A stretch of DNA of 59,911 bases from Actinomycetota bacterium. Lineage in GTDB: Bacteria > Actinomycetota > Actinomycetes > S36-B12. Shown in pieces: positions 1-59,911 of the stretch. Position 1 is the first letter of the stretch. Each line of letters begins with the position of its first letter. The stretch is from NCBI GenBank assembly GCA_947449035.1, contig CANFQC010000010.1:1-59911 (forward strand). The letters run 5' to 3'. The position numbers and the translations under genes are program-made. The notes beneath the pieces are model-generated. The model did not search any database, was not told where the DNA came from, and saw nothing but the letters and a program-made list of their open reading frames with translations.

Positions 1-569
1 ATCAGATGCGGGAAACGATCCTTGAGAGCATCAACCGTCTGAAGGGTCTCGTCAACGGAGAGCGTCGTCTGCGAGAGCCAGATCAGCTTCTCGGGATTCT
101 TGATCTCGACATCGACAGCGTGCGAGGGGCCGTCAACGAGGGTCATGACCTCGGGCGCCTCGCCCATCGTGCCGACGACCTCTTCGTGACCCTCATGGCC
201 GATCAGGATGATCTCGTATCCCTCGGAGGCAAAGCGCTTGGCCTCGGCGTGAACCTTGGTGACCAGCGGGCAGGTGGCATCGATCGCATTGAGATTGCGG
301 CTCGCAGAATCGGTATGCACGATCGGGGCGACGCCGTGGGCGGAGAACACGACTGTCGAGCCCTCGGGGACCTCTTCGACCTCGTCGACGAAGATCGCGC
401 CGCGCTTCTCGAGGGTCTCGACCACGTACTTGTTATGGACGATCTGTTTGCGCACGTAGACGGGGGCGCCGTAGAGCTCGAGGGCCTTTTCGACGGTCAC
501 GACCGCGCGGTCGACACCGGCGCAGTAACCGCGCGGGGCAGCCAGTAGGACCTTCTTCGAGTTCGGCAT
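1..569 (-). CDS. ispH: 4-hydroxy-3-methylbut-2-enyl diphosphate reductase, C-terminus outside window
   Basis: IspH is the last enzyme of the MEP isoprenoid pathway. It is a 4Fe-4S enzyme that reduces HMBPP to IPP and DMAPP in the cytosol. The first 189 residues are visible, reading from an ATG at 569. Cluster ligand Cys16 sits in GYCAGVDRA and the second, Cys100, in [11 protein letters not shown]. The substrate-binding His45 (IVHNKYV) and the SAHG motif at 77-80 are present. The third cysteine would lie beyond the left edge. The gene is divergent from the split-barrel protein at 639. Identification is firm; only the end is missing. Confidence 0.95.
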
Positions 570-638
570 GCCTCAATCGTAGGCGGTATCGCGCGATTCG
601 ACTCGCCCGCAGTCAGGCCCCTACAGGAGAATGCAGAC

Positions 639-1088
639 ATGCCCACCGTTCGCTCCGGCCCCTGGAGCCCAGATGCCATCTCCGAGTACCTCGCGGGCAT
701 CGCGATCCCGATCCGCCTGGCCAGTTCGGGCAAGCATTTCCCCTTGGTGCAGTCGCTGTGGTTCCTCTACGAGAACGATGAGCTGCTCTGCTGCACGCAG
801 CATGACTCAGTACTCGCGAAGCGCCTGGAACGTGACCACCATGTCGGCTTCGAGATCTCAGCCGATTTGCCGCCGTATCGAGGCGTGCGCGGCAAGGGTC
901 GTGCCCACATCGAGAAAGGCACAGCCGGAGAGGTACTTCCGCGCCTAGTCGAGAAATACCTGGGCTCGGAGCCCACTGACTTCAGCACCTGGCTGCTCTC
1001 GCGTCTCGATCACGAGGTCGTCATCCGCATCACAGATCTCAGTGTCTCGTCGTGGGATTACTCCACCCGCATGCCGAAGCAGGCGTAG
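639..1088 (+). CDS. Pyridoxamine 5'-phosphate oxidase-like split-barrel (flavin/F420-binding) family protein
   Basis: A 149-residue protein of the FMN-binding split-barrel superfamily. The pattern fits small PNPOx-like proteins: a short N-terminal helix, the strand [20 protein letters not shown] (about 34-53), a segment with charged residues ([16 protein letters not shown]) and [12 protein letters not shown] near 84-95. The exact cofactor and substrate cannot be read from sequence. The ATG at 639 has a good ribosome site (CAGGAG, 8 bases upstream). The gene ends 2 bases before the GTG start chosen for xseA, so the two are probably co-transcribed. Confidence 0.7.
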
Positions 1089-1090
1089 CA

Positions 1091-2227
1091 GTGGCACTGG
1101 AGACAAGCGCCGAGAGTCCGGCCGCTGTTCGCACAGTTTCGCGACTTCTCGCTGACTGGATCGGTCGTCTTGGCGGTATCTGGGTCGATGGCCAGGTTGC
1201 CGAATTCCGCCGCCGCCCCGGCGCACGCAATCTCTATCTCACACTTCGCGATCCCGATGTCGACATGTCGATCACTGTGGTCGCTGACGTGTCGGTCATT
1301 GGTGCTGTCGAACCCCCGCTTGCCGAGGGCCAGCGCATCATCGTGTTCGGCAAGCCCGAGTTCTGGACTGGCCGAGGCACGCTGTCACTGCGCGCGAAGG
1401 AGATTCGTGCGGTCGGTCTCGGCGAACTACTGGCTCAGCTCGCCCGCCTTCGCGAGCTGCTGACAGCAGAGGGCCTGTTCTCCAACGACCGCAAGAAGCC
1501 GCTGCCGTTCCTGCCTCGCCGGGTCGGATTGATCTGCGGCCGCAACAGCGCGGCCATGCATGACGTGCTCGTGAACGCTCGTGAACGCTGGCCCTCAATT
1601 CAGTTCATCGTGCGCGAGGTTGCCGTGCAGGGCGTGCAGGCTGTCTTTGCCGTCAGCGAGGCGCTCGTTGAACTCGACGCGTTGCCGGATGTTGACGTCA
1701 TCGTGATCGCCCGCGGCGGCGGAAGTGTTGAGGATCTACTGCCGTTCAGCAACGAAACTCTGGTGCGCGCCGTTGCTGCATGCACGACACCGGTGGTGAG
1801 CGCCATCGGTCACGAGCAGGATGCACCGCTGATCGACTTCGTCGCCGACCTTCGCGCCTCGACTCCGACTGACGCTGCCAAGCGCATCGTGCCGTCACTT
1901 GCTGAACAATCAGCGCTTGTTTCGTCACTTCGTGCGCGCTCGCATCGTGTGGTGGTCGGCCAACTCGACCGCGAATCACAGCGCGTCACCGATCTACGTC
2001 GCCGCAGCCGCACCGTCGTGCTTAACGCGATCACATCCCGCGAGAGCGAGATCGGGCATCTCTCCGCACGAGTGCGCACACTTTCCCCCGCGGCAACACT
2101 CGAGCGCGGGTACGCCATCGTGACCAATGCATCCGGTGTCATCGTCCGCACTCCTGATGATGCCGACTCGGCCCTCGATATTCGCGTGAGCGGCGGCCGC
2201 TTCACCGCCACGCGCAGCAACTCATGA
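1091..2227 (+). CDS. xseA: Exodeoxyribonuclease VII large subunit
   Basis: Catalytic subunit of exonuclease VII, which degrades single-stranded DNA to short oligonucleotides. The frame is open from 1052, but I place the start at GTG 1091, just after the preceding stop codon. This gives 378 residues, a little shorter than the usual 400-450. The order is an N-terminal OB-fold ([17 protein letters not shown]), then the catalytic domain with [16 protein letters not shown] and [20 protein letters not shown], then a helical C-terminus for XseB binding. ATG 1052 would overlap the upstream gene by 37 bases and is less likely. xseB follows 25 bases later. Confidence 0.93.
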
Positions 2228-2252
2228 ACGAGTCAGGGAATACGGTGAGCGC

Positions 2253-2465
2253 ATGACGAAGGCGAAGGATCCCGGCAACGGTTACGAGGCTGCCCGCGAC
2301 GAACTCGTGGGTATCGTCGCGAAGTTAGAAGCCGGTGGCATCAGCCTCGAGGAGTCAGTAGCGCTTTGGGAGCGCGGCGAGGTGCTCGCGAAGATCTGCA
2401 CCGATCTTCTCGACTCCGCGCGTCAGGCAGTGGCAGAAGCCGAGAGCCCGGCCGCAACCGACTGA
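2253..2465 (+). CDS. xseB: Exodeoxyribonuclease VII small subunit
   Basis: A 70-residue helical subunit that joins XseA in the exonuclease VII complex. The family hallmark is the pattern YEAARDELVGIVAKLEAGGISLEES followed by LWERGEVLAKIC, visible here in residues 11-50. Position directly after xseA supports the call. Its last 43 bases overlap the 3' end of the convergent DUF4245 gene, so the two genes share their terminal sequence on opposite strands. Confidence 0.92.
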   Translation: MTKAKDPGNGYEAARDELVGIVAKLEAGGISLEESVALWERGEVLAKICTDLLDSARQAVAEAESPAATD

Positions 2466-2986
2466 AGTCCGGCCCAGTCAAGGGTGCCGGCAACCACTGT
2501 CGTGAGCTTCGGCTCCACTCGCACGAGCGACCTGCGCTGCTCGCTCTCGAATCTCTGCCAGGCGACGCCATCGATCACGACCGAATCAAGGGGAAGACCC
2601 TTGCCCGTTTGTTCGGGGATGAATCGCTCACTTGCGCTCTCCGACTCGGAGATCTCGACGTACTCCTCATCGGGAGTGACATAACCGATATGCCACACCG
2701 GATCAGGCTTTGTCGCCTCCGTGGGCTCCCATCGCACACTGGTCGGCACGTAGTCAGAAGTTCCGGCCCCCGCAATCAGCACCGGGAAGCCCGCCTGAGC
2801 CCTCGCGACGGCGAGCACCGGGGCAACCTCGACCCGCTTGATGGGGTCGGGATGCGGACGCAGGGTGATGATCAAGATGATGGCCACGAACCCGAGAACT
2901 ACGGCAAGAGAGCGCACCATGTCGCCCACGGTCTGGCGCATGCGCGCGTTCTTGCGACCCGTGGGCTGCGGAGTGGTGGACGACAC
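2423..2986 (-). CDS. DUF4245 family single-pass membrane protein
   Basis: A 187-residue protein from a GTG at 2986 ([12 protein letters not shown]). A basic N-terminus is followed by one transmembrane helix ([17 protein letters not shown]) and an extracytoplasmic domain. Its layout and the block [20 protein letters not shown] match the actinobacterial DUF4245 family, commonly found beside xseB and glpX. The function is unknown. The frame stays open to 3145, but upstream residues are Arg-rich and unlike the family; ATG starts further in (residues 15 and 22) are also possible. It converges on xseB with a 43-base overlap. Confidence 0.75.
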
Positions 2987-3051
2987 GACTCCATCATGGG
3001 CCACGGCTAAAGTGCGTGCATGACGAGGTTCCTGAATCCGGTGAGTGGACG

Positions 3052-4056
3052 ATGAACGACCAGCAGCGCACCCCTGAGGTTCCTGACCGCAACCTCGCCC
3101 TCGAACTCGTACGCGTGACCGAAGCCGCAGCCATGGCCGCAGCACGCTGGGTGGGCCGCGGCGACAAGAACGGTGCCGACGGCGCTGCCGTCAACGCGAT
3201 GCGCCAACTCATCGGCACCGTCTCGATGCAGGGCATGGTCATCATCGGCGAGGGTGAGAAGGACGACGCCCCGATGCTCTTCAATGGCGAACGCGTGGGC
3301 GATGGAACCGGCCCTCGCACCGCCGTAGCCGTTGACCCGATCGACGGCACCACCTTGGCCGCCAAGGGCATGCCCAATGCGATCTCGGTCATTGCCGTCA
3401 CCGAGCGCGGGGCGATGTTCGACCCCAGCGCTGTCTTCTATATGGAGAAGCTCGTGGTTGGCCCCCAGGCTGCCGGAGTCATCGACATCACGGCACCGAT
3501 TGCCTGGAACCTCGAGCAGATCGCGAAGGCCAAGAGCGAGCGGGTCGCCGATCTCACGGTCTGCCTGCTCGATCGCCCGCGCCACGACCAGCTGGCTGAC
3601 GAGATCCGCAAGGCGGGCGCCCGCATCAAGTTCATCTCCGATGGCGATGTCGCCGGCGCGATCATGGCGGCCCGCCCCGGCACCGGTGTTGACCTGCTGG
3701 CAGGCATCGGTGGCACCCCCGAGGGCATCATCGCTGCCTGCGCCATGAGCTGCATGGGTGGCGAGATTCAAGGTCGGCTGTGGCCGAAGGACGAAGCTGA
3801 GCGCCAGAAGGCCACTGAAGCGGGCCACGAGCCGGGCCGGGTTCTGACCACGACTGACCTGGTCACAGGGGACAACAACTTCTTCTGCGCCACGGGCATC
3901 ACCGATGGCGAGCTCCTCGAAGGAGTTCGCTACACCCCTCACGGCCCCACGACTCATTCGATCGTGATGCGCAGCAAGAGCGGCACGATCCGTGAGGTAC
4001 GCAGTGAGCATGCGCTCGACAAGCTGTCGGCTTACTCGGCAGTCGACTTCGAGTAA
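3052..4056 (+). CDS. glpX: Class II fructose-1,6-bisphosphatase
   Basis: Hydrolyses fructose-1,6-bisphosphate to fructose-6-phosphate, the committed step of gluconeogenesis. The metal-dependent phosphatase motifs are clear: GEGEKDDAP (about residue 66), [12 protein letters not shown] (about 98-109), and the C-terminal GVRYTPHG and LDKLSAYS. The ATG at 3052 gives 334 residues beginning [10 protein letters not shown], the normal size. An ATG at 3016 in the same frame adds 12 unconserved residues. It is divergent from the DUF4245 gene. Actinobacteria commonly rely on this class II enzyme for gluconeogenesis. Confidence 0.95.
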
Positions 4057-4138
4057 CCGCTTGCCATGTAACGGCAGCCTGAAACAGGTCACGATCCCGC
4101 ACTTGCCTTGATTCCTCGTACCCTGCATGATGCACTTG

Positions 4139-4156
4139 GATGTTAACGCTTACATC
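4139..4156. promoter_or_regulatory. LacI-family operator before the amylosucrase gene
   Basis: An 18-base near-perfect palindrome with core TGTTAACGCTTACA (4141-4154). It matches all ten fixed positions of the general LacI/GalR pattern TGTnAnCGnTnACA, and the flanking GA/TC are also symmetric. It lies 13 bases before the ATG at 4170, where a bound repressor would block transcription start or early elongation. Similar sites occur before the lacI and sugar-transport genes near 34.8-41.1 kb. Repressor identity is inferred. Confidence 0.75.
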
Positions 4157-4169
4157 CCGAAGGGCCACG

Positions 4170-6107
4170 ATGATCTCCCTGAGTTCGCAGGGTGCCGCTG
4201 CATTGCAGCAGGCACGTGCGCAGCTTGCTGCTGCCCTGCGCAAGGACTCGGGCGTCGATGATCTCCTGGCGCGCTTCGATCGGTGGGGTCCGGATCTCTG
4301 GAATGGCCTCGTCGGTGCGTACGACGCCGAGACCGTGCTGCCACGATTCGTTGAATTGATTGCCCAAGCTCATCGCGATCGCAGCGCGGAACTCCGTGCG
4401 CGCGACACTGAGCGGCTGCTGCAGCCCGACTGGTTCCAACGACCCGAGGCGCTTGGCTATGTGGCCTACGCAGATCGCTTTGCCGGTGATCTCGCTGGCG
4501 TGCAATCGCATATTGATTACCTCAGCGATCTCGGCGTCACCTACCTGCACCTCATGCCGTTGCTAGAGCCGCGCCCTGCACCGAATGACGGCGGCTACGC
4601 GGTCATGGATTACCGCAAGGTGCGCAGCGATCTCGGCACGATGAAGAACCTGCGCGATCTCGCAGCGGCTCTGCATGAGGCCGGCATCGCACTGACCCTT
4701 GATCTCGTTCTCAATCACGTCGCGCAAGAACACGCGTGGGCCGTGGCCGCACGCAAGGGTGACGCCGCCAAGCGCGAATACTTCCTTGCCTTTCCCGATC
4801 GCACGCTTCCCGATGAGTACGAGAAGTCCCTGCCCGAAGTCTTCCCCGCGTTCGCTCCCGGCAACTTCACGTGGGACGACACCCTCAATGCGTGGGTCTG
4901 GACCACCTTCAACACGTGGCAGTGGGATCTCAACTGGGCGAACCCCGATGTGCTGTGCGAATTCGCCGACATCATCTTGTTCCTCGCCAATCAAGGTGTC
5001 GACTGCATTCGCCTGGATGCGATTGCCTTCCTCTGGAAGCGCATGGGCACCAACTGCCAGGGTGAGCCAGAGGTGCACTCGATCACCCAGGCTCTGCGTG
5101 CTGCCGCGCGAATCGCCACGCCAGCCTTGATCTTCAAGGCCGAGGCCATAGTCGGCCCCGACGATGTCGTGAATTACCTCGGTGTCGGCGAGCATGCTGG
5201 TCGAATCTCCGACCTGGCGTACCACAACTCTTTGATGGTCCAGATCTGGTCGGCTTTTGCGATGCACGATGCGCGCCTGCTCACGTCGTCGCTCAATCGC
5301 TTCGCACAGATTCCGTCGACGACTGCCTGGGGCACGTACCTGCGCTGCCACGACGACATCGGCTGGGCGATCGATGATCGTGATGCCAATAGCCAGGGCT
5401 TCGACGGTGGCGCACATCGAGCGTTCCTTGCCGAGTACTACGCGGGCGAATTCGACGGCAGCCCTTCACGTGGTGCTCACTTCCAGAGCAATCCACTCAC
5501 CGGCGATCGTCGCACCTCCGGCTCCGCCGCGAGCCTGGCCGGCATCGAGTCGGCCCTCGAGGCGAAGGACGAGGCAGCACTGACCCTCGCCATCGACAAG
5601 GTGCTGTGTGGCTATGCCATCGTGCTCGGCTTCGGTGGAATCCCGCTCATCTATATGGGAGATGAGATCGGCCTGCTCAACGACTACTCCTACGTCGATG
5701 AGCCCGAGCACGCCGCTGACAACCGTTGGCTGCATCGACCGATGATGGACTGGCCGAGAGCACAGGCAGCACGCACTTCTTCCGACTACTCAGGTCGACT
5801 CCTGCGCGGTCTGACCGAGTTGATCGAAGTTCGCAAGGACTGCGACGCCCTGCATGCGGCCACACCGCCGGAGATCTTCCACGGCGCCGACTCGGCTGTT
5901 CTCGTGCTTCGTCGTCGGCACCCAGGTGGCACCGTCGTGCAGGTGTTCAACATGGCCGGCAGCACCCGCGAGCTCCCGGCTGAGTCACTGTGGCCCCTCG
6001 ACACCACTCGCCTGCGCGACCTCATCACCGGCAGCCCGGTGAGCCTGTCGGGCACCAGCCTGCGCCTGCCGGCCTACGGCAGGCTCTGGCTCGTCGACAC
6101 TGACTGA
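4170..6107 (+). CDS. Amylosucrase-like GH13 glucosyltransferase
   Basis: Amylosucrases (GH13 subfamily 4) use sucrose to build alpha-1,4-glucan and release fructose. This 645-residue protein has the long helical N-terminus, then GGYAVMDYRKV, LTLDLVLNHVAQEH, CIRLDAIAFLWKRMGT (nucleophile Asp), FKAEAIVGP (acid/base Glu) and RCHDDIGW (transition-state Asp). The LWKRMGT and HDDIGW blocks are typical of amylosucrase rather than of amylase. A frame-matched ATG at 4140 sits inside the LacI-type operator, so I take ATG 4170, with AAGG 9 bases upstream. Other sucrose-acting GH13 enzymes (sucrose hydrolase) cannot be excluded. Confidence 0.85.
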   Translation: MISLSSQGAAALQQARAQLAAALRKDSGVDDLLARFDRWGPDLWNGLVGAYDAETVLPRFVELIAQAHRDRSAELRARDTERLLQPDWFQRPEALGYVAYADRFAGDLAGVQSHIDYLSDLGVTYLHLMPLLEPRPAPNDGGYAVMDYRKVRSDLGTMKNLRDLAAALHEAGIALTLDLVLNHVAQEHAWAVAARKGDAAKREYFLAFPDRTLPDEYEKSLPEVFPAFAPGNFTWDDTLNAWVWTTFNTWQWDLNWANPDVLCEFADIILFLANQGVDCIRLDAIAFLWKRMGTNCQGEPEVHSITQALRAAARIATPALIFKAEAIVGPDDVVNYLGVGEHAGRISDLAYHNSLMVQIWSAFAMHDARLLTSSLNRFAQIPSTTAWGTYLRCHDDIGWAIDDRDANSQGFDGGAHRAFLAEYYAGEFDGSPSRGAHFQSNPLTGDRRTSGSAASLAGIESALEAKDEAALTLAIDKVLCGYAIVLGFGGIPLIYMGDEIGLLNDYSYVDEPEHAADNRWLHRPMMDWPRAQAARTSSDYSGRLLRGLTELIEVRKDCDALHAATPPEIFHGADSAVLVLRRRHPGGTVVQVFNMAGSTRELPAESLWPLDTTRLRDLITGSPVSLSGTSLRLPAYGRLWLVDTD

Positions 6108-6169
6108 TCGTGACCAACTGAACACCGACCGGGCTATCGGGCCAGGTGGTGCAGACCTACGCTTGAGCG

Positions 6170-7834
6170 GTGACTGACTTTCTGTACACCGACATGCTTC
6201 CGCTAGGCCCCGACCAGACCAAGTACCGCTTGCTCACGTCCGAGGGCGTCGAGACGGTCGAGGCCGCGGGCCGCACCTTCCTCCAGGTGAGCCCCGAGGC
6301 ACTGCGCCTACTCGCCTACGAGGCGATTCACGACATCCAGCACCTGCTCCGCCCCGGTCACCTGGCCCAGCTGGCCACGATCCTCAAGGATCCCGAGGCC
6401 TCCGCCAATGACCGCTTCGTTGCACTCGATCTGCTGAAGAACGCGAACATCGCCGCCGGCGGCATCTTGCCGATGTGCCAAGACACGGGCACCGCGATCG
6501 TGATGGGCAAGCGCGGCCAGAACGTCTGGACAACCGGCCAGGACGAAGAGCATCTGTCGCGTGGCATCTTCGATGCGTACCAAAAGCTGAACCTGCGCTA
6601 CTCGCAGCTCTCGCCGATCAGCATGTGGGAGGAGCGCAATACCGGCTCGAACCTGCCTGCTCAGATCGAGTTGTACGCGAATACGCACGAAGGCCACGAA
6701 GCCTCGTACGAGTTCCTGTTCATGGCCAAGGGTGGCGGCAGCGCGAACAAGAGCTACCTGTACCAGGAGACTGCTGCACTTCTGAACCCCACGAGCTTTG
6801 CGCGCTTCCTCGACGAGAAGCTGCGTTCACTTGGCACCGCAGCCTGCCCGCCGTACCACCTTGCTGTTGTTGTCGGCGGCACGAGCGCGGAGTTCGCGCT
6901 GAAGACAGCGAAGTACGCGAGCGCTCGCTACCTCGACTCACTGCCGGTGCACGGCGATACAGATGGCCACGCTTACCGCGATCTCGAGATGGAAGCCGAG
7001 ATCTGGAAGATGACTCAGGAGTTCGGTATCGGCGCGCAGTTCGGCGGCAAGTACTTCTGCCACGACGTGCGGGTAATTCGCCTGCCGCGTCATGGTGCCT
7101 CGTGCCCCGTTGCCATCGCAGTGTCGTGCTCAGCCGACCGCCAGGCACTCGCGAAGATCACCGCCGAAGGTGTCTTCCTCGAGCAGCTCGAGACCGAACC
7201 TGCTCACTACCTGCCCGAGATCACTGACGATCATCTTGATGACGACGTCGTCGCGATCGATCTCAATCAGCCGATGTCGGAGATTCGCAACACGCTCTCG
7301 AAGCTGCCGGTTAAGACTCGCGTCTCGCTGACCGGTTCGCTGATCGTCGCGCGCGACCTCGCACATGCACGCGTCAAGGGCATGCTCGATCGTGGCGAGG
7401 AGATCCCGCAGTACTTCAAGGATCACGCGGTGTACTACGCAGGCCCGGCCAAGACTCCCGAGGGCTACGCCTCCGGTTCCTTCGGCCCGACCACTGCAGG
7501 TCGTATGGATACCTATGTCGATCAGTTTCAGAAGGCCGGTGGCTCAATGGTCATGCTGGCCAAGGGAAACCGCAGCAATGCCGTCACCAAGGCCTGCCAG
7601 GAGAACGGTGGCTTCTACCTCGGCAGCATCGGCGGGCCGGCCGCTCGACTGGCGCAGGACAACATCACCAAGGTCGAGGTTCTCGACTTTGCGGAGCTTG
7701 GCATGGAAGCCGTCTGGAAGATCGAGGTTGTCGACTTCCCGGCATTCATCGTGGTTGATGACAAGGGCAATGACTTCTTCGCCGAGACTATGAAGCCGAT
7801 TCTGTCGATCGGCATGGGCGCACCGAAGCAGTAG
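6170..7834 (+). CDS. fumA: Fumarate hydratase, class I (iron-sulfur)
   Basis: Interconverts fumarate and malate in the TCA cycle with a catalytic 4Fe-4S cluster. The protein is 554 residues from a GTG start, the usual length for single-chain class I fumarase. Candidate cluster ligands are Cys103 (MCQDTGT), Cys226 (AACPPYH) and Cys297 (FCHDVR). The C-terminal domain has [12 protein letters not shown] and KGNRS. The stop codon abuts the stop codon of the convergent Rpf-like gene with no base between. Oxygen-sensitive class I enzymes coexist with class II fumarase in some actinobacteria; no fumC is seen here. Confidence 0.95.
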
Positions 7835-8737
7835 CTAGCGCTTCTGGTTCTTCTTCGCTGCCGCGGCCTTCTTCGCGGCGGCAGCCTTCTTCGCCTTTGC
7901 CTTGGCAACGGCCTTTGCATGCGCTTTCTTTTTCGCTACTGCCTTGGCATGCGCCTTCTGCTTGGCTAGAGCTTTCGCCTTGGCCGCAGCCTTTGCTGCC
8001 GCCTTCGGATGAGCCTTGGCCCAGGCCTTCTTCTTCGCAGCGGCCTTCGCCTTGGCCTGCGCAACCGCCTTCGCGTGCGCACGCTTTGCCGCGAGTGCCT
8101 TTGCCTTGGCGATCTTCGCGGCCTTGATCTGCGCCGGTGAAAGCCAGCACAGGCCACCCCAGTGGCTACGGCCCTTGCCGCCGCGCCAGATGGTGAAGAA
8201 GGCGCGGTCCTGCCAGTAGCGGTTCCACTTGGCGACAGGGGTCTTGCGCAGGTTGCTGAGGATCTTCACGCCCTCGGCACCAAACTGCTTCTTGACCGAC
8301 GGCTGCATCATCCAGGTCGCGCCACGGCCGAGGGCGCGACTCATTTGGTACGCACCCTGGTAGTAACTGCGCGTGCCGCCGGCGGTGTAGTTGCCGTGAC
8401 TCTCACGCTTGGCAATGCAGAGGCGATTCTTCTCAGCGGAGTAGCTGTAGCCGGCGCCCTTATAGAGGCTGGCCATCAGGCCACGTCGGTCAGCCGAGAC
8501 TCCCTTGCCCTTCGCGTAGTTGCGCTCGCGCTCGAGTGGTGACGACGTAATGGCCACGGACTGTGCCAGGGGAGCCGCAGGGGCAGCAGCGGCATCCGAG
8601 GCTGCGGGTGCTGGAGTCGCGACCGAGGTCGTGGCATCGCCCTCAGCGGCCGCGGCAGCAGGGGCGAGCACCGCGCCAAGGCCGAAGGCCCCGAGGGTGA
8701 GCGCCGCCACCGTGACGGTCTGGAGCCGGTTGAGCAT
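7835..8737 (-). CDS. Secreted Rpf/lysozyme-fold transglycosylase-like protein with a Lys/Ala-rich histone H1-like tail
   Basis: A 300-residue exported protein. Residues 1-31 form a signal peptide (ending APAAAAA), and a low-complexity Ala/Pro stretch follows. Residues about 80-200 resemble the resuscitation-promoting factor/transglycosylase-like fold: LCIAKRESHGNY with likely catalytic Glu112, YYQGAYQMSRALG, and paired cysteines 107 and 197. Residues 203-300 are almost only Lys, Ala and His in AKAKA-type repeats, a polycation expected to bind anionic wall polymer or DNA. I chose ATG 8737 because it begins the signal peptide; a TTG at 8812 is possible but would lie in the candidate riboswitch. 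Confidence 0.75.
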   Translation of the reverse strand: MLNRLQTVTVAALTLGAFGLGAVLAPAAAAAEGDATTSVATPAPAASDAAAAPAAPLAQSVAITSSPLERERNYAKGKGVSADRRGLMASLYKGAGYSYSAEKNRLCIAKRESHGNYTAGGTRSYYQGAYQMSRALGRGATWMMQPSVKKQFGAEGVKILSNLRKTPVAKWNRYWQDRAFFTIWRGGKGRSHWGGLCWLSPAQIKAAKIAKAKALAAKRAHAKAVAQAKAKAAAKKKAWAKAHPKAAAKAAAKAKALAKQKAHAKAVAKKKAHAKAVAKAKAKKAAAAKKAAAAKKNQKR

Positions 8738-8862
8738 TCCCCTACGGTGCCTAAGAATCCTGGTTCTGTCACCTTCGGATGCCTGTAACAACGTCACAGG
8801 GAAAAGGGACAAAGGGGACTTACCTCGTGGTTCTCCCCCATGATCCGCCTATGAAGTGACGG
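8738..8862 (-). ncRNA. Possible ydaO/yuaA-type c-di-AMP riboswitch in the leader of the Rpf-like gene
   Basis: The leader read on the minus strand has blocks resembling the ydaO element in order: GGGGGAGAACCA, then GAGGTAAGTCCCC, then TCCGAAGGTGACAGAACC and TTAGGCACCG, then the ribosome site and ATG. In actinobacteria this riboswitch characteristically precedes Rpf, NlpC/P60 and other wall-hydrolase genes, which fits the downstream gene. I compared from memory only and have not folded it. Boundaries are approximate. Confidence 0.5.
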
Positions 8863-8896
8863 TGGTCACATTTGCCGACGGCCGGCGAATTCAGGC

Positions 8897-10198
8897 TCAG
8901 ATCTGGATGTCCTCGAGCATCTCGGTGACCAGGGCGGCGATCGGCGAGCGCTCCGATCTCGTCAAGGTGACATGCGCGAAGAGCGGATGACCCTTGAGCT
9001 TCTCGACCACGGCGACTACGCCGTCATGGCGTCCGACCCTCAGGTTGTCGCGCTGGGCAACATCGTGGGTGAGCACGACCCGGGAGTCCTTGCCGATGCG
9101 CGAGAGCACGGTGAGCAGCACATTGCGCTCGAGCGACTGGGCCTCGTCAACGATGACGAATGCGTCATGCAGGGAGCGCCCGCGGATATGGGTGAGCGGT
9201 AGCACTTCGAGCATCCCGCGATCGACGATCTCTTCGACGACTTCCTGAGTGGTGATGGCGCTGAGGGTGTCGTACACCGCCTGGCCCCACGGCCCCATTT
9301 TCTCCTGCTCACTGCCGGGGAGGTAGCCGAGCTCTTGGCCACCAACCGCGAAGAGCGGACGAAACACCATCACCTTGCGATGCTGCTGGCGTTCGAGCAC
9401 TGCCTCCAACCCCGCACACAGCGCGAGGGCACTCTTGCCGGTTCCCGCGCGACCACCAAGCGAGACGATGCCGATGTCGGGATCCATCAAGATGTCGAGG
9501 GCGATGCGCTGCTCGGCACTGCGGCCATGGATGCCGAACGCCTCGCGATCACCGCGCACCAAGCGCACTCGCTTGTCAGCCGTCACTCGACCGAGCGCGC
9601 TGCCGCGATCAGACATCATCACGAGGCCGGTGTTAACGGGCAGGTCGATCGCTTCGTCGACATCGACGATGTTCTCTTCGTACATCGTGTCGATGGTCTC
9701 TGACGACACATCAAGTTCCACGATGCCGGTGTAGCCGGAGGCGACGACGAGCTCCGCGCGGTACTCCTCCGCGGTGAGACCCACTGCAGACGCCTTGACG
9801 CGCATGGGGAGATCCTTGCTGACCAGGATCACATCGTGACCATCAGCAGAGAGATTGCGCGCCACCGCGAGGATGCGAGTGTCGTTGTCACCAAGACGCA
9901 AACCGCTCGGCAGGATCATCGGATCACTGTGATTGAGCTCGATGTGCACGGTGCCACCGGCATCACCGACTGACATCGGCTCATCAATGCGGCCGTGAGC
10001 AATGCGCAGTTCATCAAGCAGGCGCAGTGCCTGTCGCGCAAAGTAGCCGAGTTCAGGGTGGCTGCGTTTTGCCTCGAGTTCGGTGACCACCACAACCGGG
10101 ATGACGACGTCATGCTCGTCGAACCGCATGAGTGCTCGCGGGTCAGACAGCAGTACGGACGTATCGAGGACGTAAGTGCGGCGGTCTGCCTTGGGCAC
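8897..10198 (-). CDS. phoH2: PhoH2-type protein (PIN domain plus PhoH ATPase)
   Basis: A 433-residue fusion of an N-terminal PIN ribonuclease domain and a C-terminal PhoH ATPase, a family described as an RNA helicase/RNase. The PIN acidic residue is Asp12 ([12 protein letters not shown]), with further acids at ELEAKR and DTRILA. The PhoH domain has Walker A GRAGTGKS at 249-256 and Walker [10 protein letters not shown], then [13 protein letters not shown]. The start is GTG at 10198. No partner antitoxin gene is adjacent: the upstream 149 bases are empty, then the prenyltransferase begins. Confidence 0.93.
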
Positions 10199-10347
10199 GA
10201 GGGGCCTCCTGGTGGGCCACCGTCGGGTAGGCCCGAGTGTCGGTTACGAGTCAGCGGCTACTGGCTCTGCCCTGACGCTAGGACCGCCTCCCCGATGCCG
10301 ACCCCCGACACGCCGCGCGTGAAAGTGAGCACGAGGTTGCGTTCAGG

Positions 10348-11109
10348 TTACGTGCCGTAGCGGCGATTGCGATCAGCGAAGGCTCGCATGGCACGCAGGA
10401 AGTCGACGTGCCGGAAATCGGGCCAGTAGGCCTCGCAGAAGTAGAACTCAGAGTGCGCACTCTGCCAGAGCAGGAAGCCCGAGAGCCGCTGCTCACCCGA
10501 GGTGCGAATCACGAGATCGGGGTCGGGCTGGCCGCTGGTGTACAGGTGCTGAGCAATGTGATCGACGTCGACCAATTGAGCAAGTTCGTCGAGCGTGGTA
10601 CCGGCAGTGGCATGCTCGTTGAGCAAAGCCTTGACGGCATCGACCACCTCGCGACGTCCGCCGTAGCCGACGGCGACGTTGACGAGTGAGCCGTCAATGC
10701 CGGCGGTTGCCTGCTCGGCCTCCTTCAGGAGTGCGCGGGTCTGCTCGGGAAGGGTGTCGAGGGCACCCACCGGATGCAGTCGCCACTTTCCCTGGCCGAC
10801 GAGATCAGAGACGGTGTCTTCGATGATGCCCAGCAGCGCAGTGAGCTCAGCTTCAGGACGATTGAGGTTGTCAGTGGAGAGCAGCCACAACGTGACCACC
10901 TCGACACCGGCCTCATCACACCAGCCCAGGAAGTCGACGATCTTCGCGGCGCCGGCGCGATGACCGGCCGAAGAAGATGAACCCTGCGCCTCGGCCCAGC
11001 GCCGGTTGCCGTCGAGGATCACGCCTACGTGACGGGGGCGACGCTCCGGCGGGATCTGCGCCATGAGACGGCGCTCGTACACGCCGTAGAGAACATCGGA
11101 GAGACCCAC
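10348..11109 (-). CDS. uppS: Isoprenyl transferase (cis-prenyltransferase)
   Basis: Condenses isopentenyl diphosphate in cis to make Z-prenyl diphosphates for the lipid carrier of wall synthesis. The 253-residue protein has the catalytic Asp33 in ILDGNRRWAE, the TLWLLSTDNLNRP region, and RTSGEQRLSGFLLWQSAHSE, the diphosphate-binding signature. Start is GTG 11109. Actinobacteria often have two such enzymes, a short-chain Z-farnesyl and a long-chain decaprenyl type; which this is cannot be decided by eye. The 149 bases downstream, before phoH2, hold nothing I recognise. Confidence 0.93.
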   Translation of the reverse strand: MGLSDVLYGVYERRLMAQIPPERRPRHVGVILDGNRRWAEAQGSSSSAGHRAGAAKIVDFLGWCDEAGVEVVTLWLLSTDNLNRPEAELTALLGIIEDTVSDLVGQGKWRLHPVGALDTLPEQTRALLKEAEQATAGIDGSLVNVAVGYGGRREVVDAVKALLNEHATAGTTLDELAQLVDVDHIAQHLYTSGQPDPDLVIRTSGEQRLSGFLLWQSAHSEFYFCEAYWPDFRHVDFLRAMRAFADRNRRYGT

Positions 11110-11124
11110 GCCCGAAGGTTACCT

Positions 11125-13131
<2,007 letters not shown>

Positions 13132-13177
13132 ATGACCATTCTTCCCTGCTCGAGGGAACGGCGCCTATCGTGGTCCT

Positions 13178-14017
13178 ATGCAGCTGACAGCACACGCGCT
13201 AGCACTGCGCGATGCCTATGACGCACAACTGCGTGGTCATGCGGAGGTAGGAACAGCCGAGACGACCTCGCATGACGCTCCGCTGGCTCGAGCGCTGTTC
13301 AGTTCCGAGTTCGGTTTTGTCTCGTACACCTCACTGGACGGCATCGAGGGCATTGCTCTCGATGCGCTGATCGCGCGAACCATTGCGTACTTTCGAGACT
13401 CCACGGAGGTATCTGAATTCGAATGGAAGACGCGCGGACACGATCTTCCCGCCGATCTCACTGATCGCCTGATTGCACACGGCTTCGAGGCACAGGAAGT
13501 TGAGTCAGTGATGATCGGTGAGGCGAGCATGCTCGCCGAGGAACGTGCATTGCCCGAGGGAGTGACCCTGCGCCGCATCGGCTTCAACGCCGATGGCACA
13601 CAGCTTTCGCTGGAAGAGGTCACCCATGACGTCCAGCGCATGCTCGATATGCAGGAGCTGGTTTTCGGGCAGCCACATCATCAGGATGCCGCTGAGTACG
13701 CCACTTCCCTGCGGGATCGGCCAGAACTCGTCGAGGCTTGGGTAGCCGAGGCCGACGGTGAGGTGATCTGCACAGGGCGCCTCGAGCTCGTGGCCGGCAC
13801 CGACTTCGCCGGTCTATGGGGCGGGGCCACGCGCGAGGACTGGCGTGGGCGCGGCATCTATCGCGCACTTACCGCGGCGCGAGCGCGTTCGGCGGAAGCT
13901 AAAGGGGTGATCTACCTGAACAGCGACAGCACTGATTACAGCCGGCCGATCCTGGAACGCTCCGGCTTTCTTGCCGTCACCACCACGACTCCGTACATCT
14001 GGCGACGCAACGCGTGA
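13178..14017 (+). CDS. GNAT-family N-acetyltransferase
   Basis: A 279-residue protein whose C-terminal half has the acetyl-CoA-binding pattern: EVICTGRLELVAG followed by the pyrophosphate loop GATREDWRGRGIYRALTAAR and a final YLNSDSTDYSRPILERSGF. The N-terminal half may be a divergent GNAT repeat or a substrate domain. The substrate is unknown. Its TGA overlaps the GTG of the next acetyltransferase by four bases (GTGA), so both are probably translated together. Confidence 0.85.
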   Translation: MQLTAHALALRDAYDAQLRGHAEVGTAETTSHDAPLARALFSSEFGFVSYTSLDGIEGIALDALIARTIAYFRDSTEVSEFEWKTRGHDLPADLTDRLIAHGFEAQEVESVMIGEASMLAEERALPEGVTLRRIGFNADGTQLSLEEVTHDVQRMLDMQELVFGQPHHQDAAEYATSLRDRPELVEAWVAEADGEVICTGRLELVAGTDFAGLWGGATREDWRGRGIYRALTAARARSAEAKGVIYLNSDSTDYSRPILERSGFLAVTTTTPYIWRRNA

Positions 14018-14484
14018 CCGCCGAGCACAATGGCGCCATGCATGTAGAACTGCGTGCCTGCGAAGGCAGCGAAACCTGGCCCGAGACTCCGAGTGAGTTC
14101 GAGGACTGGGGCGAGCGAGACGCGGATTCCGAGCCGATCGGGCTGGAGCGTTGGCTCGTGATCGTCGATGGTGACATCGCTGGCACGGTGAGTGCACATC
14201 CGAACTGGTACGGCCCGACGCCCGGCTCCAAGTCGATGAACATCGGTATCGGCCTACTCGCAGAGCAGCGGGGCAAGGGGGTTGGTAGTGCCGCACAACG
14301 CCTTCTGGCCGAACTTCTTCACGAGCGCGGCATTCACCGAGTTGAAGCCTCGACAGACGTACTCAACATCGCCGAGCAGCGGGCCTTAGGTAAAGCCGGA
14401 TTTGAGCTCGAGGGAATCGCTCGCGGGGCACAGGTGCGCGCCGATGGCCGACACGACCTTCAGGTGTGGTCACACCTGCCGTAG
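14014..14484 (+). CDS. GNAT-family N-acetyltransferase (RimJ-like)
   Basis: A 156-residue single-domain acetyltransferase. The acetyl-CoA loop is LAEQRGKGVGSAAQRLLAE, and the C-terminus has RVEASTDVLNIAEQRALGKA followed by GFELEG, as in ribosomal-protein or small-molecule acetyltransferases of the RimJ type. Translation may begin at the overlapping GTG 14014 or at ATG 14038 (MHVELRACE); the coupling overlap makes the first attractive. It is convergent with the HNH-like gene, 11 bases away. Confidence 0.82.
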   Translation: MTAEHNGAMHVELRACEGSETWPETPSEFEDWGERDADSEPIGLERWLVIVDGDIAGTVSAHPNWYGPTPGSKSMNIGIGLLAEQRGKGVGSAAQRLLAELLHERGIHRVEASTDVLNIAEQRALGKAGFELEGIARGAQVRADGRHDLQVWSHLP

Positions 14485-14495
14485 CCAAGGGTTGT

Positions 14496-14939
14496 CTAGT
14501 TCGCTCGCAGGATCAACAGGAACTGGCCGCCACCCGGTTCGATCTTGGTGGTCAATGAAAGATCCGGTGCGAACCTTGAGAGTCGATCGATCAGCCACAG
14601 CGCGGCTTGATCGGCATCTGCCTGATTAGGGCATCGGGCCACGACTTCCTGACCGCCCTTGCGGGAAAGTCGATCCACCGTGGCGACGATCGGTGCCGGA
14701 TCGACAACGAACAGCTCATTCGACCACGGCACCACCGGCGCGACCTTGCCCTTGCGCGTATTGCAGGCACGATGCGCGAGGCGCTCGACGCCGGCCTTGG
14801 CCTTCTTGTCTTTCGACACGAGCCCAGAGTCGACACTCGGCCCGCGATCGGCATTGACGGAGGCATCGGGATCTACCGGCTCATCGCAGAGCCAGCACCG
14901 CCAGCCATCACGCTCGCCGACTTCGTTGAGATCGCTCAT
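14496..14939 (-). CDS. Small HNH-like zinc-finger protein
   Basis: A 147-residue protein with RDGWRCWLCDEPVD near residue 10 and LAHRACNTRKG near residue 54. A CxxC followed by an H-(x)n-CN pattern is typical of the treble-clef HNH nuclease fold. The usual first His-His pair of active HNH enzymes is not obvious, as only one His precedes RACN. The C-terminal 80 residues look like a small alpha/beta domain. No restriction, intein or phage gene is adjacent. A nuclease role is inference. Confidence 0.55.
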   Translation of the reverse strand: MSDLNEVGERDGWRCWLCDEPVDPDASVNADRGPSVDSGLVSKDKKAKAGVERLAHRACNTRKGKVAPVVPWSNELFVVDPAPIVATVDRLSRKGGQEVVARCPNQADADQAALWLIDRLSRFAPDLSLTTKIEPGGGQFLLILRAN

Positions 14940-14984
14940 GCGACCAGGCTATGGGGTCTCAGAGCAATGCCCTAACCTCGTCGA

Positions 14985-15590
14985 GTGCATGCCGCCCTGC
15001 CCGGACTCCTCGCCGGTCTCAGCCTGATCATCGCGATCGGTGCACAGAATGCATTCGTTCTTCGGCTAGGCCTTGCGCGCAATCACGTCGGCACCGCTGT
15101 GCTCATCTGCGCGGCATCCGATGCGCTGCTCATCGCTGCCGGCATCAGTGGCCTTGGCGTCATTGTTCGTGGCGTGCCCGTCGCTCTTGTCGTGCTGAAG
15201 TGGATCGGTATCGCCTACCTGACCTGGTACGCGATCAAGAGTTTCCGCAGTGCTGCGCATCCGGAGGTACTTCTCCCCGGCGATCAGGATTCGCGGAGCC
15301 TGCGCACTGTGATCGCGATGACTCTCGCCTTCACCTTCCTGAACCCGCACGTGTATCTCGACACCGTGTTGCTACTCGGTTCGATCGGTAATCAGTACCG
15401 ACCTGATCAGTGGTGGTTCGCACTCGGCGCTGCCTGCGCCAGCATCCTGTGGTTCTGTGCACTCGGTTTCGGGGCACGCGCGGCTGCGAGGCTGATGTCT
15501 CGGCCGATCACCTGGCGCATTCTCGACATCACGATCGGCATCGTGATGTTGCTGATTGCAGTCAGACTGCTGTTCTCTGATCTCGGCTGA
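14985..15590 (+). CDS. LysE/ArgO-family amino-acid exporter
   Basis: A 201-residue integral membrane protein with about six helices. It matches the LysE/ArgO branch: GLSLIIAIGAQNAFVLRLGLARNHVG at the N-terminus, AASDALLIAAGISGLG, and TLAFTFLNPHVYLDTVLLLGS, where NPHVYLDT is a family signature. It probably exports basic amino acids such as lysine or arginine. The start is GTG 14985. It is divergent from the HNH-like gene and ends 3 bases before the stop of the convergent HPP gene. Confidence 0.88.
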   Translation: MHAALPGLLAGLSLIIAIGAQNAFVLRLGLARNHVGTAVLICAASDALLIAAGISGLGVIVRGVPVALVVLKWIGIAYLTWYAIKSFRSAAHPEVLLPGDQDSRSLRTVIAMTLAFTFLNPHVYLDTVLLLGSIGNQYRPDQWWFALGAACASILWFCALGFGARAAARLMSRPITWRILDITIGIVMLLIAVRLLFSDLG

Positions 15591-15593
15591 GAT

Positions 15594-16145
15594 CTACCAC
15601 CACTTCGTGGGATAGGTGTCGTCGCCGAGGATCTTGTGGGCACTCCATGCGAGTAGGACCGCGGTGATGGCGGTAGCCACGAGCAAGGGATAGGCCGGTA
15701 GCGCGAGGTGCCAGTCCGCCTCAGTGAGCACCGCGGCCATCGATACCGCCACGGCAGGGGCGTGGAAGCAGCCTGTCGCGTGCATCACGAGCAAGGTGAG
15801 CAGCGCGGCGATGATGGCATTCAAGAGACGGTGGCCAGGCACACAGGCCATGCCCAGCCCGAAGAAACCGGCAACAACGTAGGCCGCGATCACTCGCAAT
15901 GGGCGCGATGCCGGGGAATGCGCCGTGGCAAACACGAGTGCGAACGACACAATCGGTGGAATGATCAGCGGCGCAAGCGGAGTGCGCCCCATGTCGAGTG
16001 TCGTATAGATGGCAAAGAGCAATCCCATGCCCGCCGTTTCGACGAGTACCAACGGAATCAGGCGCTTAAGCGGCAGTCGCGTTGTCGCGTCAATCGGGCG
16101 AATGCGCTGACGCCATCTGTCTTGGTGGTCAGCGGGGTACGGCAT
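15594..16145 (-). CDS. HPP-family integral membrane protein
   Basis: A 183-residue protein with four to five predicted helices. The HPP family signature is recognisable in PLAPLIIPPIVSFALVF, SPASRPLRVIAAY and HATGCFHAPAVAVSM. Some plant and cyanobacterial HPP proteins transport nitrite, but the actinobacterial branch has no settled substrate. The start is ATG 16145. It is divergent from ung, with 39 bases between starts. Confidence 0.8.
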   Translation of the reverse strand: MPYPADHQDRWRQRIRPIDATTRLPLKRLIPLVLVETAGMGLLFAIYTTLDMGRTPLAPLIIPPIVSFALVFATAHSPASRPLRVIAAYVVAGFFGLGMACVPGHRLLNAIIAALLTLLVMHATGCFHAPAVAVSMAAVLTEADWHLALPAYPLLVATAITAVLLAWSAHKILGDDTYPTKWW

Positions 16146-16184
16146 GAACTCAGATTACTCATGTGGGAGCACTAATCTTCGGTC

Positions 16185-16862
16185 GTGGCCAAGTCTCTTG
16201 AAGAGCTCGTACATCCCACGTGGGTGCCTGTGCTCGAGCATGAGCGCGAGACTTTGACCGCAATCGGGGAATTCCTGCGAGAAGAATCCGCTGCAGGACA
16301 AGCCTGGTTCCCGGCCGGGAACAACATCCTTCGAGCCTTTACCCAGCCGCTGCCCGACATTCGAGTTCTGATCGTCGGCCAGGATCCGTACCCGACCCCC
16401 GGTCACGCCGTCGGCCTCTCATTCTCCGTCGCTCCCGACGTGCGACCGATCCCCCGCAGCTTGCAGAACATCTACAAGGAACTCGAGTCCGATCTCGGCA
16501 TCTCGCGACCGGCCAACGGCGATCTCTCACCGTGGGCTGAGCAGGGAGTGCTGCTACTGAACAGGGTGCTCACCGTGCGTTCGGGTGAACCGGGCAGTCA
16601 TCGCGGCATCGGCTGGGAGCGCATCACTGATGCGGCAATCGCCGGACTTGTCGCCCGAGATGACGAGCCACTCGTGGCAATTCTGTGGGGCAAGGACGCG
16701 CAAAGTCTTGAGACAGCGTTGCCTGACGTGCCACTGATCATCAGTGCGCATCCCAGCCCGATGTCGGCTGATCGTGGATTCTTCGGCTCAAAGCCGTTCA
16801 GCCAGGCGAACGAGTACCTGGAAGATCTCGGCGGCGAGCCAGTCGACTGGTCGCTGACCTAG
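16185..16862 (+). CDS. ung: Uracil-DNA glycosylase (family 1)
   Basis: Removes uracil from DNA at the start of base-excision repair. The 225-residue protein has the water-activating motif [18 protein letters not shown] with catalytic Asp, [20 protein letters not shown], and the DNA-intercalation loop [20 protein letters not shown]. The start is GTG 16185. It is convergent with the DUF3817 gene, 13 bases apart. Confidence 0.96.
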
Positions 16863-16875
16863 GCACAATCAGGAG

Positions 16876-17220
16876 TTACAGCGCCTCGGCTGCATCAATG
16901 CGCGCCATGACATCGCGATGAGTCACGCGATCAGCAACGAATGACATGAACGGAATGGTGCCCGCAAGCAGGATGCCCACCGTCTTGAGAACTCCGTAAC
17001 GCATGCGGAATGCGAGATCGACGCCCACGATCAAGTAGATGAAGTAGAGCCAGCCGTGCGCGATCCAGAGGTAGCCGTAGAGGGCAGGGCGTGCCTCAGG
17101 ATTGCCGTAATCCCAGAACAGTCGGCCGAGCACCAGCCAGACAAAGGCCGTGGCGAGCACGACGCCCGTGACCCAGGCCATGATCCGGAAACGAAGGGCT
17201 GCTCCGCGAAGCTTCTGCAT
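16876..17220 (-). CDS. DUF3817 family membrane protein
   Basis: A 114-residue protein with three predicted helices, including ITGVVLATAFVWLVL-like and GYLWIAHGWLYFIYLIVGVD segments. The HGWLYFIYL block is typical of the DUF3817 family of small actinobacterial membrane proteins. Function is unknown. The ATG at 17220 is preceded in frame by a GTG at 17226; either fits, 10 bases or less after the upstream kinase stop. It is the last gene of the minus-strand operon that starts with mca. The same frame is open further upstream, but that sequence is antisense-like and overlaps the kinase. Confidence 0.72.
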   Translation of the reverse strand: MQKLRGAALRFRIMAWVTGVVLATAFVWLVLGRLFWDYGNPEARPALYGYLWIAHGWLYFIYLIVGVDLAFRMRYGVLKTVGILLAGTIPFMSFVADRVTHRDVMARIDAAEAL

Positions 17221-17230
17221 GCTCACGAGC

Positions 17231-18145
17231 CTAGTAGCCCGGAACCTCGCCGGTGCGCGGCGGATCCGCGCCCGGACGTTGGCAGGTGATGCCGGCGACG
17301 GCAATGCCGTACCGAGCCGCGCTGACGACCTTGTCGGTGTCACGGATGTCAGAGCGAGTGAGGCCACGATGCATCCACTCGGCGAGGAAGCCGCCACTGA
17401 AGGAATCCCCCGCGCCCACCGTGTCGACGACAGGAACCTTGGGAACATCGAGCACGATCTCGTCGGCGCCGTTCAGGACGCGCACCGCTTTCGCGCCGTC
17501 AGTAAACAAAATCACGGCACCGCTTAGCTTGTGCAGCGTGCGCGCTGCCTCGACCAGGTCAACACCCGGGAACATGAATTCGAGATCGTCACCGCTGACC
17601 TTCACGATGTCAGCGCGGCCCAGCACGGAATCGAGAGTCGAGCGGAATACATCGGAGGTCGTCATGACACTCGGACGGCAGTTCGGGTCGATCATCACGA
17701 TGCGGTCATCGGGTGACGCCGCAACGACAGCGCGCGTGGCATCGGCCAGCGGCTGCAGAACCAGACCCAAGGTGCCCGCGTGCACGACACGGCAGTCAGC
17801 GCCGACGGCGGCGAGCGCCTGGTCGGGAGTCACGGCGGCGGCCGAGGTGCCTTCCATCATGAAACGGTAGGTGGCAGCGCCGTGCTCGTCGATCTGTGCG
17901 ATCGCCAAGGTGGTGGGCTCGTGCACCTGAGCACCAAGTGCGTAGGTCACCCCGTCGTCGGAGAGCAGTCGCATGATGCGACCGCCAAAGGCATCGGTGG
18001 AAACTCCGCCGAGGAACGTGGTGTCGATGCCAAGGCGCGCACAGGTGCGAGCCGTGTTGAGCGGTGCCCCGCCGACAACAGAGGTCACGTTGCCTGTGGG
18101 GTCGACGATGATGTCGACCAGGGCTTCGCCGATGACTGTAATCAT
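17231..18145 (-). CDS. PfkB-family sugar kinase (fructokinase-like)
   Basis: A 304-residue ribokinase-fold kinase. Visible motifs are GEALVDIIVD and VVGGAPLNTARTCARLG at the N-terminus, DPNCRPSV in the middle, and DTVGAGDSFSGGFLAEW with the catalytic Asp near the C-terminus. The overall pattern resembles fructokinases. Fructose is released by amylosucrase encoded elsewhere in the window, so a metabolic link is possible but not shown. The ATG overlaps the SURF1 stop by four bases. Confidence 0.88.
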   Translation of the reverse strand: MITVIGEALVDIIVDPTGNVTSVVGGAPLNTARTCARLGIDTTFLGGVSTDAFGGRIMRLLSDDGVTYALGAQVHEPTTLAIAQIDEHGAATYRFMMEGTSAAAVTPDQALAAVGADCRVVHAGTLGLVLQPLADATRAVVAASPDDRIVMIDPNCRPSVMTTSDVFRSTLDSVLGRADIVKVSGDDLEFMFPGVDLVEAARTLHKLSGAVILFTDGAKAVRVLNGADEIVLDVPKVPVVDTVGAGDSFSGGFLAEWMHRGLTRSDIRDTDKVVSAARYGIAVAGITCQRPGADPPRTGEVPGY

Positions 18146-18906
18146 GATGAGGAAACCGTAGTGGAATCCGCCTCATTCGAGTCCACCGTGGGTCGGGCAT
18201 CGAGTCGGAGCCAGCGCACGTAGGCGAATACGACGAAGAGCGCGAAGATCCACCACTGGAAGGCGTAGCCGAAGTTCTGCAGCGGGAAGGCGACGTCGGA
18301 GGTCTGCACGGTGGCGGGAACCGGAGTCGGCGCCTGGGCGGAACTCGGACTCTGAGTCACCAGGTTGAGGTATCCGGCACGGGTCGGCAGATTCCAACGA
18401 GTGCCGAGTGCCGTTCCGGAAATCGCGGCAACAGTGCCCTGCGTGGCCTGGGCATCAGCGTAGAAAGTTTCGTCCGGCGTGTAGGTGCCTTGCACGGTCA
18501 CCTGACCCGTCGGCGGTGTGAAGCCGGCAGCCTCCGCATCGGGCAGCCAGCCACGGTTAACCGCGACCACAGAGCCATCAGCAAGCTGCAAGGGAGTCAC
18601 TACCCAGATGCCAGTGGCGTCCTTGTAGATCCGGTTAGTCACGGCCACCTGCTGATCGGCGAGATACGTGCCGGTCGCCACAATCTGACGTCCGATGTCT
18701 GCACCCTCGATCTCGACCCCAGGGGCCGACACCTCAGTCACCGAGATCGGTGCACCTTGCGCAGCGCGCTCCGCAGCGAGGATGTCTTGAGTGCGCTCCC
18801 ACTGCCAGCGTCCGAGCAACGTGCAACCGACAATAAGAACGATGGCGAGAACTCCCAGCGCGATCCAGCGCGGGGTGAAGGCGAGACGCAGCATGCGACT
18901 AGCCAT
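18142..18906 (-). CDS. SURF1-family cytochrome oxidase assembly protein
   Basis: A 254-residue membrane protein with a helix near each end: FTPRWIALGVLAIVLIVGCTLL, and NFGYAFQWWIFALFVVFAYV near the C-terminus. The family marks are LGRWQWERTQ, VTNRI, VAVNRGWLP and LQNFGYAFQWW. SURF1 proteins help insert heme into aa3-type cytochrome oxidase. ATG 18906 begins MASRMLRLAF and overlaps the upstream small membrane gene's stop by 8 bases. An alternative ATG further upstream would sit within that gene. Confidence 0.87.
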   Translation of the reverse strand: MASRMLRLAFTPRWIALGVLAIVLIVGCTLLGRWQWERTQDILAAERAAQGAPISVTEVSAPGVEIEGADIGRQIVATGTYLADQQVAVTNRIYKDATGIWVVTPLQLADGSVVAVNRGWLPDAEAAGFTPPTGQVTVQGTYTPDETFYADAQATQGTVAAISGTALGTRWNLPTRAGYLNLVTQSPSSAQAPTPVPATVQTSDVAFPLQNFGYAFQWWIFALFVVFAYVRWLRLDARPTVDSNEADSTTVSSS

Positions 18907-19177
18907 CAGCAGGCTTGGGCTCCTGAGCCGCTTCTGCTTGAACTTCAGCTTCCTCTTCGCCGCGTTCTTCTGCTTGCTCCGTATAACGCTCATCAGCCTG
19001 ACGGCGCAGGTCGGCGCGACCAGGGGGCAGGTTCGAGTCGATCTTCTTCAGTTGCTTGTTCATCGACTTCCAGATGATGAAGACCGCGATACCGAGAAGC
19101 AGGAAGAAAAGACCGGCGAGCGGACCTGCACCGTCGATAACGGAGTTGAGGTCATCGGTGGCATCGGCGTAGATCAT
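18899..19177 (-). CDS. Small single-pass membrane protein, unrecognised
   Basis: A 92-residue protein with one helix (GPLAGLFFLLLGIAVFIIW, about 18-36) and a long charged, Glu-rich cytoplasmic tail (residues 39-92) that may be helical. It starts 2 bases after the mca stop and overlaps the SURF1 start, so it is part of the operon. Small proteins of this form next to mca occur in other actinobacteria. I know no function. Confidence 0.75.
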   Translation of the reverse strand: MIYADATDDLNSVIDGAGPLAGLFFLLLGIAVFIIWKSMNKQLKKIDSNLPPGRADLRRQADERYTEQAEERGEEEAEVQAEAAQEPKPADG

Positions 19178-19179
19178 TG

Positions 19180-20043
19180 TTACCTCAGTCCTGCGAACAG
19201 ATCGGTCTCGGGAATATCAGTCTCCACCAAGGAGCGGGCAAGCTCGAAATCCTCAGTTGGCCATACCGACTTCTGAAGGGTCATGGGCACGGCAAACCAT
19301 TGCCCATCGGGATCAATTTGAGTGGCATGCGCCATGAGAGCGCGATCGCGCACCTCGAACCACGCGGACGCATCGATGCGAGTAGTGATCCGGGAAGCGG
19401 CATCAGGTCGTTCATCCCAGTTCTTGATCCACTCGTGATACGGCGACTCGAGATCCTCGTCGATCATCGCGAGATGCAACGCAGTGACTCGGGCCTTGGT
19501 GAACTGCTGGTTGTAGTAGATCTTCTGCACCTGCCACGGTGCACCGAGCTCGGGCAGGTATGACGCATCAGCAGCCGCATCGACTGCACTCATCGTGATC
19601 TCGTGCGTACGCACGTGATCGGGATGCGGATATCCGCCGTTCTCGTCATACGTGGTGATGACCTGCGGACGAAACTCACGGATGTGGCGGACAAGAGAGG
19701 GTGTGACCTCGGCAAGCGGCAGATCGGCGAAGCAGCCGGCCGGTAACGGAGGCAGCGGGTCCCCCTCGGGGTAACCGGAATCGGGAAAGCCCAGCCATGC
19801 GTGGCTGATGCCGAGGATTGCCGCCGCATCGGCCATCTCGCGGCGCCGAACCTCCTCTAGACCCAGTTCGTCAACCGCGGCCTGGGCCCGCGGGTTGAGC
19901 ACGTCACCGCGCTCACCTCCGGTGCAGGTGACGACCATGACCTCGATGCCCTGCTCGACGTACATCGCAGTAGTGGCGGCACCCTTGCTCGACTCGTCGT
20001 CAGGGTGCGCATGCACGGCCATCAGGCGCAGGGCGGAGGTCAC
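19180..20043 (-). CDS. mca: Mycothiol S-conjugate amidase
   Basis: Cleaves mycothiol conjugates of toxins to release a mercapturic acid, a detoxification step unique to actinobacteria. The 287-residue protein has the LmbE-family zinc motif HAHPDDESSKG near the N-terminus, TCTGGERGDVLNP, and YDENGGYPHPDHVRTH with the second metal ligand. The long form and the ENGGYPHPDHV sequence favour Mca, though the related MshB deacetylase cannot be excluded by eye alone; the neighbouring DUF4307 and greA genes are the usual mca context. GTG 20043 is the chosen start. Confidence 0.92.
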   Translation of the reverse strand: MTSALRLMAVHAHPDDESSKGAATTAMYVEQGIEVMVVTCTGGERGDVLNPRAQAAVDELGLEEVRRREMADAAAILGISHAWLGFPDSGYPEGDPLPPLPAGCFADLPLAEVTPSLVRHIREFRPQVITTYDENGGYPHPDHVRTHEITMSAVDAAADASYLPELGAPWQVQKIYYNQQFTKARVTALHLAMIDEDLESPYHEWIKNWDERPDAASRITTRIDASAWFEVRDRALMAHATQIDPDGQWFAVPMTLQKSVWPTEDFELARSLVETDIPETDLFAGLR

Positions 20044-20113
20044 CCCGCTAGTCTCCCAAGAGCACACCATCGCCGCCACGCGACCCCAGCGGGGACGCCC
20101 GAGATGAGGACCC

Positions 20114-20572
20114 ATGCCCAGCCCCTACCGTGCCAATCAGCTCAGCCCCCAGATGCGGGCTCGCTATGGCATGGATCGCAGCAACTGGCGCACGATCAGC
20201 CTGGTGGTCATCGTTATTGGCCTCTTCCTCGCAGCTGTCGCCTGGGCCACGTTCAACCTGGGCCGAGAGTCGGTGCAGTTTCGCCTGCTGACCTGGACAG
20301 TGACCTCGCCCGAACAGGTCGACCTGGAATTCGAGGTACTCAATCCCTCGAAGGATGCCGCCATCTGCGTCATTCGTGCCCAGGACGAGAAGCACATTGA
20401 CGTGGGATACAGCCAGGTGCAGATTCCGGCGAGTGAGGGTTACGTCCGCGTTCCGTATTCCCTGACCACATTGGCCCCCGCCTTTGCCGTCGAGGTTCTC
20501 GGTTGCGCGAGCGGCGCAGAGCCCAATGTCTCGCCCCCGAACTTCCCGCCCGGGGTCGCTCCTCCGCAGTAG
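20114..20572 (+). CDS. DUF4307 family membrane protein
   Basis: A 152-residue protein with a Tyr/Arg-containing N-terminus (MRARYGMDR), one transmembrane helix (ISLVVIVIGLFLAAVAWATF) and a beta-rich external domain. The organisation and its place between mca and greA match the actinobacterial DUF4307 family. Function is unknown. It is divergent from mca and followed by greA after 39 bases. Confidence 0.85.
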   Translation: MPSPYRANQLSPQMRARYGMDRSNWRTISLVVIVIGLFLAAVAWATFNLGRESVQFRLLTWTVTSPEQVDLEFEVLNPSKDAAICVIRAQDEKHIDVGYSQVQIPASEGYVRVPYSLTTLAPAFAVEVLGCASGAEPNVSPPNFPPGVAPPQ

Positions 20573-20611
20573 AAGTGAGGCATTCCCGCTCCTGCATTAC
20601 CCTTGTGGACC

Positions 20612-21100
20612 ATGAGCACTGACGTGACCTGGCTGACCCAGGAGGCATTCGACGGTCTACAGGCAGAACTTGCCGACCGCGAGGGGCCGCTGCGCCTGGA
20701 GATCACCACGCGTATTTCCCTGGCTCGCGATGAAGGCGACCTCAAGGAGAACGGCGGCTATCACGCCGCCCGCGAGGAGCAGGGCAAGAACGAGGCTCGT
20801 ATCCGCGTGCTCAAGCACCTGCTCGAGAACTCCAAGGTTGGTGTTCCTGATGCCGCCGACGACGAGGTCGCTCAGGGCAAGGTCGTCACCGTCCGCATCG
20901 TCGCACTCGACGAAGAGATGACCTTCCTGCTCGCATCACGCGAGGAGGCCGCAACCGCCTCGATCGACGTCTACTCTCCGACCTCGCCGCTCGGTCAGGC
21001 CGTACTTGGCAAGCGCGTGGGCGAATCAAGCTCGTACGAGCTCGCCAACGGCAAGACCATGGAGGTCGAAGTGCTCAAGGTCGAGGCGTACGCGCACTAA
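20612..21100 (+). CDS. greA: Transcription elongation factor GreA
   Basis: Rescues backtracked RNA polymerase by stimulating transcript cleavage. The protein is 162 residues from ATG 20612 (MSTDVTWLTQEAFDGL). The N-terminal coiled coil carries DEGDLKENGGYHAAREEQG with the acidic tip residues Asp and Glu, and the C-terminal FKBP-like domain has SPLGQAVLGKRVGE. A TTG at 20603 is in frame but less likely. It is followed by a hairpin with a GAAA loop. Confidence 0.95.
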   Translation: MSTDVTWLTQEAFDGLQAELADREGPLRLEITTRISLARDEGDLKENGGYHAAREEQGKNEARIRVLKHLLENSKVGVPDAADDEVAQGKVVTVRIVALDEEMTFLLASREEAATASIDVYSPTSPLGQAVLGKRVGESSSYELANGKTMEVEVLKVEAYAH

Positions 21101-21108
21101 CGGCCGCT

Positions 21109-21130
21109 GGTGCGCACGAAAGTGCGCGCC
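21109..21130 (+). terminator. GAAA-capped hairpin after greA
   Basis: A 9-base-pair stem (GGTGCGCAC with GTGCGCGCC, one G-T pair) closed by a GAAA tetraloop, 8 bases after the greA stop and just before the stop of the convergent exporter permease. It has no U-tract but is placed to separate the two converging transcripts. Confidence 0.55.
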
Positions 21131-21132
21131 GA

Positions 21133-21981
21133 CTAACGACTAGTCGTGCGGGTGTACTTGCGCACGGCGAGCGTCGCGAATATCGCGATCAACACTGCGC
21201 ACGAGATCAGGGTGTAGAGCGATGCATGCTGCAGAGGCCAGTAGTCAGGCTGGATGCCTGTCGGATTACCGAATAGCTCACGTGAAGCTAGCACCACTGT
21301 CGATACCGGGTTATACGCCGCGAAAGCCTGCAACCAAGTCGGCATCGATGAGATCGGGACGAAGGCATTCGACAAGAAAGTCAGCGGGAAAAGCCATGCC
21401 AGTCCTGCAGTATTCGCAGTTTCTGGATTCGGCATGTGCAGGCCGATCCATGAGCCAATCCACGCCACCGTGTAGGCAAAGAGCAGCAGCAGCGCATATG
21501 CGCCGATTGCGGGCAGAAGCCCGTTACTGATGCGCCAGCCGACGATGAAGCCGGTGATGCTCAGCACGGCAAGAACCAGGATCTGCCGCACCGCGTCGGC
21601 GAGGGTGCGACCAACGAGAACCGCCGGTGGAGACATCGGAAGGGCGCGGAAGCGATCGATGATGCCCTTGTGCATATCTTCGGCAAGACCAACCGTGCTG
21701 GCAGCCGCTGCGAAGGCAACGGTCTGGCCGAAGATGCCAGGCATCAAGTAGTTGCGGTACGCATCGGCGCCGGCATCGCCGGGGATCGGAATAGCACCGC
21801 CGAAGACGTACGCAAAAAGCAGCACGAAGATCACTGGCTGCACGAGCGAGAAGAAAAGCATCTCCGGGATGCGCACGGTCTGGATCAGATTGCGACGTGC
21901 GACGACTAGACCATCGTGGATGGTCCAGCCCAGTAGCGGTCGGCGCATCATCTGCGGCTTACCCATGCTCAGCGTTGCCAT
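21133..21981 (-). CDS. ABC-2 type exporter permease (DrrB-like)
   Basis: A 282-residue membrane subunit with six helices and the ABC-2 permease signatures FFSLVQPVIFVLLFAYVFGG and GLAEDMHKGIIDRFRALPMS, plus LTFLSNAFVPISSMPTWLQ near the C-terminus. This is the daunorubicin-resistance (DrrB) subfamily, which exports drugs or lipids. Its ATG shares one base with the stop of the ATPase gene (TAATG), indicating translational coupling. The substrate is unknown. Confidence 0.9.
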   Translation of the reverse strand: MATLSMGKPQMMRRPLLGWTIHDGLVVARRNLIQTVRIPEMLFFSLVQPVIFVLLFAYVFGGAIPIPGDAGADAYRNYLMPGIFGQTVAFAAAASTVGLAEDMHKGIIDRFRALPMSPPAVLVGRTLADAVRQILVLAVLSITGFIVGWRISNGLLPAIGAYALLLLFAYTVAWIGSWIGLHMPNPETANTAGLAWLFPLTFLSNAFVPISSMPTWLQAFAAYNPVSTVVLASRELFGNPTGIQPDYWPLQHASLYTLISCAVLIAIFATLAVRKYTRTTSR

Positions 21982-22988
21982 TACTTACTCCCTCGGCCTC
22001 GACGGCCCTTCTTGGGCGGTGTTGCGGTGGTGGCCTCCTCGGCCGCATGTCCGGTGAGCGACATGAAGACGTCATCGAGAGTCGGACGACGCAGGACGAG
22101 GTCGGAGACCTCGATGCCATCGGCATCAAGTGCGCGGATCGCAGCGACCAGCACAGTGGAGCCACCGGTGACCGGGGCGGAGACTCGTGAATCCTCCACC
22201 AGCGGCTCGCCGGTGCTCACTGAACGCACGGCTCGCACCGCGTCGTCGATGCGCGATGAGTCGGTGACATGAATCTCGATTCGATCGCCGCCGATCTGGT
22301 CCTTCAACTCCTCTGAGGTGCCATGTGCGATCACGCGACCTTGGTCGATGACCACGATGTCCTGAGCGAGTTGATCGGCTTCTTCCAGGTACTGCGTAGT
22401 GAGCAGGACCGTGGTGCCCTGCGCTACCAGGTTGTTGATGACATCCCACAGGCCAAGGCGCGAACGCGGATCGAGGCCGGTCGTGGGCTCATCGAGGAAC
22501 AGGATCGACGGCTGGGCAACCAGGCTTGCTGCAAGATCGAGACGACGGCGCATGCCACCCGAATAGGTCTTCGCGGGTCGATCAGCGGCATCGGAGAGGT
22601 CGAACCAATCGAGGAGCTCCTCGGATCGCTCCTTCACGTACTTCGGGCTCAGGTGGTAGAGCCCGCCGAACATGCGAAGGTTCTCGCGACCGGTGAGGTA
22701 CTCGTCGATCGCGGCGTACTGCCCGGTGAGTCCGATCGAACGGCGCACTTCATCAGCCTGCTTCACGACATCGAATCCGGCCACAGTCGCGCGACCGGCG
22801 GTCGGAGCCAGCAGGGTCGACAGGATGCGCACCGTCGTGGTCTTGCCGGCACCGTTGGGGCCGAGCAGGCCGACCACCTGCCCGCGCTCGACGGTCAGAT
22901 CGATGCCATCGAGGGCACGTACGTCACCGAATGTGCGTACAAGCCCCTCGGCATGGACGGCAAGGTCTCGTGTCATGCCTTCATCCAA
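21981..22988 (-). CDS. ABC exporter ATP-binding protein (DrrA-like)
   Basis: A 335-residue ATPase. It has Walker A GPNGAGKTTT, a Q-loop in GLTGQYAAIDEYLTGREN, signature YSGGMRRRLDL, Walker B LFLDEPTTGLD and a switch region in TTQYLEEADQLA. The C-terminal 100 residues match the DrrA-type regulatory domain (DLVLRRPTLDDVFMSLTG). The start is GTG or ATG at 22988 or the ATG at 22976 (MTRDLAVHAEG). It pairs with the permease downstream. Confidence 0.92.
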   Translation of the reverse strand: MDEGMTRDLAVHAEGLVRTFGDVRALDGIDLTVERGQVVGLLGPNGAGKTTTVRILSTLLAPTAGRATVAGFDVVKQADEVRRSIGLTGQYAAIDEYLTGRENLRMFGGLYHLSPKYVKERSEELLDWFDLSDAADRPAKTYSGGMRRRLDLAASLVAQPSILFLDEPTTGLDPRSRLGLWDVINNLVAQGTTVLLTTQYLEEADQLAQDIVVIDQGRVIAHGTSEELKDQIGGDRIEIHVTDSSRIDDAVRAVRSVSTGEPLVEDSRVSAPVTGGSTVLVAAIRALDADGIEVSDLVLRRPTLDDVFMSLTGHAAEEATTATPPKKGRRGRGSK

Positions 22989-23020
22989 TCATGGCCCCAC
23001 TGGCATCGACTGAGCCTGGT

Positions 23021-23818
23021 TCAGGAGCGAAGTTCGCCCTTGCCGCCGATCTCGCGCTGGCCACCGAGCCGCGCTCGCGACGCCGCGGCTCGTCCGGCCT
23101 GCGAGGCCGCGCCCTTATCGGCACGCACTCCCCCCGAGTAACCGCCCCAGGTACCACTCGCGGCCGATTCGCGTCGATGAAAGGCCTTCACTTCAGCGGA
23201 CTTCTCGCGAAGCACCAAGGCGCCAGTGCCTGCGCCCTCGACGACGGTGCTTGCGACTTCGGCCACGACTTCGGCCTTGGCCTGCTCCATTCGCTCACCA
23301 ATGCGATCGACATAGGCACGATAGAAGGACGCGCGTGCTGTCTGCGCAGTGTGCGGCTTTCGCAACCTCCGCAGGCCGCCCATCGTGCGCGTGGACGATA
23401 CGTAGGTCTCGCCCTTCCAACTTCCGGTGGAGAGCCAGGTCTGTGCACTCGAGGTCATCTGCACTGCGACAGATGCGTAGAGCGCCTCGATCGCATCTAG
23501 ATCGCCGGGCATTCCGTAGACGATCACGAAGGTGCTGTTCGACGCGACGTCAACATGAGCATCGTTGACGTGCGCGATAGTGACGAACAAAGAGACGAGA
23601 TGAACGTTGGCGCGCTTGCCCTTTTCGCCGATGGTGCGTGTGCGTGACTCCGGGCTCTGGCGTGCTTCCTTACGCAAGGTGCGGGCGCGTGCGAAGGCCA
23701 AATCGACGCTCGCCGCTGTCGCGAGTGCCTGCGCCTTCATGAGATACGCCTCGGCCTCGGCCTCGTTGTCGGTTCGCTCGGCCTTCGCCAATAACGCGGC
23801 GATGCGATCAAGATTCAT
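23021..23818 (-). CDS. DUF2786 domain protein
   Basis: A 265-residue protein beginning with the DUF2786 pattern IAALLAKAERTDNEAEAEAY followed by LMKAQALATAASVDL. The middle is a mixed alpha/beta region and the C-terminus (AASGTWGGYSGGVRADKG to the end) is Gly/Arg-rich and probably disordered. Function is unknown. Its ATG overlaps the stop of the metallohydrolase gene by four bases, a pairing I believe recurs in actinobacteria, suggesting the two act together. Confidence 0.82.
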   Translation of the reverse strand: MNLDRIAALLAKAERTDNEAEAEAYLMKAQALATAASVDLAFARARTLRKEARQSPESRTRTIGEKGKRANVHLVSLFVTIAHVNDAHVDVASNSTFVIVYGMPGDLDAIEALYASVAVQMTSSAQTWLSTGSWKGETYVSSTRTMGGLRRLRKPHTAQTARASFYRAYVDRIGERMEQAKAEVVAEVASTVVEGAGTGALVLREKSAEVKAFHRRESAASGTWGGYSGGVRADKGAASQAGRAAASRARLGGQREIGGKGELRS

Positions 23819-24306
23819 GGCATCACCGTGGGTAGATCAAGGCCTGCGTACGAGGTGCGCAGCATGAGCGCCGCCTCGGGGCCAAGCACGCATTCGACGA
23901 GCGAGCACATCGTGACCGTGAACGCCGCACCGTGTGCCGGCTCATTCGTGCTATCACGACTCATCACGATGTGGTGTGCGAGCTCGTGAAGTACGACTGA
24001 CTCACGTGCAGCCCATGCCGTATCGAGTGGAATGGCAATCACGCGCTCGGCCGGCTCGTAATGCGCCTTCGCCTGGCCCTTGCGGGCACGCACCGCCACA
24101 GGCGCGATTTGACCGAATGTTTCGAGCACGCATGGAAGCTGCGTCACCCAGTGGAGGTACGTCTCGATGGCGTCGAGATCACCGAATCGACGTTGAACCG
24201 GCACCTCGATGGATGAGCCATGAAAGTCGACCTTGCCACCGCGATTCATGGCCTCTGACCACTGATCCTCCGCTGAGTAGACAGCTGAGCGCAGGCGATC
24301 GGTCAC
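23815..24306 (-). CDS. Putative zinc metallohydrolase (TIGR04338-like)
   Basis: A 163-residue protein with a zincin motif VVLHELAHHIV and a downstream EPAHGAAF that would supply the third ligand. The N-terminus RSAVYSAEDQW and the block APVAVRARKGQAKAHYEP fit the small actinobacterial family TIGR04338. The substrate is unknown. GTG 24306 is chosen because conserved sequence begins there; residues encoded further upstream look random. It is upstream of and overlaps the DUF2786 gene. Confidence 0.75.
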   Translation of the reverse strand: MTDRLRSAVYSAEDQWSEAMNRGGKVDFHGSSIEVPVQRRFGDLDAIETYLHWVTQLPCVLETFGQIAPVAVRARKGQAKAHYEPAERVIAIPLDTAWAARESVVLHELAHHIVMSRDSTNEPAHGAAFTVTMCSLVECVLGPEAALMLRTSYAGLDLPTVMP

Positions 24307-24359
24307 GCCTCGAAGGATAGGCTGAGGGACTGTCAGGGGGCTGATTCGGAGGTGAGTGC

Positions 24360-25625
24360 GTGCGCAGGATTGGTCACGCACTCGGCCGTACCCCGTTATT
24401 GAAGGGCCTGCCCGTCGAGGTGGGCGTCATCACCGCCGTGGCCTTCTGCGTGGCACTCGGCTTTGGCATCCTGGCCCCGGCAATTCCGGTCTTCGCGCGA
24501 AGTTTCGGAGTCTCGACGATGGCCGCGAGCTCGGTCATTTCCGTCTTCGCTCTGGTGCGCTTCATCAGCTCACCGGCCGCCGGAGCCATGGTCAACCGAT
24601 TCAGCGAACGCTCAGTTCTCGCGACTGGCCTCATCATCGTGTCGGTGTCGAGCCTTGCTGCCGGCTTCTCGCAAACCTTTGTCCAACTCATTGTGCTCCG
24701 TGGCATCGGCGGCCTGGGCTCGACGATGTTCACCGTCTCGGCGCTATCGCTGCTGCTGCGCACGGTCAGCGCAGATCAGCGAGGGCGCGCCACGAGCGCC
24801 TACCAGAGCGGATTTCTCTTCGGCGGAATCGCTGGGCCGCTCGTCGGCGGGCTGGTTGTCGCTTTCTCCATTCGCGCTCCTTTCTTCGTCTACTCCGCAA
24901 CGCTCGGAATTGCCGCAGTCGTCACACTCGTCTTCCTTTCGCCGTCGAAACTCCACGAAAAGGAAGAAGCGGTCTCCCATGGAGAGTCCGCGGCGCTCGA
25001 GACTCTCGGTGATGCTCTTCGACATCCGGCCTATCGTGCCGCGATCAGCGTCAACTTCATTACCGGCTTCGTGACACTTGGATTGCGGATGGCCATCGTT
25101 CCCCTCTTCGTGACCGAGGGGCTTAAACGCGGTGCCACGTGGTCGGGAATCGGCTTCCTGGTCGCCGCAGCAATACAAGCGGTGCTGCTGCTGCCCGCCG
25201 GTCGTATGGCTGACACGCAGGGCCGACGGAAAGCACTCATCATCGGGTCAATCGCACTTGCGGCCGGAATGCTCGTCATCAGCATCTCTGACTACGCCGC
25301 GAATGCGCTCGGCACCGCGAGCATCGTGGGATTAGTCCTGTTCCTGGTCGCACTGGGCACCCAAGGAGCCGGATCAGCATTCCTCAGTTCAGCTCCTGCG
25401 GCCGTTGTCGGTGACATCGTCGGCGGAAAGCGTGGCGGCATCGTGGTCTCGACCTTCCAGATGATGTCCGATCTCGGCATCGTCATCGGTCCGCTCGTCG
25501 CAGGACTACTCGTAGACCTCCTCGATTTCGACTGGGCCTTCATTGCGGCAACTGCCCTATGCCTGGTGAGCCTGCTCGTGGTGGTGGCAATGCCCGAAAC
25601 CTTGAAGAAGGCGCAGCCTGCGTGA
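24360..25625 (+). CDS. MFS transporter
   Basis: A 421-residue permease with 12 predicted helices, divergent from the metallohydrolase gene. Loop 2-3 has the MFS signature in GAMVNRFSERSVL, and the second-half copy is GRMADTQGRRKAL. Other marks are DQRGRATSAYQSGFLFGGIAGPL and AVVGDIVGGKRGGIV. The form fits a drug/proton antiporter, but the substrate is unknown. GTG 24360 is the likely start. Confidence 0.88.
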   Translation: MRRIGHALGRTPLLKGLPVEVGVITAVAFCVALGFGILAPAIPVFARSFGVSTMAASSVISVFALVRFISSPAAGAMVNRFSERSVLATGLIIVSVSSLAAGFSQTFVQLIVLRGIGGLGSTMFTVSALSLLLRTVSADQRGRATSAYQSGFLFGGIAGPLVGGLVVAFSIRAPFFVYSATLGIAAVVTLVFLSPSKLHEKEEAVSHGESAALETLGDALRHPAYRAAISVNFITGFVTLGLRMAIVPLFVTEGLKRGATWSGIGFLVAAAIQAVLLLPAGRMADTQGRRKALIIGSIALAAGMLVISISDYAANALGTASIVGLVLFLVALGTQGAGSAFLSSAPAAVVGDIVGGKRGGIVVSTFQMMSDLGIVIGPLVAGLLVDLLDFDWAFIAATALCLVSLLVVVAMPETLKKAQPA

Positions 25626-25722
25626 TCTGGTTCTGCCTGGGAACGAGTGCATGAAGCGCTCCTTCCTCCAGCGCTTCGGCGTCGCCCTCGCCGCAGGACG
25701 ACATCGGATTTACAGTGGTCAC

Positions 25723-26361
25723 ATGTCAAAGAGCATGGTTCCTCCGGATAAGGCACTGCCCGGCCGCGCTGAGGCCTGGTTCACGATTCCCGAGCAGCAC
25801 GCAGTACTCGGATCCTCACTCGTTGGCCCGTGGGCCGATGGCACCGTCCGCATCTACCTCGCCATGGGCTGCTTTTGGGGCGCCGAGGAGATCTACTGGC
25901 GCCTGCCAGGCGTGGTCTCCACCAGCGTCGGCTACATGGGCGGTTACTCGGGCAATCCGAGCTACGAGGAAGTCTGCACCGGCATGACCGGGCATACCGA
26001 GACCGCGAGTGTCACCTACGACCCTGCCGTGATCAGTGATTACGACATCCTCAAGGTCTTCTGGGAGAACCACGACCCCACCCAGGGCTACCGCCAGGGC
26101 AACGACCAGGGCACGCAGTACCGCAGTGCGATCTTCTACACGACGCCTGAGCAAAAGGCGATGGCCGAGCTCACCCGCGACGCCTATGCAGAGGTCATTG
26201 CGCAGCGTGGTTATCCGGCAATCACGACAACCATCCAGGACGCCGCTGACCACACGTACTACTTCGCCGAGGACTACCACCAGCAGTACCTCTACAAGCG
26301 CCCGAACGGCTACCGCTGCCATGCAAATACGGGTCTTGCGCTGCCAGCATTCTCAGCATGA
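25723..26361 (+). CDS. msrA: Peptide methionine sulfoxide reductase A
   Basis: Reduces methionine-S-sulfoxide in proteins. The catalytic cysteine is in AMGCFWGAEEIYWRLPGV, followed by GYMGGYSGNPSYEEVCTG, GHTETASVTYDP and FWENHDPTQGYRQGNDQGTQYRS, all classic MsrA blocks. ATG 25723 gives 212 residues, including the roughly 40-residue N-terminal extension common in actinobacteria. A longer frame from 25651 adds unconserved sequence. Its stop overlaps the next start by four bases. Confidence 0.95.
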   Translation: MSKSMVPPDKALPGRAEAWFTIPEQHAVLGSSLVGPWADGTVRIYLAMGCFWGAEEIYWRLPGVVSTSVGYMGGYSGNPSYEEVCTGMTGHTETASVTYDPAVISDYDILKVFWENHDPTQGYRQGNDQGTQYRSAIFYTTPEQKAMAELTRDAYAEVIAQRGYPAITTTIQDAADHTYYFAEDYHQQYLYKRPNGYRCHANTGLALPAFSA

Positions 26362-26669
26362 GTGACGCTGACCTAGCCGACGAGTACGAACGCGAGTTAG
26401 CTCGGGTGGTCGAGCGCATCCGCACGATGCCGCTCACTCGCCTGGCCAGTTGCTCCGATCAGGTGTTCGGGCTCTGTGGCACCTTCGCAGATCTCGCTCA
26501 CGAGGCTGGCTCAGGTCTCGCAGGCTCGACAGCGCTTCCGCGGCTGGGCGACCATGCACTCCCTGATCAACTTCAGGTGCTCGGAATGGAACTTGCCGCT
26601 GTTGGTGATTCCATAGTCATTACTTTGGCCCACGAACAACTTGTCGACATGCGAAAGGCGCTGCCGTAG
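26358..26669 (+). CDS. Small hypothetical protein coupled to msrA
   Basis: A 103-residue soluble protein beginning MSDADLADEYERELARVVER. It seems helical at the N-terminus, has Cys at 32 and 40 (SCSDQVFGLCG) and no membrane helix. The four-base ATGA overlap with msrA indicates co-translation. Not recognised; a role in redox repair is only suggested by position. The stop codon lies in the loop of the hairpin at 26652-26681. Confidence 0.7.
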   Translation: MSDADLADEYERELARVVERIRTMPLTRLASCSDQVFGLCGTFADLAHEAGSGLAGSTALPRLGDHALPDQLQVLGMELAAVGDSIVITLAHEQLVDMRKALP

Positions 26670-26681
26670 CAGCGCCTTTCG
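26652..26681. terminator. Perfect 12-bp hairpin spanning the stop codon, bidirectional terminator candidate
   Basis: CGAAAGGCGCTG at 26652-26663 and its exact complement CAGCGCCTTTCG at 26670-26681 flank a six-base loop that includes the TAG stop of the preceding gene. It sits between two converging genes. Each strand reads CCTTTCG at the end, a weak U-run, so it could end both transcripts. Confidence 0.7.
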
Positions 26682-26696
26682 AGGTGTGTACGTGAA

Positions 26697-27488
26697 CTAG
26701 TTGCGTCCGGCCACAATCGCCAGCAATCGCAGGATCTCGAGGTAAAGCCAGATCAGGGTGAGCTCGAGGCCGAAGGCCATTCGCCACGATTCCTTCTCCG
26801 GCAGGCCCATCGCGATGCCCTGCTTGATCGCATCGAAGTCGAGTAGAAGTGTGAACGAGGCGAGCAGCACGCCGGCCGCGCAGAGCAACAAGCCAATACC
26901 GCTGACTCCGTAGAAACCCCATCCGCCACCGACTCCGAAGAGCGCGGCCACGAGAGAGACGAGTCCGATCAGCGCGTAGCTGATGAGGGCAGCAAGCATG
27001 ACCTTCTTGAACTTGCTGCCGACCTTGACGATGCCCGTGGCGTACAAGAAGAGCATGACGCCGAAAGCGGTCATCGTGCCGATCACAGCCTGAAGAACGA
27101 GGCCTTGGTAATTCTGGGCGACGGCGTAGTCGTTGTACCACTTGCTGATGCCACCGAGCATCAGGCCTTCGGCCACTGAGTAGAGCAGCATCAGCGGGAC
27201 AGAGATCTTCTTCTTGAAGGCATTGATCAGGCCGAGAACCATGCCGACGATGGCCGCGCCGATCCAGACGTAAGGCATCGACTCTGCGACGCTCCAGCCG
27301 ACCACGGCGAACACGACCGTGAGCCCGAACATGATCGCGGTCTTGACGATGACGTCATTGAGCGTGACCTTGGCCTCGCCCAGACCCGCATTGGCGATGA
27401 TCGCCGAGAAATCCTTGTCGGCGTCGACCTTCTCGTACTTGGAGAGGATCGGGTTATTGGACTGCTTGTAACGACCGGTGTCTGCCAT
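26697..27488 (-). CDS. Bax inhibitor-1/YccA family membrane protein
   Basis: A 263-residue protein with seven predicted helices, from ATG 27486-27488 (MADTGRYKQSNNPILSKYEK). The family marks include SVPLMLLYSVAEGLMLGGIS and LLDFDAIKQGIAMGLP, with the C-terminal FGLELTLIWLYLEILRLL. Related bacterial proteins act as pH-sensitive calcium leak channels, but the role in actinobacteria is unclear. An upstream frame-matched start at 27521 is less likely. Confidence 0.9.
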   Translation of the reverse strand: MADTGRYKQSNNPILSKYEKVDADKDFSAIIANAGLGEAKVTLNDVIVKTAIMFGLTVVFAVVGWSVAESMPYVWIGAAIVGMVLGLINAFKKKISVPLMLLYSVAEGLMLGGISKWYNDYAVAQNYQGLVLQAVIGTMTAFGVMLFLYATGIVKVGSKFKKVMLAALISYALIGLVSLVAALFGVGGGWGFYGVSGIGLLLCAAGVLLASFTLLLDFDAIKQGIAMGLPEKESWRMAFGLELTLIWLYLEILRLLAIVAGRN

Positions 27489-27545
27489 GGGGCAAATGTA
27501 CCCATATTTGGAGCGAGTCAAACCTGCCGGGATGGGATTTTCATG

Positions 27546-27579
27546 GTGCCCTCGGTGGGATTTGAACCCACACTGTGCC
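27546..27579 (-). repeat. Outer attachment-site copy: duplicated 3' end of the tRNA gene
   Basis: Thirty-four bases identical to 29128-29161, which in the intact tRNA covers the T-arm, the 3' acceptor strand and the discriminator base. Only this 3' third is present, so it is not a functional tRNA. The arrangement is that of an att site left by integration into a tRNA 3' end. The flanks outside the 34 bases differ at once on both sides. Confidence 0.85.
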
Positions 27580-27709
27580 CAGTCGTCCTGGACCGTCCCG
27601 AACCATCCGTGGATGTGTCATTCGTGAGGGGGACGACCCCGATCCGTCCACCGACGTAGCTACGTGCCTAGGGGAGATTGCCGCCAAAATTACGGTCGAC
27701 GAGTTAAAT

Positions 27710-27748
27710 CGGTTCGGTCACCGCAGGAAGCAGCCGAGGACCGAACCG
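27710..27748. repeat. Perfect 10-bp inverted repeat in the island
   Basis: CGGTTCGGTC at 27710-27719 and GACCGAACCG at 27739-27748 with 19 bases between. It lies 36 bases before the GTG of the secreted protein. It could be a regulator-binding site, a recombination-associated stem or a terminator for transcripts entering from the left. Apart from it and the att copy, 27580-27784 holds nothing I can support. Confidence 0.5.
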
Positions 27749-27784
27749 ACGAGCTCCCGCCCACAGCCGCGTTAATGTTGACTT

Positions 27785-28318
27785 GTGAAAAAGTCCAAGA
27801 AGATTGCCCCCGCGGCCTCACTCGTTCTCACTCTGGGCCTGTCAGTCACTCTCTTGAGTGGAACAGCCCACGCCGCTGACACTGCCAAGCCCACGCCGAA
27901 AATCTCCGGTCAACGCTTCGTGTTTATGGAGGGGTTTAACGGGGAGAAACCCTCGACCGTGCTTTATCACTTGACGATACTGAAGAATAATGGGAGTGCT
28001 TTCATCGGAACTCAACGTTTTCGCGACTGCACTAACAACATCGAAAAGTGTAAATCGGAACTCGCAACCGGTACCGGGTGGACAAAGCCCGAGGCCGTCT
28101 TTCTAGTGCGCACATCCTCTAATACATACGTTCTACGTTCACGCGACAGCCAAGGTCAAATCACACTAGGAACGAAAGGGGTGACCAAGGCTTACATGAT
28201 CGGCAGCGGTCAAGCGAAGGCGTCACGAAACATAGACGGAACCCTCGAAAGTCAGGTTTACTCGTGCGCTCCCCCCCCCACTTCTTCGTCTCGTGGGGGG
28301 GACGAATATTACTGTTGA
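27785..28318 (+). CDS. Secreted protein of unknown function (island cargo)
   Basis: A 177-residue protein from GTG 27785. A basic start (MKKSKKIAPAA), a hydrophobic core (SLVLTLGLSVTLLSG) and TAHA before residue 31 form a clear signal peptide. The mature part is about 147 residues, beta-rich by appearance, with Cys in RDCTNNIEKC, YSCAPPP and the final residue. I do not recognise the fold. The C-terminal coding sequence contains the C9/G7 hairpin at 28273-28301. No strong ribosome site precedes the GTG, so translation may be leaderless or the start may differ. Confidence 0.65.
   Translation: MKKSKKIAPAASLVLTLGLSVTLLSGTAHAADTAKPTPKISGQRFVFMEGFNGEKPSTVLYHLTILKNNGSAFIGTQRFRDCTNNIEKCKSELATGTGWTKPEAVFLVRTSSNTYVLRSRDSQGQITLGTKGVTKAYMIGSGQAKASRNIDGTLESQVYSCAPPPTSSSRGGDEYYC
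28273..28301. repeat. Hairpin built from a C9 and a G7 run at the 3' end of the secreted-protein gene
   Basis: CCCCCCCAC (28273-28281) pairs with GTGGGGGGG (28293-28301) over an 11-base loop. The C run is 9 bases long (28271-28279). Homopolymer runs inside a coding region can slip in replication or translation; a one-base change would replace the last 14 or so residues. It may also be a terminator lacking a U-tract, since it ends 15 bases before the stop. Confidence 0.55.
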
Positions 28319-28506
28319 TTATTAGTGAGGGACGCAGGCGAACTCTCTCGAAACCGGAGTTCGAAGCTCTGCACGAAGGTGTCGTCAGCACCTCCTTCTG
28401 CCAATCGGTGCAGACTTGGGTGCACCCCGGCCACGGGTTCGATACGACGCTCGGACCCGAGCGCCCTCACTTCGCCGAATGGTTCGAGCACTGCTGGTGA
28501 ACGCGG

Positions 28507-28953
28507 CTATTTACGGGAGAGCAAAACAATGCCCCACACGCCAAACGCCGCTGACACCACAAACGCACCCAAACCAACAAGCACAAGCGCACCCGCAAAT
28601 GTGTTGCCCTCGGCTTCTAGTTCGCTAAATCCTATGAACGCGTTCACTCCCGTCCATCCGGCATAAAGCGCGACTAGGACGCAAATAATCCCGCCAATGG
28701 TTCGCCCCGTGGAACGCTGCCCGCCACCGTCCGCGGCCCCCCAACCTTTCGTAATTCTGCCGTTCTCAATTCGCACCCACCCGCGACCATCCGCGGCATA
28801 CAAACCCTCAAATTGCCCGGTACCCGGCTTGTAAGTACGACCGTTAATGACGACGGGCTCACGGACAACAACCTCGCCGCCGAGACTCGCCCCACACTTA
28901 CCGCAATAAGCCGCACCCTCCGCGCCTTGCGTGCCACACCCCGTGCAAAACAT
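28507..28953 (-). CDS. Zinc-ribbon membrane protein (island cargo)
   Basis: A 148-residue protein. Residues 1-25 hold a zinc ribbon, FCTGCGTQGAEGAAYCGKCG, with two CxxC knuckles. A central soluble block (GRTYKPGTGQFEGLYAAD) follows, then two transmembrane helices: TIGGIICVLVALYAGWTGV and AGALVLVGLGAFVVSAAFGVWGIVLL. This ribbon-plus-two-helix design is common in membrane proteins of unknown role. The start is ATG 28953 (MFCTGCG). It is convergent with the secreted-protein gene, with 188 bases between that show no convincing gene. Confidence 0.7.
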   Translation of the reverse strand: MFCTGCGTQGAEGAAYCGKCGASLGGEVVVREPVVINGRTYKPGTGQFEGLYAADGRGWVRIENGRITKGWGAADGGGQRSTGRTIGGIICVLVALYAGWTGVNAFIGFSELEAEGNTFAGALVLVGLGAFVVSAAFGVWGIVLLSRK

Positions 28954-29024
28954 CCGAACCCCCGTAGTCAGATCCCAAAGCAAACCTCTGCGGCGAGAGT
29001 ACTCCCCACAGAAAGGAAGGTTTG

Positions 29025-29072
29025 ATGTCAAGAAAGGTGTCGACGCGCCAACCGGTTCTAGACGGCAAGTAG
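29025..29072 (+). pseudogene. Fifteen-codon reading frame with a strong ribosome site, possible gene remnant
   Basis: ATG 29025 follows AAGGAAGG by four bases and encodes MSRKVSTRQPVLDGK before a TAG. A basic start like this, right beside the att repeat, is where an integrase or excisionase gene would normally begin, so it may be the stub of a lost gene. It could equally be a chance frame or a leader peptide. Too short to identify. Confidence 0.25.
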
Positions 29073-29127
29073 ACATTCAACAATGGTGTCAACCGATGAC
29101 CCGCGGGGAATCGGTTCCTCCAGGAAA

Positions 29128-29161
29128 GTGCCCTCGGTGGGATTTGAACCCACACTGTGCC
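29128..29161 (-). repeat. Inner attachment-site copy within the intact tRNA 3' end
   Basis: The right copy of the perfect 34-base direct repeat. It keeps the tRNA gene complete, as usual when an element inserts at a tRNA 3' end and restores it. Confidence 0.85.
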
Positions 29162-29202
29162 GGGTTTAAGCCGGGTGTCTCTGCCAGTTGGACTACAAGG
29201 GC
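29129..29202 (-). tRNA. tRNA with UAA anticodon (Leu by anticodon, but class I structure)
   Basis: A 74-base cloverleaf: acceptor GCCCTTG with CGAGGGC, discriminator A, T-arm GTGGG-TTCAAAT-CCCAC, anticodon loop CTTAAAC reading UAA. The anticodon stem has a C-C pair at its top, and the D-stem has three pairs. The anticodon predicts leucine (UUA codon), yet the variable region is only five bases, while leucine tRNAs carry a long variable arm. CCA is not encoded. Its 3' end is the integration site of the adjacent island. Charging identity is uncertain. Confidence 0.75.
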
Positions 29203-29227
29203 GTGCGCGGGGGCCGACTGCCGCAGG

Positions 29228-29911
29228 TCAGCAGCAGTCGCCGCGTAAGAAGGGCAGGGTGGTGGCCCAGGCCGCTGCGGCGTTGGCAGGCTGGAAGACC
29301 TCGGGACGGTCATCGTTGAAGAAGGCATGGACGGAGTCGGGATAACGCTCCACAGTTGCCGTGCCGCCGTGCGAGTTGATCTCGGCGGTGTAAGCCGCGA
29401 TCGGCGCTCCGGCCCACGACTCGTCGGATTCGGCTGCATGAATGAGAGCCGCCTTGCCCGCATAACGCGACCAGTCCGGTGCGTAATCGGGCCAGGGCAT
29501 TGCCGGATAGAACGCCACGGCGCAGCAGAAGTCATCGCTGACCGTTGGCGCGAGGAGCGCCAGGCCCCCGCCCATGCAAAAGCCGATGACACCGACCTTC
29601 TCGCTGGTCACCTCAGGGCGGGCCAGCAGCCACGGAGCCGCCTGGGCGAGATCCTGGGTGACCTGAGCAATGTTCAGCCCGAGCATGAGCTTTTGGGCCT
29701 CGTCGGGCTCGGTGGTCTGGGCGCCTCGGTAGTGATCGATCGCCAGGGCCACGAAGCCCTCGGCCGCCAGGCGGTCGGCCACGTCGACGATGTGCGGCAC
29801 GAGACCCCACCACTCCTGGATCACGATGACGGCCGGCCCGGCACCACTGGCCGGCAGGGCCAGGTAACCGTCGACCTCAGAGCCGTTGATCGGGATCGTC
29901 ACATTGCGCAT
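29228..29911 (-). CDS. Dienelactone hydrolase family protein
   Basis: A 227-residue alpha/beta hydrolase. The nucleophile is the Cys of GVIGFCMGGGLALL. The triad is completed by Asp in HAAESDESW and His in SVHAFFND. An EWWGL block near residue 33 matches the family's oxyanion region. Dienelactone hydrolases open lactones in aromatic degradation, but many homologues have other ester substrates; here the gene is at the end of a sugar-transport operon, 33 bases after the GH1 gene. The substrate is unknown. Confidence 0.9.
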   Translation of the reverse strand: MRNVTIPINGSEVDGYLALPASGAGPAVIVIQEWWGLVPHIVDVADRLAAEGFVALAIDHYRGAQTTEPDEAQKLMLGLNIAQVTQDLAQAAPWLLARPEVTSEKVGVIGFCMGGGLALLAPTVSDDFCCAVAFYPAMPWPDYAPDWSRYAGKAALIHAAESDESWAGAPIAAYTAEINSHGGTATVERYPDSVHAFFNDDRPEVFQPANAAAAWATTLPFLRGDCC

Positions 29912-29944
29912 GGTGAGAGTCTAGGCGGCTGAGATTTGTGGCGG

Positions 29945-31300
29945 CTACGACTTCCGAGCCAGCAGTTGGCCTCGGTACCAATGAGCACTGTCCTTCGGGG
30001 TGCGCTCGCACGAGACCGGGTCAACGCGCACGATCCCGAACTGCATGGTCCAGCCCGACGACCACTCCAGGTTGTCCATCAGGCTCCACGCGAAGTAGCC
30101 GCGAACATCGACGCCAGCGCGGCGGGCATCGAGTACGGCATTGATGTGGTCGGCCAGATAAGCGGTGCGAATTGGGTCATGCACACCGGAGTCATCGACG
30201 ACATCATCGACCGCAACCCCGTTCTCGCAGATCCACAGCGGTACTCCCGGAAGGCCGCGCTCGGCAATGCGAAGTGCCTCGACGATTCCTTCGGGGATGA
30301 TCTCCCAACCCATTTGGGTAAGGAATCCGCGCGGTGCGAACGACATCGGCGGACATGCCGGAAACATCGAGGAGTCCTGGCCCACGGCACCGGAGCCAGT
30401 CGCCTTCGGCTCCGTCACGCGCATCACCGTGTAGTAGTTGACGCCCATCCAGTCGATCGGAGTCCCGAGAATCGCATTGTCGGCGTCACGCACGAAAGCC
30501 CAGTCGGTGATGGATGCACACGAAGCGCGCACCTCGTCGCTGACTCCGCGGCCTGCGAGTAGGTCGAGGAAGATTCGGTTCTGCAGGCCGTCGACATGTG
30601 CGGCCACGGCATCCATCGACGGCGATTCGCTCACGATCGGGATGAGGTTGAGGACGATGCCGACGTTGGTGGCGCCAACGGCGCGCATGCGGTCCACAGC
30701 GAGGCCGTGTCCGAGGATCAGGTTGTAGGCCGCCTCAAGTGAGGCACCAGGCTCAGTGCGACCGGGCGCGAAGTAGCCGGAGCAGTAACCGAGGAATGCG
30801 GTGCACCATGGCTCGTTCAAGGTTGCCCAGCGCGTGATGCGACCTTCGAAGTGCTTGGCCATCGACTCGGCGTACACGGCAAAGGCCTCTGCGGTGGCGC
30901 GGTTGACCCAACCACCATTGTTTTCGAGCGGACTGGGGAGATCCCAGTGGTACAGCGTGGCAACGGGCGCAATTCCGCGCGCGATGAGTCCGTCAACCAG
31001 ACGGTCGTAGAACGCGAGGCCCGATTCCGAAAGTGCACCGGTGCCCAGCGGCATTACGCGAGGCCAACTGATCGAGAAGCGATACGCATCGACACCGAGC
31101 CAGGCCAACAGATCGAGGTCTTCTTCGAGTCGATTCACGTGATCGCAAGCCGTTGCGCCGGTGGCGCCGTCGATTACCTTGCCCAGTGTTTCCGAGAAGT
31201 CATCCCAGGTGCAACGCCCGCGACCGGAGATATCGCCTTCGATCTGCCACGCCGAGGTAGCGACTCCGAACTCGAAGTCACCTGGTTCGCGAATCTCCAC
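29945..31300 (-). CDS. GH1 beta-glucosidase
   Basis: A 451-residue family 1 glycosidase that would hydrolyse beta-glucosides (or galactosides) after import. The N-terminal FEFGVATSAWQIEGD and YRFSISWPRVMP are hallmark blocks. The acid/base Glu is in WATLNEPW and the nucleophile Glu in LWICENGVA. C-terminal GYFAWSLMDNLEW completes the aglycone pocket. No signal peptide, so it acts in the cytoplasm. GTG 31300 starts 3 bases after the second permease stop, indicating operon membership. Confidence 0.94.
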   Translation of the reverse strand: MEIREPGDFEFGVATSAWQIEGDISGRGRCTWDDFSETLGKVIDGATGATACDHVNRLEEDLDLLAWLGVDAYRFSISWPRVMPLGTGALSESGLAFYDRLVDGLIARGIAPVATLYHWDLPSPLENNGGWVNRATAEAFAVYAESMAKHFEGRITRWATLNEPWCTAFLGYCSGYFAPGRTEPGASLEAAYNLILGHGLAVDRMRAVGATNVGIVLNLIPIVSESPSMDAVAAHVDGLQNRIFLDLLAGRGVSDEVRASCASITDWAFVRDADNAILGTPIDWMGVNYYTVMRVTEPKATGSGAVGQDSSMFPACPPMSFAPRGFLTQMGWEIIPEGIVEALRIAERGLPGVPLWICENGVAVDDVVDDSGVHDPIRTAYLADHINAVLDARRAGVDVRGYFAWSLMDNLEWSSGWTMQFGIVRVDPVSCERTPKDSAHWYRGQLLARKS

Positions 31301-31303
31301 GCG

Positions 31304-32284
31304 CTAGCCCTTGACGGAGCCGGCGAGGAGCCCCCGCACGAAGAATCGCTGCAGCGCGAAGAACACGATGAGCGGGATCACGATCGCGATGAACGCACCT
31401 GCCGTGATCAGGTGGAGCTGAGCCCCGTACGTGCCCTTGATATTCGCCAAATAAGCGGTCACTGGCGCGACATCTGGTGTGCCACCGGCGAAGGTGAGCG
31501 CCACGAGCAGGTCATTCCAGACCCAGAGGAACTCGAAGATCGCGAAGGAAGCAATCGCCGGGATCGACAGCGGCAGAATGAGCTTGCGAAAGATCAGGAA
31601 GTGGCTGGCGCCATCGACACGTGCCGCTTCCATCAACTCACGGGGAAGCTGACCGATGAAGTTGTGAAGCAGGAAGATCGCGATGGGAAGCGCGAACATC
31701 GTGTGTGCGATCCACAGCGGGATGTACGTGCCGGCGAAAAGTGACTGCGCGGAGCCTGCCTTGTTCAGGTCGGGGAAGATCGGGATCGGCCCGAGGCTCC
31801 AGCCCTTGTTGAACATCTGCAGAAGGGGCAGCAGGGCCATCTGCAGGGGTACCACCTGAAGCGCGAAGATCGCAAAGAAGATGAAGGTCGAACCCTTGAA
31901 GGGGATCCAGGCAAGTGCGTAGGCGGCCATGCAGGCAATGACCAGCGCGAAGATCGTCGCCGGGATTGCAATGGCCATGGAGTTGAAGAAGTAGGGCGTG
32001 ATGCCGCCGGGAATGACATCACCGCCGGTGAGAACCTCCGAGTAGTTGCTCAGCGTTGCCGTCGGATCGCTGAAGAAGGTCCACCAACCGGAATTCTGTG
32101 CCTGTTCCTTCGGACGAATCGAGGTGATGAGCAAGCCGAGGGTCGGAATTGTCCAGAGCACGGTGATGACGATGACCACGAAAGAAGCCCACGGGCTACT
32201 CAGGCGACGGCGTGCGGCCTCAGGGATTGTCTCCTCGGGCAAGTTGCTGGGGATCGATACGAACTCGTGCGCTTCTACGCTCAT
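31304..32284 (-). CDS. Carbohydrate ABC transporter permease (MalG/AglG-like)
   Basis: A 326-residue inner-membrane subunit with six helices and a long cytoplasmic N-terminus. The EAA loop is LPRELMEAARVDGASHFLIFRKLILPLSIPA, where the sequence EAARVDGA is typical of sugar permeases that contact the ATPase. It has 4-base overlap with the first permease (ATGA). It pairs with the MalF-like permease and the lipoprotein binding protein. Confidence 0.93.
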   Translation of the reverse strand: MSVEAHEFVSIPSNLPEETIPEAARRRLSSPWASFVVIVITVLWTIPTLGLLITSIRPKEQAQNSGWWTFFSDPTATLSNYSEVLTGGDVIPGGITPYFFNSMAIAIPATIFALVIACMAAYALAWIPFKGSTFIFFAIFALQVVPLQMALLPLLQMFNKGWSLGPIPIFPDLNKAGSAQSLFAGTYIPLWIAHTMFALPIAIFLLHNFIGQLPRELMEAARVDGASHFLIFRKLILPLSIPAIASFAIFEFLWVWNDLLVALTFAGGTPDVAPVTAYLANIKGTYGAQLHLITAGAFIAIVIPLIVFFALQRFFVRGLLAGSVKG

Positions 32285-33261
32285 CGGACCGAACGCTCCT
32301 TTCGCAACTGAATGACGTTGTAGATGATGATCGGAGTCACTCCAAGGAAGAGCACGACTGCAAGAGCACTGCCGCGACCGACATCGAATGCCACGAAGGA
32401 TTGCGCGTACATCTCATTGGCCACTACCTGAGTGCCGAAGTTGCCATTCGTCATCGTGCGCACGATGTCAAAGATCTTCAGGACAGCGATCATGATCGTG
32501 GTCAGAACCACGATCAAGGTGCCGCGGATCATCGGAATGGTGACCTTGCTGAACTGCTTCCAGCCAGTGGCGCCATCGAGTTCAGAGGCTTCGATGACGT
32601 CACCGGGGATGGCCTTGATCGCCGCCGAGAGCACGACCATCGCAAAGCCCACCTGGATCCAGATCATGATGATCATCAGCAGGAAGTTGTTGAATGGCTG
32701 CCACAGCAGCCAATTCGGCGGGTCATCGACACCAAGCCACATCACGACCTGGCTAAGTAGGCCGACCTGGGGCTGCGCAGGGTCGCGGTATTCGTAGACC
32801 AGGCCCCAGATGATGCCCGCGCCCACGAAGGAGATCGCCATCGGCATGAAGATCAGGGACTTGCTGATTGACTCGCGCTTCATCCGGTCGAGAAGCAGCG
32901 CGAGGGTAAGACCAAGAGCCGTAGACAGCACCGGCGCGATGATGATCCACAGCACGGTGTTAATCAGGAAAGTCGAGTTACCCGGGGCGGTGAAGATCCA
33001 GCCGAAGTTCGCCAGACCGACAAACTCTTTACCGTTCGCATCTTGAAAACTGCCTGCGGTGGTGCGGAAGGCCGGAACGACAAGGCCGTAGATCAGCAGG
33101 AGAACGGCCGGGCCAAGAAATACGACACCTGCAATGGGGCCTTGTGCGCGGCCCTTCGCCCGGGAGGCCAGGAAGAAGACGATGAGCAAGATGGCAAGCA
33201 CGATGGCGACTGCTGCAAGCGCATTGCCTACCTTGCTCAAACCATTGACGAGCTCATCCAC
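32281..33261 (-). CDS. Carbohydrate ABC transporter permease (MalF/AglF-like)
   Basis: A 326-residue permease with an extra N-terminal helix (ALAAVAIVLAILLIVFFLA) before the standard six. The EAA loop is IPGDVIEASELDGATGWKQFSKVTIPMIRG. The extra N-terminal helix and the WIIIAPVLSTALGLTLALL block resemble AglF of alpha-glucoside systems. GTG 33261 is preceded by GAAGGAG at a good distance. Ninety-nine bases upstream hold the hairpin at 33295-33332. Confidence 0.93.
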   Translation of the reverse strand: MDELVNGLSKVGNALAAVAIVLAILLIVFFLASRAKGRAQGPIAGVVFLGPAVLLLIYGLVVPAFRTTAGSFQDANGKEFVGLANFGWIFTAPGNSTFLINTVLWIIIAPVLSTALGLTLALLLDRMKRESISKSLIFMPMAISFVGAGIIWGLVYEYRDPAQPQVGLLSQVVMWLGVDDPPNWLLWQPFNNFLLMIIMIWIQVGFAMVVLSAAIKAIPGDVIEASELDGATGWKQFSKVTIPMIRGTLIVVLTTIMIAVLKIFDIVRTMTNGNFGTQVVANEMYAQSFVAFDVGRGSALAVVLFLGVTPIIIYNVIQLRKERSVR

Positions 33262-33294
33262 CGCTATTGCTCCTTCACATGCCCGGAAGTGGAA

Positions 33295-33332
33295 CCGGGG
33301 CCTGAGGGATGTCTACACCCCTCAGACCCCGG
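33295..33332 (-). terminator. Strong intercistronic hairpin between binding protein and permease genes
   Basis: A 14-pair stem (33295-33308 with 33319-33332, one A-C mismatch) and 10-base loop, placed between the binding-protein stop and the first permease. Such a structure typically acts as a partial terminator or an RNA-end protector, giving more binding protein than permease. No U-run follows on the minus strand, so protection is as likely as termination. Confidence 0.6.
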
Positions 33333-33362
33333 CTTTCAGTCACTTACTGCAAACCGAACCGA

Positions 33363-34754
33363 CTAGGAAGCGGGCCATGCAGCGTCAATGGCTGCGAGCA
33401 CGTCCTTGGTCGACTTGTCCTCGGCGAACCAAGCGGTCAGTTCCTTCCACTCCGCACCCGCACCGACAGCTGCCGGCATGAGATCGGATGCATCGAAACG
33501 GAAGGTGCCGTTCGGGTCGGTCAGGTACTGAGCCGACAGCTTGTCGATCGGGTTGGAGTAGGTATCCAGCGGAACGCCGCTGTTTGCCGACACCCAGGTG
33601 CCCAGTGCGACCTTGGCCGTGGCGAACTCTGCCGACGAGAGGAAGGTCTGCGCAGCAGCAACCTCGGGACGATCGGCGAATGCGGTCACGAACTCGCCGC
33701 CACCGACGACGGGATTGGCTGCAACCGCGTCGTCAATTGCCGGCAGGTAGAAGGCGAACACGTCGCCATCTTCGGCAATGGTGGTTCCGGGCTTGAAGTT
33801 CTCCCAGAAGTTGGCGTAGAAGGATGCCTGCTGGAGCATGGCGCAATCACCCTTGAGGATCGGGCCGCCAGCATCCTGGAATGCGGTGGTCGCGATGGTC
33901 TTGACGTCACCGAAACCGCCGTTGACGTAAGCCGGGTTCTTCATCCATGCAGCCAGGGTGTCCATGGCCTTGGTGATCTCAGGCGACTGGAACGTGATCT
34001 CGTGGTTGACCCACTTGTCGTAGACCTCGCCACCGGACTGGCGCAGAACGATCTGCTCGAGCCAGTCAGTTGCCGGCCAACCGGTTGCTCCACCGGACTC
34101 GATGCCACCGCACCACGGCTTGACGCCGGCCTTAGCGATCTTGTCGGAAGCTGCGAAGAGCTCATCCCACGTGGTGGGAACGGTGATGCCCCACTCGGCG
34201 AACTTCTTCGGCGAGTACCACACGAAAGACTTCATGTTCGAGCCCAGCGGTGCGGCGTAGAAGGTGCCGTCGACGGTGCCGTAGTTCTTCCACGCCGGGT
34301 TCCAGTACTTGTCGACGTTGTCAACGACGGACTGGGGTGCTGCGACCGGGCCGCCGGCCTGGACGAGCTTGGCCAGGAGACCGGGCTGCGGGATGAAGGC
34401 GATGTCAGGGGCGTTGCCACCGGCGATGCGGGTGGGCAGCTGTGCCTCGAACTGATCGCTGCCTTCGTAGACGATGTCGATGCCGGTGCAGCTCTCGAAC
34501 TGCTTCCAGGCATCCTCGAACTTCTGCTGCTCGGGCGGCAGGATCGAGGTGAAGACGGTGACCTTGGTGCCGGGCTGGCTGCCGTAGGCGGCGTATGCCT
34601 CACAGCCGGCGGCCACGGAGGCTGCGGGCTCTGCGGATGCTGCTGCCGTGCTCTCGCTCGACGAGCTGCTACCACCGCAAGCGGCGAGCAGCATGGATGC
34701 TGCAACACCTCCGACGAGGAGGGCAGCCCCACGGCGACGCATGGTTGCGCTCAT
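33363..34754 (-). CDS. Sugar ABC transporter substrate-binding lipoprotein (AglE-like)
   Basis: A 463-residue extracytoplasmic solute-binding protein. The lipobox LLAACGG puts the lipidated Cys at residue 26, followed by a Ser/Ala linker. The mature part has the family-1 sugar-binding layout (GTKVTVFTSILPPEQQKFED, APDIAFIPQPGLLAKL, KPWCGGIESGGATGWPATDW). The two permeases and the glycosidases suggest glucosides such as maltose, trehalose or sucrose. AGGAG precedes ATG 34754 by five bases. First gene of the transport operon. Confidence 0.9.
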   Translation of the reverse strand: MSATMRRRGAALLVGGVAASMLLAACGGSSSSSESTAAASAEPAASVAAGCEAYAAYGSQPGTKVTVFTSILPPEQQKFEDAWKQFESCTGIDIVYEGSDQFEAQLPTRIAGGNAPDIAFIPQPGLLAKLVQAGGPVAAPQSVVDNVDKYWNPAWKNYGTVDGTFYAAPLGSNMKSFVWYSPKKFAEWGITVPTTWDELFAASDKIAKAGVKPWCGGIESGGATGWPATDWLEQIVLRQSGGEVYDKWVNHEITFQSPEITKAMDTLAAWMKNPAYVNGGFGDVKTIATTAFQDAGGPILKGDCAMLQQASFYANFWENFKPGTTIAEDGDVFAFYLPAIDDAVAANPVVGGGEFVTAFADRPEVAAAQTFLSSAEFATAKVALGTWVSANSGVPLDTYSNPIDKLSAQYLTDPNGTFRFDASDLMPAAVGAGAEWKELTAWFAEDKSTKDVLAAIDAAWPAS

Positions 34755-35057
34755 GGATTCTCCTAGCGTTCATGTCCGACGAGGGGGATCCTCGAAGGTC
34801 TACCGGAATTCCCGAAGTAAACGCTGTCATCCTGGACCCATTTCCTCAGGTGCACAACAGGTCTGAGTGAGTAATCCCCCTGTAAACGATCACGATTTGG
34901 TATCGGTGGGCTAGGGGAAATTCGGATGTCCATGCACTTTGAGGCTGATTCGTCAATCCAATGTCAGCGTTTACTTTTTGCGCTACCGTGCCACTGCCGA
35001 GCTCATCGGCACCACAACGGATCGTCCGGCACGTTCCTGCCGGTGGAGGGAATACCC
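34755..35057. promoter_or_regulatory. Divergent control region of the sugar transporter with three LacI-type operator candidates
   Basis: These 303 bases separate the binding-protein start (minus strand) from the ATPase start (plus strand) and hold no gene I can support. Sites matching TGTnAnCGnTnACA are at 34816-34829 (minus-strand TGACAGCGTTTACT, 8 of 10 fixed bases), 34881-34894 (TGTAAACGATCACG, 9 of 10) and 34962-34975 (TGTCAGCGTTTACT, 9 of 10). The first and last differ at one base. They are suitably placed to control both promoters from one repressor. Confidence 0.65.
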
Positions 35058-36128
35058 ATGAGCCAGACCGTGAAGTTCGACGATGTCAGCCTGATGTACC
35101 CGGGCGGTACCACCCCCGCGGTGAGCCATCTGAACCTCGATATTGCCGAGGGCGAGTTCCTTGTTCTCGTCGGCCCTTCGGGCTGCGGAAAGTCGACCAG
35201 CCTGCGGATGCTCGCCGGGCTCGAGCCGATCTCGGCAGGCAAGATCTTGATCGGTGATCGCGATGTCACCCACGTCGCCGCGAAGGATCGCGATATCGCG
35301 ATGGTGTTCCAGAACTACGCCCTGTACCCGCACATGTCGGTCGCGGAGAACATGGGCTTCGCACTGAAGATCGCAAAGGTGTCCAAGGACGAGATCGATC
35401 GCCGTGTGAAGGAGGCAGCCAAGCTGCTCGATCTCACCGAATACCTCGAGCGCAAGCCGAAGGCACTCTCCGGTGGCCAGCGCCAGCGCGTGGCGATGGG
35501 CCGCGCAATCGTGCGCGAGCCGCAGGTGTTCTTGATGGACGAGCCGCTGTCGAACCTTGATGCGAAGCTGCGCGTGCAGACCCGTACCCAGATCGCAGCT
35601 CTGCAAAAGCGCCTGGGCACCACGACTCTCTACGTGACGCACGATCAAGTCGAGGCCATGACTATGGGTGATCGTGTCGCGGTGCTCAAGCTCGGTGTTC
35701 TCCAGCAGGTGGGCACACCCGCAGAGCTCTACAACGAGCCGAACAACGCCTTCGTCGCAGCCTTCATCGGCTCGCCGTCAATGAACCTCATCAACGCGGG
35801 TATCACGGCTGATGGCGTTGCCATGAAGGACCACACCTTGCTCGCCGAGCGCGACGCACTCTCACGTGCAGCAGGTGATCGCGTGCTCGTCGGCTTCCGT
35901 CCTGAGGATCTCCACCTGGCTGATGACGGCATCGAGATGACCGTCACCCTCGTCGAGAATCTTGGCGCCGACACATTCATCTACGGCACCGCAACCAACG
36001 ATCGCGGCGAATCCGTCGACCTCGTGGCACGCGGCAAGGCAACTCCCGCCATTGGCACGATCGTGAAGGTGTCGCCTGCGCGCACCTACATTTTCGATTC
36101 CGAGGGCGACCAGAAGCGCCTGTCCTAG
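35058..36128 (+). CDS. MsiK/UgpC-type sugar ABC transporter ATP-binding protein
   Basis: A 356-residue ATPase of the multi-sugar import type that can serve several transporters. It has Walker A GPSGCGKS, the Q-loop VFQNYALYPHMSV, signature LSGGQRQRV, Walker B VFLMDEPLSNLD and the switch His in VTHDQVEAM. A C-terminal TOBE domain follows (GFRPEDLHLADDGIEM). ATG 35058 (MSQTVKFDDV) follows GGAGGGAA closely; the frame is open from 34926 but upstream sequence overlaps the third operator. The stop shares CTAG with the galK stop on the other strand. Confidence 0.94.
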   Translation: MSQTVKFDDVSLMYPGGTTPAVSHLNLDIAEGEFLVLVGPSGCGKSTSLRMLAGLEPISAGKILIGDRDVTHVAAKDRDIAMVFQNYALYPHMSVAENMGFALKIAKVSKDEIDRRVKEAAKLLDLTEYLERKPKALSGGQRQRVAMGRAIVREPQVFLMDEPLSNLDAKLRVQTRTQIAALQKRLGTTTLYVTHDQVEAMTMGDRVAVLKLGVLQQVGTPAELYNEPNNAFVAAFIGSPSMNLINAGITADGVAMKDHTLLAERDALSRAAGDRVLVGFRPEDLHLADDGIEMTVTLVENLGADTFIYGTATNDRGESVDLVARGKATPAIGTIVKVSPARTYIFDSEGDQKRLS

Positions 36129-37279
36129 TTGATGGAGAGGAGCCTGGCCCCAGGGCCTGGCTCAACCTCGATGACCCTGGCCGGCTCCAGGCCGTGGTCG
36201 CGGTAGGACTCGGCTACATGCTCGCTCAACTCGCCGATATGGGCCTTCTCGATAAGGGCGATAGCCGACCCACCGAATCCGCCGCCCATCATGCGGGCAC
36301 CCAGAGCACCCGCTCGCATGCTCGCCGCCACAGCGAGATCGAGTTCGAGACAACTGACCTCGAAATCGTCACGTAACGAGTCATGCGATTGTGTCATCAG
36401 TGCACCCATGGCCGAGAAGTTTCCTGCGTGGAGAGCCTTCACGGCCTCGAGCACGCGGGCATTCTCTGTGACCACATGCCTGGTTCTCCTAACGAGGGCT
36501 TCTGAATCTCGCTCGGCTCGAAGCAACCCGATTGCCTGGTCCGCATCGATGATCTCGCGAAGCGAACTCACTCCCAGGATGCTTGCCGATTCCTCGCATG
36601 AAGCACGGCGATTCGCATAGCCTCCGTCAACGAGAGCATGTTCGGCTCGCGTGTCGATGACTATCCACGCGAGGTCTCGTTCCGCAGTGAGCAAGGGGAT
36701 CGGAGTGATGATCTCATCGCGCACATCGAAGAAGATCGCACAGCCAGGTTCTCCCATCATTGAGGCAACTTGATCCATCGATCCGGTGGGCACGCCCACG
36801 AAGACGTTCTCGGCTAATTGAGCAAGACGAGCCAATTCCCTGCGCGGAAGATCACCGCCGACCATGGCCGAGGTAGCGAGCAGCACCGAACACTCAACGG
36901 CAGCCGAGGAAGAGAGCCCCGCACCCATCGGAAGATCGCCGTCAATCACGATCTCCAGACCGCGCGAAAGCTCAACCACCTCGGAGAGCGCCCACACTGC
37001 CCCGGCTACGTAGGCAGACCAACCGCTGAGGGCGCCAGGTACGAGTGCGTCCAGGTTGACCTCGACAGACTCCTCAGGCTGTTGGAGCGAAGTCATGACG
37101 AGTGAGCGCTCGGCACGCGGGGCTATTGCGGTCACTACCCCCAAGTTGATTGCAGCGGGCAGAACGAAGCCGCCGTTGTAATCCGTGTGCTCTCCGATGA
37201 GATTGATGCGACCCGGTGCAAATGCAACTCTTATGTCGTCAGCGCCCTTCCGACGCAAGAACTCAGCAGCGGCAGTCAC
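36125..37279 (-). CDS. galK: Galactokinase
   Basis: Phosphorylates galactose in the Leloir pathway. The 384-residue GHMP kinase has the galactokinase signature GRINLIGEHTDYNGGFVLPAA, the ATP loop MGAGLSSSAAVE, and a C-terminal GARMMGGGFGGSAIAL. The GTG start overlaps the galT stop by four bases. It converges on the ATPase gene so tightly that both stop codons lie in one CTAG. Confidence 0.95.
   Translation of the reverse strand: MTAAAEFLRRKGADDIRVAFAPGRINLIGEHTDYNGGFVLPAAINLGVVTAIAPRAERSLVMTSLQQPEESVEVNLDALVPGALSGWSAYVAGAVWALSEVVELSRGLEIVIDGDLPMGAGLSSSAAVECSVLLATSAMVGGDLPRRELARLAQLAENVFVGVPTGSMDQVASMMGEPGCAIFFDVRDEIITPIPLLTAERDLAWIVIDTRAEHALVDGGYANRRASCEESASILGVSSLREIIDADQAIGLLRAERDSEALVRRTRHVVTENARVLEAVKALHAGNFSAMGALMTQSHDSLRDDFEVSCLELDLAVAASMRAGALGARMMGGGFGGSAIALIEKAHIGELSEHVAESYRDHGLEPARVIEVEPGPGARLLSIN
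36140..36163. terminator. Short hairpin just past the ATPase stop
   Basis: GAGCC-T-GGCCC and GGGCC-T-GGCTC flank a two-base centre, 11 bases after the ATPase stop, within the galK 3' end. The T-T mismatch and tiny loop weaken it, but its position suits a stop signal for the ATPase transcript. Not folded. Confidence 0.35.
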
Positions 37280-38379
37280 GTTGTCTCTCCCCAGGCCCGG
37301 CGTATCTGCTCCGCCGCCGTCTCCGGACTGATGTCGTTGACGTAGGCGCCCATGAGCGATTCCGAACTTGCTAAGTACTTCAGCTTGTCAGCCGCGCGCC
37401 GGTTGGAAATCAGTCTCAGGAAGAGCCTGCTGTCGGCGAGCTCCTCGGTCGAGCCTTGCGTGGGTGCCTGGGTCCAGCCGGCCATGTAAGGGAAGGGGCT
37501 GTCAAAGAGCGAGTCGAGTGCGCGGACAAGGCGCGGGAACAGTTCAGCGAATGATGCTTGTTCACTATCGGTCAGTTCATCGAGCGAGATCCGATGAGCG
37601 ATCGGATGAATCTGCACTTCGTATGGCCACCGAGCGGCGAACGGGACGAACGCCACCCAATACTCATTCACCACGATGACACGCCGACCATCCTCGCATT
37701 CGCGATCGACAACCGCGTCCAGCAAAGACCCGCCCGATCGTGCGCGATAGGACTTGGCTGTGCGTAGGTTTTCCACCACTGCATCTGGCACGAAGGGATA
37801 TGCGTAGATCTGGCCGTGGGGATGGTGCAGAGTGACGCCCACCTCTGCACCGCGATTCTCGAACACAAAGACATAACGAATTCCCGGGAGTGTCGAGAGT
37901 TCTCTTACTCGATCGATCCAGGCACTCATCACGAGCCGCATGCGCCCCGGATCCAAGGAGGCCACCGAACCATCATGATCCGCGGTGTAAGCCACCACCT
38001 CGCAACGACCATGAGCTGGCACTTCCGCATTCCAGTGAGGCTCCCCCACCAGGTCGGCGCCAGCCTCGGCGACCAGGAAGGAAGGGAAACGATTCTCGAA
38101 GACCGCCACCTGGTATTCCGATTCAGGAATCTCGGACAGGTGCTCTTCCGAGCTCGGACAGAGCGGACAGAGTGCTGCGACAGGGAGATGGATTCGTGAC
38201 TGCCGGTGTCCGGCGACGGTAACCCACTGATTGGTCAGTGGGTCGTGGCGCATTGTCCCCTGGCGGGTCTCACCGGGAGCAAGTCCGCGACGATCATGAG
38301 CCGAACGCCGCGCCGCACCTTCCTCGTCGAAATAGATCAACTCGCGCCCGTCAGAAAGCTTGACCGCTGTGCGTCGCAT
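37276..38379 (-). CDS. galT: Galactose-1-phosphate uridylyltransferase
   Basis: Transfers UMP between UDP-glucose and galactose-1-phosphate. The 367-residue HIT-superfamily protein has the active-site HHPHGQIYAYPF, the FENR motifs (AVFENRFPSF, VFENRGAEVG), and the zinc ligands CPLCPSSEEH. The start is ATG 38379. It follows the GH13 gene by 14 bases and overlaps galK, making a four-gene operon with lacI. galE is not in the window. Confidence 0.95.
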   Translation of the reverse strand: MRRTAVKLSDGRELIYFDEEGAARRSAHDRRGLAPGETRQGTMRHDPLTNQWVTVAGHRQSRIHLPVAALCPLCPSSEEHLSEIPESEYQVAVFENRFPSFLVAEAGADLVGEPHWNAEVPAHGRCEVVAYTADHDGSVASLDPGRMRLVMSAWIDRVRELSTLPGIRYVFVFENRGAEVGVTLHHPHGQIYAYPFVPDAVVENLRTAKSYRARSGGSLLDAVVDRECEDGRRVIVVNEYWVAFVPFAARWPYEVQIHPIAHRISLDELTDSEQASFAELFPRLVRALDSLFDSPFPYMAGWTQAPTQGSTEELADSRLFLRLISNRRAADKLKYLASSESLMGAYVNDISPETAAEQIRRAWGETT

Positions 38380-38393
38380 AAATTAAACCTACG

Positions 38394-40064
38394 TCAGCTT
38401 GTCGGGTTGTCGTTCACGAGCCAGGCTCCGGCAGCCGGCGGCAGGGTCAGCAACCCTCGGTCGGCTGTCACATTTTCGTGGCTGGCCACCAGGATGCGTC
38501 CTCCAGCTGCTACCTGAATCTCTTCGATCGTGCAGTTCACCAGGCAGGTGAAGTCGGGGCCGCGCGTTACCCGCACCACACCCGGCATCACCTCCGCGAT
38601 CGCGGTGTTGTCGAGATCTGCGAACGTAGGTAGCTCATGGCGCAGTCGCAACATCTCCCGGTACTGCGACAACGGTGAATCGGGGTTTTCAGCCTCAGCT
38701 TCGGCGGTGAACTTCGCCCAGTCATCCGGTTGCGGAAGCCAGGTCACGGCATCAGGCGAGTCAGAGAATCCGTAGGGCGGTTGATTCCCCGACCACGGAA
38801 ACGGAACTCGTGCGGCATCACGGCCTAGTTGCTCACCATTCGTGCGGAACCAGACTGGGTCCTGCCGTGCCGAATCCGGAATCGGAGCATCAGGCAGGCC
38901 GAGCTCCTCGCCTTGATACACGTAGATCGAGCCTGGCAGGCAATGCCCGATCAAGGCGAGTGAGCGAGCCGCGGTTCGGGCGGTCTCCTCATCGAAGCCC
39001 GATGCCGCGAGGCGACTGACCACGCGCGGGGTGTCGTGATTCGACAGGGCCCAAGTTGCGGGGGCCTTCACAACGGCAAGTTCATCGAGGGTGCGCTGAA
39101 CGACTGCGCAGATGCGCGAGGCATCGAAGGGAATCGACAGAAACTCGAAGTTGAAAATCTGGTGCAACGTATCGCCGCCGACATACATTGCCGCACGCTC
39201 CGGAGTTACCCATGCCTCGGCCACCGCCATTCGGTCACCCGAGTAACGATTCATCACCTCGCGCCAGCCGCGGTAGATCTCCTGCAGTTCGTCGCGATCG
39301 AAGATCGCAGAATTCGTGACCTTCGCGCGCATGGCCTTGACCTCATCGGAATCGGTGTCGAGATCCAGACGAAGTGCCTGAACGAGGCCTTCGGGATTAT
39401 CGATCTCCGGGTAGTCCATGTCCTTGGCGAGACCCAAGGCCACGTCGACGCGGAATCCATCAACACCGCGATCAAGCCAGAAGGCAATAGTGGTCAGCCA
39501 GTCATCGCGAACCTCGGGATTACTCCAGTTGTAGTCGGGCTGCGAGGAATCGAAGATGTGGAGGTACCACTGACCTGGAGTGCCGTCTTGCTCAGTAACG
39601 CGAGTCCAGGCAGAGCCGCCGAACATGCTCATCCAGTTTGTCGGGGGCTGAGTGCCGCCCTCACCACGACCATCGCGGAAGTGGAAGCGCGCGCGGGCTG
39701 CGGAACCCGGCGCAGCAGCAAGCGCCTCACGGAACCACCGGTGCTCAACAGAGGCATGATTGGGAACCACGTCAACAATCACCTTGATGCCCTGCGCATG
39801 TGCGGCCTCGATCATCGACTGAGCATCAGCCAGGGTTCCGTACATCGGGTCAACATCACGCGGGTCAGCGACGTCGTAACCAGAATCGTGCTGCGGCGAG
39901 GGATAGAACGGCGATAGCCAGATCGCGTCGACGCCGAGCGCTTTCAGGTAGGGCAGTTTCTCCTCAACACCACGCAGATCACCCAGGCCGTCGGCGTTCC
40001 CGTCACGAAAGGAACGGGGGTATACCTGGTAGATCGCCGCCGCATGCCACCAAGGGCGCATCAC
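38394..40064 (-). CDS. GH13 alpha-glucosidase (oligo-1,6-glucosidase-like)
   Basis: A 556-residue cytosolic glucosidase for alpha-linked glucosides. It has YQVYPRSFRDGNADGLGDLRG, DVVPNHASVEHRWF, GFRVDVALGLAKDM with the nucleophile Asp, AVAEAWVTPE with the acid/base Glu, and LSNHDTPRVVSRLA. The GLGDLRG and PNHAS forms resemble AglA and trehalulose/sucrose-hydrolysing enzymes. Starts GTG 40064 or ATG 40061, overlapping the lacI stop. Likely substrates are maltose, sucrose or isomaltose. Confidence 0.93.
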   Translation of the reverse strand: MMRPWWHAAAIYQVYPRSFRDGNADGLGDLRGVEEKLPYLKALGVDAIWLSPFYPSPQHDSGYDVADPRDVDPMYGTLADAQSMIEAAHAQGIKVIVDVVPNHASVEHRWFREALAAAPGSAARARFHFRDGRGEGGTQPPTNWMSMFGGSAWTRVTEQDGTPGQWYLHIFDSSQPDYNWSNPEVRDDWLTTIAFWLDRGVDGFRVDVALGLAKDMDYPEIDNPEGLVQALRLDLDTDSDEVKAMRAKVTNSAIFDRDELQEIYRGWREVMNRYSGDRMAVAEAWVTPERAAMYVGGDTLHQIFNFEFLSIPFDASRICAVVQRTLDELAVVKAPATWALSNHDTPRVVSRLAASGFDEETARTAARSLALIGHCLPGSIYVYQGEELGLPDAPIPDSARQDPVWFRTNGEQLGRDAARVPFPWSGNQPPYGFSDSPDAVTWLPQPDDWAKFTAEAEAENPDSPLSQYREMLRLRHELPTFADLDNTAIAEVMPGVVRVTRGPDFTCLVNCTIEEIQVAAGGRILVASHENVTADRGLLTLPPAAGAWLVNDNPTS

Positions 40065-41068
40065 GCGACCGGCGACGTCGACCCGCGCACGATCAACTGA
40101 GTCGGAAGTACGAAGCTGTTCGGCTTGGCAGAGACATTGCCGGAGCGAATCTGTACCAGAAGCGCCTCTGCAGCCACACGGCCCAGATCGAACACCGGCT
40201 GCGCGACTGTCGTGAGATCAAGCAACTCAGAGAGATCGTGATTATCGATGCCGATGATGGAGATGTCCTTGCCCGGGGTGAGTCCGTGTGCGCGCATGGC
40301 GCGCATGGCGCCGAACGCCATCTCATCTGACATCGCGAAAACCGCAGTCGGACGATTGCGATGGGTGAGCAGTGCTGTCATGGCCTGCTCACCGCCGGCG
40401 ACAGTGAAGTAACCGAAGGCCTCCAACAGCGGATCGATGTCGAGTCCGGCTTCTTCCATGGTCTCGCGGTAACCACGGAAGCGATCATGCTCAGCGGTGA
40501 ACGGCGCATCGATGGGATGACCGCTGATCACTCCAATGCGCGTATGGCCGAGATTGAGCAGGTGCTGCGTTGCGGTGCGGGCCGCCTGGACGTCATCGAT
40601 GGTCACGCCGGGAACGCCCTCCTTGGCGGTGCCGATCAGACTCGTGGGCATCCCCAAGTCGATGACCTCATCGAGCTGAGGATCGTCAGGCGGAAGGGCG
40701 ATCGCGAGAACGCCATCGACACGACGACGCAGGCGAGGAGCCGGAGGCAGGCGGTGCTGCGAATCAGGGGTGGAGACGCTCATGAGCAAGAGATCCATGC
40801 CGGCGTTCTGCAGAACGCTCTCAACGCCGGAGAGCACGGTGGAGAAGAACCAACGCGAGATGTAGGGGGTGATAACGCCGATGCTCCCGGTGCGGCCACT
40901 GGCCAAGCGCGAGGCACTCGGCGAGATCACGTAGTCGAGCTCAGCAGCGATCGCCTGCACTCGGGCACGGGTGGCCTCATCGACATTCGGCAGCCCGCGC
41001 AGCGCGCGTGACACCGTCGCTGTTGAGACACCTGCTGCCTCAGCGACGTCACGGATGGTGATGGCCAC
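40061..41068 (-). CDS. LacI-family transcriptional repressor
   Basis: A 335-residue sugar-sensing repressor. The helix-turn-helix is at residues 3-22 (ITIRDVAEAAGVSTATVSRA), with the LacI hinge LNYVISPSASRL-type sequence near 48-58 (DYVISPSASRLA). The periplasmic-binding-protein-like effector domain follows, ending with VLPTQLIVRGS. GTG 41068 follows AGGAGGAATC at an ideal distance. First gene of the operon with the GH13 gene, galT and galK. Operator candidates occur before this gene, before the transporter and before the amylosucrase gene. Confidence 0.94.
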   Translation of the reverse strand: MAITIRDVAEAAGVSTATVSRALRGLPNVDEATRARVQAIAAELDYVISPSASRLASGRTGSIGVITPYISRWFFSTVLSGVESVLQNAGMDLLLMSVSTPDSQHRLPPAPRLRRRVDGVLAIALPPDDPQLDEVIDLGMPTSLIGTAKEGVPGVTIDDVQAARTATQHLLNLGHTRIGVISGHPIDAPFTAEHDRFRGYRETMEEAGLDIDPLLEAFGYFTVAGGEQAMTALLTHRNRPTAVFAMSDEMAFGAMRAMRAHGLTPGKDISIIGIDNHDLSELLDLTTVAQPVFDLGRVAAEALLVQIRSGNVSAKPNSFVLPTQLIVRGSTSPVA

Positions 41069-41116
41069 GATTCCTCCTTGGTCGGCCCCCGAGTCTAGGG
41101 AGGAGGCTAGAGCACC

Positions 41117-41130
41117 GACAACCGTTTACA
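41117..41130 (-). promoter_or_regulatory. LacI-type operator candidate before lacI
   Basis: On the minus strand the 14 bases read TGTAAACGGTTGTC, keeping the TGTAAACG half-site and 7 of 10 fixed positions. It lies 49 bases before the lacI start, suggesting autoregulation. A further copy, TGTAAGCGATGCCA at 41173-41186 (9 of 10), is inside the end of ppx and may be chance or a second site. Confidence 0.5.
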
Positions 41131-41149
41131 TGCAAGGGCCAGGCTTGAT

Positions 41150-42064
41150 TCAGGTTGTTACGGCAGCCAGCCTGTAAGCGATGCCATCGAGGATGTCGCA
41201 CTCGGAGACAGTCAGCGTGGGGAGGCCCACGGCCTCCATGACGGCGCCCAGCACGAGGGCCCCGCCGCCGATGACATCGACTCGGCCGGGGTGCATGTAC
41301 GGGAGGGCAGCCCGCTCGGCCCGAGTCATGGCCACCAGGTCAGATATGGCCTGCTCAAGGGGAGCCCGCCCGATGATGGCGCCGTGCAGGATCTGCGGGT
41401 CGTATGAGCTGAGCCCCAGGGCTCGGGCTGCCACGGTCGTGACAGTTCCGGCTACGCCCACGAGAGTCCCGGCGGCGCGTAGATCAACTGACTCCGCCGC
41501 GCGCGCAATCGCCTCAGCAAGATCGGCACGCACGAGTTCGATCTCGGCTTCGGTCGGTGGATCGGAATGCAGGTGCCGTTCAGTCATGCGCACGCATCCG
41601 ATGTTCACGCTGACCGACTGCTCACCGAGGACGAACTCAGTCGAGCCCCCGCCGATGTCAACGACAAGTGCCGGTGCGATTACTCCGGTGAGTGATCGCG
41701 TGGCACCTTCATAGGACAGCCCCGCTTCCTCAGTTCCCTCAATTACCTCCGGTGCAATACCCATGCGGGCGACGACACCATCGACAAACTGCGCACGGTT
41801 CGACACGTCGCGACTTGCCGACGTTGCCACGAATCGCGAGCGTTCGACACTGTGTGTCGCGATGAACGATGCGTATTCCTCGCAAACCGCGAAGGTGCGC
41901 TCGAGTGCAGCCGCCGAGAACTCACCGGTGCGATCAACGCCTTCACCAAGCCGCACAGTGCGCATCAGTCTTACGACATCAGTGAGCATCCCTGCTTCAT
42001 CGATATCAGCGATCAGCAATCGAAGTGCGTTGGTACCGCAGTCGATTGCGGCGACGCGAGTCAT
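41150..42064 (-). CDS. ppx: Exopolyphosphatase/pppGpp phosphatase (Ppx/GppA)
   Basis: A 304-residue ASKHA-fold phosphatase of polyphosphate or pppGpp. It has AAIDCGTNALRLL, ATSASRDVSNR, GTEEAGLSYEGATRSL and VVDIGGGSTEFV. It is the short form lacking the HD domain, as usual in actinobacteria. ATG 42064 overlaps the DUF501 stop by four bases; 11 residues upstream of it are unlikely to be translated. Confidence 0.92.
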   Translation of the reverse strand: MTRVAAIDCGTNALRLLIADIDEAGMLTDVVRLMRTVRLGEGVDRTGEFSAAALERTFAVCEEYASFIATHSVERSRFVATSASRDVSNRAQFVDGVVARMGIAPEVIEGTEEAGLSYEGATRSLTGVIAPALVVDIGGGSTEFVLGEQSVSVNIGCVRMTERHLHSDPPTEAEIELVRADLAEAIARAAESVDLRAAGTLVGVAGTVTTVAARALGLSSYDPQILHGAIIGRAPLEQAISDLVAMTRAERAALPYMHPGRVDVIGGGALVLGAVMEAVGLPTLTVSECDILDGIAYRLAAVTT

Positions 42065-42576
42065 GCGAGTTTCGCGCACGGCGAGGTGCGCCACCACGGC
42101 TCGAGTGCCGCGAGCACTTCGTCACCCAGGGGATTCACGCCAGGGCCGGCTGCGAGCGCATGAGCAGCGAGTACGTGCAGACACTTCACTCGATCCGGCA
42201 TTCCGCCTGCGCTGATGCCGTGGATCTCCTCGACATCCCCCATCGCGTAACGGGTCTCGAGATAGGACTCATGCGCTGCGCGATACGCGATGGCGAGCTC
42301 CTCGTCAGTGCCGAGCCTTGCTTCCATCTCGCGCATCATGCCGCTGCTCTCAAGAGTGCCGATTGCAGAAGTAAGCCGCGGGCACGTCATGTAATACGTT
42401 GTGGGGAAAGGCGTGCCATCGGGCAGGCGCGGAAGAGTCTTCACGACGGTCGGTGACCCGCACTCGCAACGATGCGCGACATCGACAGATCCGCGAGGAG
42501 TGCGGCCAAGCTGCAGTTCAATACGCGCAGTGTCGTCAGCGCTCAGGCCCGGCGACACCGACGAGTCACTGGGCAC
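42061..42576 (-). CDS. DUF501 family protein
   Basis: A 171-residue protein of the actinobacterial DUF501 family that sits between ftsB and ppx. It has HRCECGSPTVVKTLPRLPDGTPFPTTYYMTCPRL with a CxC and a later Cys, then SAIGTLESSGMM, typical of the family. GTG 42576 starts inside the ftsB end (11-base overlap). The function is unknown; the Cys set may bind a metal. Confidence 0.87.
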   Translation of the reverse strand: MPSDSSVSPGLSADDTARIELQLGRTPRGSVDVAHRCECGSPTVVKTLPRLPDGTPFPTTYYMTCPRLTSAIGTLESSGMMREMEARLGTDEELAIAYRAAHESYLETRYAMGDVEEIHGISAGGMPDRVKCLHVLAAHALAAGPGVNPLGDEVLAALEPWWRTSPCAKLA

Positions 42577-42979
42577 CGGTAGCCCGGTCAGCCTGCTGCA
42601 GGGCTCCGTAAAGCGAGGTGTACCAGCTCGGGTTCGGCGTGACGCCGAGGCCAGTGCCATCGAGGGGCTGGCCGTCAACTCCGAGGGTCACGTAGCCGAC
42701 CTCGCCGGGAAGCACGAAGTGCAGGCGGCGTCGAGCTTCGGCGGCAACGAAGGCGGGGTCAGCCCAGCGCTCCTTCTGCAGTTTCAGGGAGTCGACCTGG
42801 GCCTGGGCGGCGGCGACGTCAGCTTCAAGGCCGGAAATCTGAGCCCGCTGGGCGAACCACGACTTGATCGGCACGGCCAAGGTGACGGCCAAAATGACGA
42901 GCACCACCGCCAGTACGAGCGCGCGCCCAGTGATCGACCCCTTACGACGGGGGTCGAGCAGACCGGAGGGAGCGCTCAT
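42566..42979 (-). CDS. ftsB: FtsB/DivIC-like septum formation protein
   Basis: A 137-residue bitopic division protein. A cytoplasmic N-terminus is followed by one helix (ALVLAVVLVILAVTLAVPI), a coiled coil (ISGLEADVAAAQAQVDSLKLQKERWAD) and the family C-terminal block ARRRLHFVLPGEVGY. It would join FtsL and FtsQ at the septum. Eno is immediately upstream, 32 bases away. Confidence 0.9.
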   Translation of the reverse strand: MSAPSGLLDPRRKGSITGRALVLAVVLVILAVTLAVPIKSWFAQRAQISGLEADVAAAQAQVDSLKLQKERWADPAFVAAEARRRLHFVLPGEVGYVTLGVDGQPLDGTGLGVTPNPSWYTSLYGALQQADRATGAQ

Positions 42980-43011
42980 ACTGACGATGGTGACACGAAA
43001 GAGGTGAAAGT

Positions 43012-44298
<1,287 letters not shown>

Positions 44299-44383
44299 CT
44301 AGGGGAGCCCAAGAGAGCACGAATCACAGGACTTCCGAGGATGGGGTGTCCATGCGAAGTGAGAAGACCCACGACGTATCGCC

Positions 44384-46978
44384 CTACGGCTGCGCGGCCA
44401 CGGCCTCGCCTCGAATGCCATTAGCGGCAGCGGTGCGGTAGCACTGAAGCACGTTGTTGCTACTGCAAACCACAAGGGAGAACGGAGTCATCGGTCCGAC
44501 ATTCGCAGGAGTCCACGTCAGATGCAGGATGCAGGTTCCGCGCCCACCGGTCGGCTTCGAGCCGCACTCATTAGCGGCCGGGGTATGTATCACTGCACCG
44601 TTCCCACCGGCCCCCGAGGCGAATGGCTGCAGATTGAGCGTATGCGATTTCGCCGACTGATTACTTACCAGAACAGACAAGATGGCAGACGAACCGACTG
44701 GAACAGAACCGAAGTCAGTACAAGAGAAGGTCCACAGCGGGCTTCCGCGACCGGATAAGCAATCCACGGTGATGAATTTGGATTTCCCCGCGTCGGGATT
44801 CGCATCCGGGCCCTGACTCAAAGGCGGACCATCAATACGCATCGGCATCGACCCAACCGTCACGGATGCGTCTTGAGTCAGCGCCTGGCACTCGCCACGA
44901 AGAGTGCAGGAACGAGAACCGAGCCCAGTCAGGTATCCGGGGTCCGTGGCCACCGGAGCAGTCCCCACGTCGCCATGCCAGATGATCGAGAAGTTCTCGC
45001 TGCCCTTACTGAATTGGCAGACCGTGATTTCCTTGCTTGTCTCGAGGCAGCGCTGGAATCGCCCGCCGATCAACCAGTCATAGGTGGCGATCCATGCCTG
45101 TCTTTCATTCGCTGCTTGCTTGGTGAGCTGAATTCCGAATTTGCTATCAGGCTGCGCGGTCCAGACAAACCAGAACGTAGATCCGAAGCCATATCTGACC
45201 GAATCGATGTAGGTCCGAGAAAGGAGCGTCATCGCATTGTCACCGGCGATGTCGACCTTGGACTCCCCCAATCCGGCGAGGCCGTAGTTGGTCTCAGTGT
45301 CGAAGACCGTAGTGAACGGTGCCCCCGAGAGCGCCAGGGCCGCTCGGAACTGGCCAATGCCCTTGATCCGATCGTCTGCACCGCCTGAAGCCGACGGGTA
45401 GGAATGAACTGAATAGGCATCCGCTGGCCAACCACGAGTCTTGAGCTCCTGCAGGTACTCAGGGAAGAAGGTGCCGAAGGAACCCGTGGCCCTGCTCGTC
45501 GTATTCGCAGCTACGACCAAGGCGTTGGGATTACAGCCGCGAATCTCCTCGAAGGCGGCCTTTGTCAGGTCAGCCATCTGGGCAGCAGTGCCCGTCCAGA
45601 AGGTCTGTAGATTCGCTTCATTCCACACTTCGTACGAGGAGATGGACGCGCCATATCGCTGACACACCGTGCGGACGTAAGTTCGCCAATCAGAGATGTC
45701 AGTCGGCATCGACTGTGCGGACGCACCAGCCCAAGCAGGAGTTTTACCGAGAACCAGCATCACTCGCGCATTGACTGCCTGCGCCAATTGAATCTGCTTG
45801 TCGATCTTGCGCCAGACGAAAGTTCCTCGTGTGGGCTCAAGGTCGGCCCATGTTGTCTCGGTGTCCCAAAGCCGGGTGTACCCGACAGGGATATCAGGAA
45901 TTGTCGCAGGATCGATTGCCCCGTCTGCTCCGGTCGGGTTTGCGCTGTCGAAGTCACTCACCCAATGCGCAGGTGCGTGAATGCCGAAGAGTGATCTCGA
46001 CACTGCCTCGCCCATCGGCGTTCCGTATTCATTCAGGACGGTGGAGTCCTGAGCCGCCACTGTCGAGGCGATCTGAGGAATCGCATTAATCTGAAAAGCC
46101 TGGCCCACTTCGGTGACCGTGTATGAGGCAGTGCAAGGGTTGTGTATCTCAGCGATGGGGGCGATCACAGTAGGGCGTGCACGAACTTTTGAACGAGCGA
46201 CTAGCTGGCATTGCCGCAGCGTCACCTGGAAGTTGGCGAACAGGCTGGGCGTCAAACTGATACCCCAGGCCTTTGCATTGAGAAGTGTCCCGATTGTCCA
46301 GCCTTCAAACATGACCGGGTTGCTGGCCTTGAGGGCATCCAGATCCGCCTGTGTCGGGTCTGAGGACTTCACCAGCAGGGTATTAACCCGTTGCATGAAT
46401 GACTGTCCGGCGGCCGAGGCCGCGACGATGGAATCTGCCCCTGGGCCTGCGTACTGCTCATTGATGGTCGCTGCCCGAGACCGAGCCGAGCGGGTTGACT
46501 TCGATACCCGGGTCGGTACGGGAAAGGTCGTGTATGCGCGCCGCTGCGCTGCTGACCAATTCTCGGCACCCTGCCCATAGACATATACGTCAGGAACGAG
46601 TTTGCTGAGTCGGACCTTGGAAGAAGTTGTGATGCGGGTCTTTCCGAAATCGGCGAGCCAAAGACCGCCAGAAAGCCGGCAGCCGCCGCCCACGCGCGGC
46701 TTTCGTGCAGCCAGCTTGATGAGCATCTGGTTACGAAGAGTGCACCCCCGAGAGTCCTTGACTGTTGACGCGAGATTCGGAAAGAGTCCGGACTTATAAC
46801 CCACGCGCAGGGATGGCACTACCGGCGTGCTGGCAAGAATCTGCAGGGGCGTACCCGATGCCGTGACTGCGGAGGGTGCACGCCCGACAGCGGCCTGGCT
46901 CACCGCCGCCTGGGATTCCGAGACGCTCAAGCTCGCGAGAACACTGACGGCCACTGCAGTGACCAGCAATCGAAGCAT
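44384..46978 (-). CDS. Secreted GH39-like glycosidase with a degenerate DUF1524-like domain and Ig-like C-terminus
   Basis: An 864-residue exported protein unlike its core neighbours. Residues 1-24 are a signal peptide. Residues about 59-150 follow the DUF1524 HNH-like pattern (GYKSGLFPNLA, RGCTLRNQMLIKL, GGGCRLSGGLW, GAENWSAAQRRAY), but the catalytic Asp-His is replaced by Ser125-Lys126. Residues about 320-620 form a TIM-barrel glycosidase: acid/base Glu454 in YEVWNEANL, nucleophile Glu562 in VFDTETNYG. A beta-sandwich resembling choice-of-anchor D occupies about 740-855. Substrate unknown, perhaps algal or plant polysaccharide. It sits between eno and the DUF885 gene, where the core order is usually closed. 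Confidence 0.7.
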   Translation of the reverse strand: MLRLLVTAVAVSVLASLSVSESQAAVSQAAVGRAPSAVTASGTPLQILASTPVVPSLRVGYKSGLFPNLASTVKDSRGCTLRNQMLIKLAARKPRVGGGCRLSGGLWLADFGKTRITTSSKVRLSKLVPDVYVYGQGAENWSAAQRRAYTTFPVPTRVSKSTRSARSRAATINEQYAGPGADSIVAASAAGQSFMQRVNTLLVKSSDPTQADLDALKASNPVMFEGWTIGTLLNAKAWGISLTPSLFANFQVTLRQCQLVARSKVRARPTVIAPIAEIHNPCTASYTVTEVGQAFQINAIPQIASTVAAQDSTVLNEYGTPMGEAVSRSLFGIHAPAHWVSDFDSANPTGADGAIDPATIPDIPVGYTRLWDTETTWADLEPTRGTFVWRKIDKQIQLAQAVNARVMLVLGKTPAWAGASAQSMPTDISDWRTYVRTVCQRYGASISSYEVWNEANLQTFWTGTAAQMADLTKAAFEEIRGCNPNALVVAANTTSRATGSFGTFFPEYLQELKTRGWPADAYSVHSYPSASGGADDRIKGIGQFRAALALSGAPFTTVFDTETNYGLAGLGESKVDIAGDNAMTLLSRTYIDSVRYGFGSTFWFVWTAQPDSKFGIQLTKQAANERQAWIATYDWLIGGRFQRCLETSKEITVCQFSKGSENFSIIWHGDVGTAPVATDPGYLTGLGSRSCTLRGECQALTQDASVTVGSMPMRIDGPPLSQGPDANPDAGKSKFITVDCLSGRGSPLWTFSCTDFGSVPVGSSAILSVLVSNQSAKSHTLNLQPFASGAGGNGAVIHTPAANECGSKPTGGRGTCILHLTWTPANVGPMTPFSLVVCSSNNVLQCYRTAAANGIRGEAVAAQP

Positions 46979-47053
46979 ACTCTAAGTATGCGCCTACCAC
47001 CGGACAGAGTGAACCTCAATCAGAACTTCTCTCTTTCGACAGAGACCATCCCG

Positions 47054-48694
47054 CTAGATGCCTAGCAGGGTGCGCAGATGCCTCGGTGCCGGCGACCCCT
47101 GACTGAGCATGAGGTCATGCACCTGTCGGTCGCTCCAGTCGGAGTGAAGAACTCGGAGGTCGTTCGCGATGTCGGTGACGGCCTTATAGCCGACGAAGTA
47201 GGTCGGCAGTTGACCTGAGGTAAGCAATGCACGCCGCCACTTGCCGACTGCTTCGCCCTCCTCCTGGAAACCGCGGTCACGCATGAGGGCGAAGCCTTCG
47301 TCTTCGGTCATCTCACCGGCATGCACGCCGACATCGAGGATTGCGTTGATAGTCATGCGCAACTGCATCTTTAGCTGCTGGAGTCGAATGGCGAGAGCTG
47401 AGCGCGGATCATCGGCGGGCGTGTAGCCGCGATTGATCATCAGTTGCTCGGCGTAGACTGCCCAACCCTCAACGAAGACTCCACTCATGCCGAACTTACG
47501 GACGAATGACGCAGCCTTAAGGGCACGCGCATGCGCAAGTTGCAAGACGTGACCGGGGAAAGCCTCGTGGATCGTGAGGTCGTGCAGCTGCACGCCGTTG
47601 TACTCGCGGTAGAAGGAGTCGATGCGCTCTGGAGACCAGTCAGCAGGGGTCGGAGACACCGCAACGAAGGTTGGCACAGGTGCGGTCTCGAGCGGGCCAG
47701 GTGCATCGCAATAGGCGACAGCCACGCCGCGATGGATCTCGGGCATTTCACTAACTCGTACGTCGATGTCGGGAACCCAGACGAGATCGTGGGCGATGGT
47801 GAATTCACGCGAGCGATCGTTGGCGGCCTCGACCAGGGAGAGAACAGTGTCATTGGTAACCGGGAAGTCACTGGCCACCTGTGCGAGCGCTCGCTCGACG
47901 ACATCGCGGCCGCTATCTCCGAGATACTCGCAGGCAACTTCTCGGATTTGCTCGCTGACGAGATCGAGATTTGCGTGGGCATCCTCGAGGAGTGAGCTTG
48001 GAGTGGTGCCGTCATCGAGTCGATGCCAGAGCACCGCGGAGTAAAGGCGCTCTCCTAGCCGCGGATTCTTGCGAGACACGGGAAGCTGCTCACCGAGCCA
48101 CGCGGTGAAGTCATCAATGGCCGTGATCGCTGTCGCCACGGGGTCGCCACGCATGCCGTTCTCGGCGAGCAGCGGGGAAAGTTGCCCCTCAATGAGAGCG
48201 CGTGCGCCGGCGAACTGAGCAATGGCGGTCTCGACATGTATCTGCGGCATCTCCTGCAGGGTCTCGCGAGCGTCAGCGAGGAAACGCGGGATTTCGCTCA
48301 GTCGTCCGACCGCGCTGGTGAGGCGATCGGTGAGGGGTGCAAAGTCACGCGAGAGCAGAAGATGAAGTGAGGTGCCCGGATTCCAGGCCATCGGATTCCA
48401 GGCCTGCTCGCGCAACTCGGTCTCATCGAAGGCGGCTTTCGTCAGCGCGGAACGAAGGATCTCGAGGTCCACGAAGTCGGCTACATCGAGTTCGACATCA
48501 TCGACTGCATCGAGAGCAGTGAGGTGATCGTCGATTCGCGCGGTGCGCGAACCTACGGCGCTGTCGGTCAGGTCGGGCAGTTCACTGTCATGCGAATGGT
48601 CGCCAAGCCAGGTCGCGGCAACGGGATCAGCAGCGAGCAGTTCGGCCAGTACCGCATTGGCGATCGCATGAAACTGGCGCGTTGGCTCGTTCAT
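47054..48694 (-). CDS. DUF885 family protein (putative zinc peptidase)
   Basis: A 546-residue helical protein with a zincin motif in DLTIHEAFPGHVLQLAHAR, the HEAFPGH form typical of the DUF885 family. A downstream FVEGWAVYAEQLMI supplies the third ligand. The role is not settled, with peptidase or hydrolase activity predicted. The stop is followed by the mazG start with a four-base overlap (ATGA). Confidence 0.9.
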   Translation of the reverse strand: MNEPTRQFHAIANAVLAELLAADPVAATWLGDHSHDSELPDLTDSAVGSRTARIDDHLTALDAVDDVELDVADFVDLEILRSALTKAAFDETELREQAWNPMAWNPGTSLHLLLSRDFAPLTDRLTSAVGRLSEIPRFLADARETLQEMPQIHVETAIAQFAGARALIEGQLSPLLAENGMRGDPVATAITAIDDFTAWLGEQLPVSRKNPRLGERLYSAVLWHRLDDGTTPSSLLEDAHANLDLVSEQIREVACEYLGDSGRDVVERALAQVASDFPVTNDTVLSLVEAANDRSREFTIAHDLVWVPDIDVRVSEMPEIHRGVAVAYCDAPGPLETAPVPTFVAVSPTPADWSPERIDSFYREYNGVQLHDLTIHEAFPGHVLQLAHARALKAASFVRKFGMSGVFVEGWAVYAEQLMINRGYTPADDPRSALAIRLQQLKMQLRMTINAILDVGVHAGEMTEDEGFALMRDRGFQEEGEAVGKWRRALLTSGQLPTYFVGYKAVTDIANDLRVLHSDWSDRQVHDLMLSQGSPAPRHLRTLLGI

Positions 48695-49404
48695 GCCAGG
48701 CCTTCCGCCGCGCGGATCTCCGCAATGCGTCTACGCGTTGCATCACGCAAGGCACCCTCGGCATCCCAGCCGCGTTCGCGTGCGACGGAGACGAGTGCCA
48801 GCAAGAGATCGCCAAGTTGATCACTCGAGCCAACTCCCGACATGGCGCTGTTGGCAGCCGCGATTGCGGCGAGCTCCGGCGCAGGGTTCTCGAGCCGCGT
48901 GCTGCGACTGAGCACCTTGGAGGCACGAAGCAAGGCCGGAAGATTCGCTGGGATTCCGTCAGTGACGGACTCGCGGTTCTTCTCCTTGGCTTTCAGTGCA
49001 TGCCAGTCGGCTTCAACCTCATCGGCACTCTTGCCCGCGGTCGTGTCATCTGCGGCCTTGTCGAAGACATGCGGATGGCGCGCGATCAGCTTGCGCGTAA
49101 TGCCGTCAGCAACATCGTCGATGTTCCAGGGATCGTCCGTGTCGTCCTGCGCGATGCGCGAGTGGAATACGACTTGAAGAAGGAGATCACCAAGCTCCTC
49201 GCGCATACCGGCACGATCACCGGCTTCGATCGCTTCGACGCTCTCGTAGGACTCCTCGATCAAGTACTCGACGAGCGACTCATGGGTCTGGCGCGCATCC
49301 CACGGGCAGCCGCCCGGTGAACGAAGGGTGTCCATGACCGCGACGAGGTCCAGCAGTCGCGCTCCCGGGCTCTTTCCCGAAGCTGTGCCCTCCGGCGCAG
49401 GCAT
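48691..49404 (-). CDS. mazG: MazG nucleoside triphosphate pyrophosphohydrolase
   Basis: A 237-residue MazG-like enzyme that hydrolyses non-canonical dNTPs to limit mutagenesis. The metal motif is SPGGCPWDARQTHESLVEYL-like, with IEESYESVEAIEAGDRAG and REELGDLLLQVVFHSRIA. One catalytic domain is complete; the C-terminal second one is reduced. It starts 2 bases after the SurA-like lipoprotein gene and overlaps the DUF885 gene. Confidence 0.93.
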   Translation of the reverse strand: MPAPEGTASGKSPGARLLDLVAVMDTLRSPGGCPWDARQTHESLVEYLIEESYESVEAIEAGDRAGMREELGDLLLQVVFHSRIAQDDTDDPWNIDDVADGITRKLIARHPHVFDKAADDTTAGKSADEVEADWHALKAKEKNRESVTDGIPANLPALLRASKVLSRSTRLENPAPELAAIAAANSAMSGVGSSDQLGDLLLALVSVARERGWDAEGALRDATRRRIAEIRAAEGLA

Positions 49405-49406
49405 GA

Positions 49407-50018
49407 CTAGTCGGCCGGCGGGATGGAGAGGTCGCTGGGCGGTGCCTGAAGCTTGATGGTGTCGGGGCTCCAGCTGCCGTAACGCGGGTTAACCGTGACA
49501 CCCAATTGATTTGCCGTCGTGACCAAAGCCTGCTGGAAAATGGTCTGCGACTCCTCGGGGGTCGCATTCGGCGCAAGTACCTTCTCGATCTTCGGGGTCA
49601 GCACATTCGCGCGCAGGAATGCCGGTACCGCATTCGGTGCGATGCCGCTCTGCGCGGCGCTGGCCGTGATCTGCTCTTCGGTGGCGCCGGCCTGCAGGAG
49701 GCTCTTTCCGGCAGCATCGATCTCACCCTGGCTCGCCGTGACACCGGTCGCGCCCGCAAGCGCGTCGAGGAGATCCAGGTAGATCAGCAGGTTGAGGGAG
49801 TTCGAGGTGACGCTCTGGTCGATGGAGTTCGGCGACTTGCCCGTAGCAATGAGCACGCCCTGAGCCCAGTCGGTGAGCTGCTGAGCAGTGATGGTCTCGG
49901 AGCCCACTGTCGCGGCGGTGCTGGCGTTGGTCGAACCGCAGGCGCTCACGAGCAGGCTGGAGGCAGCCAGGCTCGCGGTCAGGAGGGCTACGGATACTGC
50001 ACGGGTGCGACGCTTCAC
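49407..50018 (-). CDS. SurA-like lipoprotein
   Basis: A 203-residue lipoprotein (lipobox LLVSACGS, Cys27). The mature part is a helical SurA N-terminal-like chaperone domain: AATVGSETITAQQLTDWAQG, LNLLIYLDLLDALAGATGVT, QGEIDAAGKSLLQAGATEEQ. No parvulin catalytic domain follows. Such proteins lie beside mfd and mazG in actinobacteria and are thought to aid secretion folding. The ATG shares one base with the mfd stop on the same strand. Confidence 0.82.
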   Translation of the reverse strand: MKRRTRAVSVALLTASLAASSLLVSACGSTNASTAATVGSETITAQQLTDWAQGVLIATGKSPNSIDQSVTSNSLNLLIYLDLLDALAGATGVTASQGEIDAAGKSLLQAGATEEQITASAAQSGIAPNAVPAFLRANVLTPKIEKVLAPNATPEESQTIFQQALVTTANQLGVTVNPRYGSWSPDTIKLQAPPSDLSIPPAD

Positions 50019-53000
50019 TACTTCTTCTCCGATTCAGGTGCGAGGGTCTTGGACGGCCAGAGCGCCGAGATGAGTTCGGTGGCCCAGCCGAGCAATTCCG
50101 TGCCGCTCACCGGAGCACCGCCCATGAGGGCCGTGACCGGACGCGGCACGATGATGGTACGAGTTGCGGGCTTGAGCAGCGTGCGCGGGTATAGCCGAGT
50201 CAGGCGCATCTGGCCCGATTCCGGCAGTTCGACCGGCGCGAAGCGCACACCCTGGCCCTGCACGACGACCTCGGTCAGGCCGACCGAGCGGGCCAGCACC
50301 CTGAACCGAGCGACCGCCAGCAAGGCCTCGACCGGGGTCGGCAGAGAGCCATAGCGGTCGGTCAGTTCCGCCGCGACCTCGTCGACCTGCTCATTCGTAT
50401 GGGCATCAGCGAGGCGCTTGTACGCCTCCAGGCGCAAGCGCTCGTGGGGCACATAGTCATGCGGGATGTGAGCGTCGATGGGCAACTCGACCTTGATTTC
50501 GGGAAGCACGACCTCTGCATCACCCTTGTGCTCAGCGAGTGCCTCGCCGACGAGGCGGACGTAGAGATCGAATCCAACATCAGCGATATGACCGCTCTGC
50601 TCACCGCCGAGCAGGTTGCCGGCGCCGCGAATCTCGAGATCCTTCAGTGCAATGCGCATGCCGGAACCGAGATCGGTGTGTTGAGCAATCGTCGCGAGAC
50701 GTTCGTGGGCCGTCTCGGTGAGCGGCTTCTCGGGTGAATACAGGAAGTAGGCGTAGGCGCGCTCACGGCCTCGACCAACACGACCGCGCAGCTGGTGCAG
50801 CTGCGACAAGCCGAAGGTATCGGCGCGATCGACAATGAGAGTGTTCGCATTTGCGATATCGATACCCGACTCGACGATGGTGGTACACACCAGCACGTCA
50901 ATCTGCTTATCCCAGAAGTCGACGATTACCTGTTCGAGCTGGTGCTCCCCCATCTGACCGTGAGCTACGGCGATACGTGCCTCAGGCACGAGATCACGTA
51001 ACCGAGATGCCACGCGGTCAATGGACTCGACGCGGTTGTGCACGAAGAACACCTGGCCGTCGCGCATCAGTTCACGACGCATGGCTGCAGAGATCTGCTT
51101 GTCGTCATAGGGGCCGACGAAGGTGAGCACCGGGTGACGCTCTTCCGGCGGAGTCTGGATCACTGACATCTCGCGAATACCCGTGACCGCCATCTCCAGA
51201 GTCCGCGGAATTGGCGTGGCGGACATCGCGAGCACATCGACATTGGTGCGAAGCGCCTTCAGGTATTCCTTGTGCTCGACACCGAAGCGCTGCTCCTCGT
51301 CGAGGATCACCAGGCCGAGATCCTTGAAGCGCACATCAGGAGTGAGCAGGCGATGTGTGCCAATGACCACATCGACCGAGCCATCGGTCACACCCGCGAG
51401 CACCTCCTTGGCTTCCTTGTCGGAGCTGAAGCGCGAGAGAGCCGCCACCTTGACCGGAAATGCGCTGTAGCGATCGGCAAAAGTCGAGAAATGCTGTTGC
51501 ACGAGCAGCGTGGTCGGCACGAGTACCGCGACCTGCTTACCGTCCTGAACTGCCTTGAACGCTGCACGCACGGCGATCTCAGTCTTGCCATAACCGACAT
51601 CACCGCAGATCAGGCGATCCATAGGCACAGTGCGCTCCATGTCAGCCTTGACCTCGTCGATGCACGCCAACTGATCAGGAGTTTCGACGTACGCGAAAGC
51701 ATCTTCGAGCTCGTGCTGCCACGGCGTATCAGCCGCGAAGGCGTGGCCCTTGGCTGCCTGGCGTGCGGCGTAGAGGCGAATGAGCTCGCCGGCGATCTGC
51801 TTGACCGCCTTACGTGCACGACCCTTGGCCTTTTGCCAGTCAGCGCCACCGAGGCGATGCACGGTTGGCGCCTCACCTCCGACGTACTTGGTGACCAGAT
51901 CGAGTTGATCCGTGGGCACGTACAGCCGATCAGCAGGCTGTCCGCGCTTACTCGAGGCGTATTCGAGGACGAGGTACTCGCGGGTTGCATCACCGACGGT
52001 GCGCTGCACCATCTCGATGTACTTGCCGACGCCATGCTGCTCATGTACGACGAAGTCACCGGTCTTCAGTGACAACGGGTCGATCGTGCGACGGCGCCGC
52101 GAGGGCAGCCGGCGCATGTCACGAGTCGCCGAGCGCTGACCTGAGACATCGGCCTCCGTAATCAGCACGAGGCCGGGGAAGATAAATCCGGAGTCCAGAC
52201 GACCGGTCGTGATGTGCACGACGCCCGGCTGAGCATCGATCAAGTCATCTACCAGCCGTGCCGCAACATCCTCGCCGGCGAGAGTCTCGGCGATGCGCTC
52301 AGCAGAGCCATGACCTTGGGTGATGAAACCGACCACGCGCCCTTCAGCAAGCCACGTGCGCAGATCGGTCACGATTGCGGTGTAGTCACCCTTGTAGCCA
52401 TTGCACTCGCTGGCATCGACCGTGATGCGCAGTTCAGTGTCCTCTGCCAGTTCATCATCACTGGGCAGCGCGCTGAGATCCCACCAGCGCATTGAGCGCT
52501 GAATGGCCGCGATCTGCAGATCATCGATCGACAGGTAATTGAGCCCCGCGAGATCGATCGGGGTCTCGTTTCCCGCAGCAGCGTTGTGCCACGAAGCAGC
52601 CAGAAACTCCTCAGCCGTGCGAACAAGGTCGTGGGCGCGCGCGTCAATGCGCTCGGGCTGCATCGTGACGACCTGGGTGCCCGAAGCCAGCAGCTCGATC
52701 AGCGAGGTCATGCCGTCGGCAAGCACCGGTGAGAGTGATTCCATGCCCTCGACAGTGATGCCATTGGCCAGCTTGTCGCACATCTCAGTGAGCTGCGGAA
52801 TGGAGGACAGTTGCGCCGCGCGTGCGCGCACCTGATCAGTGAGCAACAGCTCTCGCACTGCCGGTGCCCAGAGACCCTCGTCGACATTCTCGAGGGATCG
52901 CTGATCGGCGACAGCGAAACTGCGGATCTCCTCGACGTTGTCGCCCCAGAATTCGATGCGCAACGGGTGCTCATTGGTGGGCGGGAAGACATCGAGAATG

Positions 53001-53548
53001 CCACCACGCGCGGCGACCTGGCCGCGGCGTTCCACGAGATCGACGCGCTCGTAACCCAGGCCGACGAGTCGCTCGACGATTTCCATCGGATCGCCTTGGT
53101 CATTGACTCGCAGGCGCACAGGCTCGGCATCACCGATACCGATGATGATCGGCTGGGCCACGGCGCGAATCGACGCCACGATGATGTCGATCGGGCCGGT
53201 GAGCGAGTCAGATGCATCGGGATGCGCGAGACGGCGAAGCACAGCAACACGACGACCCACGGTGTCGAGTGATGGCGAGAGCCGTTCGTGCGGAAGTGTC
53301 TCCCACGATGGGAAGACCTCTACGTGAGCGTCGACGAGCAACTCTCGTAACTGAGCAGCGACATCCTCGGCCTCGCGGCCAGTGGGAGTGACGACGAGAA
53401 CAGGTGCGCCGCGACCGCTGATCATTGCGGCCACCGCAGGCTGAGCGGGAACCGCCGCAGTGACATGCACCGGAGAACTTCCCGCGGGCATGTCGATGAC
53501 CGCGGCGAGCTCGCCGCGCAGTGACTTCAGGAGACCGGCAAGGCTCAC
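50018..53548 (-). CDS. mfd: Transcription-repair coupling factor
   Basis: Displaces RNA polymerase stalled at DNA damage and recruits UvrA. The 1176-residue protein has the UvrB-like N-terminus (VLVVTPTGREAEDVAAQL, VFPSWETLPHERLSPS), the RNA polymerase interaction domain (GDFVVHEQHGVGKYIEM) and a RecG-like helicase with Walker A CGDVGYGKTEIA, DEEQRFG and QLHQLRGRVGRGRERAYAYF. The C-terminal TRCF domain is present (GYDVLVR-like to LPTPVEALLAVARFRV). Its start overlaps the cysQ stop by four bases. Confidence 0.96.
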   Translation of the reverse strand: MSLAGLLKSLRGELAAVIDMPAGSSPVHVTAAVPAQPAVAAMISGRGAPVLVVTPTGREAEDVAAQLRELLVDAHVEVFPSWETLPHERLSPSLDTVGRRVAVLRRLAHPDASDSLTGPIDIIVASIRAVAQPIIIGIGDAEPVRLRVNDQGDPMEIVERLVGLGYERVDLVERRGQVAARGGILDVFPPTNEHPLRIEFWGDNVEEIRSFAVADQRSLENVDEGLWAPAVRELLLTDQVRARAAQLSSIPQLTEMCDKLANGITVEGMESLSPVLADGMTSLIELLASGTQVVTMQPERIDARAHDLVRTAEEFLAASWHNAAAGNETPIDLAGLNYLSIDDLQIAAIQRSMRWWDLSALPSDDELAEDTELRITVDASECNGYKGDYTAIVTDLRTWLAEGRVVGFITQGHGSAERIAETLAGEDVAARLVDDLIDAQPGVVHITTGRLDSGFIFPGLVLITEADVSGQRSATRDMRRLPSRRRRTIDPLSLKTGDFVVHEQHGVGKYIEMVQRTVGDATREYLVLEYASSKRGQPADRLYVPTDQLDLVTKYVGGEAPTVHRLGGADWQKAKGRARKAVKQIAGELIRLYAARQAAKGHAFAADTPWQHELEDAFAYVETPDQLACIDEVKADMERTVPMDRLICGDVGYGKTEIAVRAAFKAVQDGKQVAVLVPTTLLVQQHFSTFADRYSAFPVKVAALSRFSSDKEAKEVLAGVTDGSVDVVIGTHRLLTPDVRFKDLGLVILDEEQRFGVEHKEYLKALRTNVDVLAMSATPIPRTLEMAVTGIREMSVIQTPPEERHPVLTFVGPYDDKQISAAMRRELMRDGQVFFVHNRVESIDRVASRLRDLVPEARIAVAHGQMGEHQLEQVIVDFWDKQIDVLVCTTIVESGIDIANANTLIVDRADTFGLSQLHQLRGRVGRGRERAYAYFLYSPEKPLTETAHERLATIAQHTDLGSGMRIALKDLEIRGAGNLLGGEQSGHIADVGFDLYVRLVGEALAEHKGDAEVVLPEIKVELPIDAHIPHDYVPHERLRLEAYKRLADAHTNEQVDEVAAELTDRYGSLPTPVEALLAVARFRVLARSVGLTEVVVQGQGVRFAPVELPESGQMRLTRLYPRTLLKPATRTIIVPRPVTALMGGAPVSGTELLGWATELISALWPSKTLAPESEKK

Positions 53549-54369
53549 GAAGCAGCAGCCTCGCGAAGTGCTGCACGGAGGTGATCAACAAGCGCCGGGT
53601 GCACGACCACGAGATCGGTGACATACGGCGGCATGTGGTTGAAGGTGACCTCACTGCCAACAACGTGCGAGGGAATGAGCCCGTAGTGCTGGGCGACGCC
53701 ATAAGGGGCTGCGACATCCCACTCATAGAAGCCGGTGTCGTGCACATAGGCCTCTGCGCGACCGCACAGGATCTCGTTGACCTTGGCACCGACCGAGCCA
53801 ACGTCCATGATCTCGACACCGTGCGAATTGATGCCGGCATCGGCAAGTAGGCGCGAGAGGATCTCGACAGTCGCGCCTAGCGTTGCCGGTGGGCGGCTGC
53901 GCGAGGCGACTATGCGAATCGGACGATCAGTCGGAAGAGGCGCAGGTGCCGCACCCGCGTCGGCCATCGTGCGGGTGAGCTCCTGCGCAGGCAAATCAAC
54001 GGTGCAAGCCGACAGGCGCTGCTCGGATGCATGCCAAAGAGCAATGTGCACCGCAAAATCTGCGCGACCCTGGCCGTATTCGTAGGTGCCGTCGAGCGGG
54101 TCGACGATCCAGACGCGTTCGTGGGCGAGGCGAAGGTCATTGTCCTTCTCCTCCTCGCTCAAAATCGCGTCGTCGGGGCGTGCTTCGCGAAGAGCCGCCA
54201 CGATGAACTCATTGGCTGCCTGATCGCCAGCCTTGCGGAGCTCATTCGCACGATCCTTGTCACTGGGATCAATTGCGCCGAAGGAATCACGCAACTCAAG
54301 CAGAAGCTGACCGGCCTGCTTGGCCACCATCGACGAGAGTTCCGCATCGCTGATCGGGAGATCTGTCAT
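53545..54369 (-). CDS. cysQ: 3'(2'),5'-bisphosphate nucleotidase CysQ (inositol monophosphatase family)
   Basis: Removes the 3'-phosphate from PAP, a by-product of sulfate assimilation. The 274-residue protein has the Li-sensitive phosphatase motifs: ILSEEEKDND, WIVDPLDGTYEYGQGRADFAVHIAL, and the C-terminal WDVAAPYGVAQHYG. The family also contains inositol phosphatases, but the EEEKDN form suits CysQ. It is followed directly by mfd. Confidence 0.88.
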   Translation of the reverse strand: MTDLPISDAELSSMVAKQAGQLLLELRDSFGAIDPSDKDRANELRKAGDQAANEFIVAALREARPDDAILSEEEKDNDLRLAHERVWIVDPLDGTYEYGQGRADFAVHIALWHASEQRLSACTVDLPAQELTRTMADAGAAPAPLPTDRPIRIVASRSRPPATLGATVEILSRLLADAGINSHGVEIMDVGSVGAKVNEILCGRAEAYVHDTGFYEWDVAAPYGVAQHYGLIPSHVVGSEVTFNHMPPYVTDLVVVHPALVDHLRAALREAAAS

Positions 54370-54371
54370 CG

Positions 54372-54971
54372 CTATTCCTTTGCCGGGCCGGTGTTGAACA
54401 TGCTCTGGGTGCGCTCGAGACCAGTGGTGATCAGCGAGCAGGTTGCATCTGCCGCACGCTCAATGAGTTCGGGTAGTTCTGCGCGCTCGCTGCTCGCGAA
54501 GGGCTTCAGTACGAAGTCCGCGGGATCCTGGCGACCTGGCGGGCGACCGATGCCGATACGCACGCGATAGAAGTCACCGGTGCCGAGAGCTTTGCGCATG
54601 CTCTTGAGGCCATTGTGACCGTTATCGCCGCCACCGAGCTTCACGCGCAGTGCCGCGAAGGGAATGTCGAGCTCGTCATGAATGGCAATGAGACGCTCGA
54701 CCGGGATGTCATAGAACTGCATCAGTGCCTTGATTGGGCCGCCTGACTCGTTCATATAAGACAACGATTCAACCAGGATGATCGGAGTCTGGCTGCCCGG
54801 CATTCCGAGCTTGCCCTCGAGCACCATCGCATTTGCTCGCTTGTGGCGCGAGAGCTTTCCACCTGTCATTGCCGCAATGCGATCCACGGCCATGTACCCG
54901 ACGTTGTGCCGGGTGGCGGAATAATCAGGACCGGGGTTCCCGAGCCCGGCTATAAGCCACGCATCACTCAT
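54372..54971 (-). CDS. pth: Peptidyl-tRNA hydrolase
   Basis: Recycles tRNA from peptidyl-tRNA released early from ribosomes. The 199-residue protein has IAGLGNPGPDYSATRHNVGYMAVD with the catalytic His, SYMNESGG, HDELDIPF and GGDNGHNGLKSM. All key residues are present. It begins 40 bases after rplY and ends 2 bases before cysQ. Confidence 0.96.
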   Translation of the reverse strand: MSDAWLIAGLGNPGPDYSATRHNVGYMAVDRIAAMTGGKLSRHKRANAMVLEGKLGMPGSQTPIILVESLSYMNESGGPIKALMQFYDIPVERLIAIHDELDIPFAALRVKLGGGDNGHNGLKSMRKALGTGDFYRVRIGIGRPPGRQDPADFVLKPFASSERAELPELIERAADATCSLITTGLERTQSMFNTGPAKE

Positions 54972-55011
54972 GGGAATCCCGGTCCTGACTATTCGTGCAA
55001 TGAAGCCTTAA

Positions 55012-55452
55012 TTACTCAGCTGCTGCAGCGGCGGCTGCGGCATCAGCCGCATCGGCTGCGTCGGCTGCCGCGTTGCCCGAGCGGGCATCCTTGGCGTCCT
55101 GAACAGCCTGTGCCTCGGCGGCCTCGACGAAGGCAACTGCCTCGTTGCCGCGGTCGGTGGCCTCGCCGGCCGAGATGATGATGAGGTCAACGTGCTCGAT
55201 GAAGCGCTTGACCGGCTCGCGCTGAACATCGCGCGGCTTGGTGATGATGGTCTTGCCCTCGAAGCTGATGTTCAGCACCACGCGCGGCTTGCGCAGGGCG
55301 AGCTCGAGCTCATGTGCCGGCAGGGCAACGTGGGTGACTGCTGAGCCCTCGCCGTAGATGACTGCGGGGATGTTTCCCTCGCGGCGCGTGCGGCGTGCGG
55401 CGCCCTTGCCGAAATCGGTGCGGGGAACGGCGGTGATGGAAACGTCAGACAC
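55012..55452 (-). CDS. rplY: 50S ribosomal protein L25, short form with Ala-rich tail
   Basis: Binds 5S rRNA. From GTG 55452, with GAGGAG 9 bases upstream, the protein is 146 residues: VSITAVPRTDFGKGAARRTR, GNIPAVIYGEG, VQREPVKRFIEHVDLI. The 5S-binding domain is complete (to about 95), but the usual C-terminal TL5/CTC domain is replaced by a short Glu/Ala segment and a run of Ala (residues about 110-146). It lies between prs and pth, the usual order. Confidence 0.9.
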   Translation of the reverse strand: MSDVSITAVPRTDFGKGAARRTRREGNIPAVIYGEGSAVTHVALPAHELELALRKPRVVLNISFEGKTIITKPRDVQREPVKRFIEHVDLIIISAGEATDRGNEAVAFVEAAEAQAVQDAKDARSGNAAADAADAADAAAAAAAAE

Positions 55453-55566
55453 TTCTATTTCTCCTCGTACGTCGGACACCTCGGCAAAGCGCGTTGGGCG
55501 CCGACCGCGTCGATCACGGTGCCGGTGCGACACCCTCGCCGAGGAATTGAGAGGAGTCTAACGAGC

Positions 55567-55599
55567 GGGGGCCTGAGGACGAAATCGGCCCTGACCCCC
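55567..55599 (-). terminator. GC-rich hairpin between prs and rplY
   Basis: On the minus strand GGGGGTC and GGCCCCC pair (with one G-T), with inner AGG/CCT pairs around a loop. It sits 13 bases past the prs stop and before rplY, and could end or attenuate transcription. No U-run follows, so confidence is limited. Confidence 0.4.
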
Positions 55600-55612
55600 T
55601 CCTGGGAACGGG

Positions 55613-56608
55613 CTAGTTGCCCATCTGATGCGAGGGGGTGTCATCGAACATGCTCGTGACCGAGCCATCGGTGAAGACCTCGGTAATTGCCTTGGCCAGC
55701 AGCGGGGCGATGGAGAGCACCGTGAGCTTCGGGAACCGGGCCTCGTCGACGATCGGCAAGGTGTCAGTGACGATGACCTCGGAGATATTCGAGTTCTGGA
55801 GGCGGTCACGAGCGGGGTCGCTCAAGATCGCGTGGGTCGCAGCCACGATGACGCCTGCAGCGCCCTGCTCGAAGAGGGTCTCGGCGGCCTTCACGATGGT
55901 TCCGCCGGTATCGATCATGTCGTCGACCACGACGCAGACACGGCCCTCGACCTCACCGACAACCTCGAAGACCTTGACCTGGTTCGGCACATCAGGATCG
56001 CGACGCTTATGGATGATGGCAAGAGGTGCGCCGAGGATGTCGGTCCACTTCTCAGCCACGCGTACGCGACCGGCATCGGGCGAGACCACCGTGATGCGAT
56101 CGTGGCCAACACTCTCCTTGACGTGCTTGGCCAGCAAAGGCAGTGAGAACAGGTGATCGACGGGGCCGTCGAAGAATCCCTGAATCTGCGAGGTGTGCAG
56201 GTCAACAGTCATCAGTCGATCAGCGCCAGCGGTCTTGAACAGGTCAGCGATAAGGCGGGCCGAGATCGGCTCGCGACCGCGGTGCTTCTTGTCCTGGCGG
56301 GCGTATCCGTAGAACGGCATGATCACCGAGATGCGCTTGGCCGAGGCACGCTTGAGCGCGTCGACCATGATCAGCTGCTCCATGATCCAGGTGTTGATCG
56401 GCGTGGTGTGGCTCTGCAGCACGAATGCATCGGCGCCGCGCACCGACTCTTCGAAGCGCACGAAGATCTCGCCATTCGCGAAGTCATACGCCACGGTCTT
56501 CGACAGTGGAATACCAAGCTCATCAGCGACCGCATTGGCCAATTCAGGATGCGAGCGCCCCGCCAGCAGGACGAGCTTCTTCTGAATCGGGGCCATGATC
56601 TCGGTCAC
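55613..56608 (-). CDS. prs: Ribose-phosphate pyrophosphokinase
   Basis: Makes PRPP from ribose-5-phosphate and ATP for nucleotide, histidine and tryptophan synthesis. The 331-residue class I enzyme has YGYARQDKKHRGREPISA (ATP loop), TVDLHTSQIQGFFDGPVDHL, and the PRPP-binding motif VVDDMIDTGGTIVKAAETL. It is followed 2 bases after glmU, the typical order. Confidence 0.97.
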   Translation of the reverse strand: MTEIMAPIQKKLVLLAGRSHPELANAVADELGIPLSKTVAYDFANGEIFVRFEESVRGADAFVLQSHTTPINTWIMEQLIMVDALKRASAKRISVIMPFYGYARQDKKHRGREPISARLIADLFKTAGADRLMTVDLHTSQIQGFFDGPVDHLFSLPLLAKHVKESVGHDRITVVSPDAGRVRVAEKWTDILGAPLAIIHKRRDPDVPNQVKVFEVVGEVEGRVCVVVDDMIDTGGTIVKAAETLFEQGAAGVIVAATHAILSDPARDRLQNSNISEVIVTDTLPIVDEARFPKLTVLSIAPLLAKAITEVFTDGSVTSMFDDTPSHQMGN

Positions 56609-56610
56609 CG

Positions 56611-58092
56611 TTACTCCTTCGCTGCTGCGTTGTTGGTCGAATTCTGCTGCTCGGCATTTCGGGCTGCGTCAGCGGATGCCGAATCTGGGCGCTTGCGCTC
56701 TACCCAGCCCTCCACATTGCGCTGCTTGGCGCGTCCGACGGCCATTGCTCCCGGCGGCACATCTTCTGTGATGACGGAACCCGCAGCCGTATATGCGCCG
56801 TCGCCGATGGTGACCGGGGCGACGAGCATGGTGTCGCTTCCAATGCGCACCTGCTCCCCCACCACTGTGCGGTGCTTCTCAACGCCGTCGTAGTTCACGA
56901 AGACAGTTGCGGCGCCGATGTTCGAGCCGGCACCGACCTCGGCGTCGCCGACGTAGGACAGGTGCGGAACCTTCGCGCCATCGCCGATGGTCGAGTTCTT
57001 GATTTCGACGTAGGCACCTGCCTTGGCGCCCGCACCGAGTACCGCGCCGGGGCGCAGATACGTGAAAGGTCCGACCGATGCGCCCGCGCCAATCACGGCA
57101 AGTTCAGCCCAGGTGTGCATGACCGACGCGCCTTCGCCGACCTCGCACGAGGCAAGGGTGGTGCCCGGGCCGATGCGCGCGCCGGAGGCGATTGAGGTGG
57201 GGCCGCGCAGTGTGGTGCTCGGCAGGATTACTGCGTCGGGCTCGATCTCGACGTCGACGTCAAGCCACGTGGTGGCGGAGTCGAGGATCGACACGCCTGC
57301 GCGCATCCATTCAGCGTTGATGCGGTCTCGCATGATGGCGGCAGCCTGCGAGAGCTGCAGGCGATCATTGACGCCAAGAATCTCATCGCTGTCGACACAC
57401 ATCGATGCACTGATGGTCTCGCCATCACCTTCAAGGAAGCCGAGCACATCAGTGAGGTACTCCTCGCCCTGCGCATTGTTCGTGGTGATGCGGGTCAGCG
57501 CAGCATCAAGATGTGAGGCGGAGAAGGCATACATGCCCGAGTTGATCTCGGTGACAGCGAGCTGCTCAGCGTCGGCGTCCTTGTGCTCAACGATGCCGGT
57601 GACCTGGCCGGAGCCGTTACGCAGCACGCGGCCGTAGCCGCTGGGATCACTGAGGGATGCAGTGAGAACCGTGGCGACCGCATTCGACTGAGCATGCTCA
57701 ACCAGCAAGCCGATCAATGTTGCGCCAGTCAGCAGCGGCGTATCGCCGGTCAGGACGACAACGGGTGCGTCGTCGATCTCGAGACCACGCGCACGCACCT
57801 CGGCCAGCGCAATGCGCACCGCATGACCGGTGCCCTTTTGCTCCTCCTGCACGACTGTGAGTGCCCACGGAGCGATCTCGGAGAGGTGTTCGGTGACCTG
57901 ATCGCGGCCGTGACCTACGACGACAACCACGTGAGCCGGTTCGACGGTGGCAGCGGCCTCAAGTACGTGACCTAGGAGGGAACGACCGGCTACCGGATGC
58001 AAGACCTTGGGAAGCGCGGACTTCATCCGCTTGCCCTCGCCGGCGGCCAAGATGATGACAACCGAGGGGCGCGGGGCCGCTGAGGTGGTCAC
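56611..58092 (-). CDS. glmU: Bifunctional GlmU (UDP-GlcNAc pyrophosphorylase / GlcN-1-P acetyltransferase)
   Basis: Makes UDP-GlcNAc for peptidoglycan. The N-terminal domain has ILAAGEGKRMKSALPKVLHP and GDTPLLT; the C-terminal left-handed beta-helix has KNSTIGDGAKVPHLSYVGDAEVG and NYDGVEKHRT with acetyltransferase residues. GTG 58092 (VTTSAAPRPS) follows GGAGGAATTC; this gives 493 residues. A longer frame to 58167 overlaps nothing but lacks conservation and ribosome site. The tail after the helix is a short Ala/Asn stretch. tRNA-Gln is just upstream. Confidence 0.96.
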   Translation of the reverse strand: MTTSAAPRPSVVIILAAGEGKRMKSALPKVLHPVAGRSLLGHVLEAAATVEPAHVVVVVGHGRDQVTEHLSEIAPWALTVVQEEQKGTGHAVRIALAEVRARGLEIDDAPVVVLTGDTPLLTGATLIGLLVEHAQSNAVATVLTASLSDPSGYGRVLRNGSGQVTGIVEHKDADAEQLAVTEINSGMYAFSASHLDAALTRITTNNAQGEEYLTDVLGFLEGDGETISASMCVDSDEILGVNDRLQLSQAAAIMRDRINAEWMRAGVSILDSATTWLDVDVEIEPDAVILPSTTLRGPTSIASGARIGPGTTLASCEVGEGASVMHTWAELAVIGAGASVGPFTYLRPGAVLGAGAKAGAYVEIKNSTIGDGAKVPHLSYVGDAEVGAGSNIGAATVFVNYDGVEKHRTVVGEQVRIGSDTMLVAPVTIGDGAYTAAGSVITEDVPPGAMAVGRAKQRNVEGWVERKRPDSASADAARNAEQQNSTNNAAAKE

Positions 58093-58196
58093 GAATTCCT
58101 CCGATGGGCATGAAGAGAAGGGCCGAACGGGGGAAGACCTCAAGCCTACCGAGGCGCGGCTGCCCAAGGAGGGCGGGCCAAGAAGTTGTTATGAAG

Positions 58197-58267
58197 CTCC
58201 CGGGGATGGGATCGAACCATCGTTGACGGATTCAAAGTCCGCTGTCCTGCCGCTAGACGACCCGGGA
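58197..58267 (-). tRNA. tRNA-Gln (UUG)
   Basis: A 71-base cloverleaf: acceptor TCCCGGG with CCCGGGA, discriminator G, anticodon stem GCGGA/TCCGT (one G-T pair) with loop CTTTGAA reading UUG, T-arm ATGGTTCGATCCCAT. CCA is not encoded. Upstream of glmU on the same strand, its usual place. Confidence 0.93.
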
Positions 58268-58320
58268 CTGCTTGCAGGGGCCAAGGGTAAATGATTCGCG
58301 AGTTCCGCTGGACACGGGAG

Positions 58321-58351
58321 GTTACGGTGGCGTAGGTTACGGAACCGTAGG
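58321..58351. promoter_or_regulatory. Tandem 15-base repeats before the desaturase gene, operator candidate
   Basis: GTTACGGTGGCGTAGG (58321-58336) and GTTACGGAACCGTAGG (58336-58351) overlap by one base and match at 13 of 16 positions. Each is an imperfect palindrome TACGG-nn-CCGTA. The 15-base spacing and position 29 bases before the desaturase ATG suit binding by the adjacent TetR-family regulator. Which regulator binds is inferred. Confidence 0.55.
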
Positions 58352-58380
58352 TAGTACACACTGCCTCGATAAGGAGTCAC

Positions 58381-59358
58381 ATGACCCTCGCCCAGCCCGT
58401 CTCCGTGGAGCCCCCCGTTGACGAGAATTACACCAGCGCGACGATGCGAGTACTGCTCACCATCTTCATCATCGTTCCGCTTCTCGCCGTCATCGTCGCC
58501 ATCCCCATCGCGTGGGGCGGATTCGTAGGCTGGAGCGACCTGTTCATCGTCGTGCTCTTCTGGGCAATCACTGCAGGTGGCATCACAGTCGGCTTCCATC
58601 GCTACTTCACCCATGGCTCCTTCAAGACCAATCGCTTCATGAAATACGCGCTCGGCATTGCCGGCTCGCTAGCTGTCGAAGGTTCGCTCTCGCAGTGGGT
58701 AGCCGATCACCGCAAGCATCACCAGTTCTCCGACGACGAGGGTGACCCGCATTCACCGTGGCGCTTCGGCACCAGCAAGCGCGCAGTCGCCAAGGGCCTG
58801 TACTGGGCCCATGTTGGCTGGCTCTACAGCGAAGAGCAGACATCCCCGGAGAAGTACGCGCCCGACATCGCGAATGATCCCGATGTTCAGCGCATCTCAC
58901 GCCTCTTCCCGCTCTTGGTTATCACGACACTCCTGGCACCCGCAGTTCTCGGTGGCTTACTCACCTGGTCGTGGATGGGTGTCCTGACCGGATTCTTCTG
59001 GGGCAGCCTGGTTCGCATCGCGCTCGTGCATCACGTCACGTGGTCGATCAACTCGATCTGCCACGTCTTCGGCAATCGGCCATTCAACTCGCGCGATCTC
59101 TCGACCAACGTGTGGTGGCTTGCCGTGCCCTCCATGGGTGAGTCCTGGCACAGCCTTCACCATGCAGAGCCCACTGCGGCGCGTCACGGTGTATTCAAGG
59201 GTCAGATCGACATGAGCGCAACGTTCATTCGCCTGCTCGAGAAGACCGGCATGGCAACCGATGTGCGCTGGCCGAAGCATGAGCGTCTCGTACGCAAGCT
59301 CAACGACCCGACTCAAGAGCGTCGACTTCGCACCTTCCATCCGGCACGAGCGAAATAG
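58381..59358 (+). CDS. Acyl-CoA desaturase (membrane Delta-9 type)
   Basis: A 325-residue di-iron desaturase that puts double bonds into acyl chains. The three histidine boxes are HRYFTHGSFKTN, DHRKHHQFSD and SLHHAEPTAARHG, the last being HxxHH-type. Four hydrophobic helices lie between boxes and at the N-terminus (VLLTIFIIVPLLAVIVAIPI). It is followed by the TetR gene after 5 bases, so the two are probably one operon. Tandem repeats before it may be its operator. Confidence 0.92.
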   Translation: MTLAQPVSVEPPVDENYTSATMRVLLTIFIIVPLLAVIVAIPIAWGGFVGWSDLFIVVLFWAITAGGITVGFHRYFTHGSFKTNRFMKYALGIAGSLAVEGSLSQWVADHRKHHQFSDDEGDPHSPWRFGTSKRAVAKGLYWAHVGWLYSEEQTSPEKYAPDIANDPDVQRISRLFPLLVITTLLAPAVLGGLLTWSWMGVLTGFFWGSLVRIALVHHVTWSINSICHVFGNRPFNSRDLSTNVWWLAVPSMGESWHSLHHAEPTAARHGVFKGQIDMSATFIRLLEKTGMATDVRWPKHERLVRKLNDPTQERRLRTFHPARAK

Positions 59359-59363
59359 TCGCC

Positions 59364-59911
59364 ATGAGCACCCTCGTCGAGGAACTGGAACCTGACGACT
59401 CCGACAACGTCACCGACATCGCGACCGCAAAACGTCGTGACACCGCACGCCGCGCAGCAGATACCAAGGTGCGGATGAGCGGCCAGGAACGCCGTGAACA
59501 GTTGCTCAATGTCGGACGCAAGCTGTTCGCCGAGAAGGGCTTCGAGGCCGTCAGCGTCGAGGAGATCGCCAGTAGCGCCAAGGTCTCAAAGCCTGTTGTC
59601 TACGAACACTTCGGCGGTAAGGAAGGTCTCTACGCAGTTCTCGTCGATCGTGAGATGAACTACCTGCTCAACTCATTCGAGGAAGCGCTGACGGGCACCA
59701 ATCCGCGGCTCCTTCTCGAGCAGGCGGGCATGGCGCTCTTCGACTACATCGACGAGTACCCAGATGGGTTCCGCATTCTGGTGCGCGATTCACCCGTCTC
59801 GACATCCAGCGGCACTTTCGCGAGCCTGATCATTGACGTTGCCACTCAGGTCGAGCATCTGCTCGCGAACGAGTTCGCCGCGCACAAGATGGACAAGAAG
59901 CTCGCACGCAT
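59364..59911 (+). CDS. TetR-family regulator, C-terminus outside window
   Basis: The first 182 residues of a TetR repressor are visible. An unusual 37-residue basic/acidic extension precedes the helix-turn-helix RKLFAEKGFEAVSVEEIASS and SKPVVYEHFGGKEGLY (about 52-88). The ligand domain begins with VLVDREMNYLLNSFEEAL. The gene starts 5 bases after the desaturase. Probably a fatty-acid-responsive regulator of that gene; the ligand is not known. Confidence 0.9.
   Translation, partial: MSTLVEELEPDDSDNVTDIATAKRRDTARRAADTKVRMSGQERREQLLNVGRKLFAEKGFEAVSVEEIASSAKVSKPVVYEHFGGKEGLYAVLVDREMNYLLNSFEEALTGTNPRLLLEQAGMALFDYIDEYPDGFRILVRDSPVSTSSGTFASLIIDVATQVEHLLANEFAAHKMDKKLAR

Follow-up and report, generated by a model that had tools for sequence, protein, structure and literature searches.

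The window analysed here is a stretch of 59,911 nucleotides from an Actinomycetota bacterium (contig CANFQC010000010.1; lineage Actinomycetes, S36-B12), and it contains a short island next to a tRNA-Leu(UAA) gene. The features of the locus, each with the evidence used for its assignment, are:

26697-27488, minus strand: chromosomal flank, a Bax-inhibitor-1-like gene (PF12811, E 3.5e-71), a family-wide conserved neighbour of the tRNA.
27546-27579, minus strand: distal att copy, the displaced 34-bp tRNA 3' end (exact repeat; alignment of its flank to the empty site; sequence).
27580-29127, no strand: inserted DNA of 1548 bp, missing from the congener G002 at the exact junction, with a GC content of 0.569 versus a window mean of 0.622.
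27785-28318, plus strand: cargo gene 1, a secreted 177-aa protein with a signal peptide and a predicted lipocalin/calycin-like beta-barrel (ORF; homologues; AlphaFold; Foldseek).
28330-28500, plus strand: remnant, the last ~56 codons of a ~220-aa MBL-fold metallo-hydrolase whose 5' three quarters are gone (blastn match to an MBL hydrolase gene; alignments).
28507-28953, minus strand: cargo gene 2, a protein with a zinc ribbon and two transmembrane helices (Pfam Zn_Ribbon_1, E 8.6e-5, below its cut-off; homologues).
29128-29202, minus strand: tRNA-Leu(UAA), the insertion target, of which the 3' 34 nt (29128-29161) form the tRNA-proximal att copy (ARAGORN; Rfam RF00005, 53.9 bits).
29228-29911, minus strand: chromosomal flank, a dienelactone hydrolase family gene (PF01738, E 4.6e-42; 89% identity in G002).

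The island had been proposed from the sequence because of a perfect 34-base duplication of the tRNA 3' end, and this duplication is indeed exact: 27546-27579 and 29128-29161 are direct repeats that match at 34/34 bp, with a spacing of 1582 bp when one copy is counted. Allowing up to three mismatches, the 34-bp core occurs only in these two copies in the 2.36-Mb genome (87 contigs), which together with the exact identity rules out a chance repeat. The tRNA gene, with anticodon TAA, was first placed at 29129-29202, of which the end was right, whereas ARAGORN sets the start at 29128. The repeat was said to consist of T-arm, acceptor strand and discriminator; it covers the T-arm, the 3' acceptor strand and the discriminator A, and extends further over the 3' strand of the anticodon stem, the variable region and one additional base. 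The variable region of this tRNA (29128-29202, 75 nt) is short and class-I-like, which is unusual for a leucine tRNA, and the same was seen in the relatives examined of this actinobacterial family.

A perfect repeat that starts at the acceptor end and rebuilds the tRNA at the junction is the textbook outcome of tRNA-targeting integrases. Here, the two copies have the same orientation, and rebuilding tRNA-Leu(UAA) with either of them gives an identical molecule. The island is situated on the 3' side of the tRNA, which fits the expectation for an integrase using the tRNA 3' end as attB. The outer flank of the distal copy (GGGCACCA) includes an encoded CCA and matches the ancestral site, whereas the tRNA-joined copy is without encoded CCA, indicating that the ancestral gene encoded CCA and supporting the view that the distal copy is the displaced original.

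The original prediction suggested looking in sister genomes for an empty site with a single core, and such a site is present in the congener G002, which has one 34-bp copy at the precise position between the same neighbour genes (proteins 89-90% identical). When the flanks in the window were joined, they aligned continuously with G002, at 83% across 1805 columns that included 12 gap positions. In other genera the tRNA and the Bax-inhibitor-like gene are just 41-105 bp apart (G003, G016, G018, G034, G097, G007, G026, G013, and G010), and together with the G002 site these direct junctions indicate that the empty state is very probably ancestral. Both cargo genes are missing from both congeners and have a patchy distribution in the family, in line with the proposed foreign insertion. 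The composition of the island also stands out, since its GC content is among the lowest ~0.7% of 1548-bp windows, and the GC3 of its two genes is 0.59, compared to 0.74-0.84 in the neighbours. To place the insertion in time, the flanking genes (n = 2) were compared with those of G002, which gave 0.37-0.52 substitutions per site at third codon positions. An unconstrained 34-bp copy would be expected to have gathered six to nine changes if the insertion dated from the split from G002, whereas none was observed. This comparison suggests that the insertion postdates that split and is younger than roughly half the lineage age, if the distal copy evolved neutrally.

The secreted protein and the zinc-ribbon membrane protein that had been recognised as the content of the island are both there, but a third coding remnant between them (28330-28500) had been overlooked. 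Cargo gene 1 has homologues in the same family only (60-69% in G116 and G118, ~20-30% in others), which stand in tandem in G121 and G122. It gave no match to a known family in Pfam, NCBIfam or PHROGs, and no match to a defence system in PADLOC. The AlphaFold model has an overall pLDDT of 69.9, with a beta-barrel at residues 42-139 that reaches 81-92, and Foldseek returned weak matches to lipocalin-like and designed barrels, the best of which (E 1.1e-3) was a designed barrel; on the basis of this model, a lipocalin/calycin-like beta-barrel is the predicted fold. A phage origin of cargo gene 1 was rejected, as there were zero matches in phages, plasmids and viral contigs. In G118 (G118:C32, L061 7361-8162), a homologue lies between imperfect direct repeats of 31 bp (84%), the distal one of which falls inside a PIN-domain-like ORF, and this locus is possibly another small insertion.

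The MBL-fold remnant is foreign as well as truncated, because the full-length MBL-fold hydrolase that this genome carries elsewhere, and that is also present in most relatives, is only 55% identical to it.

The ORF of cargo gene 2 runs from 28507 to 29076 on the minus strand, and the true start is probably at 28953, which gives a 148-aa protein with an N-terminal zinc ribbon. Homologues were found in G010, G006, and G080 and on a temperate-phage contig, and also in the uncultured actinobacterial MAGs Actinomycetota bacterium K_Offshore_80m_m2_226, Actinomycetales bacterium REEB460, and Actinomycetales bacterium mxb001, which are the nearest named carriers in the public collection. The membrane domain occurs behind other N-termini in G006, where it lies 0.6 kb downstream of tRNA-Ala, in G080, where an exonuclease-like gene and a phage-type amidase are found on the same contig, and on the IMG/VR contig UViG_3300027805_000039, where it is located on the strand opposite to both a tyrosine integrase and an amidase. 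The sharing of this domain with temperate phages indicates a gene pool of phages or mobile elements as its source and suggests that cargo gene 2 is a phage-associated accessory gene, the product of which perhaps acts at the host membrane. A family of two-helix membrane proteins was also noticed on actinophage-like contigs (L117 4986-5333 and L088 1346-1669), on the opposite strand near the amidase endolysin. These proteins had no PHROG or Pfam match, and the family is a candidate superinfection-exclusion or lysogeny gene. The attP of phage contig L117 gave no match over 13 nt to the tRNAs of the genome studied here.

As the original prediction stated, the island is without an integrase: no recombinase gene was found among its ORFs, nor were genes for phage packaging, satellite functions, integration or transfer. 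A cognate tyrosine integrase was likewise lacking from the rest of the assembly, in which only two PF00589 proteins were detected, identified by context and NCBIfam score as XerD, encoded between the alanine dehydrogenase gene (ald) and parA, and XerC, encoded beside dprA and rpsB and scoring slightly under the curated cut-off. Apart from these two housekeeping enzymes, the genome offers no candidate for moving the island, but an integrase could lie in an assembly gap, as completeness is 97.7% and the genome is split into 87 contigs. A search for arm-type integrase sites at the island ends yielded short palindromes only. The att core was absent from IMG/VR viral contigs, in its exact and two relaxed forms, and in none of the other genomes of the order (166 searched) did two copies of a 29-bp core occur on one contig. 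No other repeat-flanked tRNA with this cargo was found, a search for a larger intact relative of the element returned none, and no other long tRNA-flanked island was present up to 15 kb downstream of the other tRNAs of this genome, where contigs allow. Two of these other tRNAs, tRNA-Gly(CCC) (L259 9569-9796, G000:C18, minus strand) and tRNA-Ala(CGC) (L253 74-160, G000:C37, plus strand), are followed by a REP-like unit (GGAGGAGC..GGAGCGAYGG), in two tandem copies in the case of tRNA-Gly(CCC). The unit ends in the 3' end of its own tRNA (15 nt for Gly and 13 nt for Ala, 158 and 88 bp downstream, respectively), and among 368 kb of the genome it was found only after these two tRNAs.

In most relatives within the family, the site at tRNA-Leu(UAA) is either empty or occupied by unrelated single genes. 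Many hold 0.4-3.7 kb of unrelated genes, usually one, without a tRNA repeat (G001, G021, G022, G096, G104, G108, and others), and the ORFs of those occupied sites in the family that were examined included no recognisable integrase. Compared with its congener G003, G119 (L150, G119:C64) has a precise, independent insertion of 624 bp at the 3' end of tRNA-Leu(UAA). It includes 11 bp of displaced acceptor end (GTGTCCCCGGT) and a single gene, which encodes a 160-aa membrane protein that matches nothing in Pfam, and it too has no integrase. In G018, an 11-bp displaced acceptor end lies 18 bp from the tRNA, also without an integrase. Small integrase-less insertions have thus probably occurred more than once at the end of this tRNA gene; the two 11-bp cases are weaker evidence than the 34-bp case.

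The duplication, the precise insertion, the empty site, the lack of an integrase and the truncated gene are direct observations, and the reading that we consider likely is that the island is a CIME-like remnant, formed by tyrosine-integrase integration and subsequent internal deletion. A mobile element with the tRNA-Leu(UAA) 3' end as attB would have entered through the conservative, site-specific recombination that tyrosine integrases catalyse. Because its attP would have carried the last 34 nt of the tRNA, integration would have restored a complete tRNA at the element end and moved the original 3' end away to 27546-27579. Internal deletion would then have removed the integrase and most other genes and left the present 1.58 kb, in which two cargo genes and part of a third lie between the att copies. 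Such a remnant might retain its mobilisability, and its movement would now depend on an integrase acting in trans, or on a newly inserted neighbouring element that takes the remnant with it in cis, as in a CIME. The original prediction offered either a decayed element or a satellite moved in trans. The truncated foreign MBL-hydrolase gene inside the island favours decay, and this gene and the missing integrase support a loss of DNA, whereas the satellite option gained no positive support from the gene content or from the viral contigs. The perfect att copies speak against decay in one respect, because they make the island young, and either most of the DNA was lost quickly or the element arrived small; the MBL gene could also have been acquired in its truncated form. 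Since no larger intact relative was found, the ancestral element and its integrase are themselves inferred.

A rival reading is a non-autonomous mini-island, i.e., a minimal satellite or cassette that consists of attP and cargo only and that is integrated and excised in trans by a co-resident integrase targeting tRNA-Leu(UAA). We regard this as unlikely, although the youth of both perfect att copies, the unrelated one-gene insertion in G119, the displaced end in G018 and the lack of recognisable integrases at the examined occupied sites in the family speak in its favour. Against it are the failure to find an integrase with a matching att core, the absence of that core from viral contigs and of a second core copy on one contig in the other genomes of the order, the lack of the same cargo at another repeat-flanked tRNA, the absence of packaging genes, and the truncated MBL gene, which argues for decay. 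A broader version, which we consider rather doubtful, is that integrase-less mini-cassettes, each 0.6-1.6 kb long and carrying one or two genes, dock at tRNA-Leu(UAA) in this family and rely on resident-phage integrases to move them in trans, in which case the islands in the present genome (G000, 34-bp att) and in G119 (11-bp end) would be independent examples and form a tRNA-targeted counterpart of integrase-less gene cassettes.

The repeat-free single genes in many relatives imply that gene uptake without a tRNA duplication also occurs at this site, and the island might then be a scar left when genes were gained through homologous or illegitimate recombination in a permissive intergenic hotspot, the duplication of the tRNA 3' end being a by-product. 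The 13-15 nt of tRNA 3' end beside the REP-like repeat downstream of two other tRNAs could be taken in the same sense, but the other duplications reach only 11-15 bp, and 34 perfect bases that run from the acceptor end, rebuild the tRNA and lie exactly at the empty-site junction make this explanation improbable. An assembly or binning artefact, conceivable in a MAG-like assembly of 87 contigs, or a tandem tRNA relic unrelated to insertion is very improbable, since the usual reads are longer than the 34-bp repeat, which lies in the middle of its contig, synteny with relatives extends to both sides of the island, and a tandem relic fails to explain the 1.5 kb that is missing from the empty site.

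Returning to the CIME-like remnant, the closest known systems are the CIMEs, which are defined by the loss of integration and transfer genes with attL and attR being kept (PMC5704250). The island shares with them the two att copies around cargo, here identical, the missing integrase and transfer genes, and the location at the 3' end of a tRNA gene (PMC5704250). It differs in its length of 1.58 kb, far below ICE or IME size, in having no trace of an ICE or IME backbone (no ICE or IME genes were found in it, and temperate phages are its sole context link), and in the lack of an adjoining ICE or IME for mobilisation. Functionally, the island is thus CIME-like, while descent from an ICE or IME is conjectural. 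With the islands collected in Islander it has in common that an intact tRNA and a displaced 3' fragment in the same orientation downstream mark the ends, but Islander accepts only islands that contain an integrase gene, and the lengths of its islands peak at 13.6 and 39.9 kb, so that the island described here is about a tenth of that size and lacks the required gene (PMC4383910). Phage satellites (PICI, PICMI, and Tycheposons) are likewise small, integrated and, if mobile, helper-dependent, but they carry genes of their own, whereas none of the three coding features of the island is an integrase, replication, packaging or capsid-remodelling gene (PMC11389934). In the non-autonomous MITEs and CALINs, which derive from transposons and integrons, recombination sites have also been kept and the enzyme lost (PMC11389934); the sites of the island are the tRNA 3' end, and not terminal inverted repeats or attC sites. 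The island had been put forward as something undescribed, which was too strong, as integrase-less att-flanked remnants are already known as CIMEs; its small size and the recurrence at one tRNA are what make it mildly interesting. For an uncultured actinobacterial family, it provides a clean, base-precise case of how small a tRNA-integrated element can become without losing either of its perfect att sites, and island finders that demand an integrase or a minimum length would miss it. Should the island be mobilised in trans, few transferable units that target tRNAs would be smaller, and it would help to account for the entry of single genes into streamlined genomes at fixed hotspots.
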